From: an uncultured Pseudomonadota bacterium
Lineage (GTDB): Bacteria > Myxococcota_A > UBA796 > SXON01
NCBI GenBank assembly: GCA_903844155.1
Contig: CAIMSU010000009.1
Location: forward strand, 1-64,000
Reading direction: 5' to 3'
DNA length: 64,000 nt
The notes beneath the pieces were generated by a model that was given only the letters and a program-made list of their open reading frames with translations, was not told the origin of the DNA and made no database searches. Each line of letters begins with the position of its first letter. The stretch's first letter is position 1. The position numbers and the translations under genes were made by a program. Shown here one piece after another: positions 1 to 64,000 of this stretch.

Positions 1-361
1 CGGCGTCGGTGAGCATGTGCCCATTTCACGCGACCGGGCGAGACAGTTGTCAGACGTCTGTCAGGCGGACGTCAGACGATTGTCAAGGTTTGTGGCTTAG
101 AAAAAACTCAGCGATGGCGTGAGACCTCAGAAATGGGGGCTTGGGTTGTCGAGGTTGACCTCGGCGTCGAGCTGGACCGCGCCGCAGTGGCAGCTGAGAT
201 GGTGCATGGATGGCTCCGGGGAGCCCATTACCACGGCGACGACGGTGCCCCATTCGGGGTGGATGGGCGCGCGCCGGCCGACTTCGAGGACCCTCAGCGT
301 TCAACCGCGTTGAGTCGCGCGCCGTCCGGCCAGCACGCTGCTGCGAACGCCGGAGATGGCG
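1..361. other. Left-edge region with short repeats; no intact gene
   Basis: No intact gene is seen. Positions 47-85 hold clustered short repeats: GTCAGACG at 49-56 and 71-78, TTGTCA at 47-52 and 80-85, and a CAGACGTCTG palindrome at 51-60. They could be an operator for a gene to the left of the window. A small coding remnant on the minus strand (127-207) is listed separately. Positions 360-405, which include the 3' end of the next gene, are unusually AT-rich for this DNA. Confidence 0.5.
127..207 (-). pseudogene. N-terminal remnant of a GFA/CENP-V-like zinc protein
   Basis: A 26-codon minus-strand frame starts MHHL and contains SCHCGAVQLDAEVNLDNP, then stops. The C-x-C-G-A-V start followed by an acidic strand is typical of the first zinc site of the GFA (glutathione-dependent formaldehyde-activating / CENP-V) family. 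Intact members are well over 100 residues and carry further cysteines, none of which follow here in any frame. It is best read as a truncated relic, though so short a match could be chance. Confidence 0.35.
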
Positions 362-1018
362 TTACTGATAAAAATAGGTATATCCTAAATAGTTTCTGAA
401 CAGCACGTTTCGGGAGGATCCCCGCGCGTATTCGTATCCGCCGTAGTTGGAGGCAAACACCTGCCAGCCCTCGCTGCCCGGGTACGTCGAGTAGTACATC
501 ATCTCCGTGATGGTGTAGCCCCCGTAACCGCCGTACCCCACGTCATAACTTTGATAGAACTGCTTGAATCCCCAGGCCGACGTAAGCCCGTCGGAGCCAG
601 TCACGGCGAGCGGATCCGGGGACAGACCCGCGCAGCCGGAACCGGTGCTCTTGGCTGCGGAGGCGACGAAGGTGAACGTCCACTGGCAGCGGGCGCACGT
701 TGGTGCGGCCGTTCCAGCGTCCTGCCACTGCACGACCGTGTCGCAAACCGCGTTCATCTGCGCGTCCGTGACCTCGTAGTCCAGGCTCCCGGCAGCAAAG
801 GAGCCATCGGAATTGGTGGTCACCTCTCCCAGGTAGAACCCCTTCCCCGGCTCTGGAACCGCTTGGGCCCCGCCCGTGTCGGTTGCCGAGTCGCCGGCCG
901 AGTGCGCGCCCCCCTGCTCGCACGACGTTGATCGGCAGGGCTGCGGCCCGCATGCGGCGAAACCGAACGTCACAAGCACGGCGAGGGCGGTCAGGCTGGG
1001 GCGACGAGGATGGTGCAT
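362..1018 (-). CDS. Putative lipoprotein, Tyr/Gly-rich C-terminus
   Basis: 218 aa with a lipoprotein signal peptide: basic start MHHPRRP, hydrophobic core, lipobox ending at Cys23. A linker rich in Asp/Thr/Gly follows, then a domain with paired cysteines (CxxC in APTCARCQW) and a striking Tyr/Gly-rich tail (YGGYGGY). The upstream reading frame stays open far beyond the start, but the signal peptide places the true start at 1018. The last codons are AT-rich, unlike the rest of the gene. The family is not recognised; probably an envelope protein. Divergent from the gene at 1181. Confidence 0.7.
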   Translation of the reverse strand: MHHPRRPSLTALAVLVTFGFAACGPQPCRSTSCEQGGAHSAGDSATDTGGAQAVPEPGKGFYLGEVTTNSDGSFAAGSLDYEVTDAQMNAVCDTVVQWQDAGTAAPTCARCQWTFTFVASAAKSTGSGCAGLSPDPLAVTGSDGLTSAWGFKQFYQSYDVGYGGYGGYTITEMMYYSTYPGSEGWQVFASNYGGYEYARGSSRNVLFRNYLGYTYFYQ

Positions 1019-1180
1019 GACCGCTCCGAATGGCCCGGGTAACGCAAGCGTCGAGCCACCCCAGAGTGGCCGAAAGCCCTGGTTCGAAGGGTGGCGGCCG
1101 GGCCTCGGGCATGCCCCCGACACGCGCGCCCCCAAGACCCCCGCCCTTGCTGTATGATCCAGCCCCGCCGGAGTCCGATC

Positions 1181-2359
1181 ATGGGCCTGACCCAGTCCCG
1201 CCAGAGCCAGTCCCCCGCCCCTCCGACGTTCGCGGCCGAGACGATGACCGCGCCGGCGGCCACGACGTCCGGGGCAGGCCCTGCGCCGTCGTCTTCGCGG
1301 ACGCTGCGGCTGGGGAGCGAGGGCGCGGATGTGCAGGCGCTGCAAGGCTTTTTGGGCATTGACGTGAGCGGGAGCTTTGACGCGGCGACGGAGTCGGCGG
1401 TCAAGAACTTCCAGCGCACGCGGGGGCTGGATGCGGACGGGGTTGTCGGTCGCGACACCTTCGCCCGACTGAACCAGGCAGCGCCGAAGGCACCCGCGGC
1501 TTCGGCAACAGCGTCGCCGGCACCCGCCTCGGCTCCAACTCCCGCACCCGGCGCAGGTCCGGCCGCTGCCGTGGCGACGCCGTCGACGGTCAAGGCTACG
1601 CCCACCGGCGATCTGAAATCTCCCTGGCACGACGACGCGAAATTCGTCCCGGCGTACCCGGCAACAGCGGCGTCCGAGTCCGAGGACCAGCGCAAGAAGT
1701 CCGACCCCTACGCGGTCGGCGCGATCACGCACCCGTCGAAAAAGCAGGATCGCGGCGGGAAGACTTACGGCACCTACCAGTTTGAGAGCTACGTGTACAA
1801 CGATGGCTCCAAGCTCTCGAAAAAGGCGGTCAAGGGGTCCACGCTCATGGCGTTCGTGAACGACCCCCAGAACCCCTACGGCGCCGATCTGAAGGCGGCT
1901 ATCGAGAAAGACGGGGTTGCAAGCGCAACGTTCGACGAGGCGTGGACGAAGCTCACCGCCGACCACAACAAGGACTTTGGCAATGCGCAAGAGGCGTTCC
2001 TGCTGCGCAACACCGCGACCGCCGTCGCCGCGTTCATGGATTCGGCCGCCATCAAGGGCGATGCCCGGAAGGACGCCCGGCTGATCGATCTGGTGATCGG
2101 CACGATCAACCAGTACGGCGACTCGCTCGGGCCAGGCATCGCGGCGGCCTGTGCGGCGGCGCAGGCGAAGGCCGGACGGGACTTCAACGCGACCGAGGCG
2201 GCGCGCGCGATCCAGGACTTCAAGGGCCAGAACGTGAAGTCCAACTTCAAGAGCTCGCCGCGCGCCTGGGACGGCATCACCAACCGCATCGACCGGGAGC
2301 GGATCATGTTCGACACGCCGCCCCCGGGCCGGGTCGATCCGAGCTCGGCCGAGGCGTAG
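1181..2359 (+). CDS. Peptidoglycan-binding protein with lysozyme-like C-terminal domain
   Basis: 392 aa. Residues about 43-100 form a PG_binding_1 domain (LRLGSEGADVQALQGFLG ... VKNFQRTRGLDADGVVG). A Pro/Ala linker (about 105-145) leads to a domain containing GGKTYGTYQFES and a long helical C-terminus ending near IDRERIMFD. The GxxYGxYQ motif resembles the catalytic-type domain fused to some phage and VgrG-related proteins thought to act on cell walls; that assignment is inference. The start at 1181 is chosen because GGAG lies 7 nt upstream; ATG 1154 is in frame but has no such site. No signal peptide is evident, so export would need another route. Confidence 0.75.
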   Translation: MGLTQSRQSQSPAPPTFAAETMTAPAATTSGAGPAPSSSRTLRLGSEGADVQALQGFLGIDVSGSFDAATESAVKNFQRTRGLDADGVVGRDTFARLNQAAPKAPAASATASPAPASAPTPAPGAGPAAAVATPSTVKATPTGDLKSPWHDDAKFVPAYPATAASESEDQRKKSDPYAVGAITHPSKKQDRGGKTYGTYQFESYVYNDGSKLSKKAVKGSTLMAFVNDPQNPYGADLKAAIEKDGVASATFDEAWTKLTADHNKDFGNAQEAFLLRNTATAVAAFMDSAAIKGDARKDARLIDLVIGTINQYGDSLGPGIAAACAAAQAKAGRDFNATEAARAIQDFKGQNVKSNFKSSPRAWDGITNRIDRERIMFDTPPPGRVDPSSAEA

Positions 2360-2401
2360 CCGGCGCTCGCGCGCAACCCCGGAAAGGGGTAGAGAAACCC
2401 G

Positions 2402-2773
2402 ATGAACATCCTGTTGTGGGTCCTCCAGGTGCTCGCCGCAGTCCTATTCGGAGCGTCCGGCGTCATGAAGGTGTTCATGTTCGACAAGGTGAGCGGGGAC
2501 GTTCCGTCGTTCGGCGCGCTGCCGAAGCGGGCGTGGATGGCGCTTGGCATCATCGAGCTGGTCTGCACGTTTGGGCTGATCATTCCGGGCGCGTTGCACT
2601 GGCAGGCGGGGCTCACGGGCGTGGCGGCGGCGGTGCTCGCGGGCGAGAGCGTCGTGTTCGTCTGGGTACACGTCAAGTACACGGAGATCCCGCCCATTGT
2701 CTTCAGCGCGGGGCTGGGCCTCGTGATGGCGTTCGTAGCGTACGGGCGGATGGTGTTGCTGCCGCTGTCCTGA
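2402..2773 (+). CDS. DoxX-like small membrane protein
   Basis: 123 aa, almost wholly hydrophobic, with four predicted membrane segments and the DoxX_2-type opening (LLWVLQVLAAVLFGASGVMKV) and middle (MALGIIELVCTFGLIIPG). Length and pattern fit the DoxX/DoxD-like family, whose members sit in the inner membrane, some linked to redox or thiosulfate chemistry. The role here is unknown. Purine-rich sequence just upstream (GGAAAGGGGTAGAG) can serve as ribosome binding site. The stop codon is followed immediately by the first copy of a 96-bp repeat. Confidence 0.8.
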   Translation: MNILLWVLQVLAAVLFGASGVMKVFMFDKVSGDVPSFGALPKRAWMALGIIELVCTFGLIIPGALHWQAGLTGVAAAVLAGESVVFVWVHVKYTEIPPIVFSAGLGLVMAFVAYGRMVLLPLS

Positions 2774-2869
2774 CAGCGCGCGGGGGCTGGTCGTCTCGCG
2801 AGCGGCGTCGGGGTAAAGCGGCGTTCCACATGGGTTCTGGATCGGCGCCGGGCTGAGCGAGCCGCCCAA
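2774..2869. repeat. 96-bp direct repeat, copy 1
   Basis: Begins one base after the DoxX stop codon. It matches 5737-5832 over 96 bases with five substitutions (about 95% identical) and no gaps. It contains a CTCGCGAG palindrome and GGCGCC. The minus strand of both copies is open in the same frame, but no start, codon signal or known protein supports a gene. Confidence 0.9.
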
Positions 2870-3000
2870 CGGGTCGACGCAGCCGGCAAGCCGCCTCAAT
2901 CCGCCGACAACGTGCCCGGAACACGGACGAGTTGCTGGTGCGGTGAGGGGCGCGCGCCTTGGGGGACAAAACTGGCCTCGCAAGGCCTGGGTCCGCGTGA

Positions 3001-3165
3001 TCAGAGCGGCGCGGGGAAGTCGACGGTGGGCGGGTCGTGCGGAATGCCGACGTCGACCTTCGCCTTGTCCGCCACGCCGCTCAGCTTGCAGATGTCGGCG
3101 TCCTTCACCTTGGCGGCGGACTCTTTGAGCGTCCAGACGACGAAGTGTCGCTGGTTCTGGATCCA
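3001..3165 (-). pseudogene. C-terminal fragment of an unknown protein
   Basis: A minus-strand frame of about 54 codons ends at 3001 (last residues VDFPAPL). It has near-perfect GC third positions and plausible protein sequence (NQRHFVVWTLKESAAKVKD; CKLSGVADKAKVDVGIP). No credible start or ribosome site precedes it, and the reading becomes non-protein-like beyond 3170, where the promoter of the next gene should lie. It is probably the surviving 3' end of a broken gene; the family is unknown. Confidence 0.4.
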
Positions 3166-3216
3166 CGCGCCAGCACTGGCCCCCCGGCATCGTCCGCGGG
3201 GTGGTATTCTTCCGCC

Positions 3217-4449
3217 ATGCTCCTTGCCCTCCTCGGCTGCAGCCCGGACCCGGTCTCGCAGGTCGTTCGTTCGCGGGAGCCCAACGTGGACATTTCCCCT
3301 GTCGACCACGAGCCCGTGACCGCGGACTGGACGGTCGATTGCGACGGTTCGGCTGACTTTTCCACGATCTCCGAGGCGATCGCCGCCGCGTCCAGCGAGC
3401 AGACGATCGACGTCCACCCCTGCACGTACGCCGAGAACATCGACTTTGGCGGCAAGTCGCTCGCGATTCGGGCGACCGGAGACGCGACGGACACGATGAT
3501 CGCGGCCAGGAGCGGCTCGGTGGTGACCGCGGTCTCGGGCGAGGGGGAGGGAACGTCGCTGACGGGGTTCACGCTCACGGGCGGGACGGCGGACACCGGG
3601 TCGGCGGTGTACATGAACTTCACCGCGTTGCGGCTGGAAGATGACGTGATCACCGGCGACCGGGGGTCGGAGCTCGTGTACGCAGCTTCGGCGGACCTGG
3701 AGCTGGAGAATGTGACCTTCCTGGCGAACAGCTTCGGGCGGGGGGTGCTGGTGTACCTGGACCGCGGCGGCCTGACCGTGGACCATTCCTCCTTGTACTG
3801 CGAGAACGGGGGCTACGGCGTCTACGCCGGGCACGGGGCGGTGTACGTCGACAATTCGAACTTCGTCTGCGTGGGCGCGTACGCCAGCTACTGGAACCAC
3901 ACCGTTGGACGCCTGAAGCGCACCCTCATCGAGGGGACGGTGGTGGTCGAGTCGGAGACGGATCACCCGGACGACGCCCTCACGCTCGAGAACAGCGTGA
4001 TCAGCGGCGCGCTCTCGGCGAACTACGGCAGCCTGATCGTGACGAACAGCATCGTCGACGGGCCGGTGTCGATGACGAACACGGACACCAGCTCCCGCGT
4101 GGAAGGCTCGGTGTTCACCGGGTACAGTTGCGCGCTCACCAGCACCCCGCTCACGGTCGATGACACGGCCGACACTGCACCCGGCGTTCCGGTCGCCCCA
4201 TTCACGGTGCGCAACAACATCTTCTGGGGTGTGTCGTCCAACTGTAGCGGCGACGAGTATGTCGGCACCGCTGGCAACCTCTCCGCGGACCCGCTGTTCG
4301 TCGACTGGTCGCGGTACGACTGGCACCTCACCGCCGGCAGCCCCGCGATCGACGCCGGCCCGAGCGACACGGGCTACGCGGACGTGGACGGTAGCCCCAA
4401 CGACATCGGCGTCTACGGCGGCCACGGCAGCCTGGACGGTGGCTGGTGA
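3217..4449 (+). CDS. Right-handed beta-helix lipoprotein (first of a tandem pair)
   Basis: 410 aa. It starts with a very short lipoprotein signal (MLLALLGC, Cys8). The body opens with VDCDGSADFSTISEAIAAAS and continues with repeating short strands rich in Thr, Val, Gly and Asn (LTGFTLTGGTADTGSAVYM and similar), the pattern of pectin-lyase-like parallel beta-helices of the right_handed_beta_helix (PF13229) type. It ends with DWHLTAGSPAIDAGPSDTGY ... DIGVYGGHG, a common finish for such surface proteins. Ligand unknown. Its stop overlaps the GTG start of the next gene (GTGA at 4446-4449), a paralog, so the two are probably translationally coupled. Confidence 0.75.
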   Translation: MLLALLGCSPDPVSQVVRSREPNVDISPVDHEPVTADWTVDCDGSADFSTISEAIAAASSEQTIDVHPCTYAENIDFGGKSLAIRATGDATDTMIAARSGSVVTAVSGEGEGTSLTGFTLTGGTADTGSAVYMNFTALRLEDDVITGDRGSELVYAASADLELENVTFLANSFGRGVLVYLDRGGLTVDHSSLYCENGGYGVYAGHGAVYVDNSNFVCVGAYASYWNHTVGRLKRTLIEGTVVVESETDHPDDALTLENSVISGALSANYGSLIVTNSIVDGPVSMTNTDTSSRVEGSVFTGYSCALTSTPLTVDDTADTAPGVPVAPFTVRNNIFWGVSSNCSGDEYVGTAGNLSADPLFVDWSRYDWHLTAGSPAIDAGPSDTGYADVDGSPNDIGVYGGHGSLDGGW

Positions 4450-5732
4450 ACCGGTTCGCGCTCGGGCTCCTCGCGTGCGCGGCCGCATGCAAGGCACCAA
4501 AAAACGCGTCGGACACCAGCACGCGGCCGGCGCACGACAGCCCGGACAGCGGCATCACGGCGCAGGACTCGGCGCTGCCGAGCGACTCGGGCGTCGACTC
4601 TGGCGACACTGGCGACAGCCCGCCCGTGTTCGTTCCCGACATCTCCGTCGATTGCACTGGGGCTGCCGATTATACGGCGATCCAGGCCGCGATCGATGCG
4701 GCGGTGAGCGGCGACGTGATTGGCGTGGCGCCGTGTGTGTACCACGAGCGGCTCGATTACCTTGGCAAGTCGCTGGAGATCTACGGGACCGACGGATCGG
4801 CGACGACGATCGTCGACGCGGACCTGCTGGGCCCGGTGCTGAGCGTCGTGTCGGGGGAGAGCGACGGCACGAGCTTGTCCGGGTTCACCCTGCAGGATGG
4901 CGTGAGTGCCGACGCTGGCGCGGGCATCACCGTCATCGAGAGCGAGCTTGGGCTCAACGATGTGGTGCTCACCGGATCGGGTGAAAGCTACGCGATCATC
5001 GATGCTGAGACGGGGTTCCTCGACCTGACCGACGTGACCATCGTGGACAACACGATCGCGGCCGGCGGGTCGGCGATCCGCTCCTCGTCCGGGAGTCTGA
5101 CCGCGCGCCGGCTGATCGCGGATTGCGGGGGTGGAAGCTACGCGCTCTACGAGCACAACGCGACCCTCATCGACGAGAGCGTGCTGACCTGCTCGGGAGG
5201 CTACGGCTTTTACAGTCATCACGGCGAGCTGAACGTGCTGCGCTCTACGCTGACCGGCGGAATCGCGGCGTTGTACAGTGAGGATGAGCAGGACAACCCC
5301 AGCGAGCAGACGCTCATCACCAACAGTGCGCTCGGCGGGGGCCTGGTTGGCGTGGATGCGCGGTACGTGCACGTGGAGCTGCGGAACGACGTGCTGTGGG
5401 GGACAGACGCCGCGTTCTCGTACCTGGCCATCGACACCGCGTCGAGTGTGAGCGACACGGCGCTCCTGGACGCCGCCTGCGGGATCTCCGGGGACTCCGG
5501 CACGCTCTCCATCACGTGGAGCGCGTTTTTCGGCAACGCGGCGGACACGTGCGGCGCGTACGCGACACCCACCGTCACCACGGATCCGAGGTTTACCAGC
5601 TTTCCAGACGACCTGACGCTCCAGTCGGGCAGCCCCTGGATCAACGCGGGTGACCCCTCCGCCGCAGCCGATGACGGCGACGGCACACGCGACGACATCG
5701 GGCGCTGGGGCGGGCCGTTCGCGAGCTTGTGA
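4446..5732 (+). CDS. Right-handed beta-helix lipoprotein (second of a tandem pair)
   Basis: 428 aa with a lipoprotein signal MNRFALGLLACAAAC (Cys15) and an Asp/Ser/Thr-rich linker. The body matches its upstream neighbour in order and motif: VDCTGAADYTAIQAAIDAA, LDYLGKSLEIYGTDGSATT, SGESDGTSLSGFTLQDG, and the ending GSPWINAGDPS ... DIGRWGG. The pair arose by tandem duplication. The GTG start is supported by the 4-nt overlap with the previous stop. Likely anchored in the envelope by its lipid, with the beta-helix exposed; substrate unknown. Confidence 0.75.
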   Translation: MNRFALGLLACAAACKAPKNASDTSTRPAHDSPDSGITAQDSALPSDSGVDSGDTGDSPPVFVPDISVDCTGAADYTAIQAAIDAAVSGDVIGVAPCVYHERLDYLGKSLEIYGTDGSATTIVDADLLGPVLSVVSGESDGTSLSGFTLQDGVSADAGAGITVIESELGLNDVVLTGSGESYAIIDAETGFLDLTDVTIVDNTIAAGGSAIRSSSGSLTARRLIADCGGGSYALYEHNATLIDESVLTCSGGYGFYSHHGELNVLRSTLTGGIAALYSEDEQDNPSEQTLITNSALGGGLVGVDARYVHVELRNDVLWGTDAAFSYLAIDTASSVSDTALLDAACGISGDSGTLSITWSAFFGNAADTCGAYATPTVTTDPRFTSFPDDLTLQSGSPWINAGDPSAAADDGDGTRDDIGRWGGPFASL

Positions 5733-5736
5733 GGCT

Positions 5737-5832
5737 CAGCGCGCGGGGGCTGTCAGTCTCGCGAGCGGCGTCGGGGTAAAGCGGCGTTCCGCATGGGTTT
5801 TGGATCGGCGCCGGGCTGAGCGAGCCGCCCAA
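5737..5832. repeat. 96-bp direct repeat, copy 2
   Basis: Second copy of the repeat at 2774-2869, same orientation, five substitutions. It begins four bases after the stop codon of the second beta-helix gene, just as copy 1 begins directly after the DoxX stop. The two copies therefore bound a segment of about 2.9 kb that holds a gene fragment and the two paralogous lipoproteins. Confidence 0.9.
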
Positions 5833-5901
5833 AGGAGCCCTGGACGCCACCCCCCGACCGACTCCGGCAATCCTCGATAGAGCGGCGAACCTGGAGCTCC
5901 C

Positions 5902-6243
5902 ATGGACAAGAACATGACGACGACCTGCTACCACCTCGACGGCTACCGGGTGGTGCGCAACCTCGGCATCGTGCGCGGCATCATCGTTCGCTCGCGGTCG
6001 GTGTTTGGGAGCATCGGGGCGGCGTTCCAGACGATCGTGGGGGGCGACATCACCATCCTCATGGAGCTGTGCGAGCAGACACGCCAGGGGGCGTTCGACA
6101 TGATGGTCGACCACGCCGCTGAGCGAGGCGCCAACGCGGTGATCGGCATCTCGTACGACGCGACGGAGGTCATGCAGGGGGTGACGGAGGTGCTCTGCTA
6201 CGGGACGGCGGTGGAGGTCGAGGCGCTCCCGCGGGGTCAGTGA
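5902..6243 (+). CDS. YbjQ/UPF0145 family protein
   Basis: 113 aa, the usual length for the YbjQ (PF01906) family. It has the family's signature elements: a start on an opening strand (YRVVRNLGIVRGIIVRSRS), a central GGDITILMELCEQTRQGAFDMM helix, the conserved ERGANAVIGISYD stretch and a C-terminal strand EVLCYGTAVEVE. Members form pentameric rings and are loosely called heavy-metal-binding; the cellular role is not established. Cytoplasmic. Its 3' end overlaps the convergent gene at 6237 by 7 nt. Confidence 0.85.
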   Translation: MDKNMTTTCYHLDGYRVVRNLGIVRGIIVRSRSVFGSIGAAFQTIVGGDITILMELCEQTRQGAFDMMVDHAAERGANAVIGISYDATEVMQGVTEVLCYGTAVEVEALPRGQ

Positions 6244-6983
6244 CGCTCGGGGAGGGTCGGGCGGGGACGCGGCCGGTCCAGCTCGGCGTCGGCGGACACG
6301 CGGGCGAGGAGCTCGTCGAGGCGGTCGGTCGCCTGCGAGGCGTCCTGGGCGGCGGCGAGGACGTGGAATTCGCGGAGGGTGTCGAGGAGGGCGGTGGCCT
6401 GGGCCTCGAGGGTGGCGCGGGCGCTGTCGAGGGCGAGCGCGTCGCCACCGAGCGTCTGGTGGGCGCGGGCGGATGCGGCGAGGGCGTCGAGCTTGCCGAG
6501 GATAGCGCGCAGGCCGGCGTCGATGCGCTGGGCGGCTTCGCGATGGCGGCCGTCGGGTGACGTGCCCAGTCCGTCAAGGAGCACGCGGGCGGCGAGCCAG
6601 CGGGCGTCGGTCGGCTGAGGGGCGGTCGACGGCGACGCGGTCGGCGTGACATCCCCAGCCGTCCCGCCGATCCACGCGCCGTCGACGAGCACGCGGGCGA
6701 CGGGGTGGTCCCCCTCGTAGGCCACGCTGGCGTTGATCAGCGCGTCGCGTCCCTCCGCCTCCGTCTTCCACACGAGCGTGACGCCCGAACCGGCGAGCGT
6801 GGTCTTTCGGGCCACCTCCCGGCCGTCGACGTAGAGCTGGTGGGAATTCTGGCGGGCGACGAGGCGGATCGTGCGGCCCCGCCACGTGCACGTCCACTCG
6901 GCGCGCACGCGGTCGGTCAGCGCCCAGGCGCCCGTGCCGGCGAGGGCGGCGACCGTGGCGATGGCGATGAGAGCTGCGATCAT
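6237..6983 (-). CDS. Hypothetical single-pass membrane protein
   Basis: 248 aa. One N-terminal membrane segment (residues about 2-23, MIAALIAIATVAALAGTGAW), then a beta-rich region with Trp and charged residues (EWTCTWRGRTIRLVARQNSH ... LYVDGREVARK), a Pro/Thr linker near 115-125, and an Ala/Leu/Arg-rich helical C-terminus that may be coiled coil. No family recognised. Its ATG overlaps the stop of the upstream GT-C gene by 4 nt (ATGA), so it is coupled to that gene and may work with it in the envelope. Confidence 0.65.
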   Translation of the reverse strand: MIAALIAIATVAALAGTGAWALTDRVRAEWTCTWRGRTIRLVARQNSHQLYVDGREVARKTTLAGSGVTLVWKTEAEGRDALINASVAYEGDHPVARVLVDGAWIGGTAGDVTPTASPSTAPQPTDARWLAARVLLDGLGTSPDGRHREAAQRIDAGLRAILGKLDALAASARAHQTLGGDALALDSARATLEAQATALLDTLREFHVLAAAQDASQATDRLDELLARVSADAELDRPRPRPTLPERH

Positions 6984-8506
6984 CGCGCTGCGTCCGCGAG
7001 GATGTCGCGCAGGTCGCGCTTCGACTCGGGCCCGAAGGTGCTGGGATCGAGAGCGAGCCCATCGCGCCCGAACACGAGGAGCCAGTGCCCGGGCGAGAGG
7101 CCCACCTCGCCGTGGTACCGGTAGCCGCCGTGGTCGAGGATCGAGAGCAACAGCGGCGTATTGCCGACCTCAACGCTCAGCGGGGTTGTGAGGGGGTCGG
7201 TGACGAGGGACTCGCACGGCAGGAGCACAAGGTCGACGGCGCGAGCGCGAAAGTAGGCCTCATCCCACGATTTTTCGCCACGCTTCCCGGCCATGCGGCC
7301 GATGTGGGCGTCGGTGAGTCCGTCGAGGTCGTAGATGCTGCGCGGGAACGTCCAGCCGAAGCGACCGATGTCCGAGAGGGCGACGGTGCGGATCTGCGGG
7401 TTGTCCGCCACGGCCTGCCCGAGTCGCGCCATGTCCTCGTGCTCGTACGAGGCGCTGTCGTGGCCGAGCATCGCGGAGAGGACATTCCCGCCCACCCAGG
7501 CGAGGATCGGCAGGCTGAACAGGGCGAGTTGCCGCCCCCCCGCTCCTGCCAGCAGGCCCGCGCTCACGCCGGTCAGCGTCGCCCCAGCGAGGAGCACGTC
7601 CGTCAGCCGGCGCGCCCCCGGCATCCAGTCGCCGCCGCTCCAGGCCGTGCCCGCCACCAGCAACCCCATGCACGCCGCCGTGACCATCGCCGCTCGTGAC
7701 CGCCTCGCCACCGGCAGGATGCCCGTCAGGCCGATCGCGCCCGTCCCCCAGGCGAGCGCCCCGGCTACGTACGCCAGCCCCTGGTGCAGATCGGGCGGCT
7801 TGGCGTAGTAGGTGTTGGGCACGAACGCCCCGTAGTAGCCGAAGCGGAACACCTCGACCCCCCCGACCAGCAGCCCGAACGGCACCACCATTCTCAGCGC
7901 CGCGCCGCGCCCCGGCCCGCCTGCCAGCAGGATCCCCACGGCGAGGCCGCCGACGAGCACGCCCTCCGGCCTCGTCGCCGCCAGCAGGCCGAGGCACACG
8001 CCCGCTGTGGCGCACTGACCCGCGAGCGCGCACCCGAACGCGAGGGCCAGCAAAAGGCCGTACAAGGAGGTTTCAAGGCCGGACATCGCGTTGAACGCCA
8101 ACGTCCCGGACGTGGCGAGGAGCACGCCGGTCACGCACGCGGCCGGGACCGCGCTGCCTCCGAGTCGCGCGGCGACGTCTGCCGCTGAGCGCGTCAGCAT
8201 CGCCACGGTCGCCAGATGGAACACGGCACCAAGGCACCGCGCGGGCCCGATCGGGTCGACCGGCAGGCCGACCCACAGCATCGAGAGCACCGTCCAGAGC
8301 AGGTTCGTCATGCCCTCGACGGGCGGCTGCGTGGCGTCGTAGGTGAGGTGGCCGGTCTGGAGCGCGGTGCGGGCGATGCGGAAGGAGATCCACGCGTCGT
8401 CGATCGCGTGATCCGGGCTCGCGAACCGGTACAGTCCGAGCGCGCTGACGGCGAGGGTGACGAGGATGACCAGGCGGACGGGGTCGGGTCGGGGATCGAC
8501 GGGCAT
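6980..8506 (-). CDS. GT-C membrane glycosyltransferase-like protein (AftB-like)
   Basis: 508 aa, about ten predicted membrane segments. After the first segment comes an acidic loop DHAIDDAWISFRIARTALQT and PPVEGMTNLLWTVL, followed by TRPEG and YYGAFVPNTYYAK. This set is typical of GT-C enzymes related to the mycobacterial terminal beta-1,2-arabinofuranosyltransferase AftB, which use lipid-linked sugar donors at the outer face of the inner membrane; the DD pair is the probable catalytic site. The C-terminal soluble part (from about 370) contains a YDLDGLTDAHIGRM stretch seen in related proteins. Donor and acceptor are unknown. A paralog lies at 49871. It follows the cytochrome gene by 24 nt. 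Confidence 0.7.
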   Translation of the reverse strand: MPVDPRPDPVRLVILVTLAVSALGLYRFASPDHAIDDAWISFRIARTALQTGHLTYDATQPPVEGMTNLLWTVLSMLWVGLPVDPIGPARCLGAVFHLATVAMLTRSAADVAARLGGSAVPAACVTGVLLATSGTLAFNAMSGLETSLYGLLLALAFGCALAGQCATAGVCLGLLAATRPEGVLVGGLAVGILLAGGPGRGAALRMVVPFGLLVGGVEVFRFGYYGAFVPNTYYAKPPDLHQGLAYVAGALAWGTGAIGLTGILPVARRSRAAMVTAACMGLLVAGTAWSGGDWMPGARRLTDVLLAGATLTGVSAGLLAGAGGRQLALFSLPILAWVGGNVLSAMLGHDSASYEHEDMARLGQAVADNPQIRTVALSDIGRFGWTFPRSIYDLDGLTDAHIGRMAGKRGEKSWDEAYFRARAVDLVLLPCESLVTDPLTTPLSVEVGNTPLLLSILDHGGYRYHGEVGLSPGHWLLVFGRDGLALDPSTFGPESKRDLRDILADAAR

Positions 8507-8530
8507 CGCGTGGGCGGTGTAACGTAGGCG

Positions 8531-8875
8531 CTAACCGCCGATGCAGCTCAGGTAATTGTCCAGCGTCGCGAGGTCCTCGGGCGGAAGTCCGCCTCCGAGC
8601 GGCATGGTCTGGTTGTCGATGACGGCGCTGCGGATGGCGGCGGCGTCGGTCAGCACCTCCGCTTCGGTGTCGAAGTACAGGCCGTCGGGCGCGCCGAAGC
8701 GGTTGGGGGACGTCTCGGCGTGGCAGGAGTCGCAGTACGTGAGGAAGAACGGGTCGCCGAAGTTGGCCCAGGTCGGGTGACCGCCGCCGGTGTCGAGGAT
8801 GCAGCCGGGGCCGCTGTCGGCGACGGTGCCGGTGCAGGCCGAGAGCAGGGTGACGAGGACCACGGCGCGGCTCAC
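8531..8875 (-). CDS. Short c-type cytochrome-like lipoprotein
   Basis: 114 aa. Signal sequence MSRAVVLVTLLSAC with lipobox Cys14, then one heme-binding site CDSCH and a C-terminal LGGGLPPEDLATLDNYLSCIGG, the usual ending of mono-heme cytochromes; a Met in QTMPLGGG is a candidate distal ligand. The GTG start overlaps the stop of the DUF1501 gene (GTGA at 8872-8875). Expected to be a periplasmic, lipid-anchored electron carrier working with the two upstream gene products. Confidence 0.75.
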   Translation of the reverse strand: MSRAVVLVTLLSACTGTVADSGPGCILDTGGGHPTWANFGDPFFLTYCDSCHAETSPNRFGAPDGLYFDTEAEVLTDAAAIRSAVIDNQTMPLGGGLPPEDLATLDNYLSCIGG

Positions 8876-10158
8876 TGCGCGAGCAACCCGAGGATCGGCG
8901 CCACGTCGGTGCCGAAGGCTTCGACCGGATCGAGGCCGGCAAGCGTGAGCAGGGTCGCGCCAAGGTGGACGGGCTGGAGGACGACGCCGCCGCTGGTCCC
9001 GTCCGGGTCCGAAGCGCCGGTCTCCGGGATGACCGGCACGCCGCCCATGTTGCTGTCGTACCCGCCGATCACCTGCCCGCCGCGAATCCCGCCGCCAACC
9101 AGCATCATCGACGTTGTCGTCCAGTGGTCCTTGCCGAGCGAGGCGTTGAGCTGGGGGTAGCGGCCCATCTCGGACCACACGACCACGGTGATCTCGTCCG
9201 CGAGGGTGGCGCCGACGGTGCCGGGCGTGGACTCCAACGTCTGCATCAAGGTGACCAGGTTCGCGAAGAGCAATTCGAAGTGCGTCGACTGGATGGAGAC
9301 CTGCGAGTGGCTGTCCCAGGTGACCCGGTTCAGCCCCAGGTCCGCGACCGTCGCACAGCGTGACGCGCCGTTGGAGAGCAGCGTGACGGCTGCGAGCATC
9401 TGGTCCAGCGGATCCTGCCCGTTGACCGTGAGCAAGCTGGCCATGGACGTGACCGCGGGCTCGTCCTGCAGCGCAGTCAGGTAGGCCTGCGAGATGCGGG
9501 ACTGGGCGCCTGCCGAGGCCGCGCCTGCTGCCTTCTGGGCGCGCGCGAGCAGGTAGGCGTCCTCGGGAGCGCCGAGCGTGGATGAGGGCACCCGGAGCGT
9601 CTGCGTGCCGCCCGTCGCGCAACTACCATCGATGAGCGTGCCCAATTGCCCGCTCTCGCCAACGCGCACAACCCCGCTGGCCGTGGAGTCGGAGTAGGAC
9701 GGCCCCGAGAGGACGACGTTGCCGAGCGGCAGGTGGCTCGGCGCGCCCATCGCGAGGCGCGTTGGAAAATCGTTCGCCTCGGCGTCCGTGCCGCCCGTGA
9801 AAAGCAGGCGGCGACAGCGTTCATGCGCGATGGAGCGCACCTCCAGGCCATTCACGATGGCGGTGCGGCTCGCGTAGGTGGACATGAACGCGTCCACTGA
9901 GGGGCGCGTGGTGCTGGAGACCCAGGTGAGGCCGTTCTGCGAGACCTTCTGCGAGTCGTCCGTCGGCATGTCCACGTATTGATTGTCGAATTCGGGGGCG
10001 TAGACCCACGTCGGGTCCCAGCCGCCCTGCGCGAAGACGAACAGGAACTTGCGGTCGTTCGCGCCAACGTCCGCGCGCGCGAGGCGGGAGAGCCCGAGGC
10101 CGGCCAGCATCGACGCCGGGAGCAGTCGCATGAGGTCACGACGGGTGATTACCGGCAT
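8872..10158 (-). CDS. DUF1501 family exported protein
   Basis: 428 aa. It opens with a twin-arginine type signal (ITRRDLMRLLPASMLAGLGL), so Tat export of a folded protein is likely. The mature part shows DUF1501 features: FLFVFAQGGWDPTWVYAPEFD, GLEVRSIAHERCRRLLFTGG, TVVVWSEMGRYPQLNASLGKDHWTTTS and VGGGIRGGQVIGGYD. DUF1501 proteins have a sulfatase/alkaline-phosphatase-like fold and are usually encoded beside DUF1549/DUF1592-type cytochrome proteins, as here; their reaction is unknown. The ATG start at 10158 shares its A with the preceding TGA stop (TGATG), which fixes the start over a longer in-frame extension. Confidence 0.85.
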   Translation of the reverse strand: MPVITRRDLMRLLPASMLAGLGLSRLARADVGANDRKFLFVFAQGGWDPTWVYAPEFDNQYVDMPTDDSQKVSQNGLTWVSSTTRPSVDAFMSTYASRTAIVNGLEVRSIAHERCRRLLFTGGTDAEANDFPTRLAMGAPSHLPLGNVVLSGPSYSDSTASGVVRVGESGQLGTLIDGSCATGGTQTLRVPSSTLGAPEDAYLLARAQKAAGAASAGAQSRISQAYLTALQDEPAVTSMASLLTVNGQDPLDQMLAAVTLLSNGASRCATVADLGLNRVTWDSHSQVSIQSTHFELLFANLVTLMQTLESTPGTVGATLADEITVVVWSEMGRYPQLNASLGKDHWTTTSMMLVGGGIRGGQVIGGYDSNMGGVPVIPETGASDPDGTSGGVVLQPVHLGATLLTLAGLDPVEAFGTDVAPILGLLAQ

Positions 10159-11783
10159 CAGTAGCTCACAAAGTCGGGGTCGCGGAGCAGGACGGCGACG
10201 ACCGCGGTCCACGCGTCCCTGGGCGTGCCGCCGGCGTCGACCACGGATTGCCAGAGCGACGCGAGCCCGCTCACGTCGCTGGTGCTTGGTCGCTCGGCCA
10301 GAAGGCGCCACCAGGCTGCAGAAACGGCGGTCGTGAACGCGGCGTCAGCCGGGGTTGTCGCGCTCGTGGCGCCAACGAGCAGGTCGGCCGTGGCGCCGTC
10401 TGCAAGGTCACGGTCGACGATGAGGCCGGCGCTCTCCTCGCCCGCACGCTGGAACGTCATCGTCCACGTGAGACCCGGCGTTCGCTGGGGTGCTGTGAGC
10501 GTGACCCCGTCGACCGACCCGCCGAGCACGCGGAAGCCATGCGTGTCGTTGTCGAGCTGGTCCCAGCCCTGGTAATTCCAGTCCAGGCCGGCCAGATCGG
10601 TGTCGATGGAGCGAAGCTGCGAGGCGACGAGCATGCGGCTCGTGGTCTCGCGATCGATCGTCGCCTGCGAGGCGCCCGTCGCAAAGCTCCCGACCGTGTA
10701 CGCCGGCGCCTGCGTCACGAGTCGGATGACGTCCTTGAGGTGCAGGCCGTTGTTGACGAAGGGCTCGCGCGCCTGCCGCAGCAGCTCCACGTCGCTGTCG
10801 TCTGTCTGTCGCCGCAGCAGGCCCTCGGTCGCCGTCTGCACCGCGCAGTCCACAAAACGCGGATCATCGGCGATCGCCGCCCCAAGCTCCTCCAGCCCGC
10901 TCACCGGGTGACCCATCCACGCCGGGGTGACGTTCAGGATCGTGCTCCCCATGTTCTCGCGCTCGGGGTGGTAGGTCTGCAGCTCGAAGTTGCTCTGGTC
11001 GTCGAACGGCGTGAACCCGAAAAGCGTGGCTGCGACGGGCTCGATCGAGGAGTGGCAGGCGAGGCAGGTCGGCTCGTTCTGGATCGCGTCGGTCGTGCTG
11101 CTGTCGCTGATCGAGAGGCCGGTCGAGAGGATGACGGGCCGGGAGAGGACGTCGCGACAGACGAGCAGGTCGAAGATCGCGGCGGCGCGCTGGCGGTTCT
11201 CGTTGAAGAGCGGGCTGTTGTAGCGCCACCAGAGCCCGTTCGTGGCGAGGACGCCGACGGCAGGCCGCTGATCGGTGTAGCGCGAGACCTGCCAGCCGGT
11301 GGCGCCGGCCGGGTAGTCCAGCGGCCAGAGCGAGGCGAGCATCGGGTTCGCCATCGTCCAGTCGGCGGTCACGATGTCCGCGTACGAGCGGTCGGTGGCG
11401 ACGACGTGGGCGACAAGGCGGAGGGGCTCTTCGCCCACGCTGCGGTTGAAGGAGTAGTCCTCGTCGTGGGAGAGGCCGTAGTCCTGCACCGTGGCGTGAA
11501 AGCTGTCGATCGCCGTGCGCCAGCGCTCCTGGTACATCTGCGTGATGCGCTCCTCAAAGCGCGGGTCGGCCAGCCACTGCTCGCGCAGGGCGTTGATGTC
11601 CTCGGGGTGGGCCTCGACCTCATCCAGCTCGGATGTGGTCGGAAGAACCCCGCGCAGGTCGATGGACAGGCGACGGGCGAGACGCGGGCCGGAGAGGGGA
11701 GTCAGCGTGGACGGCGTCGCCGTGTCCGCGGGCGCGCATCCGCTCGCGAGGAGGGCCACCATGCCGACGACGACGCCTCTCAC
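10158..11783 (-). CDS. DUF1549/DUF1592-type lipoprotein with heme site
   Basis: 541 aa. Signal MRGVVVGMVALLASGC (lipobox Cys16). The N-terminal third has the DUF1549-type phrase LARRLSIDLRGVLPTTSELDEVEAHP and DPRFEERITQMYQERW. The middle has NGLWWRYNSPLFNENRQRAA, and TCLACHSS supplies one CxxCH heme site. Such proteins are common in Planctomycetes and Myxococcota beside DUF1501 genes and are presumed to be periplasmic redox or degradation components. The start is GTG, overlapping the upstream stop by 4 nt (11780-11783). Operon order is 12646 lipoprotein, this gene, DUF1501, short cytochrome. Confidence 0.75.
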   Translation of the reverse strand: MRGVVVGMVALLASGCAPADTATPSTLTPLSGPRLARRLSIDLRGVLPTTSELDEVEAHPEDINALREQWLADPRFEERITQMYQERWRTAIDSFHATVQDYGLSHDEDYSFNRSVGEEPLRLVAHVVATDRSYADIVTADWTMANPMLASLWPLDYPAGATGWQVSRYTDQRPAVGVLATNGLWWRYNSPLFNENRQRAAAIFDLLVCRDVLSRPVILSTGLSISDSSTTDAIQNEPTCLACHSSIEPVAATLFGFTPFDDQSNFELQTYHPERENMGSTILNVTPAWMGHPVSGLEELGAAIADDPRFVDCAVQTATEGLLRRQTDDSDVELLRQAREPFVNNGLHLKDVIRLVTQAPAYTVGSFATGASQATIDRETTSRMLVASQLRSIDTDLAGLDWNYQGWDQLDNDTHGFRVLGGSVDGVTLTAPQRTPGLTWTMTFQRAGEESAGLIVDRDLADGATADLLVGATSATTPADAAFTTAVSAAWWRLLAERPSTSDVSGLASLWQSVVDAGGTPRDAWTAVVAVLLRDPDFVSY

Positions 11784-12646
11784 GGCGCGCTCAGGTCGGG
11801 GATCGTGTCAAAGAACGTGGTGAAGTCGAGGCACACCTGGCCGATGTCGTCCTTGCCGTCCCAGATCGCGTCGCCGCACGCCCCGCACGTGGACAGGAGC
11901 GTGATGACGTACCAGGTCGAGTCCGGCTGCCGCACGCTGATCGTGCCGCCCGTCGCCCCGTCCGGGCAACTGCTGGGGTCAAACGTCACGGATGAGTACA
12001 CCACGGCGGCCTCCGCGATCGACACGGAGCCGTCGACGGTCGCGCTTCCGCCGGTGGTGCCGGTCACGCACACGTCGCCCGAAAACCCGCCCGCGAGCCA
12101 GCCGCCCTCCGCCTCGTCCCGGAACGTGCCGGAGATGCAGCCGCCCCAGTTCGTGCCGTGGTTGTCCGCGTTGATCTGTTGGTTTGCGTTCCCGCCGACG
12201 TCCAGCTCCATGCCGTCTGGCCGGATGATGACGAAGTCGGCCGGCGAGAACATCAGGTAGTAGCTGCCGGTCCACGAGCCATCGGATGCCGTGACGCGCT
12301 GATCCTGCAGCGTCTCGCCGACCGCACCCCGGTAGGTGTAACCGGTGGTGGTATTGCAGCCGCCAAGCTCCATGAACCCGCCGCCCATCGGGTCCGCCGG
12401 GCAGGAGGCCTCCGTGTGCGTCATCAGCTCGGCGTAGTCGCGGAACACCACGCTCGGCGCCGGAAAGCCGCTCGCGGTCGCGGTCGCGAACTGGGCGGCC
12501 ACCCCGGCGGCGTCCCACTGGGCGACGTGGTCGCTCGTCGCCACATCGCCAGACCAATCGTCGTTCGCGGCCGGGTCGACCCAGGGGGCAGGCGCGGGCG
12601 CGCACGCGATGTAGAGCAGCCCGAGGACCATGCCCCAGCGTACCAC
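11780..12646 (-). CDS. Putative lipoprotein of unknown family
   Basis: 288 aa from GTG 12646 (an ATG at 12631 would give 283). Signal with lipobox at LLYIAC. The mature part is Cys- and Gly-rich with WGGCISGTFRDEAEGGWLAGGFSG and ACPTC-like pairs (STCGACGDAIWDG); no known domain recognised. It ends by overlapping the GTG of the DUF1549 gene, so it belongs to that transcription unit and probably to the same envelope process. Confidence 0.65.
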   Translation of the reverse strand: MVRWGMVLGLLYIACAPAPAPWVDPAANDDWSGDVATSDHVAQWDAAGVAAQFATATASGFPAPSVVFRDYAELMTHTEASCPADPMGGGFMELGGCNTTTGYTYRGAVGETLQDQRVTASDGSWTGSYYLMFSPADFVIIRPDGMELDVGGNANQQINADNHGTNWGGCISGTFRDEAEGGWLAGGFSGDVCVTGTTGGSATVDGSVSIAEAAVVYSSVTFDPSSCPDGATGGTISVRQPDSTWYVITLLSTCGACGDAIWDGKDDIGQVCLDFTTFFDTIPDLSAP

Positions 12647-12656
12647 AACGCTTGGA

Positions 12657-13301
12657 TTATTGGGAGATTACGATGTCGACACCTGTGTAGGTGCCGCCCG
12701 GAACCACGTCAAACGGGTTGCCGCTCCAGCCAAGCTCCGGGTCCGGCGTCGACGGCGAGCCGTCTGCGTCGATGAACCCGAACATGCCGATGCTGGTGGA
12801 CGATCCCGGCGAGAACGTGGTGGTCCACGATGCGGGCACGCCGCTGGTGGTCGGGCAGGCGATGATCGTGGTGACGAGCGGTGAGCCGGAGTGGTCGACG
12901 GTGCCGTCGGACTTCACGTAGGCGGCGTCGTAGGCCTCCACGTCGCAGTGCGGGGTTGAGCCGATGGTTCCGGTGTACGTCAGGGTGCCGGAGACGCTGA
13001 TGGCGTCGGTGTCGGTGTCGCTGTCCGTGTCAGAATCGGTGTCGGTGTCGGTGTCCGCGTCGGTGTCCGAGTCGGTGTCGGTGTCGGTGTCGGTGTCCGA
13101 ATCGGTGTCGCTGTCGGTGTCTGCGTCCGTGTCGGCGTCCACGTCCCCCGCCGTGTCGGCCAGGAGGTAGCAATACCCGTTGTCGGCACGGCCGAATCCG
13201 TCGCCGCAGGGGTCGGTGAGGGAGCCGGGGCCCGCGCAGGAGAGGGCAGGGCACAGCGCCAGCAGCAAGACGAAGGCGGGCGACGTTCGGGGGTCGGTCA
13301 T
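12657..13301 (-). CDS. Lipoprotein with Asp-X dipeptide linker
   Basis: 214 aa. Signal peptide with lipobox at LCPALSC. After a short Cys-containing head (DPCGDGFGRADNGYCYLL) comes 48 residues of pure Asp-X dipeptides (X = Thr, Ser, Ala or Val; 24 units), then a C-terminal beta-rich domain with a VSGTLTYTGTIGSTPHCDVEAYD strand pattern. The linker probably holds the domain away from the membrane and may bind calcium; function unknown. It ends 10 nt before the next start and is likely co-transcribed with it. Confidence 0.7.
   Translation of the reverse strand: MTDPRTSPAFVLLLALCPALSCAGPGSLTDPCGDGFGRADNGYCYLLADTAGDVDADTDADTDSDTDSDTDTDTDTDSDTDADTDTDTDSDTDSDTDTDAISVSGTLTYTGTIGSTPHCDVEAYDAAYVKSDGTVDHSGSPLVTTIIACPTTSGVPASWTTTFSPGSSTSIGMFGFIDADGSPSTPDPELGWSGNPFDVVPGGTYTGVDIVISQ
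13003..13146 (-). repeat. Asp-X coding microsatellite (24 x 6 bp)
   Basis: 144 bases reading, on the plus strand, as near-identical 6-mers of the form GTCGGT/GTCCGA/GTCGCT. They encode 24 consecutive Asp-X dipeptides in frame. The units vary by synonymous and Thr/Ser/Ala changes, so the tract is not freshly expanded. Confidence 0.9.
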
Positions 13302-13330
13302 GGCGCGGACATCATACAGCCGGCCGCCCC

Positions 13331-13888
13331 TCAGTGCGGCGCGACCTTTCCCGTGTGACGCACGAGCTGGAGGCCGGTCGGCTTGAGGAGCTCGACGGGC
13401 ACGTCAAAGTCGATGTCCGGGCAGGTCCAGATGTGCAGGGCGACGCCGCTGGTCGCCGCGGAGGCCTTGTTGCGTTGCTGCAGGTACATCGCCAGCAAGT
13501 CCTCGGGCTGCGGAGGCGCTGTGGACGCGGCGTAGCTGCTCGCGACGACCGTGGGCGTCTTGTACAGGACCCCGCCGCCGGGCTGGTTGAGGAAGGTGAC
13601 GATCGTCACGAGGTCGCCCGCCGGGAGATAGCGAAGCTCGTACGTGGAATAGCCGACGGCGTCAGTCCCGGTGGGGCGGATCTTGCCGAGGCCGAGCGTG
13701 GTGGGACAAGCGGTCGTGTCGTAGAACAACCCGCTGCACTCGTAGTCGGGCAGGGGCGTGGCCTTCGGGTCCGTCGCGGAGAAGACGAACCAGACCGAGG
13801 GATCGGCGGACGACGTGCAGAGCGGCGTCCAGGCGTTGGCAGCCGCGAGGGCGGGGGCGGACAAGGCGAGGGCGAGGGGAATCAGCAT
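13331..13888 (-). CDS. Hypothetical secreted protein
   Basis: 185 aa. Signal peptide MLIPLALALSAPALAAANAW without a basic start. The mature protein has beta-rich segments (PDYECSGLFYDTTACPTTLG; GDLVTIVTFLNQPGGGVLY) and no recognised domain. It precedes the Asp-X lipoprotein by 29 nt and is the first gene of the long minus-strand run. ATG 13888 is chosen because the signal begins there; the longer open frame upstream lacks protein character. Confidence 0.6.
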   Translation of the reverse strand: MLIPLALALSAPALAAANAWTPLCTSSADPSVWFVFSATDPKATPLPDYECSGLFYDTTACPTTLGLGKIRPTGTDAVGYSTYELRYLPAGDLVTIVTFLNQPGGGVLYKTPTVVASSYAASTAPPQPEDLLAMYLQQRNKASAATSGVALHIWTCPDIDFDVPVELLKPTGLQLVRHTGKVAPH

Positions 13889-14040
13889 GGGTCTGGAAGG
13901 ACTAACCCGACGGACGCCTGATTCTTCCAGCGCGTGAGGGGCGAGGCTCTGAAGGCGCGCGAGGCGCCGGCCTGCGCGGCTTTCAGCGAATTGACACGCC
14001 AGCCGTTGCGGTCCGCTGCGGCCGGGCGTAGCCTGACGCC

Positions 14041-14541
14041 ATGGAATTCCGTATCGCCCATCGCTTTTCCTGCGCGCCCGAGGCGTACTGGAAGATGACG
14101 CATGATCCGGCATACGAGGCCAGCTTTCGCGGGGAGGATGTCGACACGGTAGTGCTCGAGGCGCGCGAGGTCGGCGACCACAGCATCGAGCGTCGGCGCG
14201 TGTCACCCCGCAAGCCCCTGCCGCCGTTGATGGCGCGGGCGGTCGGGCGCGAGCGCCTCTCGTACGTGCAGGAGGTGGACTTCGACAACGCGCACTTCAG
14301 CTCGGTCTGGCGGGTGGTCTCGGACATCCTGCCGGACAAGGTGCGCTGCGCAGGCACGTCGCGCGTGGTCGCGCACGCAGGCGGCGGGTGCGAGCGGATC
14401 ATGGAGGGGCGCATCGAGGTGGACGTGTTCATGGTCGGCGGGCAGATCGAGAAGCACATCCTGAAGGAATTGCAGGGCGGGTACGACCGTGCGGCGGGGA
14501 TCATGGCCACGATGCTCGCGGCGCAGGGGTCCGGGGCGTGA
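14041..14541 (+). CDS. DUF2505 family protein
   Basis: 166 aa, the full length of the DUF2505 (PF10698) family, which has an SRPBCC/START-like ligand-binding fold. Matches include MEFRIAHRFSCAPEAYWKM at the start, the RERLSYVQEVDF segment and a C-terminal KHILKELQGGYDRAAGIM helix. Cytoplasmic; ligand unknown. Its TGA overlaps the ATG of the CAP-domain gene by one base (TGATG at 14539-14543), so the two are coupled although one product is cytoplasmic and the other exported. Confidence 0.8.
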   Translation: MEFRIAHRFSCAPEAYWKMTHDPAYEASFRGEDVDTVVLEAREVGDHSIERRRVSPRKPLPPLMARAVGRERLSYVQEVDFDNAHFSSVWRVVSDILPDKVRCAGTSRVVAHAGGGCERIMEGRIEVDVFMVGGQIEKHILKELQGGYDRAAGIMATMLAAQGSGA

Positions 14542-15488
14542 TGCTCGTCCTCGTCGCCCTCGCTCACGCCGGCACCTACGGCGTTCCGGTCGACGGGTAC
14601 CCTTCGGCCGACGAGCGCTCGCTGCTGCTATGGACGAACGCGGCGCGCGTCGCCCCGGACGCGTTCACGGACGAGTACGCGCAAGGCGGCTGTTCCACCG
14701 CGGACTTTTCGGCCGACGAGCTGACTCCCAAGCTGCCGCTCTACATCGACGTGGCGCTCACCGAAGCCGCGCGATCCCACTCCACGGACATGCTGACGAA
14801 CGGGTGCTTCCAGCATGAAAGCTGCGATGGCACGGACACCTGGGTGCGCATCGCGACGTTCTACACCGAGTCCAGCCTGCTCGGCGAGAACATCGCCGAG
14901 GGCTACGGCACGCCGAAGGACACCGTGCTGACGGGCTGGATGTGCTCGGACTCCGGCCACCGCGCCAACATCATGGACGGCGACTACAACGAGATGGGCG
15001 CCGGCGTGGACGGCGAGTACATGACGCAGGACTTCTCGGGCGGCGTGCTGACGGAGGGCTCGCCTCCAGTGCGCGTGGCGGTTCAGGAAGACGGCGCGTA
15101 CTACGCCGATTGGGGCGACAGCGCCGCGCCCGTCGGCCTCTCCATCGTGCGGGACGGACGGTCGACGCCGATGGCGCTGGCCTGGGGGACGGACGCGAAC
15201 GGCATCTACAGCGCGACGGACGTGCAGGAGGATGAGACCCAGACGGATCACTCATGGTTCGTGTCGTGGGAGACAGCAGCGGGTGCCTCCGGGACGTTCC
15301 CGGATGCGGGCGCGTGGGCGGACGACGGGAGCTACGCGGGCGACCAGCTCACGGCGATCGACCCGGTGGCGGCGGCGAAGGGGCTCAAGGTTGTCGGGTG
15401 CGCGACGGTGGACCCGGGCGTCGGGTTTTCGGCGATGATCGCGGGGTTGGGGATTGTTTTGGGGAGGAGGCGACCGGTCACCGCGTAA
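14541..15488 (+). CDS. CAP (SCP/PR1) domain protein with C-terminal sorting-type tail
   Basis: 315 aa. An unusually short signal (MLVLVALAHA) is followed by a CAP domain, residues about 20-165: LLLWTNAARVAPDAF, ALTEAARSHSTDML, FQHESCDGTD, LLGENIAEGY and GWMCSDSGHRANIM are the usual CAP blocks with the conserved His/Glu/His cluster. The tail has a Cys (VVGCATVDPG), a membrane segment and GRRRP, resembling a MYXO-CTERM signal. Likely exported and retained at the surface. Its last 11 nt overlap the opposite-strand toxin remnant. Confidence 0.8.
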   Translation: MLVLVALAHAGTYGVPVDGYPSADERSLLLWTNAARVAPDAFTDEYAQGGCSTADFSADELTPKLPLYIDVALTEAARSHSTDMLTNGCFQHESCDGTDTWVRIATFYTESSLLGENIAEGYGTPKDTVLTGWMCSDSGHRANIMDGDYNEMGAGVDGEYMTQDFSGGVLTEGSPPVRVAVQEDGAYYADWGDSAAPVGLSIVRDGRSTPMALAWGTDANGIYSATDVQEDETQTDHSWFVSWETAAGASGTFPDAGAWADDGSYAGDQLTAIDPVAAAKGLKVVGCATVDPGVGFSAMIAGLGIVLGRRRPVTA

Positions 15489-15630
15489 CTTCAACCATCT
15501 GCGCCGCCGCTCCGATGGCGGCTTCGACGCAGGCTTCCAGCTCGTCGCCCAGACCCGGACGCTGTTCCTCATACCAACTTCACGCGTCGATCAGCTCGCT
15601 TCGTGCCTCGGGCCGAAAGGCGATTTCCAC
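15478..15630 (-). pseudogene. RelE/ParE-type toxin remnant with in-frame TGA
   Basis: Directly after the antitoxin stop a GTG (15630) opens a frame reading VEIAFRPEARSELIDA, then TGA (15580-15582), then SWYEEQRPGLGDELEACV. The phrase EARxELxDAxxWYEExRPGLGDEF is typical of RelE/ParE toxins, and the stop sits where Trp (TGG) is normal, so one G-to-A change explains it. The frame also ends after 50 codons, against 90-100 for intact toxins, and runs into the convergent CAP gene. The toxin is therefore dead by two lesions. A sequencing error could explain the first but not the second. Confidence 0.7.
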
Positions 15631-15631
15631 G

Positions 15632-15841
15632 TCACGTCCGGCGGCGGAGCTCAGCCTTCACCTGCTCCCAGGGAATCGCGGTGGACGGATCCGCGCGATG
15701 CGCCGCGAGCCGACGATCAAGCTCGGTTTTCATGGCGTCGGAGACTGGTACCCCTTCGGGCTCCTCGGCGATCCGGTCCCAGAGGTCCTGAACGTACAGG
15801 ATGCGCTCCGCAGGCGTCATCTGGTCGAAGGAGGGTTCCAT
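15632..15841 (-). CDS. Addiction-module antitoxin, putative component (TIGR02574-like)
   Basis: 69 aa, the normal size. MTPAERILYVQDLWDRIAEE and PVSDAMKTELDRRLAAHRAD, then PSTAIPWEQVKAEL, are the conserved blocks of the putative addiction module component family that pairs with RelE/ParE toxins. It would neutralise the toxin and repress its own operon. The frame is intact although the toxin beside it is broken. A TAAAAT box ends 6 nt before the ATG, so the mRNA may lack a leader. Confidence 0.8.
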   Translation of the reverse strand: MEPSFDQMTPAERILYVQDLWDRIAEEPEGVPVSDAMKTELDRRLAAHRADPSTAIPWEQVKAELRRRT

Positions 15842-15847
15842 GCGGTC

Positions 15848-15853
15848 ATTTTA
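15848..15853 (-). promoter_or_regulatory. Candidate -10 box of the first TA locus
   Basis: TAAAAT on the minus strand (5 of 6 matches to TATAAT). The expected start of transcription falls at about 15841, the A of the antitoxin ATG, so a leaderless mRNA is predicted. The -35 region (TGGCGA, 17 nt upstream) is weak. Confidence 0.4.
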
Positions 15854-15902
15854 GTCCCGGGCGCACGCGTTCGCCATCCCCGCCGGGCTACGTTTTAGCG
15901 CG

Positions 15903-16583
15903 ATGAGCGGCGAATTCCAGTTTCGGCTGTTTGATCGCGAGCGGTTCCTGGGACTACGTCCCGATCTCGTGAGCCTCTCGAAGGGGGAGGTGACGGCGAG
16001 GATCGCGCGGCTGCTGGACGAGGCGGAGGCTGAGCTGGAGAGGGCGTGGTGGCGGGAAGTGCTGGAGTATCGGAGACGGGGGGCGAGAGATGGAATCGAG
16101 GCCGTTCGAAGGTCGGTTTCCGGCGGTACGCGGGTGGGTGCGCGGGAGCGGGGTCCAGCGGTCCAGGCGCTGCTGGACACCCTCTGCCACGTCCGCTTCG
16201 AGGACGGGATCGTGCAGAGCGAGAGGACGGATGGCACCTTCCTGGAGTTGGACGCTGAGCGGCTGATGTGGGCGCTCTGGCAGCGGCTACCATGGCTGGA
16301 GCAATGGGCCTGGGGGTTCGGGGCGTGGGCCGAACGCGGCGCTGACGACTTCAACTGGGCCGACGAGCGCGCGATCACGGTGATGTCCCGCGTCGATCTC
16401 GAACGCCTCCACGCCGACATCGAGCGCATCGCCACCGAGCCCGGCGCCGTTCCCGAGGTCGTCGCGGACGACGACGCGTGGCGGACGGAACATCGGATTC
16501 GAGCGTTCGTCACCTTCCGTCGACTCGTCAGAATGGCCGTCGAAACGCCGGGCTATTCCCTGTCGCTCCAGACCCCGCTGTAG
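15903..16583 (+). CDS. Hypothetical cytoplasmic protein
   Basis: 226 aa, rich in Trp, Arg and Glu and mostly helical (EVTARIARLLDEAEAELERAWW; RLMWALWQRLPWLEQWAWGFGAWAERG). No signal peptide, membrane segment or known domain. Start ATG 15903. It lies divergently from the antitoxin and converges on the C-N hydrolase with 7 nt between stops. No function can be offered. Confidence 0.55.
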   Translation: MSGEFQFRLFDRERFLGLRPDLVSLSKGEVTARIARLLDEAEAELERAWWREVLEYRRRGARDGIEAVRRSVSGGTRVGARERGPAVQALLDTLCHVRFEDGIVQSERTDGTFLELDAERLMWALWQRLPWLEQWAWGFGAWAERGADDFNWADERAITVMSRVDLERLHADIERIATEPGAVPEVVADDDAWRTEHRIRAFVTFRRLVRMAVETPGYSLSLQTPL

Positions 16584-16590
16584 GGCCCCA

Positions 16591-17319
16591 TCACCCCACG
16601 CTCGGCGTCTTCTCCACCGGCGTGACCCCCCACCACCCGTCACCCTCCGGCGGCGCCGTGACCAGCACCTCGCCCGCGCGCAGCACGCAGGAGCAACCGG
16701 CAAAACCGACGCCGTCCTCCTCCCCGTAGCGGTCCGCAGCGAGCAGGTAGCCGTTCCAGCCTTTCAGCTGGTTTACCCAGTATCGTTGGGGATTCTCTCC
16801 CTCGTTGACCCAGTTGGTGGGGAAGCAGACGAGGTCGGGCTTCGTGCGGCGGATGTGCGTGTGGAAGCGCGGGTCGTTCATGTCCATGCAGATGCCGAGG
16901 GTCGCGCTGCCGTAGGGCGTCTTGAAGGTCGGGTACGGCAGATCCCCGGGGTTCGCCCAGGTGTGGTCGTCGATGTAAAGCAGCCGCTTGCGGTACAGCG
17001 CCTCGACCCGGCCCTCCGCGCTGATGACGAGGGCCGCGTTGTACAGCTTGCCCTCGAAGTCCTCCACGAAGCCGACGACGATCACGGCCCCGTACTGCCG
17101 GGCGAGCGGCTGGAGCGCCTTGAACGTGGGCCCACGGGGCGGCTCGCTCATCGGCCGGACGACCTCGGGGTTCGGAAAGCGGTATCCGGTGGCGCACATT
17201 TCAGGGAGCACCACCACCTTCGCGCCGGCTTCCAGCGCCTGCGTCGTCAGCGCTACCAGCTTCACGAGGTTCGCGTTTCGCGCGCCTCGACGGGGCTTGA
17301 ACTGAACGACAGCCAGCAT
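16591..17319 (-). CDS. Carbon-nitrogen hydrolase (nitrilase superfamily)
   Basis: 242 aa, typical for the family. The catalytic triad is visible: Glu40 in VVLPEMCATGY, Lys111 in YRKRLLYIDD and Cys144 in LGICMDMNDPR. Such enzymes hydrolyse amide or nitrile C-N bonds through a cysteine thioester in the cytoplasm. The sequence around Cys (GICMDMN) places it near the amidase/carbamoyl-putrescine-type branches, but the substrate cannot be read from the sequence. ATG 17319 is chosen because MLAVVQFKPRRG is the normal first strand; the upstream in-frame ATG 17376 would add an unsupported extension. Confidence 0.85.
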   Translation of the reverse strand: MLAVVQFKPRRGARNANLVKLVALTTQALEAGAKVVVLPEMCATGYRFPNPEVVRPMSEPPRGPTFKALQPLARQYGAVIVVGFVEDFEGKLYNAALVISAEGRVEALYRKRLLYIDDHTWANPGDLPYPTFKTPYGSATLGICMDMNDPRFHTHIRRTKPDLVCFPTNWVNEGENPQRYWVNQLKGWNGYLLAADRYGEEDGVGFAGCSCVLRAGEVLVTAPPEGDGWWGVTPVEKTPSVG

Positions 17320-17394
17320 CGCTCGAAGTCTAACCGATTCCAGTGGCCTATGCCGGGATACCACGGTAGCGTGCACCTACTCCGGAGTCTCTCC

Positions 17395-19311
17395 ATGACC
17401 CTTCCCGCAACTGCGGCCTCGTTGCGCCTCCTGCGCGCTGTCTGCCCGCTCATCGTCGTGGCGTTGGTGGGGTGCAGCGAGTACAAGCTGCACGGGAGCA
17501 CGGACGCGAACGGGACGGGCACGGACGATTCGGGGTTCACGGCGGACACCGGGACGGACTTCTCCAACGTGTGCGACGGCCTGACGTCGACGCCGCACGA
17601 TGTGGCGCTGAACACCGAGTGCGCGGTCACGTTGCAGACCGGCTCGTTCACGCCTGTGGTCGAGTACGACTACGGAAATTCCTCGTTCTGCGGGCCGCCG
17701 GCGGTCGCCCAGATCGTCGACTCCAACGGCAGCGGGGCGATCGACGCGGACGACATGCCCGCGGTCATCATCTACCAGGGCGGCACGTCGGGCATGGGCA
17801 ACGGCAAGGTCGTGGCCGTGAAGGGCGACGGGACCGGGACCTTCTGGTCGTCGGCGAACAACATGGGGCAGGACGGTGGATTCTCGGTCGGCGATCTCGA
17901 CGGCGACGGGTTTCCGGAGGTCGTGGCAGCCGGCGTGAAGACGATCACCGCGCTCGACGGGCAGACCGGCACGGTCAAGTGGACCGCGCACGTGAACCCG
18001 GGCAGCATGGACCCGATGGGGTACAACTACCCGTCGATCTCGGACATGAACGGCGACGGCAAGCCCGAAGTCACCGTCGGCAACGTCATCCTGAACGGCC
18101 AGACGGGTGCTGTGAAAGGCCAGGGCACGCTCGGCAAGGGCGCGGCGCCGTACGGCGGAACGCCGTCCGGTGGCTACTACGGGGCGTTGTCCGTACCGAT
18201 CGATCTCGACGGCGATGGCAAGGAGGAGCTCGTCACCGGAAACGCGGCCTACAACATGGACGGCTCGGTGAAGTGGAAGAACACTGGGCTCGACGGGCTC
18301 GTGGCCGTGGCCGACTTCGATGGCGACGGGCAGGGTGAGATCGTCAAGACCAGCGGCATCTACGTCTACGGGATGGAGACGGACGGCACCGAGGTCTGGG
18401 GCCCGGTCACGTACTCGGGCGCGAACCTGGGGGCTCCGGCCATCGATGATCTCGACGGCGACGGCGTCCCCGACATCGTGTTCGCCGCGCAGAACAAGCT
18501 CGTCGCGATGAACTGGGGCGGGTCGATCAAGTGGGAAGCCACGATCAACGACGCGTCCGGTGCGGCCGGCCCCGTGCTCTTCGACTTTGACGGCGATGGC
18601 TACCCGGAGGTCCTGTACGCGGACGAGAAGAACGTCCGCTTCTTCTCCGGGCTGGACGGCTCGGTCAAGATGATCTCCAACCAGCACGGCAGCTACACGA
18701 TCCTCGAGACCCCCGTCGTCGCGGACGTCGACAACGACGATCAGGTCGAGATCGTCATGGGCCACTGCTCGTGGTCCAAGTCGTTCAGCGTCTATGGCGA
18801 TGCCTCGGGCTCCTGGCCCCGCGGCCGCAAGATCTGGAACCAGCACGCCTACACGATCACGAACATCGGCGATCAAGGCCAGATTCAGCCCACCGGCAAC
18901 ACCAACTACAGCACGTTCAACAGCTTCCGGTCGGGCGATCCGAACCCACCCCCCGGCGACTACAACGACCTGCAGGCAGAAGTCTGGGACGTGTGCGAGA
19001 AGGAGTGCAACAACGGGCATGTGTACGTTGGCGCGTGGGTCATGAACGCTGGCACGCAGACCGTCGACGCCGGAATTCCGCTGTCCATCACTGCTGGCGC
19101 CGGCGGCCCGATCATCGCGACGCAGTACACCACGCAGCCCATCGCGTCCGGCAAGACCGGCGAGGCCCTGATCTTCGACCTCAACCCGGCCGATCTCGGG
19201 AACAAAGTGCCCGTCGCGGTCGCCGACGAGGACTCGTCTGGCTCCGGCTTCGACTTTGAGTGCAACGAGGACAACAACGTTGGGGACTGGTCGGGCGCGG
19301 TCTGCCAGTAG
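17395..19311 (+). CDS. FG-GAP/VCBS repeat lipoprotein
   Basis: 638 aa. Signal peptide with lipobox at LVGC, then a Gly/Thr/Asp linker. From about residue 90 to 480 there are at least seven FG-GAP-type calcium-binding loops of the form DLDGDGFPEVVAAG, DMNGDGKPEVTVGN, DLDGDGKEELVTGN, DFDGDGQGEIVK, forming a beta-propeller. A C-terminal CARDB-like or Ig-like region (VYVGAWVMNAGTQTVDAGIP) follows. Probably surface exposed. GGAG lies 7 nt before ATG 17395. A 14-bp GC palindrome follows the stop. Confidence 0.8.
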   Translation: MTLPATAASLRLLRAVCPLIVVALVGCSEYKLHGSTDANGTGTDDSGFTADTGTDFSNVCDGLTSTPHDVALNTECAVTLQTGSFTPVVEYDYGNSSFCGPPAVAQIVDSNGSGAIDADDMPAVIIYQGGTSGMGNGKVVAVKGDGTGTFWSSANNMGQDGGFSVGDLDGDGFPEVVAAGVKTITALDGQTGTVKWTAHVNPGSMDPMGYNYPSISDMNGDGKPEVTVGNVILNGQTGAVKGQGTLGKGAAPYGGTPSGGYYGALSVPIDLDGDGKEELVTGNAAYNMDGSVKWKNTGLDGLVAVADFDGDGQGEIVKTSGIYVYGMETDGTEVWGPVTYSGANLGAPAIDDLDGDGVPDIVFAAQNKLVAMNWGGSIKWEATINDASGAAGPVLFDFDGDGYPEVLYADEKNVRFFSGLDGSVKMISNQHGSYTILETPVVADVDNDDQVEIVMGHCSWSKSFSVYGDASGSWPRGRKIWNQHAYTITNIGDQGQIQPTGNTNYSTFNSFRSGDPNPPPGDYNDLQAEVWDVCEKECNNGHVYVGAWVMNAGTQTVDAGIPLSITAGAGGPIIATQYTTQPIASGKTGEALIFDLNPADLGNKVPVAVADEDSSGSGFDFECNEDNNVGDWSGAVCQ

Positions 19312-19387
19312 TCGCCGCGGCGACATTTGTGGCGGGTCTCGGTCCCCGGCGGCGCCGTCCCCGGGCGGTCCCGCGGTACGTGGGGGC

Positions 19388-22042
19388 ATGTTCCGAAACT
19401 CCACCCTGGCGCTCGTCCCGTCGGTCGTTCTCGTGCTCATCGGCACTGCGGAGATCCGAAGCACCTACGCCGCGGATCCATCGCCTGCCGCAACGCCCGG
19501 CCTCCCGCTAGCGGACCCGCCCGGCGCGTTCGCGCGCGACCGCAACTTCGACATGCAGAAGCTCGACCTGCTGCTCCAGGTCGACCCCGTCGCGCACGCC
19601 GTCGCGGGCACCGCCATGTGGACGATCCGGCGCCTTGGCCCTGGGGATCTGCGCCTCGACGCCGTCAGCCTGGCTCTGGACGGCGTTCGGGTCGATGACG
19701 TCGTCGTCAGCGTCGTCCCCGGCGCCCGTGAGCTGACCATCCCGATCCCGGATGCCCCCATCGGCACCGTCAGCACCGTCTCGATCCACTACCACGCCCA
19801 TCCGCAGCTCGGCCTGCACTGGCGCGGTCCTCCCAGCCTCGGCGGCGGCGCCGACTCGCCTGACACCCGCGCGGAGGTCTGGAGCCAGGGTGAGGGCGAG
19901 GACAACCGCTACTGGTTCCCGTCGTACGACCACCCCGACGATCGCTTCGAATACAGCGGCAAGTTCACGATCACGGGCGTCGCGGACGCCGCGAAGTGGA
20001 CTGTCGTGACCAACAGCGGCGCCGACCTGCCGAGCTACCTCGTGATGCTCGCGGCAGCGCAGTACGAGACGTTCACCGGGGGAAATACGCCGGCCGTGCT
20101 GGTCCAGCCGGGCCCCGAACGGCTTCGTAGCGGGCCCGCGCCGCACGTCGCGATACCCCCCCTCGTCGTCAACGTGCCGCCTGGAACGCCCGAAAGCTGG
20201 GTGAAGCCCATCCTCGACCCGCTGCCGGACATGATGGACTGGTTTGCCCAACGGACGGGCGTGCCCTACGCGTGGGGGACGTACACGCAGACGTTCGTGC
20301 AGCGCTTCATCTACGGCGGCATGGAAAACACCGGTTCTACCATCATGAGCACGCGCATGCTGGTCCCGCCAACGGTGCATGCGACGCGCTCGTCGACCGC
20401 GTCGATCGTGGCCCATGAGCTCGCGCATCAGTGGTTCGGTGACCTGCTGACGGCCAGGACGGCGCGGGAGATGTGGCTGAACGAGGGGTTCGCCACGTTC
20501 TTTGCGGCGGACTGGGAGGTGCACGCGCGGCGGGCGAAGGACGGCGACGGGGCCGCGGACGCGCTGGCCGCGGCGCAGATCGACGGGTGGCGGCGGGGAA
20601 GCCTGGACATCGGCAGCCTCGCGGGGCGGTGGGCGTTGGGCGGCGGCGGGGCGACGCACGCGGGGAGCAGCGGCGTGGGGGTGACGGCGGGCGAGGCGAA
20701 CCACAACGTCTACGCCAAGGGGGCGATGGTGCTGACGATGTTGCGGCGGTACCTTGGTGAGGACACGTTCTGGGCGGGAATCCAGGACTATACGCGGGGG
20801 CACGCGCACTCCAGCGTCGACACGATCGATCTGGAGCGGGCGATGGAGGCGCGGTCCGGGAAGGATCTCGCGTGGTTCTTCGAGCAGTGGACCGAGCTGC
20901 CGAGCGTGCCGAAGGTGACCACGGAGTGGACGTGGACCGCCGGCGCGAACGGCGCGGCCGGGGCCGTCGCGGTGGAGATCCATGAGGCGAACGCCGCGTA
21001 TGTGCTGCCGATCGACATCTCGGTGGACGGCGCCACCCCGACCCGAGCGTGGCTCCGACAGGGGGCGCTGACGGTGACGATCCCAGCCGCCAGCGCGCCA
21101 AGGTTCGTCGCCATCGACCCGACTGGCGGCCTGCTCGTCGACTGGGACCAGCAGCAGTCGGAGGATGCGTGGATCGCTGAGCTGGCGGACCCGGCGCCGT
21201 ACGCCAGGCTGCAGGCCCTCCACGCCCTCGCGGACATGCCCGAGCGTGACGCCGACCCCCTCGCCGCCTTGCTCAGCGACGCGACCATCCTCGAGCCGCT
21301 GCGCGAAGCCGTCGCCGACGCGATCGGCACCCGTCGCTCCTGCGATCCGCTGCTGGCCTTGCTCTCCGACAAGGACGAGCGGCTGCGGGGCGCCGGCGCC
21401 AACGCCCTCGGCCGCTGTTACAACCGAGACCTCGTCGCCCCGATGTTGACTGCCCTCGCATCCGAGTCCAACAGCGACAACCGGGCCGCACTCCTGCGCT
21501 CTGCCGCTGCCATCGACCCGGTTGCCGTGATGCCGACGGCGCGGAAAGAGCTCGCGCGTGCGGACGCGTTGGACCCCGAGAGGACCGCGGCAGCGACTGC
21601 GTTTGCGGTGGGCGGCGCCCCTTCGGATGTACCCTCGCTGCTGCGCGTGCCCGTCAGCCGCGACGTGCGCCTCGCCGGAATCCGGTCGTCGGTCGCCATC
21701 GAAAAGCGGCAGACCCTCGGGCCCGCGCGCGACGCCCTCCGCGCGAGCATCGCCCGGTCTGCCGAGCGGCTCCTCTCGGACCTCGACCTGCGCGGGATCC
21801 AGGGCGGCATCGGGGTGCTCAAGGACGTCGGCGATGCCCAGTCCGCGGCGCTTCTCGAGGCGCTGGCGCGGTCGACGACGCTCCCGGACACCGCAAAGAG
21901 CGCGCACGATGCCGTCACCGCCATCAACGCGCGGGTCGAGACCGTCACCCCCGCGACCCCCAACGAGATCGATGCCCGGCTCAAAGCGCTCGAGGATCGG
22001 GTGAAAGCGGTCGAGGACGAGGACGTCAGCGAACGGCACTGA
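19388..22042 (+). CDS. M1 family aminopeptidase with C-terminal HEAT repeats
   Basis: 884 aa with an N-terminal signal segment (FRNSTLALVPSVVLVLIGTA), so probably periplasmic. The M1 signature is complete: exopeptidase motif GGMEN at 310-314, zinc site HELAH at 343-347 and Glu366 in WLNEGF as third ligand. It would release N-terminal amino acids from peptides. From about residue 590 the sequence turns into repeated helical pairs (ADMPERDADPLAALLSDATI, DKDERLRGAGANALGRCYN), a HEAT-type tail as in several M1 relatives, ending in a charged coiled coil. Start ATG 19388 fits the signal sequence. Confidence 0.85.
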   Translation: MFRNSTLALVPSVVLVLIGTAEIRSTYAADPSPAATPGLPLADPPGAFARDRNFDMQKLDLLLQVDPVAHAVAGTAMWTIRRLGPGDLRLDAVSLALDGVRVDDVVVSVVPGARELTIPIPDAPIGTVSTVSIHYHAHPQLGLHWRGPPSLGGGADSPDTRAEVWSQGEGEDNRYWFPSYDHPDDRFEYSGKFTITGVADAAKWTVVTNSGADLPSYLVMLAAAQYETFTGGNTPAVLVQPGPERLRSGPAPHVAIPPLVVNVPPGTPESWVKPILDPLPDMMDWFAQRTGVPYAWGTYTQTFVQRFIYGGMENTGSTIMSTRMLVPPTVHATRSSTASIVAHELAHQWFGDLLTARTAREMWLNEGFATFFAADWEVHARRAKDGDGAADALAAAQIDGWRRGSLDIGSLAGRWALGGGGATHAGSSGVGVTAGEANHNVYAKGAMVLTMLRRYLGEDTFWAGIQDYTRGHAHSSVDTIDLERAMEARSGKDLAWFFEQWTELPSVPKVTTEWTWTAGANGAAGAVAVEIHEANAAYVLPIDISVDGATPTRAWLRQGALTVTIPAASAPRFVAIDPTGGLLVDWDQQQSEDAWIAELADPAPYARLQALHALADMPERDADPLAALLSDATILEPLREAVADAIGTRRSCDPLLALLSDKDERLRGAGANALGRCYNRDLVAPMLTALASESNSDNRAALLRSAAAIDPVAVMPTARKELARADALDPERTAAATAFAVGGAPSDVPSLLRVPVSRDVRLAGIRSSVAIEKRQTLGPARDALRASIARSAERLLSDLDLRGIQGGIGVLKDVGDAQSAALLEALARSTTLPDTAKSAHDAVTAINARVETVTPATPNEIDARLKALEDRVKAVEDEDVSERH

Positions 22043-22072
22043 GCGCGACGCGGGGTTCGGGAGTCAACGACA

Positions 22073-22140
22073 TACCAAAAACGACGACGTCACTTTTCAT
22101 ACGTCGCGCGTGTTGGTTGTGTTTTCGTACGTCGCGCGCG
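22073..22140 (+). promoter_or_regulatory. Palindromic element plus TTTTC(A/G)TACGTCGCGCG direct repeats
   Basis: A 29-bp element at 22073-22101 matches 44460-44488 with four mismatches, both upstream of plus-strand genes. Its right arm TTTTCATA leads into TTTTCATACGTCGCGCG (22094-22110), which recurs at 22122-22138 with one change. Spacing of 28 bp puts the two copies on about the same helix face only loosely. It is probably a regulator binding site for the dehydrogenase gene; no regulator is identified. Confidence 0.5.
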
Positions 22141-22198
22141 GGTGATGAGCCCCGGCTTGCATTTCGCGCGCTACGCTCGCCGCTCGCTCCGGAACCCA

Positions 22199-24391
22199 AT
22201 GCGCCGCTCGCTCGTACTCCTCGTCGCCCTCCCGCTCTTCGTCGCGGGCTGCAAGAAAAAGCCGGTTTCCACGACGAGCATCACGGACCTGAAGCGCCCG
22301 ACCAACGAGACCTGCCTCGATCTGGAGCGCCCGCCAACCGGCGCCAGCGTCACGATGACCGAGGCCTGGCCCGGTCTGCGGTTCACCGCGCCGTTGGCCA
22401 TGCGTCAGCTCCCCGGCGTCGACAATTACTGGTTCATCGTGGAACAAGGCGGCACGATCAAGCGCTTTGACGTCAGCGATCCCACCGGCACCCTCACCAC
22501 CGTCCTCGACATCTCCGACCTCCTCGACCTGCCCGGCGGCAACGAGGCCGGCCTGCTCGGCATGGACCTCCACCCGGAATTCGCCAGCAACGGGTACATG
22601 TACCTGAGCTACACGGGCAAGGTCGGGGGCCAGTTCACCAGCATCATCGAGCGCTTCACGTCGACAGACGGCGGTGCCACGTTCGATGAGGCAAGCGGCA
22701 AGATCATCCTCACCCTCCCCCAACCCTACTCCAACCATAACGGTGGAAACATCCTTTTTGGGCCTGACGGTGACTTGTACATCGGCTTTGGCGACGGGGG
22801 TAGCGAGGGCGATCCGCACAGCTACGGGCAGGACATGACGACCATGCTCTCGAAGATGCTGCGCATCGACGTGGACGGCGGCGACCCCTACAAGGTGCCG
22901 GACGACAACGTCTTCGCGAGCGGCGGCACCAACCCGGGGCAGGGCGTACCGGAGGCCTGGGCGACGGGCCTGCGGAATCCCTGGCGTTGGTCCTTTGATA
23001 GCCTGACGGGCGACATGTGGGTGGGCGACGTCGGGCAGGACAAGTACGAGGAGGTGGACGTCGTGCAGTCGGGCGGCAACTACGGGTGGAGCGCCAAGGA
23101 GGCGAGCCACTGCTACAACACCGATCCGTGCGACACCGGGCCGTGGATCGACCCGATCGTGGAGTACAAGCACAACAATTCCAACGGGGTGACAATCGCG
23201 GGCGGCTACGTCTACCGAGGAACGGCGATTCCCGAGCTTGTCGGCACGTACCTTTACGGCGACACGTACTACGGCCGCTTCTGGGCGCTGACGTACGACC
23301 CGGTGACCGGTGACCCGGCGCCGACGGTGATCGCCGAGAACACGGGGTACTACCCCGCGAGCTTCGGTCAGGATCACCAGGGTGAGATCTACTTCACGGA
23401 CTGGAACGGCGGGCGCCTCTACCGCATCGACCCGGCCGGAACCTCCACGCCACCGACCGGAAACGTCGTGCCCACCACCCTCTCCGAGACCGGCTGCGTG
23501 GACCCCTCAAACCCGATCGACCCCGCGCCCGGCATGATCTCGTACGACGTCAACAGCCCGCTCTGGTCGGACGGCGCGGACAAGTCCCGCTGGTTCGCCA
23601 TCCCTGACGGCACGACGATCACGGTGAACGCTGATGGAACCTGGACCTTTCCCGTCGGCAGCGTGGTCGTCAAGCAGTTCCGCAACGGGGACACGCCCAT
23701 GGAGACGCGCCTCCTGGTGCTCCACGACGACGGCGCCTGGGCCGGCTACAGCTACCAGTGGAACGAGACGGGGACGGACGCGACGTTGCTGGCGGGCTCG
23801 TCGTCGGGGACGTATGGCGGCGGAAGCGGCGATCGGGACTGGACTTTTCCGTCGCGCGCGGAGTGCCTGCGCTGCCACACCACCGTCGCCGGGAACCTGC
23901 TTGGGGTGCGGACCGAGCAGATCAACCGCGACCACACCTACACCGAGCTCGACGGCGGCACCTACAACCAGATCGACGCGCTGCAGCAGATGGGCTTCTT
24001 CACGTCCAACCCCGGGAAAGGCAGCACGCTGCCGGCCTGGCCGGACCCCGCCGGATCAGCGTCCGCGACCGACCGCGGGCGCGCATATGTAGCTTCCAAC
24101 TGTGCTTTCTGCCATCAACCCGGCGGCACTGGCGGCGGCGCGATGGACCTGCGGTACGCCACCGCGTTTGCAGACATGGGCATCTGCTCCGTCGACCCCA
24201 TCAGCGGCGACCTCGGCGTGACGGGTGCCAAGCTCTTTGACCCGGGCAACCCGGATAATTCCATCATCCCCCAGCGCATGGGGAGCACGGACGCCAACCG
24301 CATGCCGCCGCTCGCGACCAGCATCGTAGATGACGATGGGCTCGCTGCGGTCCGCGACTGGATCTCCGAGACGCCGACCTGCGGGGGCTGA
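22199..24391 (+). CDS. Glucose/sorbosone dehydrogenase-like protein fused to diheme cytochrome
   Basis: 730 aa lipoprotein (lipobox VAGC, then KKK). Residues about 45-430 form a six-bladed PQQ-type sugar dehydrogenase propeller (GSDH, PF07995): NEAGLLGMDLHPEFASNGYMY, YSNHNGGNILFGPDGDLYIGFGDGG, AWATGLRNPWRWSFD, GDVGQDKYEEVDVV and GEIYFTDWNGGRLYRI. The C-terminal part has two heme sites, CLRCH (556-560) and CAFCH (635-639), with spacing like SO_2930-type cytochrome proteins. It would oxidise a sugar or similar alcohol in the periplasm and pass electrons through its own hemes. GGAA precedes ATG 22199. Confidence 0.85.
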   Translation: MRRSLVLLVALPLFVAGCKKKPVSTTSITDLKRPTNETCLDLERPPTGASVTMTEAWPGLRFTAPLAMRQLPGVDNYWFIVEQGGTIKRFDVSDPTGTLTTVLDISDLLDLPGGNEAGLLGMDLHPEFASNGYMYLSYTGKVGGQFTSIIERFTSTDGGATFDEASGKIILTLPQPYSNHNGGNILFGPDGDLYIGFGDGGSEGDPHSYGQDMTTMLSKMLRIDVDGGDPYKVPDDNVFASGGTNPGQGVPEAWATGLRNPWRWSFDSLTGDMWVGDVGQDKYEEVDVVQSGGNYGWSAKEASHCYNTDPCDTGPWIDPIVEYKHNNSNGVTIAGGYVYRGTAIPELVGTYLYGDTYYGRFWALTYDPVTGDPAPTVIAENTGYYPASFGQDHQGEIYFTDWNGGRLYRIDPAGTSTPPTGNVVPTTLSETGCVDPSNPIDPAPGMISYDVNSPLWSDGADKSRWFAIPDGTTITVNADGTWTFPVGSVVVKQFRNGDTPMETRLLVLHDDGAWAGYSYQWNETGTDATLLAGSSSGTYGGGSGDRDWTFPSRAECLRCHTTVAGNLLGVRTEQINRDHTYTELDGGTYNQIDALQQMGFFTSNPGKGSTLPAWPDPAGSASATDRGRAYVASNCAFCHQPGGTGGGAMDLRYATAFADMGICSVDPISGDLGVTGAKLFDPGNPDNSIIPQRMGSTDANRMPPLATSIVDDDGLAAVRDWISETPTCGG

Positions 24392-24400
24392 GCCCTCGGG

Positions 24401-25735
24401 CTACTGCCCCTGCTGCTGGTTGCCGTTGTCGCCGCCGTTTCCGTTGTCCCCGCCGTTGTCGCCGCCTTGATCCTGGGGATTGGCGTCCGGCGGCAGGTCC
24501 TGCGGGTCGCGGAAGCGATCGTCGAGGCTGGTGCCGGGCGCGAGGTCGGTGGGCGGCTGGTTGTCGTCGCCCGGCTGGAAGGGCGCTGAGGCGCGCTCGG
24601 GCGCCTGGCCGAGCGGCGTGAGGCCCTGCTCCTCGCGACGCTTGCGGAGGCGCTCGCGGCGCTCCTTGATGCGGTCTTCGCGGCGTTGTCGGCGCTCCTC
24701 GTCCGTCAGCTCGGTGCCGGCGTCCGGCGTTGGACCGTCGCCCATCAACGGCCCATCACCACCCAGCCCGCCGCCCGCGAGCGGACCGCCCCCGGCGCTG
24801 TCGCGTCCGAGGTGCGGCGTGAGCCCCTTTCCGCAGCGGAACGAGGGGGCGGACACCATGCCGCCGACGGAGCAGTGGTACTTCCCGTCCTCGTCCTTGG
24901 AGCGCTTGAGCGTTGGCGAGAGGTCGGCGAGCTTCTGCAGGTCGTCCGGCAGACTGAACGCGATGTCCAGCTTGGACCTGGATCGTCCGAGCTTCTTGTT
25001 GAGCGTCACGTCGCCGGTGACGGCGGCGGTGATGACGTCGCCATCGAACGTGCCGTCGGTGACGGTGAGCTTGCCGTCCTTGACCTCAAACGCGAGCTTG
25101 GCGGTGGTGAACTTGGTCTCGGGCAGCTCAAAGCCGCTCACCTTGGAGCCCGGGCCGATGCCGAAGCCGTCGATCGCGAGCGTGAACGTGCCTGTCGACT
25201 GCTTCATCTCCTTCATGTCGACGTGCAGGTCCGCTGCGCCGCCAAGCGAGCCCAGCAGGTTCACGGTCGCCTCCGAGCCGGACGTGCCGAGCTTCGTGAG
25301 GTCGATCGAGGACAAGTCAAAGGAGAGGTCGATGAGGTCGGCGCTGAAGGCGTACAGGCCGGAGAGGGCGCCGTCGAGCAGGTGCGCGGAGAACGCGTAG
25401 CCCTGCTTGCCCGTCAGGAACGAGAGGGGCGCGAGGCGGACCCCGAGCGAGTCGCAGTGGACCAGCGGGCTGCGGTCGTAGCCCTGCGGCTGGTTCGGCA
25501 CGTGGCGAGCGCGCCGGACGGTGTAGACGGTGAGGTTCTTGAAGTTGAGCCCGAGTCCCCACCATGGACCGAGCGAATCTGCGCCGATGGCGTACTCGTG
25601 CTGCGTGGCGCGATCGACCTGGTACGAGATGAACGCGATCGCCTGGTCGCTCGGAAAGGTGATGTACAAGCCGCCGATAAATCCGGCGATGGTCGCGGCG
25701 AAGCCCGTGAGGCCGTAGGTTGCGAGGCGGATCAT
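24401..25735 (-). CDS. gspN: Type II secretion system protein GspN
   Basis: 444 aa. One N-terminal membrane segment (about 5-27), then a long beta-rich periplasmic region with the GspN pattern (FKNLTVYTVRR; CDSLGVRLAPLSFLTGKQGYAF; KTGTFTLAIDG-like strands). From about 310 the chain is disordered: Gly/Asp, Arg/Glu-rich, and a C-terminal Gly-Asp-Asn repeat ending NQQQGQ. GspN is an accessory inner-membrane T2SS part found in deltaproteobacteria. Last gene of the gsp operon; its ATG overlaps the gspM stop by 4 nt. Confidence 0.8.
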   Translation of the reverse strand: MIRLATYGLTGFAATIAGFIGGLYITFPSDQAIAFISYQVDRATQHEYAIGADSLGPWWGLGLNFKNLTVYTVRRARHVPNQPQGYDRSPLVHCDSLGVRLAPLSFLTGKQGYAFSAHLLDGALSGLYAFSADLIDLSFDLSSIDLTKLGTSGSEATVNLLGSLGGAADLHVDMKEMKQSTGTFTLAIDGFGIGPGSKVSGFELPETKFTTAKLAFEVKDGKLTVTDGTFDGDVITAAVTGDVTLNKKLGRSRSKLDIAFSLPDDLQKLADLSPTLKRSKDEDGKYHCSVGGMVSAPSFRCGKGLTPHLGRDSAGGGPLAGGGLGGDGPLMGDGPTPDAGTELTDEERRQRREDRIKERRERLRKRREEQGLTPLGQAPERASAPFQPGDDNQPPTDLAPGTSLDDRFRDPQDLPPDANPQDQGGDNGGDNGNGGDNGNQQQGQ

Positions 25736-26316
25736 GGGGCCTCCTTGGCGGCGGTCGCCGCGGCGTCGAGCAGGGTGTAGGCGGTGACGTCCAGCGAGAC
25801 GTTCAGCACCTTCGCGCCAGCGAGCGTCGTGGATTTGAACCGTGCCCCGGTGATCTTCAGCGGGTAGCCGGTGCTCTCGAGCTCAAACAGGAAATCCTTC
25901 ACCTGCTGGAGCGTGATCTTCGTCAGCTCCACGGAGAAGGTCTTGGATTGCAGGTTGCCGTCCGCGCTCGTTTCGCGGTCGCGCACCTGCAGGCTCGACG
26001 CGATCCCGACCTTCTGCGCGGCTTTCTCCACGAAGGAGGAGAGGTCCGTCCCCGAGTTCTTCTTCAGCTCTGCTTCGATCCGGTCGATGTCGGCCGAGGC
26101 GCTCGCCTGGTCCGACGCGAGGCCCGACAGCGTAGCGTAGGCCTGCTCCTCGTCATCGATGCGCGAGTGCAGGTTCGCGAGCGCGTGGTGTCCCACGTAC
26201 CAGAAGCCGCCCAGCACCGACCCGTAGACCATCAGCACGAGGCCCATGAACAGGTAACGGTCGCGCGGGCTCATCGTCGCGACGAGCTGGCCGAAGCGCT
26301 CCTTGAGCACGTTCAT
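25732..26316 (-). CDS. gspM: Type II secretion system protein GspM
   Basis: 194 aa. Short cytoplasmic start with MSPRDRYLFMGL, a membrane segment at about 22-42, a coiled-coil stretch (EQAYATLSGLASDQASASAD) and a ferredoxin-like periplasmic domain ending in a strand VLNVSLDVTAYTLL. Layout and position between gspL and gspN support GspM, which dimerises with GspL on the inner membrane platform. Start and stop overlap neighbours by ATGA. Confidence 0.85.
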   Translation of the reverse strand: MNVLKERFGQLVATMSPRDRYLFMGLVLMVYGSVLGGFWYVGHHALANLHSRIDDEEQAYATLSGLASDQASASADIDRIEAELKKNSGTDLSSFVEKAAQKVGIASSLQVRDRETSADGNLQSKTFSVELTKITLQQVKDFLFELESTGYPLKITGARFKSTTLAGAKVLNVSLDVTAYTLLDAAATAAKEAP

Positions 26317-28013
26317 CCTGCACCTCCCGGCTTTGCCACGCCAGCGTCCGGGGCGGCGCCGTCGCCTCCACCGGTCCCGTCCGTCGCGGCTTCGGGTTGG
26401 TTCAGCGGGATGGTGAGCGAGAAGGAGAGCGCGTCGCCAACCTTCTTCTCGTCGGCCTTCTTCGCGCCCTTGAACCGGGGTTCGGACTGGATCGACGCCT
26501 CGATGGTCGCGGCCGACTCGTAGCTGTCGGTCTCCGCTTTCATGGTGACAGCGGCGGCGGCGATGGTCAGCTCCTTCACGTCGATGCGGGCCGATGCGGT
26601 CGCGGGCATGTGCTCGCTCAAGGTCTTCAACATGTCGAGCGTCGGGGGAACGCCGGAGATGGTGCTGCCGAGGGCGTCAACCCGGGCTGTCGTCGCCGCG
26701 ACCTTCTCCTGCATCAGGGCGACGGCGATGGAGGGAGACGTCAGCTTGTCGGCCGTGATGTCCGGGAACGTGGTGGTGACGGTGCTCTTGATCTTGTCGT
26801 CCAGCTCATGCAGCCGGCTCTGGCCGTCCGTGTACTGGACGACGAGGAGCGCGGTGGCGGCGATGGCGGCGACGACCGCGCCGAGCGTTGAAGCCGCGAA
26901 GAAGTTCCACAATGTGTCGGCGTGCCCGTGGTACCCGAGCCCGCCGATTCGCAGGTCTGTCGCTTTCGCCTCGCCGGCGCCGATGCGGGTGAGGCCGAGC
27001 ACGAGCGCACATTCGGGGCCGTAGCCGCCCGGAAGTGACGCGGGGCGTGTCGCGACGCCGATCCGCGCGGCGAGCCGTTCGGAGAGGCCCGCGAGCCTCG
27101 CAGAACCGCCGACGAGCAGGACGTCGTCGACGCCAAGTTGGCTCTCGTCTTCGAGCGCGATCAGCTCGGCGCGCAGCTCCGCGGCCCAGACGTCCACAGC
27201 GTCGCCAAGGGCGGTCTCGGGCGCGATGTCGCGGGCGGGGTCGAGGACGCCGGGCTGGGTGCCGCCGTCCGTGCGATCGTCCCAGTCCACCGTGGTTGGC
27301 GCGGGCACGCTGAGCGTGTGCTTGAGCGCCTCAGCGTCGGCCTCGGACTGGCCGGTGGCGCGGGCGATGGCGGCGGTGAACATCGCGCCCGCGTGCGCGA
27401 TTGCGCGTGCCCCGACGAGCGCGCCGTTCTGGCAGAGCGCGATGAGCGTGCGCTCGTGCCCAACGTCAACCACCGCGACAACGCCCCTGGATGCTGCCCC
27501 GTCACCCGATGCCCACGCGGCGATCGCCTGCGCGTCGAACACGACCTGCTTCGGCTCGCTACCAACCGCTGCGAACGCCGCGATCCGGGCCTTGAGCCCA
27601 TCTGTCGGCGCGATGAACGCGAGCGTGCGGCTGGCGTTGTCCTTCGCGTCGACCACGTGGGTGACGAGGTGCATGTCATCGAGATCGTAGGGGACCTGCG
27701 CCTCGACCTCGGCGGGCAGGGCGCGCGCGATGGAGGCACGGTCGGTGAACGGCAACCGAACGAGGCGAACGACGCCCTCGTCGAGCGGCCACGCGGCGGT
27801 CCGCTCGCTGCCGTCCCAGCCCGGTTCGTTGCCCCGGAACGCGGCGACGGCCTCGGCCCAGGGCGGTGCGGCCTCGCCCCCCGCGGGTCCCGCGACGGGC
27901 GCCGGCGTGGCCATCTCCTGCACATCCCGCAGGGTGAACCTGCCGAAGCTGCCCTCCTTGGACGCCACGCGCACGCGCCAGGATCCGGTGTCGATTCCAA
28001 AAACGAGGGCCAT
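26313..28013 (-). CDS. gspL: Type II secretion system protein GspL (PilM-like)
   Basis: 566 aa, longer than the 380-420 of enterobacterial GspL. The cytoplasmic N-terminal part is an actin-like, PilM-type fold (MALVFGIDTGSWRVRVAS; VVAVVDVGHERTLIAL; VDDVLLVGGSARLAGLSERL). A membrane segment lies near 380-400 (STLGAVVAAIAATALLVVQY), followed by a periplasmic ferredoxin-like region and a Pro/Gly/Asp C-terminus. It connects the GspE ATPase to the GspM/GspC assembly. Its ATG shares a base with the gspK stop (TAATG at 28011-28015). Confidence 0.85.
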   Translation of the reverse strand: MALVFGIDTGSWRVRVASKEGSFGRFTLRDVQEMATPAPVAGPAGGEAAPPWAEAVAAFRGNEPGWDGSERTAAWPLDEGVVRLVRLPFTDRASIARALPAEVEAQVPYDLDDMHLVTHVVDAKDNASRTLAFIAPTDGLKARIAAFAAVGSEPKQVVFDAQAIAAWASGDGAASRGVVAVVDVGHERTLIALCQNGALVGARAIAHAGAMFTAAIARATGQSEADAEALKHTLSVPAPTTVDWDDRTDGGTQPGVLDPARDIAPETALGDAVDVWAAELRAELIALEDESQLGVDDVLLVGGSARLAGLSERLAARIGVATRPASLPGGYGPECALVLGLTRIGAGEAKATDLRIGGLGYHGHADTLWNFFAASTLGAVVAAIAATALLVVQYTDGQSRLHELDDKIKSTVTTTFPDITADKLTSPSIAVALMQEKVAATTARVDALGSTISGVPPTLDMLKTLSEHMPATASARIDVKELTIAAAAVTMKAETDSYESAATIEASIQSEPRFKGAKKADEKKVGDALSFSLTIPLNQPEAATDGTGGGDGAAPDAGVAKPGGAG

Positions 28014-29260
28014 TATTCAACCTTCCAGTAGATCACCTTGCCGGTGTCGGTCGAGTAGTCCAGCACCGCGGTGATGCGCGAGGTCGCGTCGCCCACGAGC
28101 CCGGTGGACGTGAGCGTGAAGTACGTGGTCTTGGTAGTGATCATGGCGGCCAACTGCGGGTTGCTAACTGAATACCCGTTGGCTTCGCACCACTGGGTGA
28201 ACGCCGTGCCCGAATTGAATGCGGTGGTCAGCTCGGCCGCGTGGAAATCGGTGACGAAGCGCGTGGCCATGTCATCCGTACAACCTGTGATATTGCCCTT
28301 GCAAATGCCCTTGAGACCCTCGTCGTCCGCGCAGTTGATGTCGATCTTGCCGCTGCCATAAATCGTCATCTCGTCGGAAAAACGGTCGTAGACGTCGTCC
28401 TGCCAGCCCTCCACGAGGCGCATCTCCTCGCGCGTGTCGAAGCGCGCGTTCTTCGAGAGATACGGGATGTCTGCCTTGTTGTAGTAGTCATCCTCGTAGC
28501 TGCCCTTTCCGCTGGCGACGACGTCGTCCGTATCGACCCAGTCCGCGAGGTTCGAGATCAGGTCCCACTTGTCCAGGTTCCGGTCGCGCAGCCACTGGTC
28601 GTTGGCCTCGCCGCTCATGATCCCGGCGAGCTGCTGGCCGACGACGGTGTTCTGGACCGGCGTGGCCTGATCGCGCGTGGAAAGGCCGTTCAAGTTCACC
28701 CGGCAGTCCTCCCCGCGCACAGCGACCGAAAAGTCACCCTCGAAGTCCAGGAAGTTGCGGTCGGCGAAGTGCCCGCCCTGCTGTTGGCTCTTCTGCGCGA
28801 CGGCGTCGCTGACCTGCCCGGTCTGCTGGAACTGGGCGGCGTCGTCGGGGTTGACGTCGCCGCCGTCTGCGACGAGCACCATGCGCAAAAGCCCGGTGTT
28901 GATGAAGGGGATCATCTTCCAGAGGGCGTCGCCGAGGGGGATTCCCATGCTCGCGGCGATGGGGGCGAGCTGCTTGCTGCGGGAGAGCTGCGCGTTCGCC
29001 ATCAGGATGAGGCGGTAGATCGCGATACCTGAAGATGCCAGGTAGTACGCCTGTGTCTGCTGGCGGGTGTGGACCGCCGTAAGCGTGCGGACACGCGCAC
29101 CAAAGCTGATGTCCGTGACGAGCACGGTCATGGTCATGATCGCGGCCATGACGAGCAGGAGCGCAATCCCACGTTGATCCCGGCGCTTTCGCCGCAGCCT
29201 GGACCGGCGGAGGTGCCGCGGTGACCAGGCGGGCGCTCGAGGGGGGAGGTGCGTTTTCAT
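28013..29260 (-). CDS. gspK: Type II secretion minor pseudopilin GspK
   Basis: 415 aa. A long basic leader ends RDQRG, after which IALLLVMAAIMTMTVLVTDI forms the pilin helix; the usual Glu at +5 is replaced, as is normal for GspK. The globular part contains the large alpha domain characteristic of GspK (LDKWDLISNLADWVDTDDV) and Asp/Glu-rich loops that in homologs bind calcium. GspK caps the pseudopilus tip with GspI and GspJ and is cleaved by a prepilin peptidase not encoded here. Its ATG overlaps the gspJ stop by 4 nt. Confidence 0.9.
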   Translation of the reverse strand: MKTHLPPRAPAWSPRHLRRSRLRRKRRDQRGIALLLVMAAIMTMTVLVTDISFGARVRTLTAVHTRQQTQAYYLASSGIAIYRLILMANAQLSRSKQLAPIAASMGIPLGDALWKMIPFINTGLLRMVLVADGGDVNPDDAAQFQQTGQVSDAVAQKSQQQGGHFADRNFLDFEGDFSVAVRGEDCRVNLNGLSTRDQATPVQNTVVGQQLAGIMSGEANDQWLRDRNLDKWDLISNLADWVDTDDVVASGKGSYEDDYYNKADIPYLSKNARFDTREEMRLVEGWQDDVYDRFSDEMTIYGSGKIDINCADDEGLKGICKGNITGCTDDMATRFVTDFHAAELTTAFNSGTAFTQWCEANGYSVSNPQLAAMITTKTTYFTLTSTGLVGDATSRITAVLDYSTDTGKVIYWKVE

Positions 29261-29979
29261 CCGCCACCGTTGGATGACATCAGGTTCTTGGCCAGGACCG
29301 GGCCATACGCGCAGATCACCGTGGTCGCATAGGTGCGCGTGATGTTGCGGTTGGGGTCATCGGGGTCCGGAGCCAGCATTTCGAGGACGATGCGGACGGC
29401 GCGGGGCAGGCGGTTTGGCGTGTCGGCGCCGGTCGTGTCCCAATCGTCGCGCCAGGCGTCGGTGGTTGGGTCGAGAAAGCGGACGTTGAAGGTCTTCACG
29501 CCGTAAGCAAGCGGCAGGATCGGGCCGTCCTTTTCGGGCTCCTGGTCGATGCGAGGGGCCTCGCGTCGCAGCAGCACCATCGCCCCGTCGTTTGTGGGGT
29601 CGTCCTCGGTCCAGTAGGTCAGCTCGGTCTCGTCGCCCTCCCGCGCGTTCTTGTGCATGCGCCGGTGCGAGAGCGAGGTGAACCAGACGATGTCGGGATC
29701 GTTGTTCTTGGCGATGAATTCGGTCTTGAAGGTGTTGACGGCCTGAATGTTCGGCGTGAGCCAGGCGAGTTCAAAGTCCCGATGCAGGCGGTCCATCGCG
29801 ATGCGGGCGGACTGGTTGGAGGCGTCGTCGGCTTCGAGCCAGTCGCGGGCGTCGAGCGAGGAGGAGATCGTCTCAAAGGTGAGCACGCCGATCAGCGCGA
29901 GCACGGAGATCGAGACCATGATCTCCAGGAGAGTGAAGCCAAGGCGTGATGCCCTCATCCGAGCGCGGAGCAAGCTCAT
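29257..29979 (-). CDS. gspJ: Type II secretion minor pseudopilin GspJ
   Basis: 240 aa. Leader MSLLRARMRASRLG, cleavage before FTLLEIMVSISVLALIG with Glu at +5. The globular domain has the GspJ phrases RIAMDRLHRDFELA and VWFTSLSHRRMHKNAREGDE. It belongs to the tip complex with GspI and GspK. Overlaps gspI and gspK by 4 nt each. Confidence 0.9.
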   Translation of the reverse strand: MSLLRARMRASRLGFTLLEIMVSISVLALIGVLTFETISSSLDARDWLEADDASNQSARIAMDRLHRDFELAWLTPNIQAVNTFKTEFIAKNNDPDIVWFTSLSHRRMHKNAREGDETELTYWTEDDPTNDGAMVLLRREAPRIDQEPEKDGPILPLAYGVKTFNVRFLDPTTDAWRDDWDTTGADTPNRLPRAVRIVLEMLAPDPDDPNRNITRTYATTVICAYGPVLAKNLMSSNGGG

Positions 29980-30710
29980 TTGTGCGTCCCCCCGCCATGG
30001 CTGAAGCTGCCACCGCCACCGCCAAGCCCGCCGGAGCCGTTCCCACCCGTGCTGGTCGGCGCTGAACTGCCGCTTGATCCGTCACTGCTTCCGTCCGACG
30101 TCGCACCGCCGGGAACCACGACGCCGGTTGGGTTCGCGACATGCGTCACCAGCTCCACGCAATCTTCGCAGTCCGCCGGGTCGTCCGACTTGTCGCCCCA
30201 CCACACTTCGACCCGCACCTCCCGGATGTAGGGCTTGAGCATTTCCGCGATCATGTCGGGCTGCACGCCAAGCGCGGAGAGATCCTTCCCGCCGTCACCG
30301 CTCGCGTCCAGCTGGTCCTGACTTGGGCCGATGCCCGCGGACTGCATCGCCGACTGGCTCCCAGACACGTCGCCAAGCTTGATGTCGACTGAGCGGATCG
30401 TGTAGGCCCAGTGAAAATCGGCGTACTCATCCCCAAAGTCCACGTTCTCACCAAAGTCGCCGTTTCCGCCGAAGTCGGCGAAATCACCCTCCTCGTCGAT
30501 GTCGCTCTCCTGCACGCCGTCCGACTCGACCCGCAGGAGCGCCTCCGTCATCTTCTGCTGCGCCAGCCACGTGCCCGTCAGGGTCTTCTGCGAATCCGTC
30601 GTCATGAACACGCTGGACGCCTGCGCGTTCACGAGCACGAACAGCGACATGGACAAAATCACCAGGGCAACCACGACTTCCAGCAGGGTGAAGCCTTGAC
30701 GACGGGTCAC
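29976..30710 (-). CDS. gspI: Type II secretion minor pseudopilin GspI, with long insert and tail
   Basis: 244 aa, about twice the usual 120-130. Leader MTRRQG, cleavage before FTLLEVVVALVILSMSLFVL. The pilin head carries an acidic insert with repeated D-F-G motifs (residues about 75-105) and a Ser/Gly-rich tail with His near the end. The GTG at 30710, overlapping the gspH stop by 4 nt, is preferred over ATG 30740 because it gives the normal short leader and the junction type used across the operon. Confidence 0.85.
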   Translation of the reverse strand: MTRRQGFTLLEVVVALVILSMSLFVLVNAQASSVFMTTDSQKTLTGTWLAQQKMTEALLRVESDGVQESDIDEEGDFADFGGNGDFGENVDFGDEYADFHWAYTIRSVDIKLGDVSGSQSAMQSAGIGPSQDQLDASGDGGKDLSALGVQPDMIAEMLKPYIREVRVEVWWGDKSDDPADCEDCVELVTHVANPTGVVVPGGATSDGSSDGSSGSSAPTSTGGNGSGGLGGGGGSFSHGGGTHK

Positions 30711-31486
30711 TGGGACACCGGCGCTTCCGTCGGGAGCCACGAAAGGGACTGCCCGACTTGCGTGAGGTCCGGGTCGATGGTGACGCGCCCCGAGCTTGGC
30801 TCGGCCTCGACGGTGTAGCCGTCAGTGGGACTTGACGCGTCAACGATGCGGACGACGGTGTACTCGATGTCGCCGTTCGGAAAAATGTAGCTGTAGACGA
30901 CGTTCGGGCCCTCTTCGGGCTTGCGTTCCTGGTCGTCCGGCGTGGGTTCCTGCGGGTCCTTGTACTCGGGGGTATACACAAACCCGTAGCGGGTGGTGGC
31001 GGGAAACTCGACTTTGCTCTCAAAACCACTCAGCGTGAGGCCGGCAAATTTCTTGTCGGCGCCGTTGCCGGCGTCCTTGCTGACGGTCGTGCCGCCGGTC
31101 GCGGAGGAATTCATCGCGTCCGAGAGGCCAGGGCCGTCGAACAGCTTTATCTGCTTCTCCTCTTCCTTCCTCGCATCCTCGCGCTCCTCGGGCGAGCCGA
31201 ACACGAGCGAGCTGGGGTCGCCCACCTCGATGGTGTACCCGCCAGCGTCAAGGTCATAGGCGATCCGGAAACACACGTTGCGCAGCGTCGCCTCGGATTG
31301 GAGAAAACGGTAGTTCTCGGCCAGATCACGGGCGAGCCCGCGCTGTTCGAGGTCGAGGATCGAGGAGAGGCTTGGGACGGCGACGGCCAGGATCAGCGCC
31401 ATGACGCCGATGACGACCATCATTTCCAGCAGCGTGAACGCGCCCCGGACCCGGCCTTTGGCCCGAAGCCCGAGGGGCCCGGTCAA
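30707..31486 (-). CDS. gspH: Type II secretion minor pseudopilin GspH
   Basis: 259 aa from a TTG at 31486 that overlaps the gspG stop (TTGA). The cleavage region reads RVRGA then FTLLEMMVVIGVMALILAVA, with Ala instead of the near-invariant Gly at -1 and Glu present at +5. The head has GspH features (LARDLAENYRFLQSEATLRN; GYTIEV) with a long charged insert (EEREDARKEEEKQ) and is larger than usual. The TTG is inferred from the overlap; no ATG or GTG gives a sensible leader. Confidence 0.8.
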   Translation of the reverse strand: MTGPLGLRAKGRVRGAFTLLEMMVVIGVMALILAVAVPSLSSILDLEQRGLARDLAENYRFLQSEATLRNVCFRIAYDLDAGGYTIEVGDPSSLVFGSPEEREDARKEEEKQIKLFDGPGLSDAMNSSATGGTTVSKDAGNGADKKFAGLTLSGFESKVEFPATTRYGFVYTPEYKDPQEPTPDDQERKPEEGPNVVYSYIFPNGDIEYTVVRIVDASSPTDGYTVEAEPSSGRVTIDPDLTQVGQSLSWLPTEAPVSQ

Positions 31487-31932
31487 CTCTTGTCCTTCAT
31501 GTCCCAGGAGTCGATGTCCGCTGCGTTGTCGGACCCGCCCTCTTTGCCGTCCGACCCCATCGAGATGACCTCCCACGGGTGGTCGCCGTGGGTTCCGGGC
31601 GAGAAATATTCGAAGTCATTGCCCCAGGCGTCCTGCGGAACTTCCTCGTTTGGAAAGTACTTCTTCATCGCCGCGAGGCCCTCGGAGGTCGACGGGTACT
31701 TGCCCTTGTGCTTGGTCGAGTAGATCTCCAGCTCCTGTTGGACCTGCCCCATCTGGATCTTCGTCGCCGCGATCTGCGCGTCGATGTAGCGCGCGACCAC
31801 GTTCACGCCGACGACGGTCATCAGCAGGCCGATGATCGCGATGACGACCATGATCTCGACGAGCGAGAAGCCCGAGCGAACGCGGCGACGCAGGCGACGG
31901 GCGAGGGGGAGGGTGGGTGCGAGCGGGTTCAT
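31483..31932 (-). CDS. gspG: Type II secretion major pseudopilin GspG
   Basis: 149 aa. A 21-residue basic leader ends VRSG, cleavage before FSLVEIMVVIAIIGLLMTVV. The C-terminal head has the GspG hallmark YPSTSEGLAAM ... PQDAWGNDFEYFSPG ... ISMGSDGKEGG, including calcium-site aspartates. It is the main subunit of the pseudopilus that pushes substrates through GspD. GGAG precedes the ATG. A 31-nt gap separates it from gspF, the largest gap in the operon apart from none elsewhere, with an A/T run. Confidence 0.95.
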   Translation of the reverse strand: MNPLAPTLPLARRLRRRVRSGFSLVEIMVVIAIIGLLMTVVGVNVVARYIDAQIAATKIQMGQVQQELEIYSTKHKGKYPSTSEGLAAMKKYFPNEEVPQDAWGNDFEYFSPGTHGDHPWEVISMGSDGKEGGSDNAADIDSWDMKDKS

Positions 31933-31963
31933 GAGGACTCCAGGAAAAAAAACGGATTGATCG

Positions 31964-33223
31964 CTACTTGATCGCAGCAGAGAGGTTGAGCATGGGGAGC
32001 AGGACGCCGAGCGCCACGATGCCGACGACGCCGCCCATGAAGAGCGTGAGGATGGGGGTGAGCAGCGAGGTGAGCTGATTGACGGTGTTGTCGACTTGGG
32101 TGTCGTAGGCATCCGCGACCTTGGAGAGCATCGGTTCCAGCTCGCCTGTCCGCTCGCCGATGGTGATCATGTGGATGACGATGGGGTCAAACTCCCCGGA
32201 GGCCTTGAGCGGCGGGGCGATGGGCTGACCTTCGGAGATGTTCTTGGCCGCTTGTTCCACGGCATTTGCGATGATGTCGTTGCCGACGACGGACTTGACG
32301 ATGCCGAGCGCCGTCAAGATCGGGACGCCCGAGGTGAGCAGGGTTGCGAGGGTGCGGGAGAAGCGGGAGACGGCGACCTTGCGGTTGATCTGCCCAAAGA
32401 CGGGGAGACGCAGGAGCCGACGGTGCCACCAGTTGCGCCCGTAGGGACGCTGGATGAACCGCCTGAATCCGAAGATAATCGCCGGGATGCCAAAGGCGAG
32501 GACCCACCAGTCCGTGATGACGAAGTTGGACAGCGCAAAGAGAATTCGTGTCAACAGCGGCAATTCGCTGTGGAAGCTCTCGAGCACCTTTCGGATGCGC
32601 GGGATCACGAACGCGAACAGGCCGAGGACCAGAAACGAGCTCATCCCCATCATGATCAGCGGGTAGGTGATGGCAGAGACGAGCTTGCCGCGCAGCGCGA
32701 CCGTCGCCTCGGTGAATTGCGTGAGGCGGAGGAGGACGACATCGAGCGCGCCGGACTTCTCCCCAGCGTCGACCATGTTGGTGTAGAGATCGTCGAAGAC
32801 GTCGGGGTGCCCCTTCATCGCTTTCGCAAGCGTCGCGCCCTCGTTGACCTTGTCCTTGACGTCCGTCATCACGGCTTTGAGCTTGGGGTTCTCGGTCTGC
32901 TCGCAGAGCGCCGTGAGCGCCTCGACCATGGGGATGTTCGCGCCAAGCAACGTGGAGAGTTGCTGGGTGAGCTGCGCGATGTCCTGGATCGAGACGCGCT
33001 CGAAGTATTTCTTGAAGTCAATCTCGACGTTCAGGCCTTTCCCACGACCGAGGCCCTTCGCCAACCCGCCGGACTTCGCGTTGGACCGCTGCTCGTACAC
33101 GTCTGTCGGGAACAGGCCCTGCTTGCGCAGGCGCGAGCGCGCGCCCTTGGCATTGTCGGCGTCGATCACACCCTTTACGGCCTTCCCGCCGCCGTCGAGG
33201 CCTACATATTCCCAGACGGCCAT
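31964..33223 (-). CDS. gspF: Type II secretion inner-membrane platform protein GspF
   Basis: 419 aa, standard length. Two T2SSF domains: the first near 75-200 (QLSTLLGANIPMVEALTAL), the second near 280-400 (FSRTLATLLTSGVPILTALG; MITIGERTGELEPMLSKVAD). Three membrane segments at about 175-200, 225-245 and 385-410. It is the core of the inner membrane platform and contacts GspE. The ATG shares a base with the gspE stop (TAATG). Confidence 0.95.
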   Translation of the reverse strand: MAVWEYVGLDGGGKAVKGVIDADNAKGARSRLRKQGLFPTDVYEQRSNAKSGGLAKGLGRGKGLNVEIDFKKYFERVSIQDIAQLTQQLSTLLGANIPMVEALTALCEQTENPKLKAVMTDVKDKVNEGATLAKAMKGHPDVFDDLYTNMVDAGEKSGALDVVLLRLTQFTEATVALRGKLVSAITYPLIMMGMSSFLVLGLFAFVIPRIRKVLESFHSELPLLTRILFALSNFVITDWWVLAFGIPAIIFGFRRFIQRPYGRNWWHRRLLRLPVFGQINRKVAVSRFSRTLATLLTSGVPILTALGIVKSVVGNDIIANAVEQAAKNISEGQPIAPPLKASGEFDPIVIHMITIGERTGELEPMLSKVADAYDTQVDNTVNQLTSLLTPILTLFMGGVVGIVALGVLLPMLNLSAAIK

Positions 33224-34980
33224 TACAGCTCCGCCAGGCCTTCGACCGTCACCACGCGCATGACCTCGTCGATGCTCGTCGCGCCCTCACAGATCTTCCG
33301 GACGCCGTCATCCCGTAGCGTCAGCATACCTTCCTCGACCGCTTTGTGCTTGATGATCGCCGCGGATTGCGTGGCGACCTCGCGGATGCCGTCGGTGACG
33401 ATGAGCAGCTCGTAGATGCCCGTCCGGCCCTTGTACCCGGTCTTGAGACACGCGGTGCAACCGGTCTTTTCGACCCGTCCGTCGCTCAGACGGACCTCGA
33501 CCATGCCGGTCGACTTGTAGATGGTGTGGTCACCAAGCTCCTCGCGGCGGATGCGGGCGCTCTTCAACTCGGCGTCGCTTGGGACGTATGCCAGCTTGCA
33601 GGCGGGGCACAACCGTCGCACGAGCCGTTGTGCCTGCACGGCCACGAGCGAGCTGCCGACCAGGAAGGGCTCCACGCCCATGTCGATGAGGCGCGTGAAC
33701 GCGGTCGGCGCGTCGTTGGTGTGCAGCGTCGAGAAGACCAGATGGCCGGTGAGCGAGGCCTGTACGGCGTTGTCCGCCGTCTCCTTGTCGCGAATCTCGC
33801 CGACCATGATGATGTCGGGGTCCTGGCGCAAGTGGGCGCGCAACGCACTGGCGAAGGTGAGATCGATCTTGGGGTTGACCTGGGTCTGGCCGATGCCCTT
33901 GAGCTCGTACTCGATCGGGTCCTCGATCGTGAGGATGTTCAGGTCGGGGGCGTTGATCTCCGCGAGCGCGGAGTAGAGTGTGGTGGTCTTACCGGACCCT
34001 GTCGGGCCGGTCACAAGGACGATGCCGTACGGCTTCTGGATGAGCTCCCGGAAGTCCGCCACCATCTTCGCGCCCATGCCGATCTGGTCGAGGTTGAAGA
34101 CGGTGCCCTTCTCCAGGATACGCATGACGACGCGCTCGCCGTGCCGGACGGGCAGCGTGGAGACGCGAAGATCGATCTCCTTGCCGGCGATGCGCGTGCG
34201 GATGCGGCCGTCCTGCGGGATGCGCTTCTCGGCGATGTTCAAACCGCTCATGATCTTGACGCGGCTGACGATCGACGCCTGCAATTTCGCGGGCGGCTTC
34301 ACGATCTCGTAGAGCACGCCGTCGATGCGGAAACGGACGGCCAATTCGCGCTCAAAGGGCTCGATGTGGATGTCCGACGCACGATCCTTCACCGCTTGCG
34401 TCAACAGCGTGTTCACAAACTTGATGATCGGCGCCTGGTTTGGGTCGTCGAGCAGGTCGGCGTCGAGGTTGAGGTTGCCGTCGTCGATGTCCTCGCCAAC
34501 GCCTTCGTCGCGCATCTGCTCCATCACGGAGGAGGCGGAGCGCGCGGCGCGGTCAAACGCCTTGTTGGTGATGTCGCGGAGGATGTCGGTCGGGACAACC
34601 ACAGGCCGAATCGGCTTTTTGTAGAGCAGCCGCAGGTCCGGCAGCAGGCGCATCGCCCGCTCGTCGCCGATGCCGACGCGCACGAAGGCGCCGTCGTGAC
34701 AGATCGGCAGGAAGACCTCCTCGCGCGCCATGGCGAGCGAGATCGGGCGGACAAGCTCCACATCCACGTCGTCGACCGTCACCTTGTCGTGGACGCGCAG
34801 GCCAAGCACCTCCGCGAGCGCGCCGGCTACGATCGCGGGCGTCGCACCCTGCACGCGCGAGACGCCCTCAAGAATTCCCACGCCGGAACGGTCACTCTCG
34901 CGGTGCGCCTCGCGGAGCTTCTGGGGCTCCACGCCCGCGGCGAGCAGCAGGTCGTCGTATGCGGGCCGGCGGACCGCCAT
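33223..34980 (-). CDS. gspE: Type II secretion ATPase GspE
   Basis: 585 aa. N-terminal GspE_N domain (GALAEVLGLRVHDK), then the ATPase core: Walker A GPTGSGKTT at 325-333, Asp box ILTIEDPIEYEL, Walker B-like DPDIIMVGEIRDKET and His box GHLVFSTLHTND. A zinc tetracysteine motif (CPAC and CTAC) near 470-510 is intact. It drives pseudopilus assembly from the cytoplasm. The start ATG 34980 directly meets the gspD stop. Confidence 0.95.
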   Translation of the reverse strand: MAVRRPAYDDLLLAAGVEPQKLREAHRESDRSGVGILEGVSRVQGATPAIVAGALAEVLGLRVHDKVTVDDVDVELVRPISLAMAREEVFLPICHDGAFVRVGIGDERAMRLLPDLRLLYKKPIRPVVVPTDILRDITNKAFDRAARSASSVMEQMRDEGVGEDIDDGNLNLDADLLDDPNQAPIIKFVNTLLTQAVKDRASDIHIEPFERELAVRFRIDGVLYEIVKPPAKLQASIVSRVKIMSGLNIAEKRIPQDGRIRTRIAGKEIDLRVSTLPVRHGERVVMRILEKGTVFNLDQIGMGAKMVADFRELIQKPYGIVLVTGPTGSGKTTTLYSALAEINAPDLNILTIEDPIEYELKGIGQTQVNPKIDLTFASALRAHLRQDPDIIMVGEIRDKETADNAVQASLTGHLVFSTLHTNDAPTAFTRLIDMGVEPFLVGSSLVAVQAQRLVRRLCPACKLAYVPSDAELKSARIRREELGDHTIYKSTGMVEVRLSDGRVEKTGCTACLKTGYKGRTGIYELLIVTDGIREVATQSAAIIKHKAVEEGMLTLRDDGVRKICEGATSIDEVMRVVTVEGLAEL

Positions 34981-37640
34981 CAGTTTCCTCCGCCCGCCGG
35001 CGTCGGGGCCGGCGTCGGGGACGGGGTCGTCGTCGCGGGGGCCGCTTTGGTGGGCATGTCAAGCGTGACGTCCGAGGGGACAGGCGGCGCCTTCGTGCGG
35101 TACACACTTGGGGCGTCCACAAAGTTCATGCTCCCAGTCATGAGCGATTGGAACTCGGCCTCCTGCTCCTCCCGGCTTTTTCCGTAGAAGCGCTTGAGGA
35201 ATTCCTCGCGTTGCGCCATCTTCACGCGGTAGACCTCCTCCAGATCGGCCGGCTCGTTGATGACGTGGGGCGTGAGGAAGATCAGCAGGTTGGTCTTCCG
35301 GTCGCTGTCCGACTTGCCGCGGAACAGGAAGCCGATCAGCGGAATGTCGCCCAGGATGGGGATCTTCGTCGTCCCCTTGGACTCGGTGTTGCCGATGAGG
35401 CCGCCGATCACGATCGTCTGGTTGTCCCGGACGACCACCACGTTCTCGGTCTTTCGCTTGGAGGTGATGAAGCCGCCGCCGCCCGAGTCCGTGCCGTCCT
35501 CGACCTCCGCGACCTCCAGCGAGAGGTCCATGGTGACCTCGTTCGCCTCGTTGATCTGCGGCGTGAGCTGCAGGGTGATGCCAACATCCTGGCGTTGATA
35601 GCTGACGATCGGCTGGCCGGTCGAGCTGAAGCCGCTGGAGACGGGGAACGGCACGTTGCGGCCAACCGTCAGCGTGGCCTGCTCGTTGTCGACGACGAGG
35701 AGGTTCGGGTTGGAGAGGATGTCGACGTCGGAATTGGTCGCCAGCGCATTGAGGGCGATGCCGAAGGCAGGGACTGTGATCGCGGTGCCCGCGATGGTCA
35801 GGGGAATCGACGCGCCAAGCACGCCAACCGCGAGTCCGGAGAGCAGCGAGCCGGTCGACGTGTCAATGGGCGGGCTCGCCGAGTTTCCGCCGAGCTGCCC
35901 GGAGAGGTAGTTCAGGCCGGGGTTGGTCGTCGACCCCGTCGGCACGCCGCCGTGGTAGCCGACCCCAAGCGTGAGGGTATCCGTACTTCCAACCTCGACA
36001 ACCACCGCCTCGACGTACACCTGCCGACGCGGAATGTCGAGCCGGTCCACGACACCCTTGAGCACCTGAAAATCCTCGGGCGCCGCGATGATGACGAGCG
36101 AGTTCGTGTTCTCGTCCGCCGTCACGCGCATCCCGCTGTCGAACGCCGCGACGACACCGTTGCCAGCGGGGTTGTAGCCGCCTGCCTGGCCCGAAACGCC
36201 ACTGTCGCTCGGGAACCCACCGATCCCGTCCGGCCCCCCGGCGCCGCCTGGCTCTTCGGGCCGGTAGCTGTTGTTTCCGCCGCCGCTGTACCCGTTGCTG
36301 CTGCCGCTGCTGCTGCGACCGGAGCTCGATCCCGAGCTGCTGCGGCCCCGGCTGCTGGAGTTGGAGCTCGAGCCGCTCTTGGAATTGCGCGACGAGCTCG
36401 ACGACGACGAGCTCCCACGGCCGCTCTGGGAGAGGTTGCCAAGCACGTTGGCGACGTCGCTGGCCTTGGCATGCTGCAGGTAGATCACGTGGATCTGCGA
36501 GCGCGAGGCGGGGTCGATGTCCACGTCCACTCGGGCGACGAGGTCCTTGATCGCGGCGAGGGCCTGCTCATTGGCGAGGACGATGAGGGAATTCGTGCGG
36601 TCGTCCGAGATGATCTTTGAGATGTAGGTCGAGTCGACGCCGATGTTGTTCGCGGTGGCGCTCGCGTCGGGCGTCGCGGAGTCTCGGGCCTTGCGCCGGT
36701 TGATCGGGCTGGCGCTGCTGCTGGACGACGAGCTGGAGCTGCTGCTGCCCGAGGTGCTTGGCGCGACGCCGTAGACCTCATCGAGGATCTTCTCGACGTC
36801 CGCGGCGTTGGCGTACTTGATCGGGATGACCTCCAGCTTGGACTTGGGCGCGGCCACGTCGAGCTGCTTGACGATCCGGTAGACGCGCCGGATGTTGTAC
36901 GCGGCGTCCGTGATGATGAGCGTGTTCGTCGGCGCATAGCCGATGATCTTCGCGCTCGGACCGGCCAGATCCTTCACCAGGCTGGAGATGTCCGCGACGG
37001 TCGTGTTGTCGAGAGAAATTATCTGCGTGACGTAGTTGTCCGTCGCGGGGACGTCCCCGTCCTCGTACACCTTGAGCGGCGCATTTCCGGCCTTGGACGT
37101 GGACACTACCTTGGTGTTCTTCCCAACCGTCACAGTGGTGTACCCCGCGACCTCCAACGCCGAGAGATAGGCCTCATACGCCTCGGCGACGTTCACCTGC
37201 TGGTGGCTGATGATCGTGATGGTGCCTTTGAGATCGTCGGACAGGATGAAGTTTCGGCAGGTGATCTCCGCCATGTACTTGGTGACGTCCATCAAGCTGG
37301 CGTCGACGTAGTCCATGCTCACTTTGGTGCTCGGGGGCACGCACGGGAGCTTCTTTTCGTTCACGGTCGCGGTGGCGCCGGTGGGGGTGGCCGCGGCGGT
37401 TCCGTCTGCGCTGTTGTCGTCGCTCCCGCCGTCCAGGCGCGGGCGGGGCGGAATGCCGGGCAGGCCAGTGGGGGGTGCGAGCACGGGCGGGGCGATTGGC
37501 GCGGGGCCCCCGGGCGGCGTGGGATCGGCCGCGAACGCTGGGTGTACGCCGGCGAGCAGGATCGCGGCCAGGCCGAGGAGGGTCGCGCGGGTGGCGCGCG
37601 AGGACGCGCCGGACGGGCGGGTGGGGACGGGGACAGGCAT
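34980..37640 (-). CDS. gspD: Type II secretion outer-membrane secretin GspD
   Basis: 886 aa, longer than the usual 650-750. Signal peptide (TLLGLAAILLAGVHPAFA), Pro-rich linker, N0 domain (MDYVDASLMDVTKYMAEITC), N1-N3 repeats (VTQIISLDNTTVADISSLVKD; LEVIPIKYANAADVEKILDEV; IHVIYLQHAKASDVANVLGNL) and the C-terminal secretin domain (RRQVYVEAVVVEVGSTD ... VGRNVPFPVSSGF ... VVVVRDNQTIVIGGL). Two Ser-rich inserts, about 10 and 45 residues of mostly AGC/TCG serine codons, sit in N2 and N3. It starts at ATG 37640, one base after the gspC stop; a longer in-frame start would break the signal peptide. Confidence 0.95.
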   Translation of the reverse strand: MPVPVPTRPSGASSRATRATLLGLAAILLAGVHPAFAADPTPPGGPAPIAPPVLAPPTGLPGIPPRPRLDGGSDDNSADGTAAATPTGATATVNEKKLPCVPPSTKVSMDYVDASLMDVTKYMAEITCRNFILSDDLKGTITIISHQQVNVAEAYEAYLSALEVAGYTTVTVGKNTKVVSTSKAGNAPLKVYEDGDVPATDNYVTQIISLDNTTVADISSLVKDLAGPSAKIIGYAPTNTLIITDAAYNIRRVYRIVKQLDVAAPKSKLEVIPIKYANAADVEKILDEVYGVAPSTSGSSSSSSSSSSSASPINRRKARDSATPDASATANNIGVDSTYISKIISDDRTNSLIVLANEQALAAIKDLVARVDVDIDPASRSQIHVIYLQHAKASDVANVLGNLSQSGRGSSSSSSSSRNSKSGSSSNSSSRGRSSSGSSSGRSSSGSSNGYSGGGNNSYRPEEPGGAGGPDGIGGFPSDSGVSGQAGGYNPAGNGVVAAFDSGMRVTADENTNSLVIIAAPEDFQVLKGVVDRLDIPRRQVYVEAVVVEVGSTDTLTLGVGYHGGVPTGSTTNPGLNYLSGQLGGNSASPPIDTSTGSLLSGLAVGVLGASIPLTIAGTAITVPAFGIALNALATNSDVDILSNPNLLVVDNEQATLTVGRNVPFPVSSGFSSTGQPIVSYQRQDVGITLQLTPQINEANEVTMDLSLEVAEVEDGTDSGGGGFITSKRKTENVVVVRDNQTIVIGGLIGNTESKGTTKIPILGDIPLIGFLFRGKSDSDRKTNLLIFLTPHVINEPADLEEVYRVKMAQREEFLKRFYGKSREEQEAEFQSLMTGSMNFVDAPSVYRTKAPPVPSDVTLDMPTKAAPATTTPSPTPAPTPAGGGN

Positions 37641-37641
37641 G

Positions 37642-38652
37642 TCAGCGGATCTCGTAGTCAATCGTGGTGTCCTGGCTGCGCCGGGTGATGTCAAAGGAGA
37701 AGTTCTTCTCGCTGCTCAGGCTCTGAAAGGCCGACATGGCGCCCTCGGTGCTGTTGAGCGCCTTGCCGTTCGCGGCCTTGATGACGTCCCCGTTCTTGAT
37801 GCCGAGGTTGTCGAGCAGGCTGCCCTTGCGGATCGCGGAGAGGCGGTAGCCGTCCACCTCGCCGTCCGGGCCCTTGTGCGGCGAGGCGTGGACCTGGGAC
37901 GCCAGCACAGTGAGGTTGCCCATGGCGTTGGTCACGACGGATTGGTCAACTTGATACTTGGTATCCGAGAGCTTGGTGATCCCCGTGCTGCCGTCCGGCG
38001 CGTCTCCCGCCGGGGCGTCGGCCTTGGCCACAGGGCCGTCATTCCCCATGCAGAGGCAGCCGCCGCCGTCCGTGCAGACCTTCTTCTGGTCGATGGAGGT
38101 GATGCGGCCTTCGCCCGCCACTTCGTCGCCGATCGCAAAGCCCTGCGCGTGTGTGTCCTTGCCGCTGCTCACCGAGATGAGGGCCGAGGAATACTCGGGG
38201 ATGTCCGCCACGACGGTGGCCATCAGCTTGACCGAGGAGTCGCGACAGTCGCCGCCGCCCGGCGAGACGGCGTCCGGATTGTAGACGGCGGAGGAGTCGA
38301 AGATGTTGCGCCGGACGATGACGTCGTAGCTCTTGCCGGTCGGGGCGCGCGGGTGGAGCGGTGCCACGGGCGTTGGCCGACTGGTGGGGCTTGCGGGGCT
38401 TGCGTCGGGCGCGTCGGACGAGGCTGTCGCCCCCGTGCTCGGGGTCATCGGCGGTTGGGCGACGTCGGTGTAGGTGACGAGCGCCGCGTCGTCCGGCAGC
38501 TTGAGGTAGTGCGCGCCGATGCGGGTGACCGCCACGGCCACCGCGAACCCGATGCCGCCCGTCAACAGCGCGGTGATCGCGAGGCGGGGTGCGGGGACGG
38601 GGAGGGCGGGAAGCGTGGGCACGGGTAGGTTTCGGGGGCGGGCACCTACCAC
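37642..38652 (-). CDS. gspC: Type II secretion protein GspC with PDZ domain
   Basis: 336 aa. A Pro-rich cytoplasmic start, a membrane segment at about 25-45 (LAITALLTGGIGFAVAVAVT), a Pro/Thr/Ser linker, the homology region (YDVIVRRNIFDSS; SVKLMATVVADIPEYSSALI) and a C-terminal PDZ domain (GYRLSAIRKGSLLDNLGIKN, GDVIKAANGKALN). A Cys-rich loop (CTDGGGCLCMG) inside the homology region is unusual. GspC links the inner-membrane platform to the GspD N-domains. First gene of the operon. The start may be GTG 38652 or a GTG eleven codons later. Confidence 0.85.
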   Translation of the reverse strand: MVGARPRNLPVPTLPALPVPAPRLAITALLTGGIGFAVAVAVTRIGAHYLKLPDDAALVTYTDVAQPPMTPSTGATASSDAPDASPASPTSRPTPVAPLHPRAPTGKSYDVIVRRNIFDSSAVYNPDAVSPGGGDCRDSSVKLMATVVADIPEYSSALISVSSGKDTHAQGFAIGDEVAGEGRITSIDQKKVCTDGGGCLCMGNDGPVAKADAPAGDAPDGSTGITKLSDTKYQVDQSVVTNAMGNLTVLASQVHASPHKGPDGEVDGYRLSAIRKGSLLDNLGIKNGDVIKAANGKALNSTEGAMSAFQSLSSEKNFSFDITRRSQDTTIDYEIR

Positions 38653-38836
38653 GCCTGCAAGCGGCGTGCCGCCGGGAAAATCGGCGCTTTCTGGTGGGGT
38701 TCGGTGGTGAATGGGTCAGCTTGTCCCGGGATCGTGGAGGGGGCCGAGGGGCGCGACAAATTGTCAGTCCTGAATTGTCAACCGGACAGACCGCTCCAGG
38801 CTTGCGGGCGGCGGTCCGCCGGGCGACAATCGGGAC
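38653..38836. promoter_or_regulatory. Divergent control region between gspC and a lipoprotein gene
   Basis: 184 bases between divergent starts. It contains an 11-bp palindrome GACAAATTGTC (38755-38765) and AATTGTCA at 38759-38766 and 38773-38780, a 14-bp-spaced direct repeat, the best candidates for an operator. No convincing -35/-10 pair was found for either direction. Confidence 0.35.
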
Positions 38837-39673
38837 GTGCCCACCCGGATCGCAGCGCGCCGACCCCAGCCTCAGCCCCTGCGGTTCTGTGCGCTCCTGG
38901 CGTTGCTCGCCGCTTGCCAGCGCGACGACATCCTCGTGGCAGCGGACGCCAAGGCGCCGACGACAACGCAAGCTCACGCCGCGCCAGACGAAGCGGCTCC
39001 CGTGATCGGCAACAGCGGTACCGCGCCACCCGGCGGGGCCGATCCCACGCACGCGCCCGCGGCTGGTCAGCCCGACGCAGTCACTCCCGGTATTCCCGGT
39101 TCGGTCACCCCCGGCGCTCCCGGCGCCGTCACCCCAGGCATTCCCGGCTCGGTCACACCCGGCATTCCAGGGGGAGTAACGCCTGGGATCGCCGGTGCGC
39201 CCGTCCCCGGAATCGCGGCGCCATCGGCCGCGGGCGTCCCCGAGGCGCCAACCCCGGGCATCCCCGCCGCTCCCGCTCCCGCGCCCGCCGGGTCGCCGCA
39301 GCCCAACGCCGGTCCGCAGGTCACCATCACCGGCTCCGTCCGTTTCGCTACGTACAAGAAGGGAAAGGTTCGCATCACCGTGTTCGACGGGGACCATTCG
39401 CTACCGTCGATCACGCCACCGCGTGTGCTCGGCATGGCCGAGATCGCCCAGCCGGGCGCGTTCTCGTTGACCGTGCCGCAGAACGCCGGCAAGGTCTACA
39501 TCGAGGGCTCGATCGACGAGGATGAGGATGGTCGCCCCGGTCCGCAGGAGCCGTGCGGGAAGGCGGACCGCTACCCGCTGACCGTGACCACCGCGGCGGT
39601 CTCCGGCGTTGACGTGGAGCTGCAGCGGGTTGAGCCACCCCCCGGTGGGACCGAGAAGAAGGATGACTTCTGA
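38837..39673 (+). CDS. Lipoprotein with VTPGIPGS repeats
   Basis: 278 aa from GTG 38837. Signal RFCALLALLAACQ (lipobox Cys). Residues about 82-121 are five perfect or near-perfect 8-residue repeats VTPGxPGx (24 bp each, 39080-39199), followed by looser Pro/Gly/Ala sequence. The C-terminal domain (VTITGSVRFATYKKGKVRIT ... AGKVYIEGSIDEDEDG) looks like a carboxypeptidase-regulatory or transthyretin-like beta sandwich. The collagen-like linker should extend the domain from the outer membrane. Divergent from the gsp operon; overlaps the next gene by 11 nt. Confidence 0.7.
   Translation: MPTRIAARRPQPQPLRFCALLALLAACQRDDILVAADAKAPTTTQAHAAPDEAAPVIGNSGTAPPGGADPTHAPAAGQPDAVTPGIPGSVTPGAPGAVTPGIPGSVTPGIPGGVTPGIAGAPVPGIAAPSAAGVPEAPTPGIPAAPAPAPAGSPQPNAGPQVTITGSVRFATYKKGKVRITVFDGDHSLPSITPPRVLGMAEIAQPGAFSLTVPQNAGKVYIEGSIDEDEDGRPGPQEPCGKADRYPLTVTTAAVSGVDVELQRVEPPPGGTEKKDDF
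39080..39199 (+). repeat. Five 24-bp in-frame tandem repeats (VTPGIPGS)
   Basis: Units begin at 39080, 39104, 39128, 39152 and 39176. Third positions differ between units (ccc, ccg, cct; att, atc), so the array is selected at the protein level or is old rather than a recent slippage product. Confidence 0.9.
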
Positions 39674-40415
39674 CCGAACGTGGGTGATCATCCCGTACCG
39701 GGCGCGCCGAACGTTGCTGGAACGCGCACTTTCGCACCTTTCCGGGTGGCCCGTGCTGGTGGTGGACGACTCGGACGACGGGCTCGATCTGGACGTCCAG
39801 CGCGTGCGGCTGGGCGGGGGATCCGGCTTCGCCCGCGCCGCCAACGCCGGGCTTGCCGCGGTGCCGACGTCGTCAGCCATCCTGCTCAACGACGATGCGT
39901 ACCCGATCGACGACTGCATGGAGCGCCTCGTACGCGTGGGCGGGCTCTGCGGCCCCGTCATCATCGGGGTTGAAGGCGTTGAATCATCCGGGCTGACCGT
40001 CAGCGCCTGGGGTCGGGTCGTCCAGCGAAGCGATGTGCCCGGGGTCGACAGGCGGGTGGACGCGCTCTCCGGCTGCTGCCTGCACATGCCGACGTCCGCG
40101 AGGTTCGACGAGGCCTTTCGCCATGGCTACGAGGACGTGGAGCTGTGTCGTCGCATCGGGCCCGCCGTCGGGGGCGCGCGACTTGTCGCGCACGCGCGCT
40201 GCTGGCATGAGGGAGGGGCGACGATCGGCCGCCGAACTGGGGAAGCACAGAAGCACGCGGTCAGCGGGCAGCTTCGCCTCGTGCCGCGCGGCTGGCGGGA
40301 TGGCGCCGTCCTTGGGCTCGCCGCAGCGCAGATCGCGAGGGAGTCCGCCAGCTTTGCGGAGGCGCGGGAGCGGGCGCGGGGTGTCGTGCGCGGCTGGGGC
40401 GCCGCCCGGTGGTGA
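39663..40415 (+). CDS. Family 2 glycosyltransferase-like protein
   Basis: 250 aa. GT-A fold with a nucleotide-binding start (TWVIIPYRARR; WPVLVVDDSDDG), GSGFARAANAGLA and the metal-site NDDAYP at 76-81 in place of DxD. HGYEDVELCRRIG contains the ED pair typical of GT2 enzymes related to rhamnosyltransferases. Cytoplasmic; a sugar transferase of unknown acceptor. ATG 39663 lies inside the 3' end of the preceding gene. Confidence 0.75.
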   Translation: MTSDRTWVIIPYRARRTLLERALSHLSGWPVLVVDDSDDGLDLDVQRVRLGGGSGFARAANAGLAAVPTSSAILLNDDAYPIDDCMERLVRVGGLCGPVIIGVEGVESSGLTVSAWGRVVQRSDVPGVDRRVDALSGCCLHMPTSARFDEAFRHGYEDVELCRRIGPAVGGARLVAHARCWHEGGATIGRRTGEAQKHAVSGQLRLVPRGWRDGAVLGLAAAQIARESASFAEARERARGVVRGWGAARW

Positions 40416-40416
40416 C

Positions 40417-40923
40417 CTACCGCGTGACCTTCGGCGTGACCTTCGCCGCGTCGTAGCCGTCCGGAACGGTCAGGCCCTTGGTGTATGGGCACCCCGAGTC
40501 CACGAGCTGTCCCTTGTCGTCCGCCCGGAATTCCGTGGGATGCGGTCCCGGCGCGGCCGTCCCGCCCATGTCGCGGAGCTGCAGCGTCGAATTCACGATC
40601 GACCAGATGCCCTCGTAGCTGACGAGGCCGGACGTCACGCAGGTCGTCCCGACCGGGCACGGCGACATCAGATCGACGGCTGCGTAGGCCCCGTCGTCCT
40701 CAAAACGGATGTTCCGCGCAAAGTTCCGGCCACCGCACGCAGGCGAGGTCCAATTGCCGACGATCTCGACGCCCGGCGCATCACCGAGCAGCGTGTGGAC
40801 GATCGGGCCCTTTGGCGGGGGCCCGGCGGGAGTGGCAGCTTCCCCTGCGCACGCGGGCATTGCGGCGCATGCGAGGGCGGCTAGAAAGGCGACGGCGGAC
40901 GCGGAGGGCGAGGAGTGGCGCAT
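40417..40923 (-). CDS. Hypothetical secreted protein
   Basis: 168 aa. Signal peptide with core AVAFLAALACAAMPACAG; Cys25 could also be a lipobox cysteine. Mature part has paired cysteines (SPACGGRNF; SPCPVGTTC; DSGCPYTKG) and a beta pattern (GVEIVGNWTS). No family recognised. It converges on the glycosyltransferase with one base between stops. Confidence 0.6.
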   Translation of the reverse strand: MRHSSPSASAVAFLAALACAAMPACAGEAATPAGPPPKGPIVHTLLGDAPGVEIVGNWTSPACGGRNFARNIRFEDDGAYAAVDLMSPCPVGTTCVTSGLVSYEGIWSIVNSTLQLRDMGGTAAPGPHPTEFRADDKGQLVDSGCPYTKGLTVPDGYDAAKVTPKVTR

Positions 40924-40973
40924 GCCGCCAAGGTAGTCGCGGCGTAGCCCCGAATCAAGTCGCCAGTCGCGGA

Positions 40974-42683
40974 TCAGAGGCGAATCAGGCGACGGAGGAA
41001 GACGGAGAGCATCAGCCCGCTGCCAACGCAGCAGAGGCCGCTGCAGGAGGGGCTCGTGGTGGCGCCGCAATCGTCGCTGGCGAAGACGGGGCCGCCGGTG
41101 TCGAATGAGGCGCTGTCGCCGGCATTGTCGAGGATGCCGACGAACATGCTGACCTCGGTGACGCCGCCGTCTTCGTCGGAGATGGTGTAGACGACGTCGC
41201 CGCCGTTCGTGCCCGACGCGGTCACTGTCCAGGTCCCGTCGAGCGAAAGCGTCGTGTCGATGCCCGCGGGGGCGCTCTGGAGCGCGAAGGCGATCGTGTC
41301 CGCGGCGACGTCGTCGGCGACGAGGTGGATGCTGACGCTCTCGCCCGCGACCAGTTCAAGCTGCCCATCGCGCCCCTCGTCGTGCCCGCCCCAGTCGGTC
41401 GCGTCCACGTCCAGGACCGGCGCGACGTTGGCCACGTCGATGGTGCCGCTGCCGGCCGCCGTCGAGCCGTCGTCGTTGGTGAGGGTGCAGGTGGCGACGA
41501 AGGTGGTGTTGTCGAGGGCCGCGCAGGTCGCGGTTGCGCCGTCCGCCGCGCAGGTTGCGTCGCCGGTAAAGGTCCAGGCCCAGTCCGCCGCGGTGCCGGG
41601 CGCACATCCATCGCCGGCAGCGGAAACCGTGAATTGCTGGCCTTCGAGCGCGTCGGACAGCGTCTCGATGAACACGCCGCCCGTCTCATCCACGATGCCG
41701 TCGCAGTCCTGGTCGATGCCGTCGCAGGCCTCCGGAGCGCCCGGGTAGACGGTGGGGTTTGCGTCGTCGCAGTCCAGCGGGTCCGGGCTTCCGTCGCCGT
41801 CCGAGTCGACCGCGGAGCAGTCGGTCACGCGCGAGACGTGCAGGGTCAGATCGCCGGAGATCGCGACGGCGTCGCTGCAACCGTCCCTGTCCACGTCGCC
41901 GATCGCGACCCGTGAGCCGCCTACACCCGTGACGACCTCCTCGCCCGCCGCAGTCCACACGTAGAAATAGCCGTCGCCGTACGCCCAACGGTCGGCGATC
42001 CCGTCGCCATCGAAGTCCCCGCGCCCGACCTGCGTGGGGACGAAGGCGAGGAGGCGGTTGTCGACCCCGGTCTCCCGGATCTGCGCCGGCCCTTCGGTCC
42101 CGAGGAGCCAGTCGGACGTCGGCCCCGTCGCCAGCGCGCTGAGCGTGCCCCCGGCGGCGATGCTGGAGACGCCGTAGCTGTCGAGCACGGAGAGCGTGGA
42201 ATCCCCGGCGCTGGCATAGGCGAAGGACTCGGGCGCGAGGGCGTACAGGTCTGCGGTCTGGCCAAGATCGGCGTCGGCCGAGCCATCCCAGAGGTGCAGG
42301 GTGGTCGCGGCGTAGAGCACGCGGGCGCCGTCCGCGGTCAGGCCGGAGCAACCGTTTGTCGTGAGCGGGACCGCTGGCGCGCGGTCCCAGCGCCAGAGCC
42401 CGTCGGAATTGCAGCCCCAAAGCCCGGATCCATCGTCCGGAAGCACCGCCGCAGCGAGAACGTCCGGGACGTCCACCGGGGGCGTGCCGGTGGTGACGAT
42501 TGTGCCGTCTGAACGCTCCCAACCTCCCGTTTCGGCGACGTAGATCGTCCCGCCAACGAGCGCGACGTCAACGGGCGTTCCCGAGAGGGGCAGCGAGGCG
42601 GTCGAAAACGTGACTGCGCCTGCCTTTTCGACCAGGCACAAGCCCAGGCTGGCGATTGCCAGTGCGCGAGTCGCGCGGGTCAT
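40974..42683 (-). CDS. MopE-type metal-binding motif protein with C-terminal sorting tail
   Basis: 569 aa. Signal peptide RALAIASLGLCLVEKAGA. The N-terminal half is a beta-propeller-like region with FG-GAP-type DFDGDGIADRWAYGDG and DVDRDGCSDAV. One MopE/putative metal-binding motif follows: DSDGDGSPDPLDCDDAN, then PTVYPGAPEACDGIDQDCDG. The C-terminal half has cadherin/PKD-like strands (NVAPVLDVDATDWGGHDEG) and ends CSGLCCVGSGLML with an Arg-rich tail, a probable sorting signal. Paralog of the gene just upstream, which it overlaps by ATGA. Confidence 0.8.
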   Translation of the reverse strand: MTRATRALAIASLGLCLVEKAGAVTFSTASLPLSGTPVDVALVGGTIYVAETGGWERSDGTIVTTGTPPVDVPDVLAAAVLPDDGSGLWGCNSDGLWRWDRAPAVPLTTNGCSGLTADGARVLYAATTLHLWDGSADADLGQTADLYALAPESFAYASAGDSTLSVLDSYGVSSIAAGGTLSALATGPTSDWLLGTEGPAQIRETGVDNRLLAFVPTQVGRGDFDGDGIADRWAYGDGYFYVWTAAGEEVVTGVGGSRVAIGDVDRDGCSDAVAISGDLTLHVSRVTDCSAVDSDGDGSPDPLDCDDANPTVYPGAPEACDGIDQDCDGIVDETGGVFIETLSDALEGQQFTVSAAGDGCAPGTAADWAWTFTGDATCAADGATATCAALDNTTFVATCTLTNDDGSTAAGSGTIDVANVAPVLDVDATDWGGHDEGRDGQLELVAGESVSIHLVADDVAADTIAFALQSAPAGIDTTLSLDGTWTVTASGTNGGDVVYTISDEDGGVTEVSMFVGILDNAGDSASFDTGGPVFASDDCGATTSPSCSGLCCVGSGLMLSVFLRRLIRL

Positions 42684-44383
42684 GGGCGCTTCCTGAGCAG
42701 GAAGAGCAGCCCCAGCGAGATGCCGGCGACGGGCGTAAGGCTACAGCAAAGGCCGGAATTGCCACTGTCTGTCGTGGACGACGAGCCCGTATCGTCGCTC
42801 CCGGCGACACGGATCGTGAAGACGTGGTTCGAGGTGCCACCATCGTCGTCGGTCAAGACCACGGTGTACTCGAAAAGCGAGCTTGCACTGCCGGCAGTCA
42901 CCGTCATCAGGCCGTCGCTGGTGAGGGTCACGGGGTCGCCCGAGTCGGACGTCGAGAAGGTGACGGTGTCGGTCCCGGGGTCGGCTGCGATGAGTTGGAC
43001 GGTGTAGACCTCGCCTGCCGCGAGATCCAGCTCGTTCAACGCCGCTTCGGTGTGCGTGCCCCAGTCGATGCTGCTGTCTGCGAGGTAGGGCGCAACGTTG
43101 GCAACCGCGACCGTTGACGACGCCGTGATGGTCGAGTGATCCGGGAGAGTGACGGTCAGGTTCGCGGTCTCATCGCCGTTGTCGAGCGAAAGGCAGCTTG
43201 CACTCGCATTGTTACCCTGGCAGGCGCCCAGGCCGATGAACTGCCAGTCCCAGATGGTCGTGCCGGTCTCGGTGTCGGCGCAGCCGTCGGTGGTCGCCGT
43301 CCAACTGAACAGCGTGCCTTCGGAGGCTGAGGGGGTGTCGAGGGAGATCGTGTTGACCTCGTCGATCTGCCCGTCGCAGTCGTTGTCGAGGCCGTCGCAG
43401 AGCTCGGGGGCGCCCGGGTAGACGTCGGCGCTGGTGTCGTCACAGTCGATGGCGCCGGTGCCGTAGGGCAGGTAGCCGTCGCCGTCCGCGTCCACCGCGC
43501 CTGGGCAGTCGGTCACGCTCACGGTGAGGATGCTGGCGTCGGAAGCGCGGATCCCGACGACGTCGGCGCAGCGGTCACCGTCAAGATCGGCGATGGCGAC
43601 GCTGTCGGCGGTGATCGGCAGGGTGACCGCGCCGGAAGCGCTGACCACGGTGAGCGTCGTACCGTCGAACGCCCAGATCTCGGTGACGCCGTCTGCGTCG
43701 AAGTCCGCGGTGCCGACCTGCGTTGGCGCGACGGTGAGCGTGGCGTGGAGGCCGCCGGCTAGCTCATGAAAGCCGGAGGTCGTCCCGACGATCCAGTCGG
43801 CCGCGCCCCAGCCGAGCGCGGTGATCGGGGCTCCGGCGGGAAAGGTGCTGTCGCCGAAGCTGTCGTGCTGGGTGAACAGGCTCTCGCCGGTGTAGCTCCA
43901 GGCGACCGGCGCACCGGACTCGGACTCGGGGGCGACCGCGAAGCGATCGGGGACAACACCCAGATCGGCGACATCGGACCCGTCCGCGGTCAAGAGCTGC
44001 AGCGTGGTCGCCGTGGGGTCGCCGAGGGTGACGGCCCGGTCGTCTCGGGCGGCGATTCGCTCGCAAGGAACAGCCGTATCGGTGGCCGGGGCGCCGGTCC
44101 AGGTCCAGAGCGTGCCGGCCGAACACAGCCACAGAAGATCGGCGCCTGCGAGGGCGCTGGCGGGCACCTCCGGCACGGGCTCGGCCGCGGGAAGCGTCTC
44201 CCAACCGGAGGTTTCGGCGATGTACGCGACCGGCGTCGCCCCTTGAATCGTGAGCGCGACCGGGGTGGCCGCAGCCGGGGTGCTGGCGATCTCGCCAAAC
44301 GTCAGGGCATAGGCGGGGGATGGGGCGGCCAGGAGGACGGCTCCGAGACAGGCGGGGAGCAGGGCCGACCGGGGGTGGAGCAT
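42680..44383 (-). CDS. MopE-type metal-binding motif protein with C-terminal sorting tail
   Basis: 567 aa; same layout as its downstream paralog: signal peptide (LPACLGAVLLAAPSPAYA), propeller-like half (VYIAETSGWE-like segment shared by both), DADGDGYLPYGTGAIDCDD then VYPGAPELCDGLDNDCDG, an Ig-like half and a tail GLCCSLTPVAGISLGLLFLLRKRP-type ending (GLCC, membrane segment, RKR). Motifs of this kind bind calcium or copper in MopE relatives. Start ATG 44383 is set by the signal peptide. Divergent from the SUKH/HEAT gene across a 259-bp region with a palindromic element. Confidence 0.8.
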   Translation of the reverse strand: MLHPRSALLPACLGAVLLAAPSPAYALTFGEIASTPAAATPVALTIQGATPVAYIAETSGWETLPAAEPVPEVPASALAGADLLWLCSAGTLWTWTGAPATDTAVPCERIAARDDRAVTLGDPTATTLQLLTADGSDVADLGVVPDRFAVAPESESGAPVAWSYTGESLFTQHDSFGDSTFPAGAPITALGWGAADWIVGTTSGFHELAGGLHATLTVAPTQVGTADFDADGVTEIWAFDGTTLTVVSASGAVTLPITADSVAIADLDGDRCADVVGIRASDASILTVSVTDCPGAVDADGDGYLPYGTGAIDCDDTSADVYPGAPELCDGLDNDCDGQIDEVNTISLDTPSASEGTLFSWTATTDGCADTETGTTIWDWQFIGLGACQGNNASASCLSLDNGDETANLTVTLPDHSTITASSTVAVANVAPYLADSSIDWGTHTEAALNELDLAAGEVYTVQLIAADPGTDTVTFSTSDSGDPVTLTSDGLMTVTAGSASSLFEYTVVLTDDDGGTSNHVFTIRVAGSDDTGSSSTTDSGNSGLCCSLTPVAGISLGLLFLLRKRP

Positions 44384-44459
44384 CCGCGCAGCGTATCCGA
44401 AAAGTGCGCTCCTCCGCTGCCACCGGCGGGACTCGCCGCTCCCAGCGACCCGCGCCATG

Positions 44460-44495
44460 TATGAAAACCGACGACGTCGCTTTTCATACGTCCGC
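44460..44495. promoter_or_regulatory. 29-bp near-perfect palindrome in a divergent promoter region
   Basis: Arms TATGAAAA (44460-44467) and TTTTCATA (44481-44488) flank a CGACGACGTCG core; the whole 29 bp is palindromic except for two off-axis pairs. The same element, with four differences, lies at 22073-22101. It continues into TACGTC as there. Placement between divergent genes (minus start 44383, plus start 44643) fits an operator for one dimeric regulator. Confidence 0.55.
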
Positions 44496-44642
44496 ATTCT
44501 GAACGCAGATCGAGGTCAAGTCTTGCCTCGTCAAGAGAATTGCGGTAACGTGGAAATCCCCAGTCCACGTTCGGCGCCTCCGCGCCGCCGTCCCGCCCAC
44601 CGCTCCGCGCCGTCGCCCCACCCGAATCCCCGAGCCTGCCCC

Positions 44643-47519
44643 ATGGAAACCGCGGTCGACCCCTTCCACCCGCTGCTCCGCATCCTCGACCGCTACCGCT
44701 CCGACGTGCATCACCTGCGCCCGGCCGCGCCCGAGAGGACGCTCGACGACCCGCAGGGCCCGCCGATCCCTCAGTCCCTGCGCAGCTTTCTGGTGCGTTG
44801 GAACGGCGCGGTGCTCTTCCGCGGCGTCTTGCGCGTGCGCGCGGCCGTCGACATCGCCCAGGCGAGCAAGGAGGCGCCAAACGTCTGGTTGTTCGCCGAT
44901 GGTCCGCGCGACGACCTGTGGGGCTATGCCGCGATCACCGACGGCTGGCATTTCGGGCGTTGGGACGGAAAGCGGCTCATCCCGCTGCACGAGCACTTTG
45001 GACGTTGGCTGCACGCCCAGGCGCGCATCCTCGACGAGGACAAGCGCGAGGGCCTGCCCCAGATCGAGAGCCGCCTCGACAGCGACCCCGAGTGCGGTCT
45101 TCTCCAGTTTCAACGCGGTGAGTACCTGCTGGCAGACGGTGACGCGACGAGTGCGCTTCAGGCGTACCGCCGCGCAACCGCGCTCGCGCCCGAACACGCT
45201 ACCGCCTGGCAGCGCGTGGGCGAGGCCCTCCTCGCGACGGACCACGCCGCGGCTCGCCACGCGTTCATCATGGCGTTCCGCAACACGATCCTCCCGCTGC
45301 CGTACCCGGGCGCGCCGGCGATGGACGCGAGCACGCTCCGTGTGATGGAGAGCCTCTTTCCGGCGGACGACGCGGGCTGGGAGCGGGAGCTCCACCACTT
45401 CGTTCACGAGCGCAGCCTCGGCCTGACCGACCCGGACGCCGCGCAGCTTTTTGAGACCGCGGCGTTGAGCCACGCGCGCGTGCACCTCGCCCGTCACGAG
45501 CGTCCGGAGGCGCGAAAGGCCCTCGCCCTCGCGCGGGAGCACGCGATGCGCATCCCCGGCGGCGTCGCACCGCACCGCGTTTTGCCAGGGTTGCTCCTCG
45601 GTATCGTCGCGCTGGACACCGATCTTGGCGACCACGAGGACGCCGAGGACACGCTTCGCCGGCTCCGGTCGCACGATCTGGCGAGCGTTCGCGCCCGCGC
45701 AGATCTGGCGCTCGCCCGGATCGCGTTGCTGCGGCAGGAGCCCTGGGTCGATGAGATCGTCCGCGAGGCGCAGGCGGGCCTGGAGCGCGATGAAGACCGC
45801 TGCGATGCCTGGTTGATCCTCGCAGAACGCGGCGGGGACTCCGGCACGGCGGCGCTCGCCGAAGCGATCCGGCTCGCGACCGAGATGGGCGATGCCGGGC
45901 GCCTGGCCCGGGCCGAGCTGCTCCTCGGGGATCTCGCCGTAGAACGCGGTGATCTCCCGGCTGCCTGCCAGCACTACCTCGCGTGCGAGGACGACGCCGA
46001 AGCCCGGCTCCGTGCCCACGTTCGCCTCGGCGACATGCGCGAGGATCCGTCGGACGCCGTCTCCCACTACGTTGCGGCGGTCGAAGGCTTCCAGAAGTTG
46101 CACCTGCCGATCCGTGAGGCCTGGGCGCGCTTGCGGCTCGTCCGGTGCGGCGACGCGTCGCAGGCCGAGGACGCGTTGACGACGTTCAAGCAAGCCGGCA
46201 TCGCCTCAGGCGTTGCCGTTGCCGACAAGCTCATGGGCCGGCCCGGGTTCAGCCTCCCCTGGCACCTGAACGCCGCCGCCGAGCACGCACGTGGGCGCCA
46301 CGACGCCCAGCGCATGCGCGCCCCCCTCAACCGCGCCGACGCTGACCGGCCCGAGCGACGCCTCCTCGCGCATCGCCAGGCCATCGCGGCGAGCGACGCA
46401 GGGACCGCCGCCGTGCTGATCGACGAGATGCGCGCTGAGCTGGCCGGGATCGTGCGCTCGGATGGCCGCGCGCGCGACCCGTCCGTCATGCGCTTTGTCG
46501 CCGGCGTCGACCTCCTCGCGGGACACCCAAGCTTTGACGCCGCGAAGGCCCTGCTTGACTTCCTGCACGCCCCGCTCGGGCAGGAGGCCGCTCGGCGCGC
46601 GTTGGTCGGTGCCATGGCCCGATCGCCCAACATGACCCTGGTGCAGTCGCTCCTCGACATCGTCGAAGCGAACGGCGAGCCCGTCGCCCTGGCGCATGCC
46701 ATCGAGATCCTGGGCTTGCGGATGGAGGGCGCGGCGCTACCGGCGCTCTCCGCCCTGGCGGAGTCCGGATCGCCGCCTGTACGCCGCGCGTCGATCACAG
46801 CGCTCGGCCGCATCGGCGATCCAGAGTCCATCGACATCATCTTGCCGGCGTTGGACGTGCCGGAGCTCGCGGAGGTCGCGTCCGTCGCCCTGTTGCTGCT
46901 CGGCGAGTGGGAGGGGGTCGACTTTCACGGGCAGGCGATGCACGCTGGCACGCCGCACCTCGCCTTCGCGCCGGGCGAGATGGTCGGGCGTTTCGGCGGG
47001 CCAAGCTACTATTTGATGCTCCAGAACTGCTCCGAGCGCGAGGGCGCGATGGGCGCTGGCGCCATTCACGGCCTCGGCCTGCTCGGCTGTACCCGCGCCG
47101 TGCCGCGGCTGATCGACTACCTGCAAGCGCGCGACCCGCAGCGCGCGAACCTCGCCGTCACCGCGCTCGAGCTGCTCACGGGGCACACCGAAAGCCTGGA
47201 GGACGGGCACCCGCGTCAACGCTGGGAAGCGTGGTGGGAGGCCAACAAGCACAACTTCGACGACCACCGCCGCTTCCGCTACGGCAAGCCTTTCGGTGTG
47301 CGCGAGATGCTGGAGCGCCTGGCCCACGACGACGCTGGCGTCCGCACCGTCGGCTATGACGAGCTTGTCATCTCCACCGGTGTACGCCTGCCGTTCGACG
47401 TGGACGGGCCCTGGCGCGTGCAGCAGCACCACCGCGCCACCTGGGAGCGCTGGTACGCCGACCACATCCACGAGCTGCCGCGGACGGGCTGGCTCTTTCA
47501 CGGCGAGAGCATCGGGTAG
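44643..47519 (+). CDS. SUKH-like/TPR/HEAT-repeat protein
   Basis: 958 aa, cytoplasmic, no signal. Residues about 15-150 resemble a SUKH (SMI1/KNR4) domain: PIPQSLRSFLVRWNGAVLF, NVWLFADGPRDDLWGYA. Then TPR-type helices run from about 150 to 550 (FQRGEYLLADGDATSALQAY; RRATALAPEHATAWQRVGEA), and HEAT repeats occupy about 680-860 (PVRRASITALGRIGDPESID; GAIHGLGLLGCTRAVPRLID). SUKH domains occur in immunity proteins of polymorphic toxins and in regulators; the repeats suggest a scaffold. ATG 44643 is chosen since the upstream frame covers the palindromic promoter element. Confidence 0.65.
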   Translation: METAVDPFHPLLRILDRYRSDVHHLRPAAPERTLDDPQGPPIPQSLRSFLVRWNGAVLFRGVLRVRAAVDIAQASKEAPNVWLFADGPRDDLWGYAAITDGWHFGRWDGKRLIPLHEHFGRWLHAQARILDEDKREGLPQIESRLDSDPECGLLQFQRGEYLLADGDATSALQAYRRATALAPEHATAWQRVGEALLATDHAAARHAFIMAFRNTILPLPYPGAPAMDASTLRVMESLFPADDAGWERELHHFVHERSLGLTDPDAAQLFETAALSHARVHLARHERPEARKALALAREHAMRIPGGVAPHRVLPGLLLGIVALDTDLGDHEDAEDTLRRLRSHDLASVRARADLALARIALLRQEPWVDEIVREAQAGLERDEDRCDAWLILAERGGDSGTAALAEAIRLATEMGDAGRLARAELLLGDLAVERGDLPAACQHYLACEDDAEARLRAHVRLGDMREDPSDAVSHYVAAVEGFQKLHLPIREAWARLRLVRCGDASQAEDALTTFKQAGIASGVAVADKLMGRPGFSLPWHLNAAAEHARGRHDAQRMRAPLNRADADRPERRLLAHRQAIAASDAGTAAVLIDEMRAELAGIVRSDGRARDPSVMRFVAGVDLLAGHPSFDAAKALLDFLHAPLGQEAARRALVGAMARSPNMTLVQSLLDIVEANGEPVALAHAIEILGLRMEGAALPALSALAESGSPPVRRASITALGRIGDPESIDIILPALDVPELAEVASVALLLLGEWEGVDFHGQAMHAGTPHLAFAPGEMVGRFGGPSYYLMLQNCSEREGAMGAGAIHGLGLLGCTRAVPRLIDYLQARDPQRANLAVTALELLTGHTESLEDGHPRQRWEAWWEANKHNFDDHRRFRYGKPFGVREMLERLAHDDAGVRTVGYDELVISTGVRLPFDVDGPWRVQQHHRATWERWYADHIHELPRTGWLFHGESIG

Positions 47520-47577
47520 GCCGACTGCCGGCGAATTCGCGTGCGGAGGTGGGGGCGCGTGGCTACGATGACACGCA

Positions 47578-49842
47578 ATGCGCCCCGCCCACCGCCTCCT
47601 CGCTCTCGCCGCGCTCCTGCTGGCGTCGGCGCCGTTCGCCCTCGCCCACCCCGCTGGCTCGCCCGAGCCGAGTGATGCAGCCGCCAGCGGCTGGTCCTAT
47701 CTCTCGCCCGCCTCGGTGATTGTCAACACAAAACAGACGTTGGAGTACCACTATGTGGTGGGTTCCGGCGGCATGGTCGCGGGCGACAGCATCCGCATCG
47801 AGGACCCGCTCTTCCACGGCATGACCTGGGCCAAGTACGGACAGTTGGTGACGGATCCAGCGCTTTGTACGCCACAGACGAGCGAGCAGGACTCGTCGAC
47901 GGGCATGATCACGGCACACACGTCGACCGGCGTGACGGTCACGCTCAAACGCAGCGAGGACGCCCCGATCGGGCTGAACACGTACGCCTACACGGACGTC
48001 ACCCTCGATGGCACTTCGCTCGCCCCGGGCGACGAGATCGTCGTGGTCTACGGTGATGCGACGAGAGGGTGGGATTGCGGCTTCGAATTCAGCGACCGGT
48101 CCTGGCACAAGGTGGGCATCCAGAGCTGGGAGACGTTCGACGGCGGGGTGACCTATACACAGCTCGACACCACGCCCACGTTCGACGTCACGTCGCTGTC
48201 GACCGTCAAGACGCTCCGCGTAACCGGCCCTTCGCAGGCGATTTTTGAGGACGGCGCTGATCTGCAGGTGGCTGTGTTGGACGAGCTCGGCAATCCCATC
48301 GAGAGTTGGACCGGCACCATCTCCGTCAACCACACCTACGGGGGCGCCGAACAAACGCTGACGACCAACGACGCCGGCGTCGGACACCTGCACGTGACCC
48401 TCTCCGCCGTCGGCGATGTCGACCGCATCACCGTCGCCGGCGACGACGGGAGCACGGGCACCTCAAACCCCATCGTCGTCTACAGCAGCGCGGCTCCCCC
48501 GACCGAGTACACCTACTGGGGTGACCTCCACACACACCACGGGCACAGCTACACGACGGACGACGGGCGTTATCTCGATGAGAACATCGTCTACGCCCGG
48601 GACGTCGTCGGTCTTGACTTTGCAACCGAAGCCCAGAAGACGCTCCCTATCGAGATCGACGGCGACGCGCTCTGGTTGGAACGTCAGGACAACTGCGTCG
48701 GCGAGTCCGAGGACGGAAAGTTCATCTCCATGCTCGGGTTTGAGTGGATGGGCGACCACATCACGGGCGACAACCAGGGCCACAACAATTTCTATTTTGA
48801 CAGTTGCAACGCGCCGCTTGGCGCCCTGCTTAGCGCCGACTATCCGGACGGCATCGGCGCCTTTGCTTCCGGGCAGGGCCCCTACGACTTTGCCACCGGG
48901 CTGCTCTCCAGCAGCATCCACACGGTCATCATCCCCCACGCGCCGCTCTACACCGGCTATCTGTACACAGGGGAGGCGATCAACAACACCATTCGAACGG
49001 CGGCCGAGGTGTACTCCGAGTGGGGCTTCAACATGACCCCCGCGAACCGCGCCGGCAGCATCCCGGATGGCCTCCGCAACGGCAACCGGTTCGGCTTCGT
49101 CTCCTCCAGCGACAATCATGACGGCTGGCTTGGCAACCCATTCTCCAATAAGTCCGTCCGCTCGGGCCTGGCCGCCATCGACGCCCCCGCCCTGACACGT
49201 GCCGACCTCTTCGCCGGCTTGCAGCAGCGTTCCACGTATGCGACGACGGGAGAACGCATTGTGGTCGACTACTCCGTGACAGACGGCGCCGAAGTGAAGA
49301 TGGGCCAATACTACGTTGCTGCCGCGCCGACGTTCAACTGGACCGTGCACGGCACCGAGCGCGTCTCGTCGGTGACCCTTTACGCCGTCCAGCTCGCACC
49401 CACCGCGGCCGTCGAAACCCTACAAACCTGGGCCCCGAACGCCGAGGACGCCTCGGGCACGTTCGCGTACACCTGGGACGGGCAACCGCGCGCGGTCTGG
49501 CTCGACGTCGTCCAGACCGCGGACTCCGTCACAGGCGACAACGACGAGGCCTGGGCGAGCCCCATCTGGCTCACCGGCGACTGCACGACCGGCGAGGCCA
49601 TCGACCCTGCGCTGCGCTGCCCGGGGGACTCTGACAACGACACCGCACCCGCCGATACGCAGGGGGACACGCAGGTCAACGTGGACAGCGTCCCGCCGGT
49701 GGACAGCGGCGGCAAGGAGACGGGCGTGGACTCCGGTGGGCCCCACGGGCGTTGCAACTGCGGGACGACGGGCGGGGACTCGGGATTTGGGCTCGTTGTG
49801 ATGGTGGCGGGGGTGATTTTGGGGAGGAGGAGGCGGGTGTAG
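47578..49842 (+). CDS. DUF3604 exported protein with C-terminal sorting tail
   Basis: 754 aa. Signal peptide MRPAHRLLALAALLLASAPF. The DUF3604/PHP-like metal-hydrolase core spans about 310-560: YWGDLHTHHGHS (Asp316, His318, His320), FISMLGFEWMG, VIIPHAPLYTG and SSSDNHDGWLG (Asp512, His514), giving a likely metal site. An N-terminal Ig-like part precedes it. After an Asp/Thr/Pro linker the chain ends GRCNCGTTGGDSG, a membrane segment and RRRRV, a MYXO-CTERM-like tail. Substrate unknown; probably a surface phosphoesterase-like enzyme. Confidence 0.8.
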   Translation: MRPAHRLLALAALLLASAPFALAHPAGSPEPSDAAASGWSYLSPASVIVNTKQTLEYHYVVGSGGMVAGDSIRIEDPLFHGMTWAKYGQLVTDPALCTPQTSEQDSSTGMITAHTSTGVTVTLKRSEDAPIGLNTYAYTDVTLDGTSLAPGDEIVVVYGDATRGWDCGFEFSDRSWHKVGIQSWETFDGGVTYTQLDTTPTFDVTSLSTVKTLRVTGPSQAIFEDGADLQVAVLDELGNPIESWTGTISVNHTYGGAEQTLTTNDAGVGHLHVTLSAVGDVDRITVAGDDGSTGTSNPIVVYSSAAPPTEYTYWGDLHTHHGHSYTTDDGRYLDENIVYARDVVGLDFATEAQKTLPIEIDGDALWLERQDNCVGESEDGKFISMLGFEWMGDHITGDNQGHNNFYFDSCNAPLGALLSADYPDGIGAFASGQGPYDFATGLLSSSIHTVIIPHAPLYTGYLYTGEAINNTIRTAAEVYSEWGFNMTPANRAGSIPDGLRNGNRFGFVSSSDNHDGWLGNPFSNKSVRSGLAAIDAPALTRADLFAGLQQRSTYATTGERIVVDYSVTDGAEVKMGQYYVAAAPTFNWTVHGTERVSSVTLYAVQLAPTAAVETLQTWAPNAEDASGTFAYTWDGQPRAVWLDVVQTADSVTGDNDEAWASPIWLTGDCTTGEAIDPALRCPGDSDNDTAPADTQGDTQVNVDSVPPVDSGGKETGVDSGGPHGRCNCGTTGGDSGFGLVVMVAGVILGRRRRV

Positions 49843-49870
49843 GGGCGGCGCTGGCGGGATAGTCGCACGG

Positions 49871-51808
49871 GTGAGCCCGCTTTCAATCCGCTTGGTCCGG
49901 TGGTTTCTGGCGAGCCTGGTCCTCGCATGGCTAGCCTCCGCGCACTGGCCCGAGTGTGTCGACGACGTCTACATCCTCGCCGACTACGGGCGGCAGTGGG
50001 CCCGTACGGGTGCGCTCACCTGGACGACTGGCGAACACGTTGAGGGATTTTCGAGCTTCGCGCTCGTGATTGTCGCCGCGATCGCGACGAGGGCGGGGGT
50101 CGCGGCGGAGATGGCGCTGAAACTGACGGCGATGGCGTCGGCGGTGGCGACGCTCGGGCTGGCGTCTGTGCAGTTACCGACTACCAAATCGGGGACGGTG
50201 ACACTCCTTGGGCTGTCGGCGTGCGCTCCCTTCGTTTACTGGGCGGCGGACGGGATGGACGCGGCCGCGTTCGGGCTGGTGCTGGCGGCAGGATGGATGT
50301 TGACGTTGCGGGAGTCCCTGCACCGGGCGTTGTGGGTGTTGGCGTTCGCGGCGGTGGTGAGGCCGGAGGGGTTGGTGCACTTCCTCGTGGCCGGCGTTGT
50401 CCTGGCGTTTTCGGCGGGATGGCGAGGCGTTGTCCGCGCCGCCTTCGGGCCGTTGGCGTCCCTGGGGGCGCTCATGGCGCTCCGGTTGTGGTGGTTCGGG
50501 GCGTTGATTCCGACACCGACGCTCCTGAAGATCGTCGCGGTGCCATGGTCGCCGTACGGGTTGAGGCAGGCGGCGGGTGACATCGTTCCGTTCGTGGGGC
50601 TGTTGCTCGCCGTTGCTCCGGATCCGGCGCGGCGAAGCGGGTGGCTGGCCTCGGCGCGGTGGCTCCCGCTTCTCGTCCAGGTGGGGGTTCTCGGGCGCGC
50701 CAGCGGGGACTGGATGGCGCATTCCCGGCTTTTGCTGCCCGGAGCGGTCGCGAGCGTCCTATGCGCCGCCGAGCACGCGCGGGTACGGTGGTCGGCGGGT
50801 GGATGGGCCCTGGTCCTTCCCGGCCTCGCGGCGGGCGCGTTGTGGCTACCGGTGGGGTACGGTGCCTTCAACCTCCAGTTCTTGACGCCTCCGGGGCCGG
50901 CCGCCGTGGCGCGCGACTACGGAAGGGGGCTTGTGACGCCGTTGCCGGAGGACGTCGGGTGGGTCGTTGAACATGTGCCCGACGGCAGCACCGTGCTTGT
51001 GAACGACGTCGGCTTTCTCGGCGGAATTCCTGGCATCAACGTGCTGGACCTGCGCGGTCTCACGACCCGGGCTGTCGCTGAGGCCTCCGCGGCCGGTATC
51101 GAGGATGAGTGGCTTCGGGGCTTGCTCGCCGACCCGTCGCGGCGGCCGTTCGCGGTGCGGGTCGCGTTTTGGGGGGAAGCGCCGGAGCTCCCGGGGTGGT
51201 TGACGCCGGCCTACCCCAGGACGGACCGCCTGACGTACCCGGGCGGGGAAGTTGACTGGTTCTCGGAGGAGGGGTCCGTCCCCGCCGTCAAGGTAATAGC
51301 GCGGTGGGCGGCGTTGTCGTCGCAACACCCCGATCATGCGTGGATTCGATGGCGGTATGCGCTGGCGATCAGTGCCACCGGACGAGATCCCTCCTCTGTG
51401 GTCGTGGGCGGGCGTTCCCGTTTCCCGCGCGATGATCGATTCGCAGATCCTGCGGCCGTCAGGTTCGTCGCAGGCTCGTCCCCGCTGGAGTGGTCCGACG
51501 GGTTCCTGCTCCCGCCGTCCGCATGGGTGGAAACGCCCGATCAGGCTTGCGAAGGTTCATCGCCCGGGCTGACGGTCACGGGGCCGCCGGGGTCGTCAGC
51601 TCTCGCTGCCTGGCTCCCGGTGGGGGTCCACGAAGCCAGCTTGGTCCTCGGCGAGGTACCCACGGACCAGATGATCGTGCCGTCTGGCGGCGCGTTGGCT
51701 ACGCCTCTCGATGCGCTGTGCCCGAGAGGGGGAACGGGCCACTTTGGGGTCCAGAATCCCGGGTCGGCGGGATCGGCGTCGTTGGCTGTGCGCCTGACCG
51801 CCGGCTGA
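49871..51808 (+). CDS. GT-C membrane glycosyltransferase-like protein (AftB-like)
   Basis: 645 aa, GTG start, 28 nt after the DUF3604 gene. About ten membrane segments. The first loop has CVDDVYILADYGRQWARTG and GEHVEGFSSFALVIV, then VVRPEGLVHFL and WWFGALIPTPTLLK; this is the same layout as the protein at 6980 (DD, VEG, RPEG, aromatic-G-x-x-x-P-N/T). The C-terminal third is soluble and longer than in the paralog. Probably transfers a sugar from a lipid carrier on the periplasmic side. Confidence 0.7.
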   Translation: MSPLSIRLVRWFLASLVLAWLASAHWPECVDDVYILADYGRQWARTGALTWTTGEHVEGFSSFALVIVAAIATRAGVAAEMALKLTAMASAVATLGLASVQLPTTKSGTVTLLGLSACAPFVYWAADGMDAAAFGLVLAAGWMLTLRESLHRALWVLAFAAVVRPEGLVHFLVAGVVLAFSAGWRGVVRAAFGPLASLGALMALRLWWFGALIPTPTLLKIVAVPWSPYGLRQAAGDIVPFVGLLLAVAPDPARRSGWLASARWLPLLVQVGVLGRASGDWMAHSRLLLPGAVASVLCAAEHARVRWSAGGWALVLPGLAAGALWLPVGYGAFNLQFLTPPGPAAVARDYGRGLVTPLPEDVGWVVEHVPDGSTVLVNDVGFLGGIPGINVLDLRGLTTRAVAEASAAGIEDEWLRGLLADPSRRPFAVRVAFWGEAPELPGWLTPAYPRTDRLTYPGGEVDWFSEEGSVPAVKVIARWAALSSQHPDHAWIRWRYALAISATGRDPSSVVVGGRSRFPRDDRFADPAAVRFVAGSSPLEWSDGFLLPPSAWVETPDQACEGSSPGLTVTGPPGSSALAAWLPVGVHEASLVLGEVPTDQMIVPSGGALATPLDALCPRGGTGHFGVQNPGSAGSASLAVRLTAG

Positions 51809-51814
51809 CCCGTC

Positions 51815-53776
51815 CTACCGCGGCACCGGAATCGTCAGGATCGCGCCCGCCTCGGCCCCACCCTGCCCGTCCTCGTACCCGCCCATGATGATGTCCCGGC
51901 TCCCATCCCCGTCCACATCGTCCGAAAACGCGGCCCGGTACCCCCAGGCGCTCAGCTTGATTGTCGCGAGGGCTTCGAGCGGTGCGTCGGTCACGTCGTC
52001 GTGCGCGCCGATAGTGACGTTCTCGCCTGGCCAGATCGCAGCGAGCGACGTGCCCAGGGCCGCGTACCATTGCACCGCGAGCAGGGTCTCCCCCCTCCCA
52101 TCCCCATCCAGATCCCCCAGGTCCACGGTCTCGTAAGCGTACGAATCGGCTCCAAAATCGACGGTCGAGGTCGCGTCCTCGACGATCTGCACGGGGTTGG
52201 TGGCGAGGTGGGTGAAGATGCCGAGCGAGGAGGTGTTGTGGATGCTGACGAGGTCGCGCGCGCCGTCGCCGTCGACGTCGCCGATCATCTGGGCGTCCTC
52301 GCGGTCGGAGGTGCCGGCGGTGGAGCGGGACAATCGGAAGAGGGCGTCGTCGGGGAGGACGGGGTTGGTGAGACCGCCGGGGACGATGGCAGCGACGTCG
52401 CCGGCGTCTGTGGTGACCATGAAATCGTCGTAACCATCGCCGTTTTCGTCGCCCGCGTCGAGGACGCCGGAGAGGTCGCCGGAGGCGTAGTAGCCATGGA
52501 CCGTGATGTCGGCGTCCGCGAGGGACATTGCGCCGCTGACGGTCGAAAAGAGGGCGACGCAGCCGGCGTTTGCGTTGCCGTCCACGGTCGTGAAGGGCTC
52601 ACCGACCGCGAGCCAATTGGAGCCGTCGCCCATCACGTCGCCGACGTAGTGGATCGACAGGCCGCTGACGGCGCCATTGTCGCCGGTGACCCTGCCGAGG
52701 GCGATGGCGTCGGGGTCGAGCGCGGTGCCGGAGGCGAGATCGACGCCGCTGATGACCCAGGTTCGGCCGCTGAAATCGTTGACGCCCGCGGCGGAGAGGG
52801 CCAGGTCGGGGACACCGTCGCCGTCAACATCCGGGCCGCCGTCGATGTCCGTACCGAGGTACTCGTCCGCCGCCGTAGCGATGAGCGTGTGGCTTCCGGC
52901 CAGGGACCCGCCCGCTGAACCGCTGACAAGGTAGACGATACCGCCGTTTTCGTGCACGCCGTTGTCGTACAGCCCGACGGCGAGGTACTCCGCGAGGCCG
53001 TCACCGGTGACGTCGCCGAGGGCGGACAGCCGTCGACCGACCTGCGCTCCGGCGCGCTCACCGAGCCAGGCGTTGTCGCCATATTCGAGGGTGATCGGCT
53101 CCAATTCGCCGTCACAATTGTTGTCGGTGTAGCCGTTGGCCCAGGTCTCCTCGGCGCCGGGGAACACGCTGGCATCGGCATCGTCACAGTCGGCTCCGCC
53201 GGCCTCGGTCGCGACGACGCCGTCGCCGTCGAGATCGTTGGCGTCGCCGTCGGTGCAGTCCTCGTCCACGCCGTCGTAGGGGATCTCCGTGGCGCCGGGA
53301 TGAACGCTGGGGTCGGAGTCGTCGCAGTCGTCGCCGCCGGCCTGGATCGCGTCGTGGCCGTCGCCGTCGACGTCGGTGAGATCGGCGCCGGAGCAGTCCT
53401 GATCGACACCGTCGTAGGGGATCTCGGTGGCGCCGGGGAACGCGTTGGGATCGGCATCATCGCAGTCATCACCGACGTCCGAGTAGTCCTCCGCGGGCGC
53501 CTGGCAGGCGACGGTGACGGTCGACCCGCCGTGCCCGTCCCCGTCAACGTCCTGGTACCAATTCCGGGCGTCGGTGGCGTTGTTGTCGATGATGCCGTCG
53601 CAGTCCTGGTCAACGCCGTCGCAGGTCTCGGGCGCGCCCGGGTAGATGCCCGGGTTGGCGTCGTTGCAGTCGTCCATCGCCGCGTACCCGTCGCCATCGG
53701 CGTCCGTGAGCTGGGCGAGGCGGTCGAGGTAGCCCTGTTTATCGAGGAGACAGGCCGTGAAGAGGAGGGTCAGCAT
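51815..53776 (-). CDS. MopE-repeat and FG-GAP lipoprotein
   Basis: 653 aa. Very short lipoprotein signal MLTLLFTAC (Cys9). Residues about 25-215 hold four MopE-type units (DADGDGYAAMDDCNDAN, then PGIYPGAPETCDGVDQDCDG; later units read DGDGHDAIQAGGDDCDDSD and PSVHPGATEIPYDGVDEDC). From about 230 there are FG-GAP/integrin-like repeats (GRRLSALGDVTGDGLAEYLA; GPDVDGDGVPDLALSA; DLGDLDGDGRGETLL). Likely calcium-loaded and surface exposed. Its ATG directly abuts the TGA of the small gene before it. Confidence 0.85.
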   Translation of the reverse strand: MLTLLFTACLLDKQGYLDRLAQLTDADGDGYAAMDDCNDANPGIYPGAPETCDGVDQDCDGIIDNNATDARNWYQDVDGDGHGGSTVTVACQAPAEDYSDVGDDCDDADPNAFPGATEIPYDGVDQDCSGADLTDVDGDGHDAIQAGGDDCDDSDPSVHPGATEIPYDGVDEDCTDGDANDLDGDGVVATEAGGADCDDADASVFPGAEETWANGYTDNNCDGELEPITLEYGDNAWLGERAGAQVGRRLSALGDVTGDGLAEYLAVGLYDNGVHENGGIVYLVSGSAGGSLAGSHTLIATAADEYLGTDIDGGPDVDGDGVPDLALSAAGVNDFSGRTWVISGVDLASGTALDPDAIALGRVTGDNGAVSGLSIHYVGDVMGDGSNWLAVGEPFTTVDGNANAGCVALFSTVSGAMSLADADITVHGYYASGDLSGVLDAGDENGDGYDDFMVTTDAGDVAAIVPGGLTNPVLPDDALFRLSRSTAGTSDREDAQMIGDVDGDGARDLVSIHNTSSLGIFTHLATNPVQIVEDATSTVDFGADSYAYETVDLGDLDGDGRGETLLAVQWYAALGTSLAAIWPGENVTIGAHDDVTDAPLEALATIKLSAWGYRAAFSDDVDGDGSRDIIMGGYEDGQGGAEAGAILTIPVPR

Positions 53777-53923
53777 TCAAAACCCTCGGGCGACCATCGC
53801 CCTGACAAGGCCATGGCGCCGGGCCGCGGGGGCCGCGTCGATGACGTCGCCCCGGCCCGAGTCATCGCTCACGAGGAACTCCGGGTAGTCGGCGAGCGCC
53901 GCGGCGAGTTGGGCAGAGAGCAT
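53777..53923 (-). CDS. Possible small gene (48 aa)
   Basis: A frame MLSAQLAAALADYPEFLVSD, then SGRGDVIDAAPAARRHGLV and RAMVARGF, with coding-like third positions. Its TGA is immediately followed by the ATG of the MopE/FG-GAP lipoprotein, as expected for a coupled leader gene. No family recognised; it could equally be the 3' remnant of a larger gene. Confidence 0.35.
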   Translation of the reverse strand: MLSAQLAAALADYPEFLVSDDSGRGDVIDAAPAARRHGLVRAMVARGF

Positions 53924-53992
53924 GGACGCTGGTATCCTCGCGCGGGTTCGCGCGCTGGAGGGTCGGCCGCTGCTCTGGGATACGCCGCAAGC

Positions 53993-54472
53993 ATGCTGAC
54001 ACTGCTCGCCGGGCTCGCGTTCGCCGCTGTGCCGTTGGCGCGTTTACCGGCCGAGATCGCCGGGGATGTCACCGTCGACCAGCCTGTCGCTCCGACCCCG
54101 CTGCCTCTGCCCCTGCCTCCTCGCCGACCCGCCCAGGCGCACACTGGCATTATTTTGGCCCATTCTGGAGAGTTTGCGGCGGGCTCGGGCTTGGTCTCGC
54201 TGGCCGTCGGGTTCGGGGCTCAGTTTGGAACGGGCGATCAAAGCGGGTTGGTCTCGCCGGTAGGGAGCGTGCTGTCAGGCTTTGGGGTCGCGGGGCTGGT
54301 GATCGGGGTTCCGGTGTTCATCGTCGGGACGGTGGTCGAACGAAAGGGGGAGGCGCAGGCGGGCGTGGTGGAGCCGGGGGACGGCGCACCAGAAACGCGG
54401 GGCCGCGGGGCGATTGTGGGCGTGCGTCTTGGGGTTTCGACGGAGGGTGTGGTCGTGAGCGGGGGGTTCTGA
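53993..54472 (+). CDS. Hypothetical exported or membrane protein
   Basis: 159 aa. Starts with a hydrophobic segment (MLTLLAGLAFAAVPLARL), a Pro/Leu stretch, then two Gly/Val-rich membrane-like segments (GSGLVSLAVGFGAQFG; GFGVAGLVIGVPVFIVGTVV) and a charged tail ending in VRLGVSTEGVVVSGGF. No family recognised. Convergent with the Cys-rich gene at 54482. Confidence 0.5.
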   Translation: MLTLLAGLAFAAVPLARLPAEIAGDVTVDQPVAPTPLPLPLPPRRPAQAHTGIILAHSGEFAAGSGLVSLAVGFGAQFGTGDQSGLVSPVGSVLSGFGVAGLVIGVPVFIVGTVVERKGEAQAGVVEPGDGAPETRGRGAIVGVRLGVSTEGVVVSGGF

Positions 54473-54481
54473 GCGCGCTGC

Positions 54482-54841
54482 CTACTTTGCGGGCGTCGCG
54501 ACGCTGTCGGTCACCGTGAGGCCGCAGCAGCTCTTGCCGCCGCAGGTCGCGGTCTTGTCCCGGCTGCTGATCGTCAGCGTACAACCTTCGTCTTCACCGC
54601 TGCTGCACGAGCAGTCGAGCACTTCGTAGCCGAGGCTGTGCCCGTTGGAGACGTTGGCGCGGGTCGCGCTGACCGTCTGGATGGTGTAGCCGCTCTTCGC
54701 GGTCGCGGTCCGGCCGGTCACTGTGACGGCAGCGTCGGCGTTTGGGGTCGTCGAGGCCGGCGCGGCGAGTGTTCCGGACGTCCAGACAACGCCGGTGACG
54801 AGGCAGGCCAGGAGCGAGAGACGGGCGAGGTGCCGGGGCAT
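54482..54841 (-). CDS. Small Cys-rich secreted protein (paralog 1)
   Basis: 119 aa. Signal peptide (LSLLACLVTGVVWTSGTLA, cut near AAPA). Mature part: TVTGRTATAKSGY, DCSCSSG, GCTLTISSRDKTATCGGKSCCG. The pattern CxC ... CTL ... TCGGxxCC, six cysteines, is shared with the next gene, from which it is separated by 12 nt. Three disulfides are likely. Family not recognised. Confidence 0.6.
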   Translation of the reverse strand: MPRHLARLSLLACLVTGVVWTSGTLAAPASTTPNADAAVTVTGRTATAKSGYTIQTVSATRANVSNGHSLGYEVLDCSCSSGEDEGCTLTISSRDKTATCGGKSCCGLTVTDSVATPAK

Positions 54842-54853
54842 GGGAACTCCTGG

Positions 54854-55228
54854 TTATCGAGGGTTTGAGGTGGACTTTGGGGCGCTGACGTAGCTCAGCT
54901 CGCAGCATGCGTCCCCGCCGCACGTGACGGTCTGTCCGCGGCTGCCGAGCGTGCAGCTCCCGCCCTTGTCACAGGAGCATTCGACGGCTCCCAAGGCCGA
55001 ATTTCCGCTGCCAAGCACGTTCGCCGTGGTGCCAGTGACCGTGCCGAACGAGTACCCGGGCAGGGCCGTCGCGGTCCGTCCAGAGACGGTCACACCGGGT
55101 GTCGTGGACGGTGCCGCGGCTGGAGTGTTGCCCGACGTGGCGGGGGCGGCGAAGGAATGGTGAAAGCCGAGGAATCCGACCACGATCAGGATTGCGGCGA
55201 GCAGTTGGAGGAGGCGTCTGGCGGTCAT
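54854..55228 (-). CDS. Small Cys-rich secreted protein (paralog 2)
   Basis: 124 aa from ATG 55228 (an ATG eight codons upstream is also possible). Signal MTARRLLQLLAAILIVVGFL, mature start after HHSFAAPA. Conserved with its neighbour: TVSGRTATALPGY, ECSCDKGGSCTLGSRGQTVT, CGGDACCELS. The genes form a tandem duplicate with the same six-cysteine frame. Function unknown. Confidence 0.6.
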   Translation of the reverse strand: MTARRLLQLLAAILIVVGFLGFHHSFAAPATSGNTPAAAPSTTPGVTVSGRTATALPGYSFGTVTGTTANVLGSGNSALGAVECSCDKGGSCTLGSRGQTVTCGGDACCELSYVSAPKSTSNPR

Positions 55229-55328
55229 GGGCCGTTCCGGGAATCCGATCACCTATGGGCGGACGTGGTGGGGCGCAAACGCCGTGTTGGTCGTGGGTTG
55301 CGCGGCGACGGATTGCCGAAGAGGGCGG

Positions 55329-56501
55329 ATGGTGGCCGCGCGATACGAGGCGGCTGTGAACCCGCCGCTCCTGCCAGGATTTGCGCTTCGGGCGCACACG
55401 CACCTGCTGGTGGTGGCCGGATCGCGGGCGTTTGGCGTGCACCATGCTGACTCCGACGTTGATGTGAAAGGTGTAGCAATTCCCCCCGGCGAGTGGTTCC
55501 ATGGGTGCTTGCGGCATTTTGAGCAGGCGACCGATGGCGCGGCGATGGCCGAATTCCTGGCAGACCTGGAGCCCGCCGAGCGCGAGGCGGTCACCCGAAC
55601 GAAGCTTGAAGGCACTGTTTTCGAGATCCGGAAGTTCCTGAGGCTCGCGGCGGAGGCGAACCCCAACATCCTGGAGGTGCTGTATTGCCGTGACGACGAA
55701 GTGCGGATCATGACGGCGATCGGTCAAAAGCTTCGGTCATCCAGGGATATCTTCCTTTCCGCGCGCGCACGGCACACGTTCGGCGGGTATGCGACCGCCC
55801 AGCTCAAGCGCATCGAGACGCACCGTCGCTGGTTGCTCGATCCGCCAAATCAGGAGCCGGTGCGCGAGGCGTTCGGGCTGCCGGCTCGCACGGTCATCCC
55901 CGCGGACCAGCTCGCAGCCGCGACCGCGGCGATTCGCACGCGCGTGGACGACTGGGACGTTGACCTCTCAGCCCTCGCCGAGCCGGAGCGCCTGGACCTC
56001 GCTGGGCGAATCGCGGCGATGGTCGCGGATCTCCAGATCCACCAGGATGATCGCTGGCGGGCCGGGGCGCGCGCGATTGGGGTCGATGAGAACTTCCTGC
56101 TGCTGCTGGACCGGGAACGTAGGTACAAAGCGGCGAGAACGCAGTGGGAGATGTACCACCGATGGAAAGCGAATCGGAACGTGGCACGCGCGGAAGGGGA
56201 GGCGCGTTTTGGCTATGACGTGAAGCATGGCGCGCACTTGTACCGGTTGCTGAAGATGTGCAGCGAGATCCTGCTGGAAGGGCGGGTGCGGGTGTGGCGG
56301 GGCGGACTGGACGCCGACGTGATCCAGGACATTCGCCGTGGCGAATGGTCCTACGATCGGCTCGTTGGTTGGGCGAAGGAGGCGGACGCTGAGCTTGGTG
56401 CGATCTGCGCGGCGCGCGCGTGCGTCGTCCCAGACACGCCGGACACGGCGGCTGTCGAGGCGCTGTGTGTCGCGTTGGTGGAGGAGGCGCTACGAGGCTA
56501 G
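55329..56501 (+). CDS. PF10127-type predicted nucleotidyltransferase (long form)
   Basis: 390 aa. The nucleotidyltransferase core is at the start: VVAGSRAFGVHHADSDVDVK, with G-S-R at 31-33 and metal-binding D41-S-D43 plus D45. Then EGTVFEIRKFLRLAAEANPN and LEVLYCRD are the continuing PF10127 blocks (DNA polymerase beta superfamily, RlaP-like). A long Arg/Trp-rich helical C-terminus follows. Target not known; family members are suspected RNA-modifying or ligase-associated. Its stop overlaps the opposite-strand paralog by 12 nt. Confidence 0.75.
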   Translation: MVAARYEAAVNPPLLPGFALRAHTHLLVVAGSRAFGVHHADSDVDVKGVAIPPGEWFHGCLRHFEQATDGAAMAEFLADLEPAEREAVTRTKLEGTVFEIRKFLRLAAEANPNILEVLYCRDDEVRIMTAIGQKLRSSRDIFLSARARHTFGGYATAQLKRIETHRRWLLDPPNQEPVREAFGLPARTVIPADQLAAATAAIRTRVDDWDVDLSALAEPERLDLAGRIAAMVADLQIHQDDRWRAGARAIGVDENFLLLLDRERRYKAARTQWEMYHRWKANRNVARAEGEARFGYDVKHGAHLYRLLKMCSEILLEGRVRVWRGGLDADVIQDIRRGEWSYDRLVGWAKEADAELGAICAARACVVPDTPDTAAVEALCVALVEEALRG

Positions 56502-57257
56502 TGTGGCTCGGCGAAGGCGGGTTTCGATGAGCCAGGCGTCGACATTCGCGGCGTTCGGCGCGACGGCGGGCAGCGTGGAGGCGGCGAGTGCGGCGTCCAA
56601 CATGAGGAATGCGCGGTCCATCGTGGCCTCTGCGGCTGTGTAGACGCGGTCGGAAAGAGGTTGTTTCTCGGCTTTGGACTTGGCTTCGAGGAGATCTTCG
56701 AGGTCGAAGCCACAGGCGGGGGCCAGCCGGGTGACGTCGGTGACGAGCTCGCCGGTGCGGAGCAGGTGCGTTCCGGTCAGGGTGGTTCTCAGGACGTAGA
56801 GGACCTTCTTGGCCCGGTGCGTTCGGGCTGCTTCAAGGCGTTGATTGAGGGCAAAGCCACGGTAGTGGTGATGGCAGCGCTTGGAGAGGCTCGCCCGGAC
56901 GAGCGGCTGCAGCTCGATCAGCAGCGGCGTACGGACCAGCAACAGATCGCCGAGGATGCGCTCGATGAAGTTGCCGTTTCCTTTGAGTACACCGTCGCAG
57001 ACCATGCCGAGCTCATGGGACGAGTAGTCCAGCTCAACGCCCTCGACGACCTCGATCTGCTCGACAGGCGGGGTGGCCGGGTGCAGTCCGAGCAGGTCGC
57101 GGGTGGGCGCGATGTGGACGCCCTTGAGGTCCAGATCGCTGTCGGGCGAGGGGAAGCCGTACGCGTGGGCGCCGCTGAGGGCCACGACGACGGCCTCGCG
57201 CGCGGCGCAGGCGGTGGTCAGGAAGCGATTGGCGACGACGGACTGGTGCGGGGTCAT
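56490..57257 (-). CDS. PF10127-type predicted nucleotidyltransferase (short form)
   Basis: 255 aa. Core: VVALSGAHAYGFPSPDSDLD, with G-A-H at 29-31 and D39-S-D41, D43. Later blocks ELDYSSHELGMVCDGVLKGN, FIERILG and RFALNQ-like, then KKVLYVLRTTLTGTHLLRTG, match the same superfamily. It differs from the convergent neighbour in length and motif (GAH in place of GSR), so the two are old paralogs. Preceded by the G-rich/C-rich block. Confidence 0.8.
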   Translation of the reverse strand: MTPHQSVVANRFLTTACAAREAVVVALSGAHAYGFPSPDSDLDLKGVHIAPTRDLLGLHPATPPVEQIEVVEGVELDYSSHELGMVCDGVLKGNGNFIERILGDLLLVRTPLLIELQPLVRASLSKRCHHHYRGFALNQRLEAARTHRAKKVLYVLRTTLTGTHLLRTGELVTDVTRLAPACGFDLEDLLEAKSKAEKQPLSDRVYTAAEATMDRAFLMLDAALAASTLPAVAPNAANVDAWLIETRLRRATLAS

Positions 57258-57664
57258 CGCGTCAGGGTAGCGCGCCGGAGGCGCGCAATCGCGGAGCGGG
57301 CGCGGGTGCGAAAGGGAGTGGGAACGACCGCGTAGGGCGTGGAAAGGGAACGAGGGAGGCCAAGAAAAATGAAGAAGACCCGCGGGAGGGTGAGGGCCCG
57401 CGGGTCTTTGGGAGTGGGGTGGAGGCGAGGGGAGTCAGGCCGAGGATCGGGAGGATCGGCTTCCAGGGGTGGGAATTGAGGGGGAAGGCGGGGAGTAGGC
57501 GGGAGAGGACGGGACACGGGGAGGGGTGAGGAGGGACCGGGAGGGAGGAGGATGGAGGGGCGTGTGTCCTTCGAGTGTCCCGGCGGTGATAGCTGCGGCC
57601 GGCGGCGCAGTGTCGACTCGCCACTCTCAAATCAAGTGGCGAGTTGCGAACGGTGCGGCGGCGT
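57258..57664. other. Non-coding block, purine (G)-rich on the plus strand
   Basis: 407 bases with no supported gene. From about 57290 to 57560 the plus strand is strongly G/A-rich (so the minus-strand RNA is C-rich and G-poor). 57466-57560 has more than ten runs of three to five G. It contains the hairpin listed at 57375-57408. On minus-strand transcripts running from the antitoxin toward 57257 this could act as a Rho-loading (rut) region. Confidence 0.6.
57375..57408 (-). terminator. Perfect 12-bp hairpin, likely terminator
   Basis: AAGACCCGCGGG at 57375-57386 pairs exactly with CCCGCGGGTCTT at 57397-57408 around a 10-nt loop. On the minus strand the stem is followed within a few bases by a T-rich stretch (CTTCTTCATTTTTC), so it suits termination of the antitoxin transcript before the nucleotidyltransferase gene. 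The plus side has only TTTG. Confidence 0.65.
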
Positions 57665-57949
57665 TCATCCGGCCCGACGAATCGCCGCCGCATCCTTCAG
57701 GTCGGCGACAGCCTGCCGGTACACGGCCTGCTTCAAGTAGGTCTGGTACGGGACGTCCGCGAGCGCCGCTGCCTGACGCACGAGGTCGAGCTGCTTCTGG
57801 CCCCACCGGAAGTTCACGCGGACCTCGGTGCCGGGGGTATGCGCGGCCAGATCCTGGTCGGCCTGGGCCACGGCCTCCTCGATCCGCGTCTCGACGTCAG
57901 CGGGGAAGGTGATGTCGGCTAGTTCTTCGTAGTTACGGCGCTTGCTCAT
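57665..57949 (-). CDS. Ribbon-helix-helix antitoxin-like protein
   Basis: 94 aa. N-terminal linker MSKRRNYEELADITFP, a C-terminal ribbon-helix-helix-like stretch EVRVNFRWGQKQLDLVRQAA, then ADVPYQTYLKQAVYRQAVAD, resembling the CopG/BrnA-like antitoxins. It would bind DNA through the strand RVNFRW. Intact, although the toxin frame that overlaps its start by 17 nt is broken. Another partial copy of its start is at 58591-58650. Confidence 0.75.
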   Translation of the reverse strand: MSKRRNYEELADITFPADVETRIEEAVAQADQDLAAHTPGTEVRVNFRWGQKQLDLVRQAAALADVPYQTYLKQAVYRQAVADLKDAAAIRRAG

Positions 57950-58226
57950 CTTGAACCTCCAGTCGGAAACAGGTGATCACCATCACGACGCTGTGCGGCT
58001 CCAGCCAGATCCAGAAGAGACCGTGCGTCTTGCTCAATCGCTCGAACCGCTAATGGTCCTCGTTCCACGTCTGGGTCGTCGTCGGGTCGAACCAGACGTC
58101 GAGGGCGTCGTCGGGTTCGGTCAGGTGACGGGCGAAGATGTGCAGGAGGTGCGGGGCGTCGACGTCGTACTTGAAGACAAAGGTGACTCCTTGCTCGCGA
58201 ATCCGGCGATAGGCGATGGGAGGCAC
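57933..58226 (-). pseudogene. Toxin gene interrupted by an in-frame TAG
   Basis: From GTG 58226 the frame reads PPIAYRRIREQGVTFVFKYD, then HLLHIFARHLTEPDDALDV, WFDPTTTQTWNEDH, TAG (58050-58052), RFERLSKTHGLFWIWL, EPHSVVMVITCFRLEVQDEQ and stops inside the antitoxin start. Total 97 codons with the stop at codon 59. Both halves have protein-like sequence in one frame, and codon 59 is probably a former TAC (Tyr). The arrangement, toxin upstream and overlapping the antitoxin, is typical of TA modules. The toxin family name is not certain. Confidence 0.7.
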
Positions 58227-58232
58227 GTGGCG

Positions 58233-58260
58233 AGTTTAGCTGCACAGTGGCAGATGTCAA
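58233..58260 (-). promoter_or_regulatory. Sigma70-type promoter of the second TA locus
   Basis: Minus strand TTGACA (58255-58260, perfect -35), 16-nt spacer, TAAACT (58233-58238). The predicted transcription start falls at or next to the GTG at 58226, and a TAA stop in frame lies in the -10 box, so the mRNA is expected to be leaderless. Confidence 0.6.
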
Positions 58261-58369
58261 TACATCATCGTGCCCGGGCCGGGATTGCCCTCGGGCCACT
58301 CGCGCGGCATCCACCAGCATGCACACCCGCGGAATACGAGACGGCTATCGAGTCCAGTCGGAGGAGAGC

Positions 58370-58591
58370 ATGACCGAAGCATTTGCAGAGCACGAGCGCC
58401 TCAGCAAGCGGTACGCCCTCGCGATCGCGCTGGGGCCGCTGGAACACGCCGTCGAGGACGACCTGCTGGAGCGCATCAACGACTTGTGGCTTGCGATGAC
58501 ACCGGCCGAGCGTGGGGTGGTGGAGGCCGAGGTCCGGGCGCTTCGGGTAGCCCCCGATGTCGACCCACAAACGGGCCCGCCAGATCAGTGA
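58370..58591 (+). CDS. Small hypothetical protein
   Basis: 73 aa with a strong ribosome site (GGAGGAGA 5 nt upstream of ATG 58370). Sequence MTEAFAEHERLSKRYALAIA and LGPLEHAVEDDLLERINDLW, then AMTPAERGVVEAEVRALR, suggests a helical cytoplasmic protein. No family recognised. It lies between the TA remnant and a partial antitoxin-like copy on the other strand. Confidence 0.55.
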   Translation: MTEAFAEHERLSKRYALAIALGPLEHAVEDDLLERINDLWLAMTPAERGVVEAEVRALRVAPDVDPQTGPPDQ

Positions 58592-58650
58592 GGCAGATGA
58601 TGTCGCGCAGCGCTTCGCAGCCACGACGCTTGCTCAGCTTGAGCCTGCAG
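58591..58650 (-). pseudogene. Degenerate copy of the antitoxin start
   Basis: 60 bases on the minus strand match the junction of toxin end and antitoxin start at 57916-57975 at about 45 of 60 positions. In the antitoxin frame it reads LSKRRGCEALRDIICLTD against MSKRRNYEELADITFPAD. The ATG is CTG. It is a decayed relic of a second TA copy. Confidence 0.5.
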
Positions 58651-58784
58651 GACTGAACCAGGGCGCTGCCGGATCCGCGCTCCCGGTTGGCAGTGATCTG
58701 CGGGGCGCAAGCGGGTAGCCCGGCTCAGGGCGCGACTGTCCGATGCTGGCGACCGGGGGCGTCAGACCCGTGGAGGTTCCCTTG

Positions 58785-59345
58785 ATGCTCACTGCGCTCC
58801 TGTTGCTGGCGGCCGCTGCCCACGCCGAGTCCCCGTATTTCCGTGTGGCGGGGCAGGACCTGACCACGCGCACGTTGTACCAACTGGCGCTGCTCACGGA
58901 CGGCGAGAGCCTGACGTACAACGTGTATCAACCCGAGAATCCGAGCTACCCGATCAGCATGATTGCGGCCGCCGTGCGGGACAGCTCCGAGGAGAGCATC
59001 CGGGAGATCCGCGTGATTGCTCCGAGAGCCTTTCAAGTGAGCCGGCCCGCGCTGAACATCTACGAGATTTCGACCGATGCATTGAACGACCCCGCCAGGT
59101 TTCCGGCGAAGTTCGTGGAGGACCCGCAACGGGGGCTTGGGCCCCTCTGGGGCTTTTTCGATCCGGTGGTCATCGACGGCAAGGTAGACGCGATCGTGGT
59201 CAGCGACCACGGTCTCGCCGCTGACGAGGGGATCCTCCGGCACGAGATCGCCCACCGTTGGTACGCCGCCTACTGTATTGACCGCTATGTCACGCTCACC
59301 AGCGAGGAGTTCGCTCGTCGGGTCGAGGCATCGCTCGGGAGGTAG
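58785..59345 (+). CDS. Hypothetical secreted protein with HEIAH motif
   Basis: 186 aa. Signal peptide MLTALLLLAAAAHAES; GGAGG precedes ATG 58785. Near the C-terminus DEGILRHEIAHRWYAAYCID contains an HExxH zinc site (His153-Glu154, His157) in a short helix, after a strand VDAIVVSDHGLAAD. The helix is at the end of the chain and no clear third ligand is visible, so it may be an eroded or unusual gluzincin-like protein. Family not recognised. Confidence 0.55.
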   Translation: MLTALLLLAAAAHAESPYFRVAGQDLTTRTLYQLALLTDGESLTYNVYQPENPSYPISMIAAAVRDSSEESIREIRVIAPRAFQVSRPALNIYEISTDALNDPARFPAKFVEDPQRGLGPLWGFFDPVVIDGKVDAIVVSDHGLAADEGILRHEIAHRWYAAYCIDRYVTLTSEEFARRVEASLGR

Positions 59346-59369
59346 CGCTCGCTGTTTCGGCCGATCGAT

Positions 59370-59437
59370 GTTGTGGATGATGTGAATGGCTTGCACTACG
59401 GCCGTCCGTTGTGTATATGAGTGACTCCATCCACAAC
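59370..59437 (+). promoter_or_regulatory. Promoter framed by a 10-bp inverted repeat
   Basis: GTTGTGGATG (59370-59379) and CATCCACAAC (59428-59437) are perfect inverted copies. Between them lie TTGCAC (59391-59396), a 17-nt spacer and TATATG (59414-59419), a plausible -35/-10 pair. The right arm falls just downstream of the predicted start of transcription of the TPR gene at 59449. This suits looping or cooperative repression. Confidence 0.5.
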
Positions 59438-59448
59438 GGGAGTCTCCG

Positions 59449-60786
59449 ATGCCTTTCATTCGCGCCCACGGTCAACAGCTCGCCCTCGTCCACGGCTCGC
59501 GTCAGGACGGCAAGGTCGTACAGGAGGTACTCTTCACGCTCTACTCGCGGTCCGAGGCGAACGCCGCGATCGGTGCGGAGCGGGGGCACTTTGAGGCTGT
59601 GGTCGAGGCGCTGCACCCCACGCTCACGTTCAGTTGGCCGCAGCTCCGATCACAGATCGCCGCGCAGATGGGCGCGCTCCCTGAGACCTATGACCAGGTG
59701 GAGGTACGCCTTCGCCGGGACTTTCGTGCGGCGCTGGTGGCCGTCACGCGGCAGCTTCTCCTCGCCGACCCGCTGGAGCTTGACGCTGCGGCGGACCTCA
59801 TCGCCGAGCACGGCGAGGAGCTGGACTACCTCGTCGAGCGCATCGCCTGGCGACGCGAGATGGCGAAGAGCCGGAAGCGCCAAGCCTCGCCGCCACGTGA
59901 CGAGTTCCTGTGGCAGTACACCCGGACAGCAGGGCACGTTCCCTTCGAGGCCGACGAGGAGATCCACGACATGTACGACCGAGGGGAGCTCGCGGCGCTC
60001 AGTGCGAGGGCCAAGCTGCTCGTCGAGGCGTTCCCCAACTACGCCGATGGGTACAACATCCTCGGCCTCGTAGCGATGGACGAGCAGCGACTCGACGACG
60101 CGATCACCTGGTTCCAGCGGACTGCGGAGGCCGGTCGTGCGTCGCTCCCAAAGAGGGTGCGGAAGGACGCCTGGTGGACGGACCACGACACAAGGCCGTA
60201 CATGCGGGGACTCTCCAACCTGGCCTGCGCGCAGAACCGGGCCGGGAGGTTCGAGGACGCGTTGGCGACGGCTGAGCGTGTCGTGGAGGTAGACCGGTAC
60301 CATTGCGTCTACGACGCCCGACCGCACGTCCTGCTGAACCTCGCCCACTACGAGGAGGCCGAGGCCTTGATGCGACGCCTCCCAGGCATCACGAGCGGGT
60401 ACGAGCGGGCGCTCGTGCTCATCGCGCTCCGGCGGCCAGTGGACGCGTGGCCGGTGCTCGTCCGCGCGGTGCTGGGCGCTCCGCGAACGGGTCAGCAGCT
60501 CCTCGGCGGTCGGGTCCCCGCCGCCCTTAGCCGGCACGAGCAGGACGAGGACCGGTCCGCCTGGCACCTGCAGCGCAATCTGCACGCCTTCCTGCCGAAG
60601 CATCGGCGCGCCGTGAACGACGCACTCCGGGCCGTGCTGCAGCACCCCGTGGTCGCGCCCCTCGTTGCGGAGCTGCACCAGTTGGAGGGCGCCGCGCAGC
60701 GGGGCGAGGGAGCTGGGCAGGCTCGCTACGTGGAGCTTCGATCTGTGGAGTTCGTGGAGTGCGTGGCGGCGACTGTCCAGCGCTGA
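59449..60786 (+). CDS. TPR-containing protein
   Basis: 445 aa, cytoplasmic. Residues 1-50 form a small N-terminal domain (IRAHGQQLALVHGSRQDGKV). Residues about 170-320 have TPR-type pairs (ALSARAKLLVEAFPNYADGY; ILGLVAMDEQRLDDAITWFQ; LACAQNRAGRFEDALATAER). Helical beyond. No enzyme domain. Expected to be a protein-binding scaffold; the partner is not known. Confidence 0.7.
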   Translation: MPFIRAHGQQLALVHGSRQDGKVVQEVLFTLYSRSEANAAIGAERGHFEAVVEALHPTLTFSWPQLRSQIAAQMGALPETYDQVEVRLRRDFRAALVAVTRQLLLADPLELDAAADLIAEHGEELDYLVERIAWRREMAKSRKRQASPPRDEFLWQYTRTAGHVPFEADEEIHDMYDRGELAALSARAKLLVEAFPNYADGYNILGLVAMDEQRLDDAITWFQRTAEAGRASLPKRVRKDAWWTDHDTRPYMRGLSNLACAQNRAGRFEDALATAERVVEVDRYHCVYDARPHVLLNLAHYEEAEALMRRLPGITSGYERALVLIALRRPVDAWPVLVRAVLGAPRTGQQLLGGRVPAALSRHEQDEDRSAWHLQRNLHAFLPKHRRAVNDALRAVLQHPVVAPLVAELHQLEGAAQRGEGAGQARYVELRSVEFVECVAATVQR

Positions 60787-60830
60787 GCAGGTGGCGCGGG
60801 GCTCAAGGGTGCCGGACTCGGACCGGTGGA

Positions 60831-61523
60831 TCAGCTGGGCTCGACAGCGTCGAAGCCCTCAAGAGGCTCGAAGCGGTAGGCGATGCACTGGCCCTCCGTG
60901 TCGTCGAAGATGGACTCATCGGGCCACTCGGCGTCCTCCGTGAAGGGGGTCACGAACCAGTCGGGCGCCCCCAGCCCGAAGTTCTCCGGGTGGATGTGGA
61001 CGCCAGTCGTGTCGTCGCTCCTCGCCGCGTCCAGCCAGCCGCCGTTGAACTCACGCAGCTCCAGGATGACGAAGCCGACGGGCCCGAGGCGAATGCGTCG
61101 GAGGGGCTCGAGATCGGCCAAGCTGGCGTCGCTGACATGCTCTCGGAGTACCACGCCGAGGGTGGCGGGCAGCTTGTCGTCGAGCACCGCGTGCCAGTCG
61201 CGGGGCACCGCGTCGATCTCGAGGGCCGCTCCGTCTGGTCGGAAGGCGTGGGCGCAGGAGCCACACTCGAGCCAGCTGACCAGGTCGTCCAGGTCGTACG
61301 TGCGACCGGAGTCCATTCGCACTCCGCGGTCGGAGCCCGGAATGTCGTAGTCCGTCTCGTCGCAAGCCCTCATCAGCGTGCCGTTGACGCCGAAGCCCGC
61401 CGTCTGCAGCGTGCGCGGGCGAACGTGGACGCTGGCGCAGCTCCGGCAGGCGAACCAGGGGGCGCCGGTCTCGGGGTGGACGTAGCGGGGGAGCGAGGAG
61501 AGGGGGAGGGTGTCGTCGATCAT
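60831..61523 (-). CDS. Putative zinc-ribbon protein of unknown family
   Basis: 230 aa from ATG 61523 with GGAG upstream. Two CxxC pairs, Cys26/Cys29 (WFACRSCASV) and Cys87/Cys90 (LECGSCAHAF), probably form one zinc ribbon. The rest is acidic and rich in Trp/Asp (GVHIHPENFGLGAPDWFV). Divergent from the HEPN-like gene across 119 bp. Confidence 0.55.
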   Translation of the reverse strand: MIDDTLPLSSLPRYVHPETGAPWFACRSCASVHVRPRTLQTAGFGVNGTLMRACDETDYDIPGSDRGVRMDSGRTYDLDDLVSWLECGSCAHAFRPDGAALEIDAVPRDWHAVLDDKLPATLGVVLREHVSDASLADLEPLRRIRLGPVGFVILELREFNGGWLDAARSDDTTGVHIHPENFGLGAPDWFVTPFTEDAEWPDESIFDDTEGQCIAYRFEPLEGFDAVEPS

Positions 61524-61642
61524 GGGGGACTCCGGGGAGGGGACGCCGCCGATGCCCGGCCCGGACACTTCGGGCGCACGATATCCTGCGGACAAGAGCT
61601 TCGGCGTGGCGGAACAGCTACGATCATTGCGGAGGTGCGCCG

Positions 61643-63136
61643 ATGGGATTTCCCCTGAACTGCTATTCCGTGCTCGGTGCGTTTCTGCCTCGCTCGGCGG
61701 ATGATCACCTTGCCGGCATGTACCGGCGGTTGCGGACCGAGGTGACACGCACGTTCAACATGGTCGCCATGGTGCTGTTTGACCCGGAGGACGACGCGGC
61801 GTTCGCCCTGGAGCTCGGCCGGAGGTTTGACCGCCTGAACAGAGAAACCGGCGAATGCCTCCTCTTCTTCGCCGCGGTCAGCGGACTCGTCCCCACGCGA
61901 ACAGTCGATGAGCAACCGCTGTGGGCCCGGCTGATCGACGAGCTTCACGCCCCGGGCGACTACCGGCCTCAACCGTTGGGCACCCGGGCGGGTGCGGCTC
62001 ACGTGCTGGCTCAGGCGATGGGCATTCCGCGCTCGGCCCTGCCCTGCGTTGTTTTCACTGACGATGTCAGCCGCGACCAGTGGGGGTGGTGTGAAACGCG
62101 CGACGTGTCTGCATGCGCGTGTGCGTTGACCAACTTGGCCAGGTTCGCCGAGAACACCCGGCCGACGGGGCTCACAGATCTCGGCGCGCTCGCCGCCCGC
62201 CTGGCGAGCGCTCCGACAAACGAGCGTGGTCCGTGGTGGGAACTGCGTCCTCTTGCCGACGACCTCGACGGACAACGGCATGCCGGACTGGGCAGGCTCT
62301 GGCGTGGTCCTTCGCGGCCACACATCCGTCAGGGTCGGACCCACCCGACGCGACATGTCGCGGAACTGGCGAGCGGGGTCTTGGGGCTCCTGGCGGACGA
62401 TGACGGATTCGTGCGCGCCTCGGGCGGAGGCGCCCGTGTCACTTCGGTGCCTGACTTCCTGGGCGACCGACATGAACCGTCCGACGAGAGCATCTACATT
62501 TACGCGACTCTTCGTCGTCTCCAGTGTGGAGCCGGCGAGCCGGACGTGAGGTTCTTTCGTCATCTTGAGCAGGAAGCGGCTGACGCCTTTCGCACCGCCT
62601 ACTTTCTGGCTGCCCACGCCGAAAATGAGAGGCTCGACCGGGGGGCCATCGCCGTGAGTGTAGGCAAGGCGCTGGAGATTGAGGTCAACGGGTCTCTGGT
62701 TCAGGAGGTCCGCCGGGGGCGTGGGGCGCAGATGCCGGGCGACTACCGCGAACCTTCACGAGCCGTCGGGGTGGGCGAGATGCCGATCAAGCTTGCCGGT
62801 CTCGAACGCCCGCTGAACCTCAACGAGGAGCGAAAGGGACTCGGTTGGTTGGCACCGCCGATCGGTCAACTCTGGCATCTTCTCCGCAACTCCGAGGTCA
62901 AACTTTTGCTCCGCGACCACGCCCCGGTCGAAGCGATCTCCGCCGCCGTTGGCAAGGTCCGAGGAGCACGGAACGTCGGCGCACACACGGGTGCCCCCAC
63001 GGCAGCCGTGATCGAATCGGTCCTGCGGAGCGTGTCTGATATCGACTCCGCTGGCGGGTTTTCCGCCATGGGGGTGCTGCGATCCAGCTTGAAACCGGCC
63101 CCGAACGGGGCTGCGAGGCAACAGGGCGGTCAGTAA
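61643..63136 (+). CDS. Unknown protein with C-terminal HEPN-like RNxxAH motif
   Basis: 497 aa, cytoplasmic. The N-terminal region (about 10-130) includes FNMVAMVLFDPEDDAAFALE and GRRFDRLNRETGECLLFFAA. The C-terminal helical part has KVRGARNVGAHTGAPT, with Arg443-x4-His448 in the R-N-x-x-A-H form of HEPN RNases. A region of charged loops lies between (RHLEQEAADAFRTAYFLAAH). GGAGG precedes ATG 61643. HEPN proteins are frequent in defence systems, but no known system is assigned. Confidence 0.55.
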   Translation: MGFPLNCYSVLGAFLPRSADDHLAGMYRRLRTEVTRTFNMVAMVLFDPEDDAAFALELGRRFDRLNRETGECLLFFAAVSGLVPTRTVDEQPLWARLIDELHAPGDYRPQPLGTRAGAAHVLAQAMGIPRSALPCVVFTDDVSRDQWGWCETRDVSACACALTNLARFAENTRPTGLTDLGALAARLASAPTNERGPWWELRPLADDLDGQRHAGLGRLWRGPSRPHIRQGRTHPTRHVAELASGVLGLLADDDGFVRASGGGARVTSVPDFLGDRHEPSDESIYIYATLRRLQCGAGEPDVRFFRHLEQEAADAFRTAYFLAAHAENERLDRGAIAVSVGKALEIEVNGSLVQEVRRGRGAQMPGDYREPSRAVGVGEMPIKLAGLERPLNLNEERKGLGWLAPPIGQLWHLLRNSEVKLLLRDHAPVEAISAAVGKVRGARNVGAHTGAPTAAVIESVLRSVSDIDSAGGFSAMGVLRSSLKPAPNGAARQQGGQ

Positions 63137-64000
63137 ACCCCCCGCGCGGTCACCGCCGCCGCTGCGTCGGCATCCCAGCCCTCACGAAGTCGCCCAACTG
63201 CGTTCTCCAGCTCAGGGATGCGGCTCAGGTCTACGTTTGCGGAGCTGAGAGCGGCTCCTGCGACGTCCCTCGCCCAGTCCACCTCAAGCAGGAACGCCCC
63301 GATCTGCCACCGTTGGAAGTTCGTCGTCTCGCCATCCGGTTCGGGGGTCAACAAAGCGTCCAGATCCGCGACGGACCTGACGACGGCCGCCCTGAGCGCC
63401 CGGAGCCGCCATCGACCCGCTCTCTGTAGGTCGGACTCGGCGAGCAGGGCATTGATGGCATCGACGGCGATCATGTCGGTCAGACCCTCAATGCTTCCGC
63501 CCCGGAGCAGCAGCCGCCCGACGTACCAGGCCAAGTAGGCACGACTCTGGAGCTGATAGACTGCCGCTTGTTTGTGCAGTTCTGCGCGGGCGGTCGACAG
63601 TGCCAATCGGGCGCCGCCCAGATCGCCGCTCCGAACTTGGCTCCAGCCCAGGTCCAGCAACGCCCGCGGTCTCTCGTGCCCGGGTGCAATCCTGAGCAGT
63701 TCGGCTTGGAGCCGTTCCGCCTCGCCAGGGTTTCCCTCCAAGAGGTGCAGCCGGCGCCAACTCCCAAGCATCTGCATCCGGTCCCATGAACGACCACGGA
63801 CGTCGAGCGCGTGCTCGGCTTGTGGGGATTGAAGAACGACCCGAGCCCCTCCGGGGTCAAACGCATCGATTCGCATGCCGGCGATGCTAGCAAGGCGCTC
63901 GCAGACATACTGGTCGCTCAGCGTGTTCGCGAGCGCGACACCCTCCGCATTGTCGAAGCATCGCTGGGCCTCGCTCGGGCGCCCCTGGTGGACAGCGACG
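63130..64000 (-). CDS. TPR-like protein, cut by the window edge
   Basis: The frame is open from its stop at 63130 to the right edge (290 codons seen), so the start lies outside; an ATG at 63876 is internal, because preceding codons read QGRPSEAQRCFDNAEGVALA, a TPR helix pair. Further repeats: LLEGNPGEAERLQAELLRIA, GDLGGARLALSTARAEL. The C-terminal part is helical. The stop overlaps the convergent HEPN-like gene by 7 nt. Large TPR proteins with regulatory N-termini are possible. Confidence 0.7.
   Translation of the reverse strand, partial: VAVHQGRPSEAQRCFDNAEGVALANTLSDQYVCERLASIAGMRIDAFDPGGARVVLQSPQAEHALDVRGRSWDRMQMLGSWRRLHLLEGNPGEAERLQAELLRIAPGHERPRALLDLGWSQVRSGDLGGARLALSTARAELHKQAAVYQLQSRAYLAWYVGRLLLRGGSIEGLTDMIAVDAINALLAESDLQRAGRWRLRALRAAVVRSVADLDALLTPEPDGETTNFQRWQIGAFLLEVDWARDVAGAALSSANVDLSRIPELENAVGRLREGWDADAAAAVTARGVY

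Follow-up and report, generated by a model that had tools for sequence, protein, structure and literature searches.

Two adjacent lipoprotein genes, A and B, lie between a DoxX_2-like and a YbjQ_1 gene in the window (the whole 64,000-nucleotide stretch of DNA analysed here). They have moved there from a different ancestral place, a relocation that is well supported within the limits of the draft assembly. The pair is enclosed by two direct 96-bp repeats, which probably stem from the duplication of one copy at the arrival of the genes. The repeat also occurs outside this locus, as part of a dispersed family of about 105 bp with some 120 recognisable copies in the genome. What looked like a gene cassette gives way to a traceable gene relocation and to a repeat family that is apparently undescribed, found in an uncultured lineage and belonging to an already known type, the short dispersed intergenic repeats. 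This spot records the relocation of genes, not a general gene-cassette system.

A closely matching pair of direct repeats

The two window repeats lie on the same strand and are identical at 91 of 96 bases (5 differences). The left copy begins at the base right after the DoxX stop codon (2771-2773), at a distance of 0 nt, and the right copy begins 4 nt past the stop codon of lipoprotein B (5730-5732). On these points the coordinates (Table 1) confirm the first-pass annotation, which had reported 96-bp direct repeats with five differences, each within a few bases of a stop codon.

Table 1. Coordinates of the features discussed, in the window unless a contig or locus is given.
Feature	Position	Strand	Remark
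DoxX_2-like membrane protein gene	2402..2773	+	Stop codon abuts the left repeat copy
Left 96-bp repeat copy	2774..2869	+	Family core ~2791-2869; the 3′ extension seen in the family cannot be recognised here
Conserved box 1 GCGGCGTTCC, left copy	2818..2827	+	
Conserved box 2 core GCCGCCC, left copy	2861..2867	+	
Open reading frame, possible gene remnant	~3001..3171	-	Search of 23 other genomes gave no relatives
Lipoprotein A, relocated	3217..4449	+	Its orthologues neighbour those of B in G001, G003, G004
Lipoprotein B, relocated together with A	4446..5732	+	Orthologues adjacent to A in G001, G003, G004
Right 96-bp repeat copy	5737..5832	+	Family element ~5754-5854, with the 3′ extension usual in the family
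Conserved box 1 GCGGCGTTCC, right copy	5781..5790	+	
Conserved box 2 core GCCGCCC, right copy	5824..5830	+	
YbjQ_1 gene	5902..6243	+	Elsewhere, without A-B, in G003 and G004
Nested-palindrome loci	L143-L147, L150, L153		
Nested-palindrome sites, genome of the window (G000)	C156:46126, C109:18637, C296:9581, C137:10987, C212:198, C125:55953, C260:1700		

The likeness of the two window copies is exceptional. Among 4560 pairs of family copies compared, they form the closest true pair, with 97% identity in the core vs 84-86% for the next pairs; one closer pair was set aside as an assembly overlap (L083/L084, see below). The best matches of the window copies outside the window reach 84% (loci L009 and L010), and neighbouring family copies elsewhere in the genome show ordinary likeness (63-72% identity). 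The sequence common to the window pair starts about 17 bp upstream of the 5′ edge of the family and stops short of its 3′ extension, which is still present in the right copy. This offset from both family edges argues that a piece of the locus was duplicated, rather than that two elements were inserted.

Lipoproteins A and B are encoded by adjacent, overlapping genes. They are paralogues (35% identical) with lipoprotein-like N-termini (...LLGC and ...LLAC), and to this extent their description as two paralogous beta-helix lipoproteins stands. The beta-helix fold itself is plausible and weakly supported: a low-confidence structure model (mean pLDDT 54) and weak matches to beta-helix enzymes fit it without proving it. 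Where a broken gene end had been noted between the repeats, an open reading frame is present on the minus strand, its status as a broken gene being unproven.

A dispersed family with two conserved boxes

A blastn search with the repeat found 40 places in its own genome, 36 of which were used to build a sequence-only model (R1). Profile search of the same genome with R1 gave 136 matches at E≤0.1, including the split halves of interrupted copies. The number of recognisable copies is set at about 120 because several of these matches are halves and one is an assembly overlap. The overlap concerns loci L083 (end of contig C273) and L084 (start of C48), which share 214 bp at 99.5% identity with a family copy inside; this likeness at two contig ends most likely reflects one copy counted twice.

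What can be recognised of the element begins about 27 bp before GCGGCG and extends to about 30 bp past the start of GCCGCC. Two near-invariant boxes, GCGGCGTTCC and GAGCGAGCCGCCC, stand on either side of a variable spacer, and the 3′ box is mostly followed by AAAGGA (alignments A1 and A3). The median identity among copies is 64%, suggesting that the family is probably old. A coding role was rejected, as single-base indels separate the copies and reading frames are not kept. A family copy does stand in frame within a large DNA-methylase-like gene, both in the genome of the window (L107:3022-3106) and in G003 (L125:3022-3098), where it encodes MQSGVP.PD.ER..AEQAAQ shortly ahead of a DPAMGSGSFL motif; this arrangement is comparable to the Rickettsia palindromic elements.

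A second model, built solely from copies of the congener KTt_bin-1053 (G003), found 47 copies in that genome, 95 in the genome of the window and none in the congeners G001, G002 and G004. Searching 37 relatives with R1 gave matches in G003 only, plus a marginal one in G036. The exact two-box pattern, searched in about 85,000 species genomes, was found in KTt_bin-1053 (five stretches) and in three single low-scoring matches elsewhere that look like chance; viral contigs contained no exact match. The history of the family is patchy, since G001 groups with the genome of the window and yet carries no copies.

Family copies are intergenic in 98 of 102 cases, as counted with a simple codon-usage gene caller, in surveyed loci that are about 89% coding (p ~7e-87 against an estimated 11% of non-coding DNA). 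In gaps between co-directional genes, the median distance of a copy is 14 nt to the upstream stop codon vs 68 nt to the downstream start codon (p=0.0009); the position close behind stop codons, first noted for the window pair, is thus true of the whole family. Orientation relative to genes is balanced (18 same vs 23 opposite), which argues against an oriented terminator or cassette site. The family is scattered over many contigs, mostly as single copies; the clustering statistics, like those on synteny below, rest on a set of sampled loci. At two sites where G003 keeps the neighbouring genes together, the genome of the window has a copy in the gap and G003 has none; judged against these two empty sites, the element edges are blurred.

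No folding signal was detected. With RNA parameters, 93 copies folded on both strands gave mean z values of 0.03 and -0.08 against dinucleotide shuffles, and the left window copy folded with DNA parameters gave -0.5 and -0.7. The one pair returned by RNAalifold was the invariant GCGGC/GCCGC, which shows no covariation, and these invariant segments are paired in just 8 of the 93 predicted structures. The top column pairs in a covariation scan of the family were mostly not base pairs. A search of Rfam with the window and eight copies gave nothing credible, and a structured RNA family was rejected for want of a match and of covarying pairs.

ERIC, RUP and Correia elements and MITEs are short interspersed intergenic repeats of bacteria. 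The family resembles them in its length of about 100 bp, its non-coding nature, its tens to hundreds of copies, its intergenic position near gene ends, its restriction to one lineage and the lack of a transposase of its own; being multi-copy, about 100 bp long and intergenic, it can be placed among the short dispersed intergenic (ERIC-like) repeats. It differs from them in that terminal inverted repeats, a target duplication and a parental transposon were not recognised, and in giving no folding signal. An all-against-all comparison of about 100 loci revealed no larger parental element. The exact ends of the element could not be fixed, and neither a donor scar nor a target-site duplication could be delimited. 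Its copies carry no transposase and none was linked to them.

Relocation of the lipoprotein genes

In G001, G003 and G004, A-B follows infC, L20 (rplT), an HU-like gene, MerR and AhpD, the upstream genes being the same in all three genomes, and A-B is in turn followed by a HYDIN-like gene in G001 and G003. No family copy lies near A-B in these three genomes. In the genome of the window, the infC-rplT-MerR-AhpD genes are located on contigs C301 and C339 without A-B, and only about 497 bp, occupied by another open frame, separate AhpD from the HYDIN-like gene. Clear A-B orthologues in this genome were found in the window only, between DoxX and YbjQ. YbjQ and 6237-6983 form a conserved unit, which occurs elsewhere in G003 and G004, and the DoxX-YbjQ adjacency is not seen in these two genomes either.

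L20, HU, MerR, A and B each support the quartet that groups the genome of the window with G001, and G003 with G004. The same quartet for A-B and for the marker genes indicates vertical inheritance of A-B as the likeliest course, with the move on the branch of the window's own genome. The comparison of loci with and without the genes places A-B elsewhere in three relatives and shows the old site to lack the pair here. The first-pass annotation had proposed a recombination or duplication unit, perhaps a site-specific cassette. The movement of A-B agrees with this proposal; the cassette itself is not supported, in view of the presence of A-B without boundary repeats in G001, G003 and G004, an outcome that the annotation had itself named as refuting its proposal, and of a family that is dispersed, mostly single-copy, and without hairpin or attC order.

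The genome of the window is a draft of 375 contigs, and the layout of the old site, which spans C301 and C339, is partly inferred. In such a draft a mis-join at the repeats is conceivable; the five differences between the window copies argue against it.

How the genes may have reached their present place

In the account that we favour, and hold to be fairly probable as a whole, lineage-specific, non-autonomous two-box repeats of about 105 bp would have spread in the genome of the window and in KTt_bin-1053, persisting mainly just behind stop codons. One copy would have been resident between DoxX and YbjQ first. A-B, ancestrally beside infC-rplT-MerR-AhpD, would then have joined into this copy by illegitimate or repeat-mediated recombination, and its arrival would have doubled some 96-99 bp of the target, so that A-B came to lie between two direct copies. 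The edges of the shared stretch and the 97% likeness of the pair point to such an entry at a resident copy. We infer that duplication and relocation were one event, caused by recombination at the repeat.

The direct orientation of the window copies would also suit an excision followed by reintegration, in which A-B, flanked by copies at its old place, formed a circle by homologous recombination and entered the DoxX-YbjQ copy by a single crossover. AhpD at the old site indeed has a family copy next to it (C339:28771-28862). However, this copy is not especially similar to the window pair, the gap from AhpD to the HYDIN-like gene contains no copy, and the sequence that the pair shares beyond the 5′ edge of the family is unexpected for two unrelated copies. 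We regard this route as unlikely. Alternatively, gene conversion or a local duplication could have produced the repeat pair, A-B having moved separately, for example by general rearrangement; the lack of the DoxX-YbjQ adjacency in G003 and G004 would fit a generally rearranged region. Two independent events are nevertheless quite unlikely, since no true pair among the copies compared is closer than this one, and it encloses precisely the relocated genes.

Entry of A-B at a resident copy, as we propose, raises the question of gene order around other copies. Gene adjacency with G003 is kept across 3 of 13 copies vs 13 of 21 control gaps (Fisher p=0.039) and vs 32 of 51 among all controls, which are neighbouring pairs (Fisher p=0.014). 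This small sample covers 800 kb of G003 (~11% of that genome), scores a missing orthologue as a break and includes the A-B locus itself among the 13 copies; it is suggestive of a general association of repeat copies with gene-order changes. The family combines two conserved DNA boxes with no known enzyme, a preference for gene ends and possibly one for changed gene order. Should the conserved boxes be a sign of protein recognition, the two family-carrying genomes are where the recognising protein could be sought. It is improbable, in our estimation, that a mobilising or recombining enzyme recognises the two-box element and can carry neighbouring genes, so that pairs of elements move host genes like A-B and help to reshuffle gene order genome-wide.

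Mobilisation of the repeats as REP/REPIN elements by a RAYT transposase is very improbable. Five genes for RAYT-like Y1 transposases are present in the genome (L141/L159, L142/L158, L160, L161 and L162), and REPs are likewise intergenic and near gene ends. The family also resembles REPs and REPINs (PMC3116915, PMC3733652) in its two conserved boxes, inverted GCGGC core, variable spacer and intergenic position, but differs from them in folding no better than chance, in flanking no RAYT gene and in occurring in a genome (G003) without a relative of these RAYTs. None of the five RAYT genes has a copy of the 96-bp family in its flanks, and four have distinct short palindromes of their own beside them. 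G003 holds its 47 copies with no relative of the RAYTs at E≤1e-5, whereas G001 and G004 possess RAYTs and no copies. A cognate RAYT was rejected on these two grounds, and the hairpin of an inverted REP doublet on the rarity of core pairing in the predicted structures.

The attC sites of integrons follow genes and have conserved outer boxes with a variable middle. The family is like them in these respects, and gene cassettes with attC-type recombination sites can nearly be dismissed: the boxes GCGGCGTTCC (5′) and GAGCGAGCCGCCC (3′) do not fit RYYYAAC...GTTRRRY and stand in the wrong order, the single-strand hairpins looked for are not seen (z ~0 over 93 copies), and the copies, in both orientations relative to genes, are dispersed and mostly single.

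A palindrome nested in the family, and a further array

A second repeat, a 75-bp REPIN-like palindrome (GTACGAAAACGGACGATGTCA...), is nested in several copies of the 96-bp family, between the two boxes and at about the same position in each host copy (Table 1). Most inserts share 88-97% of their bases, more than the host arms do, which suggests that the palindrome was inserted repeatedly into one site of the family. REP dimers inside palindromes have been reported (PMC3733652). The RAYT gene at C268:23801 is flanked by units like this nested repeat. Within the window, a dense array of CGGTGTC units, spaced 12-18 bp apart, occupies positions 12941-13162.
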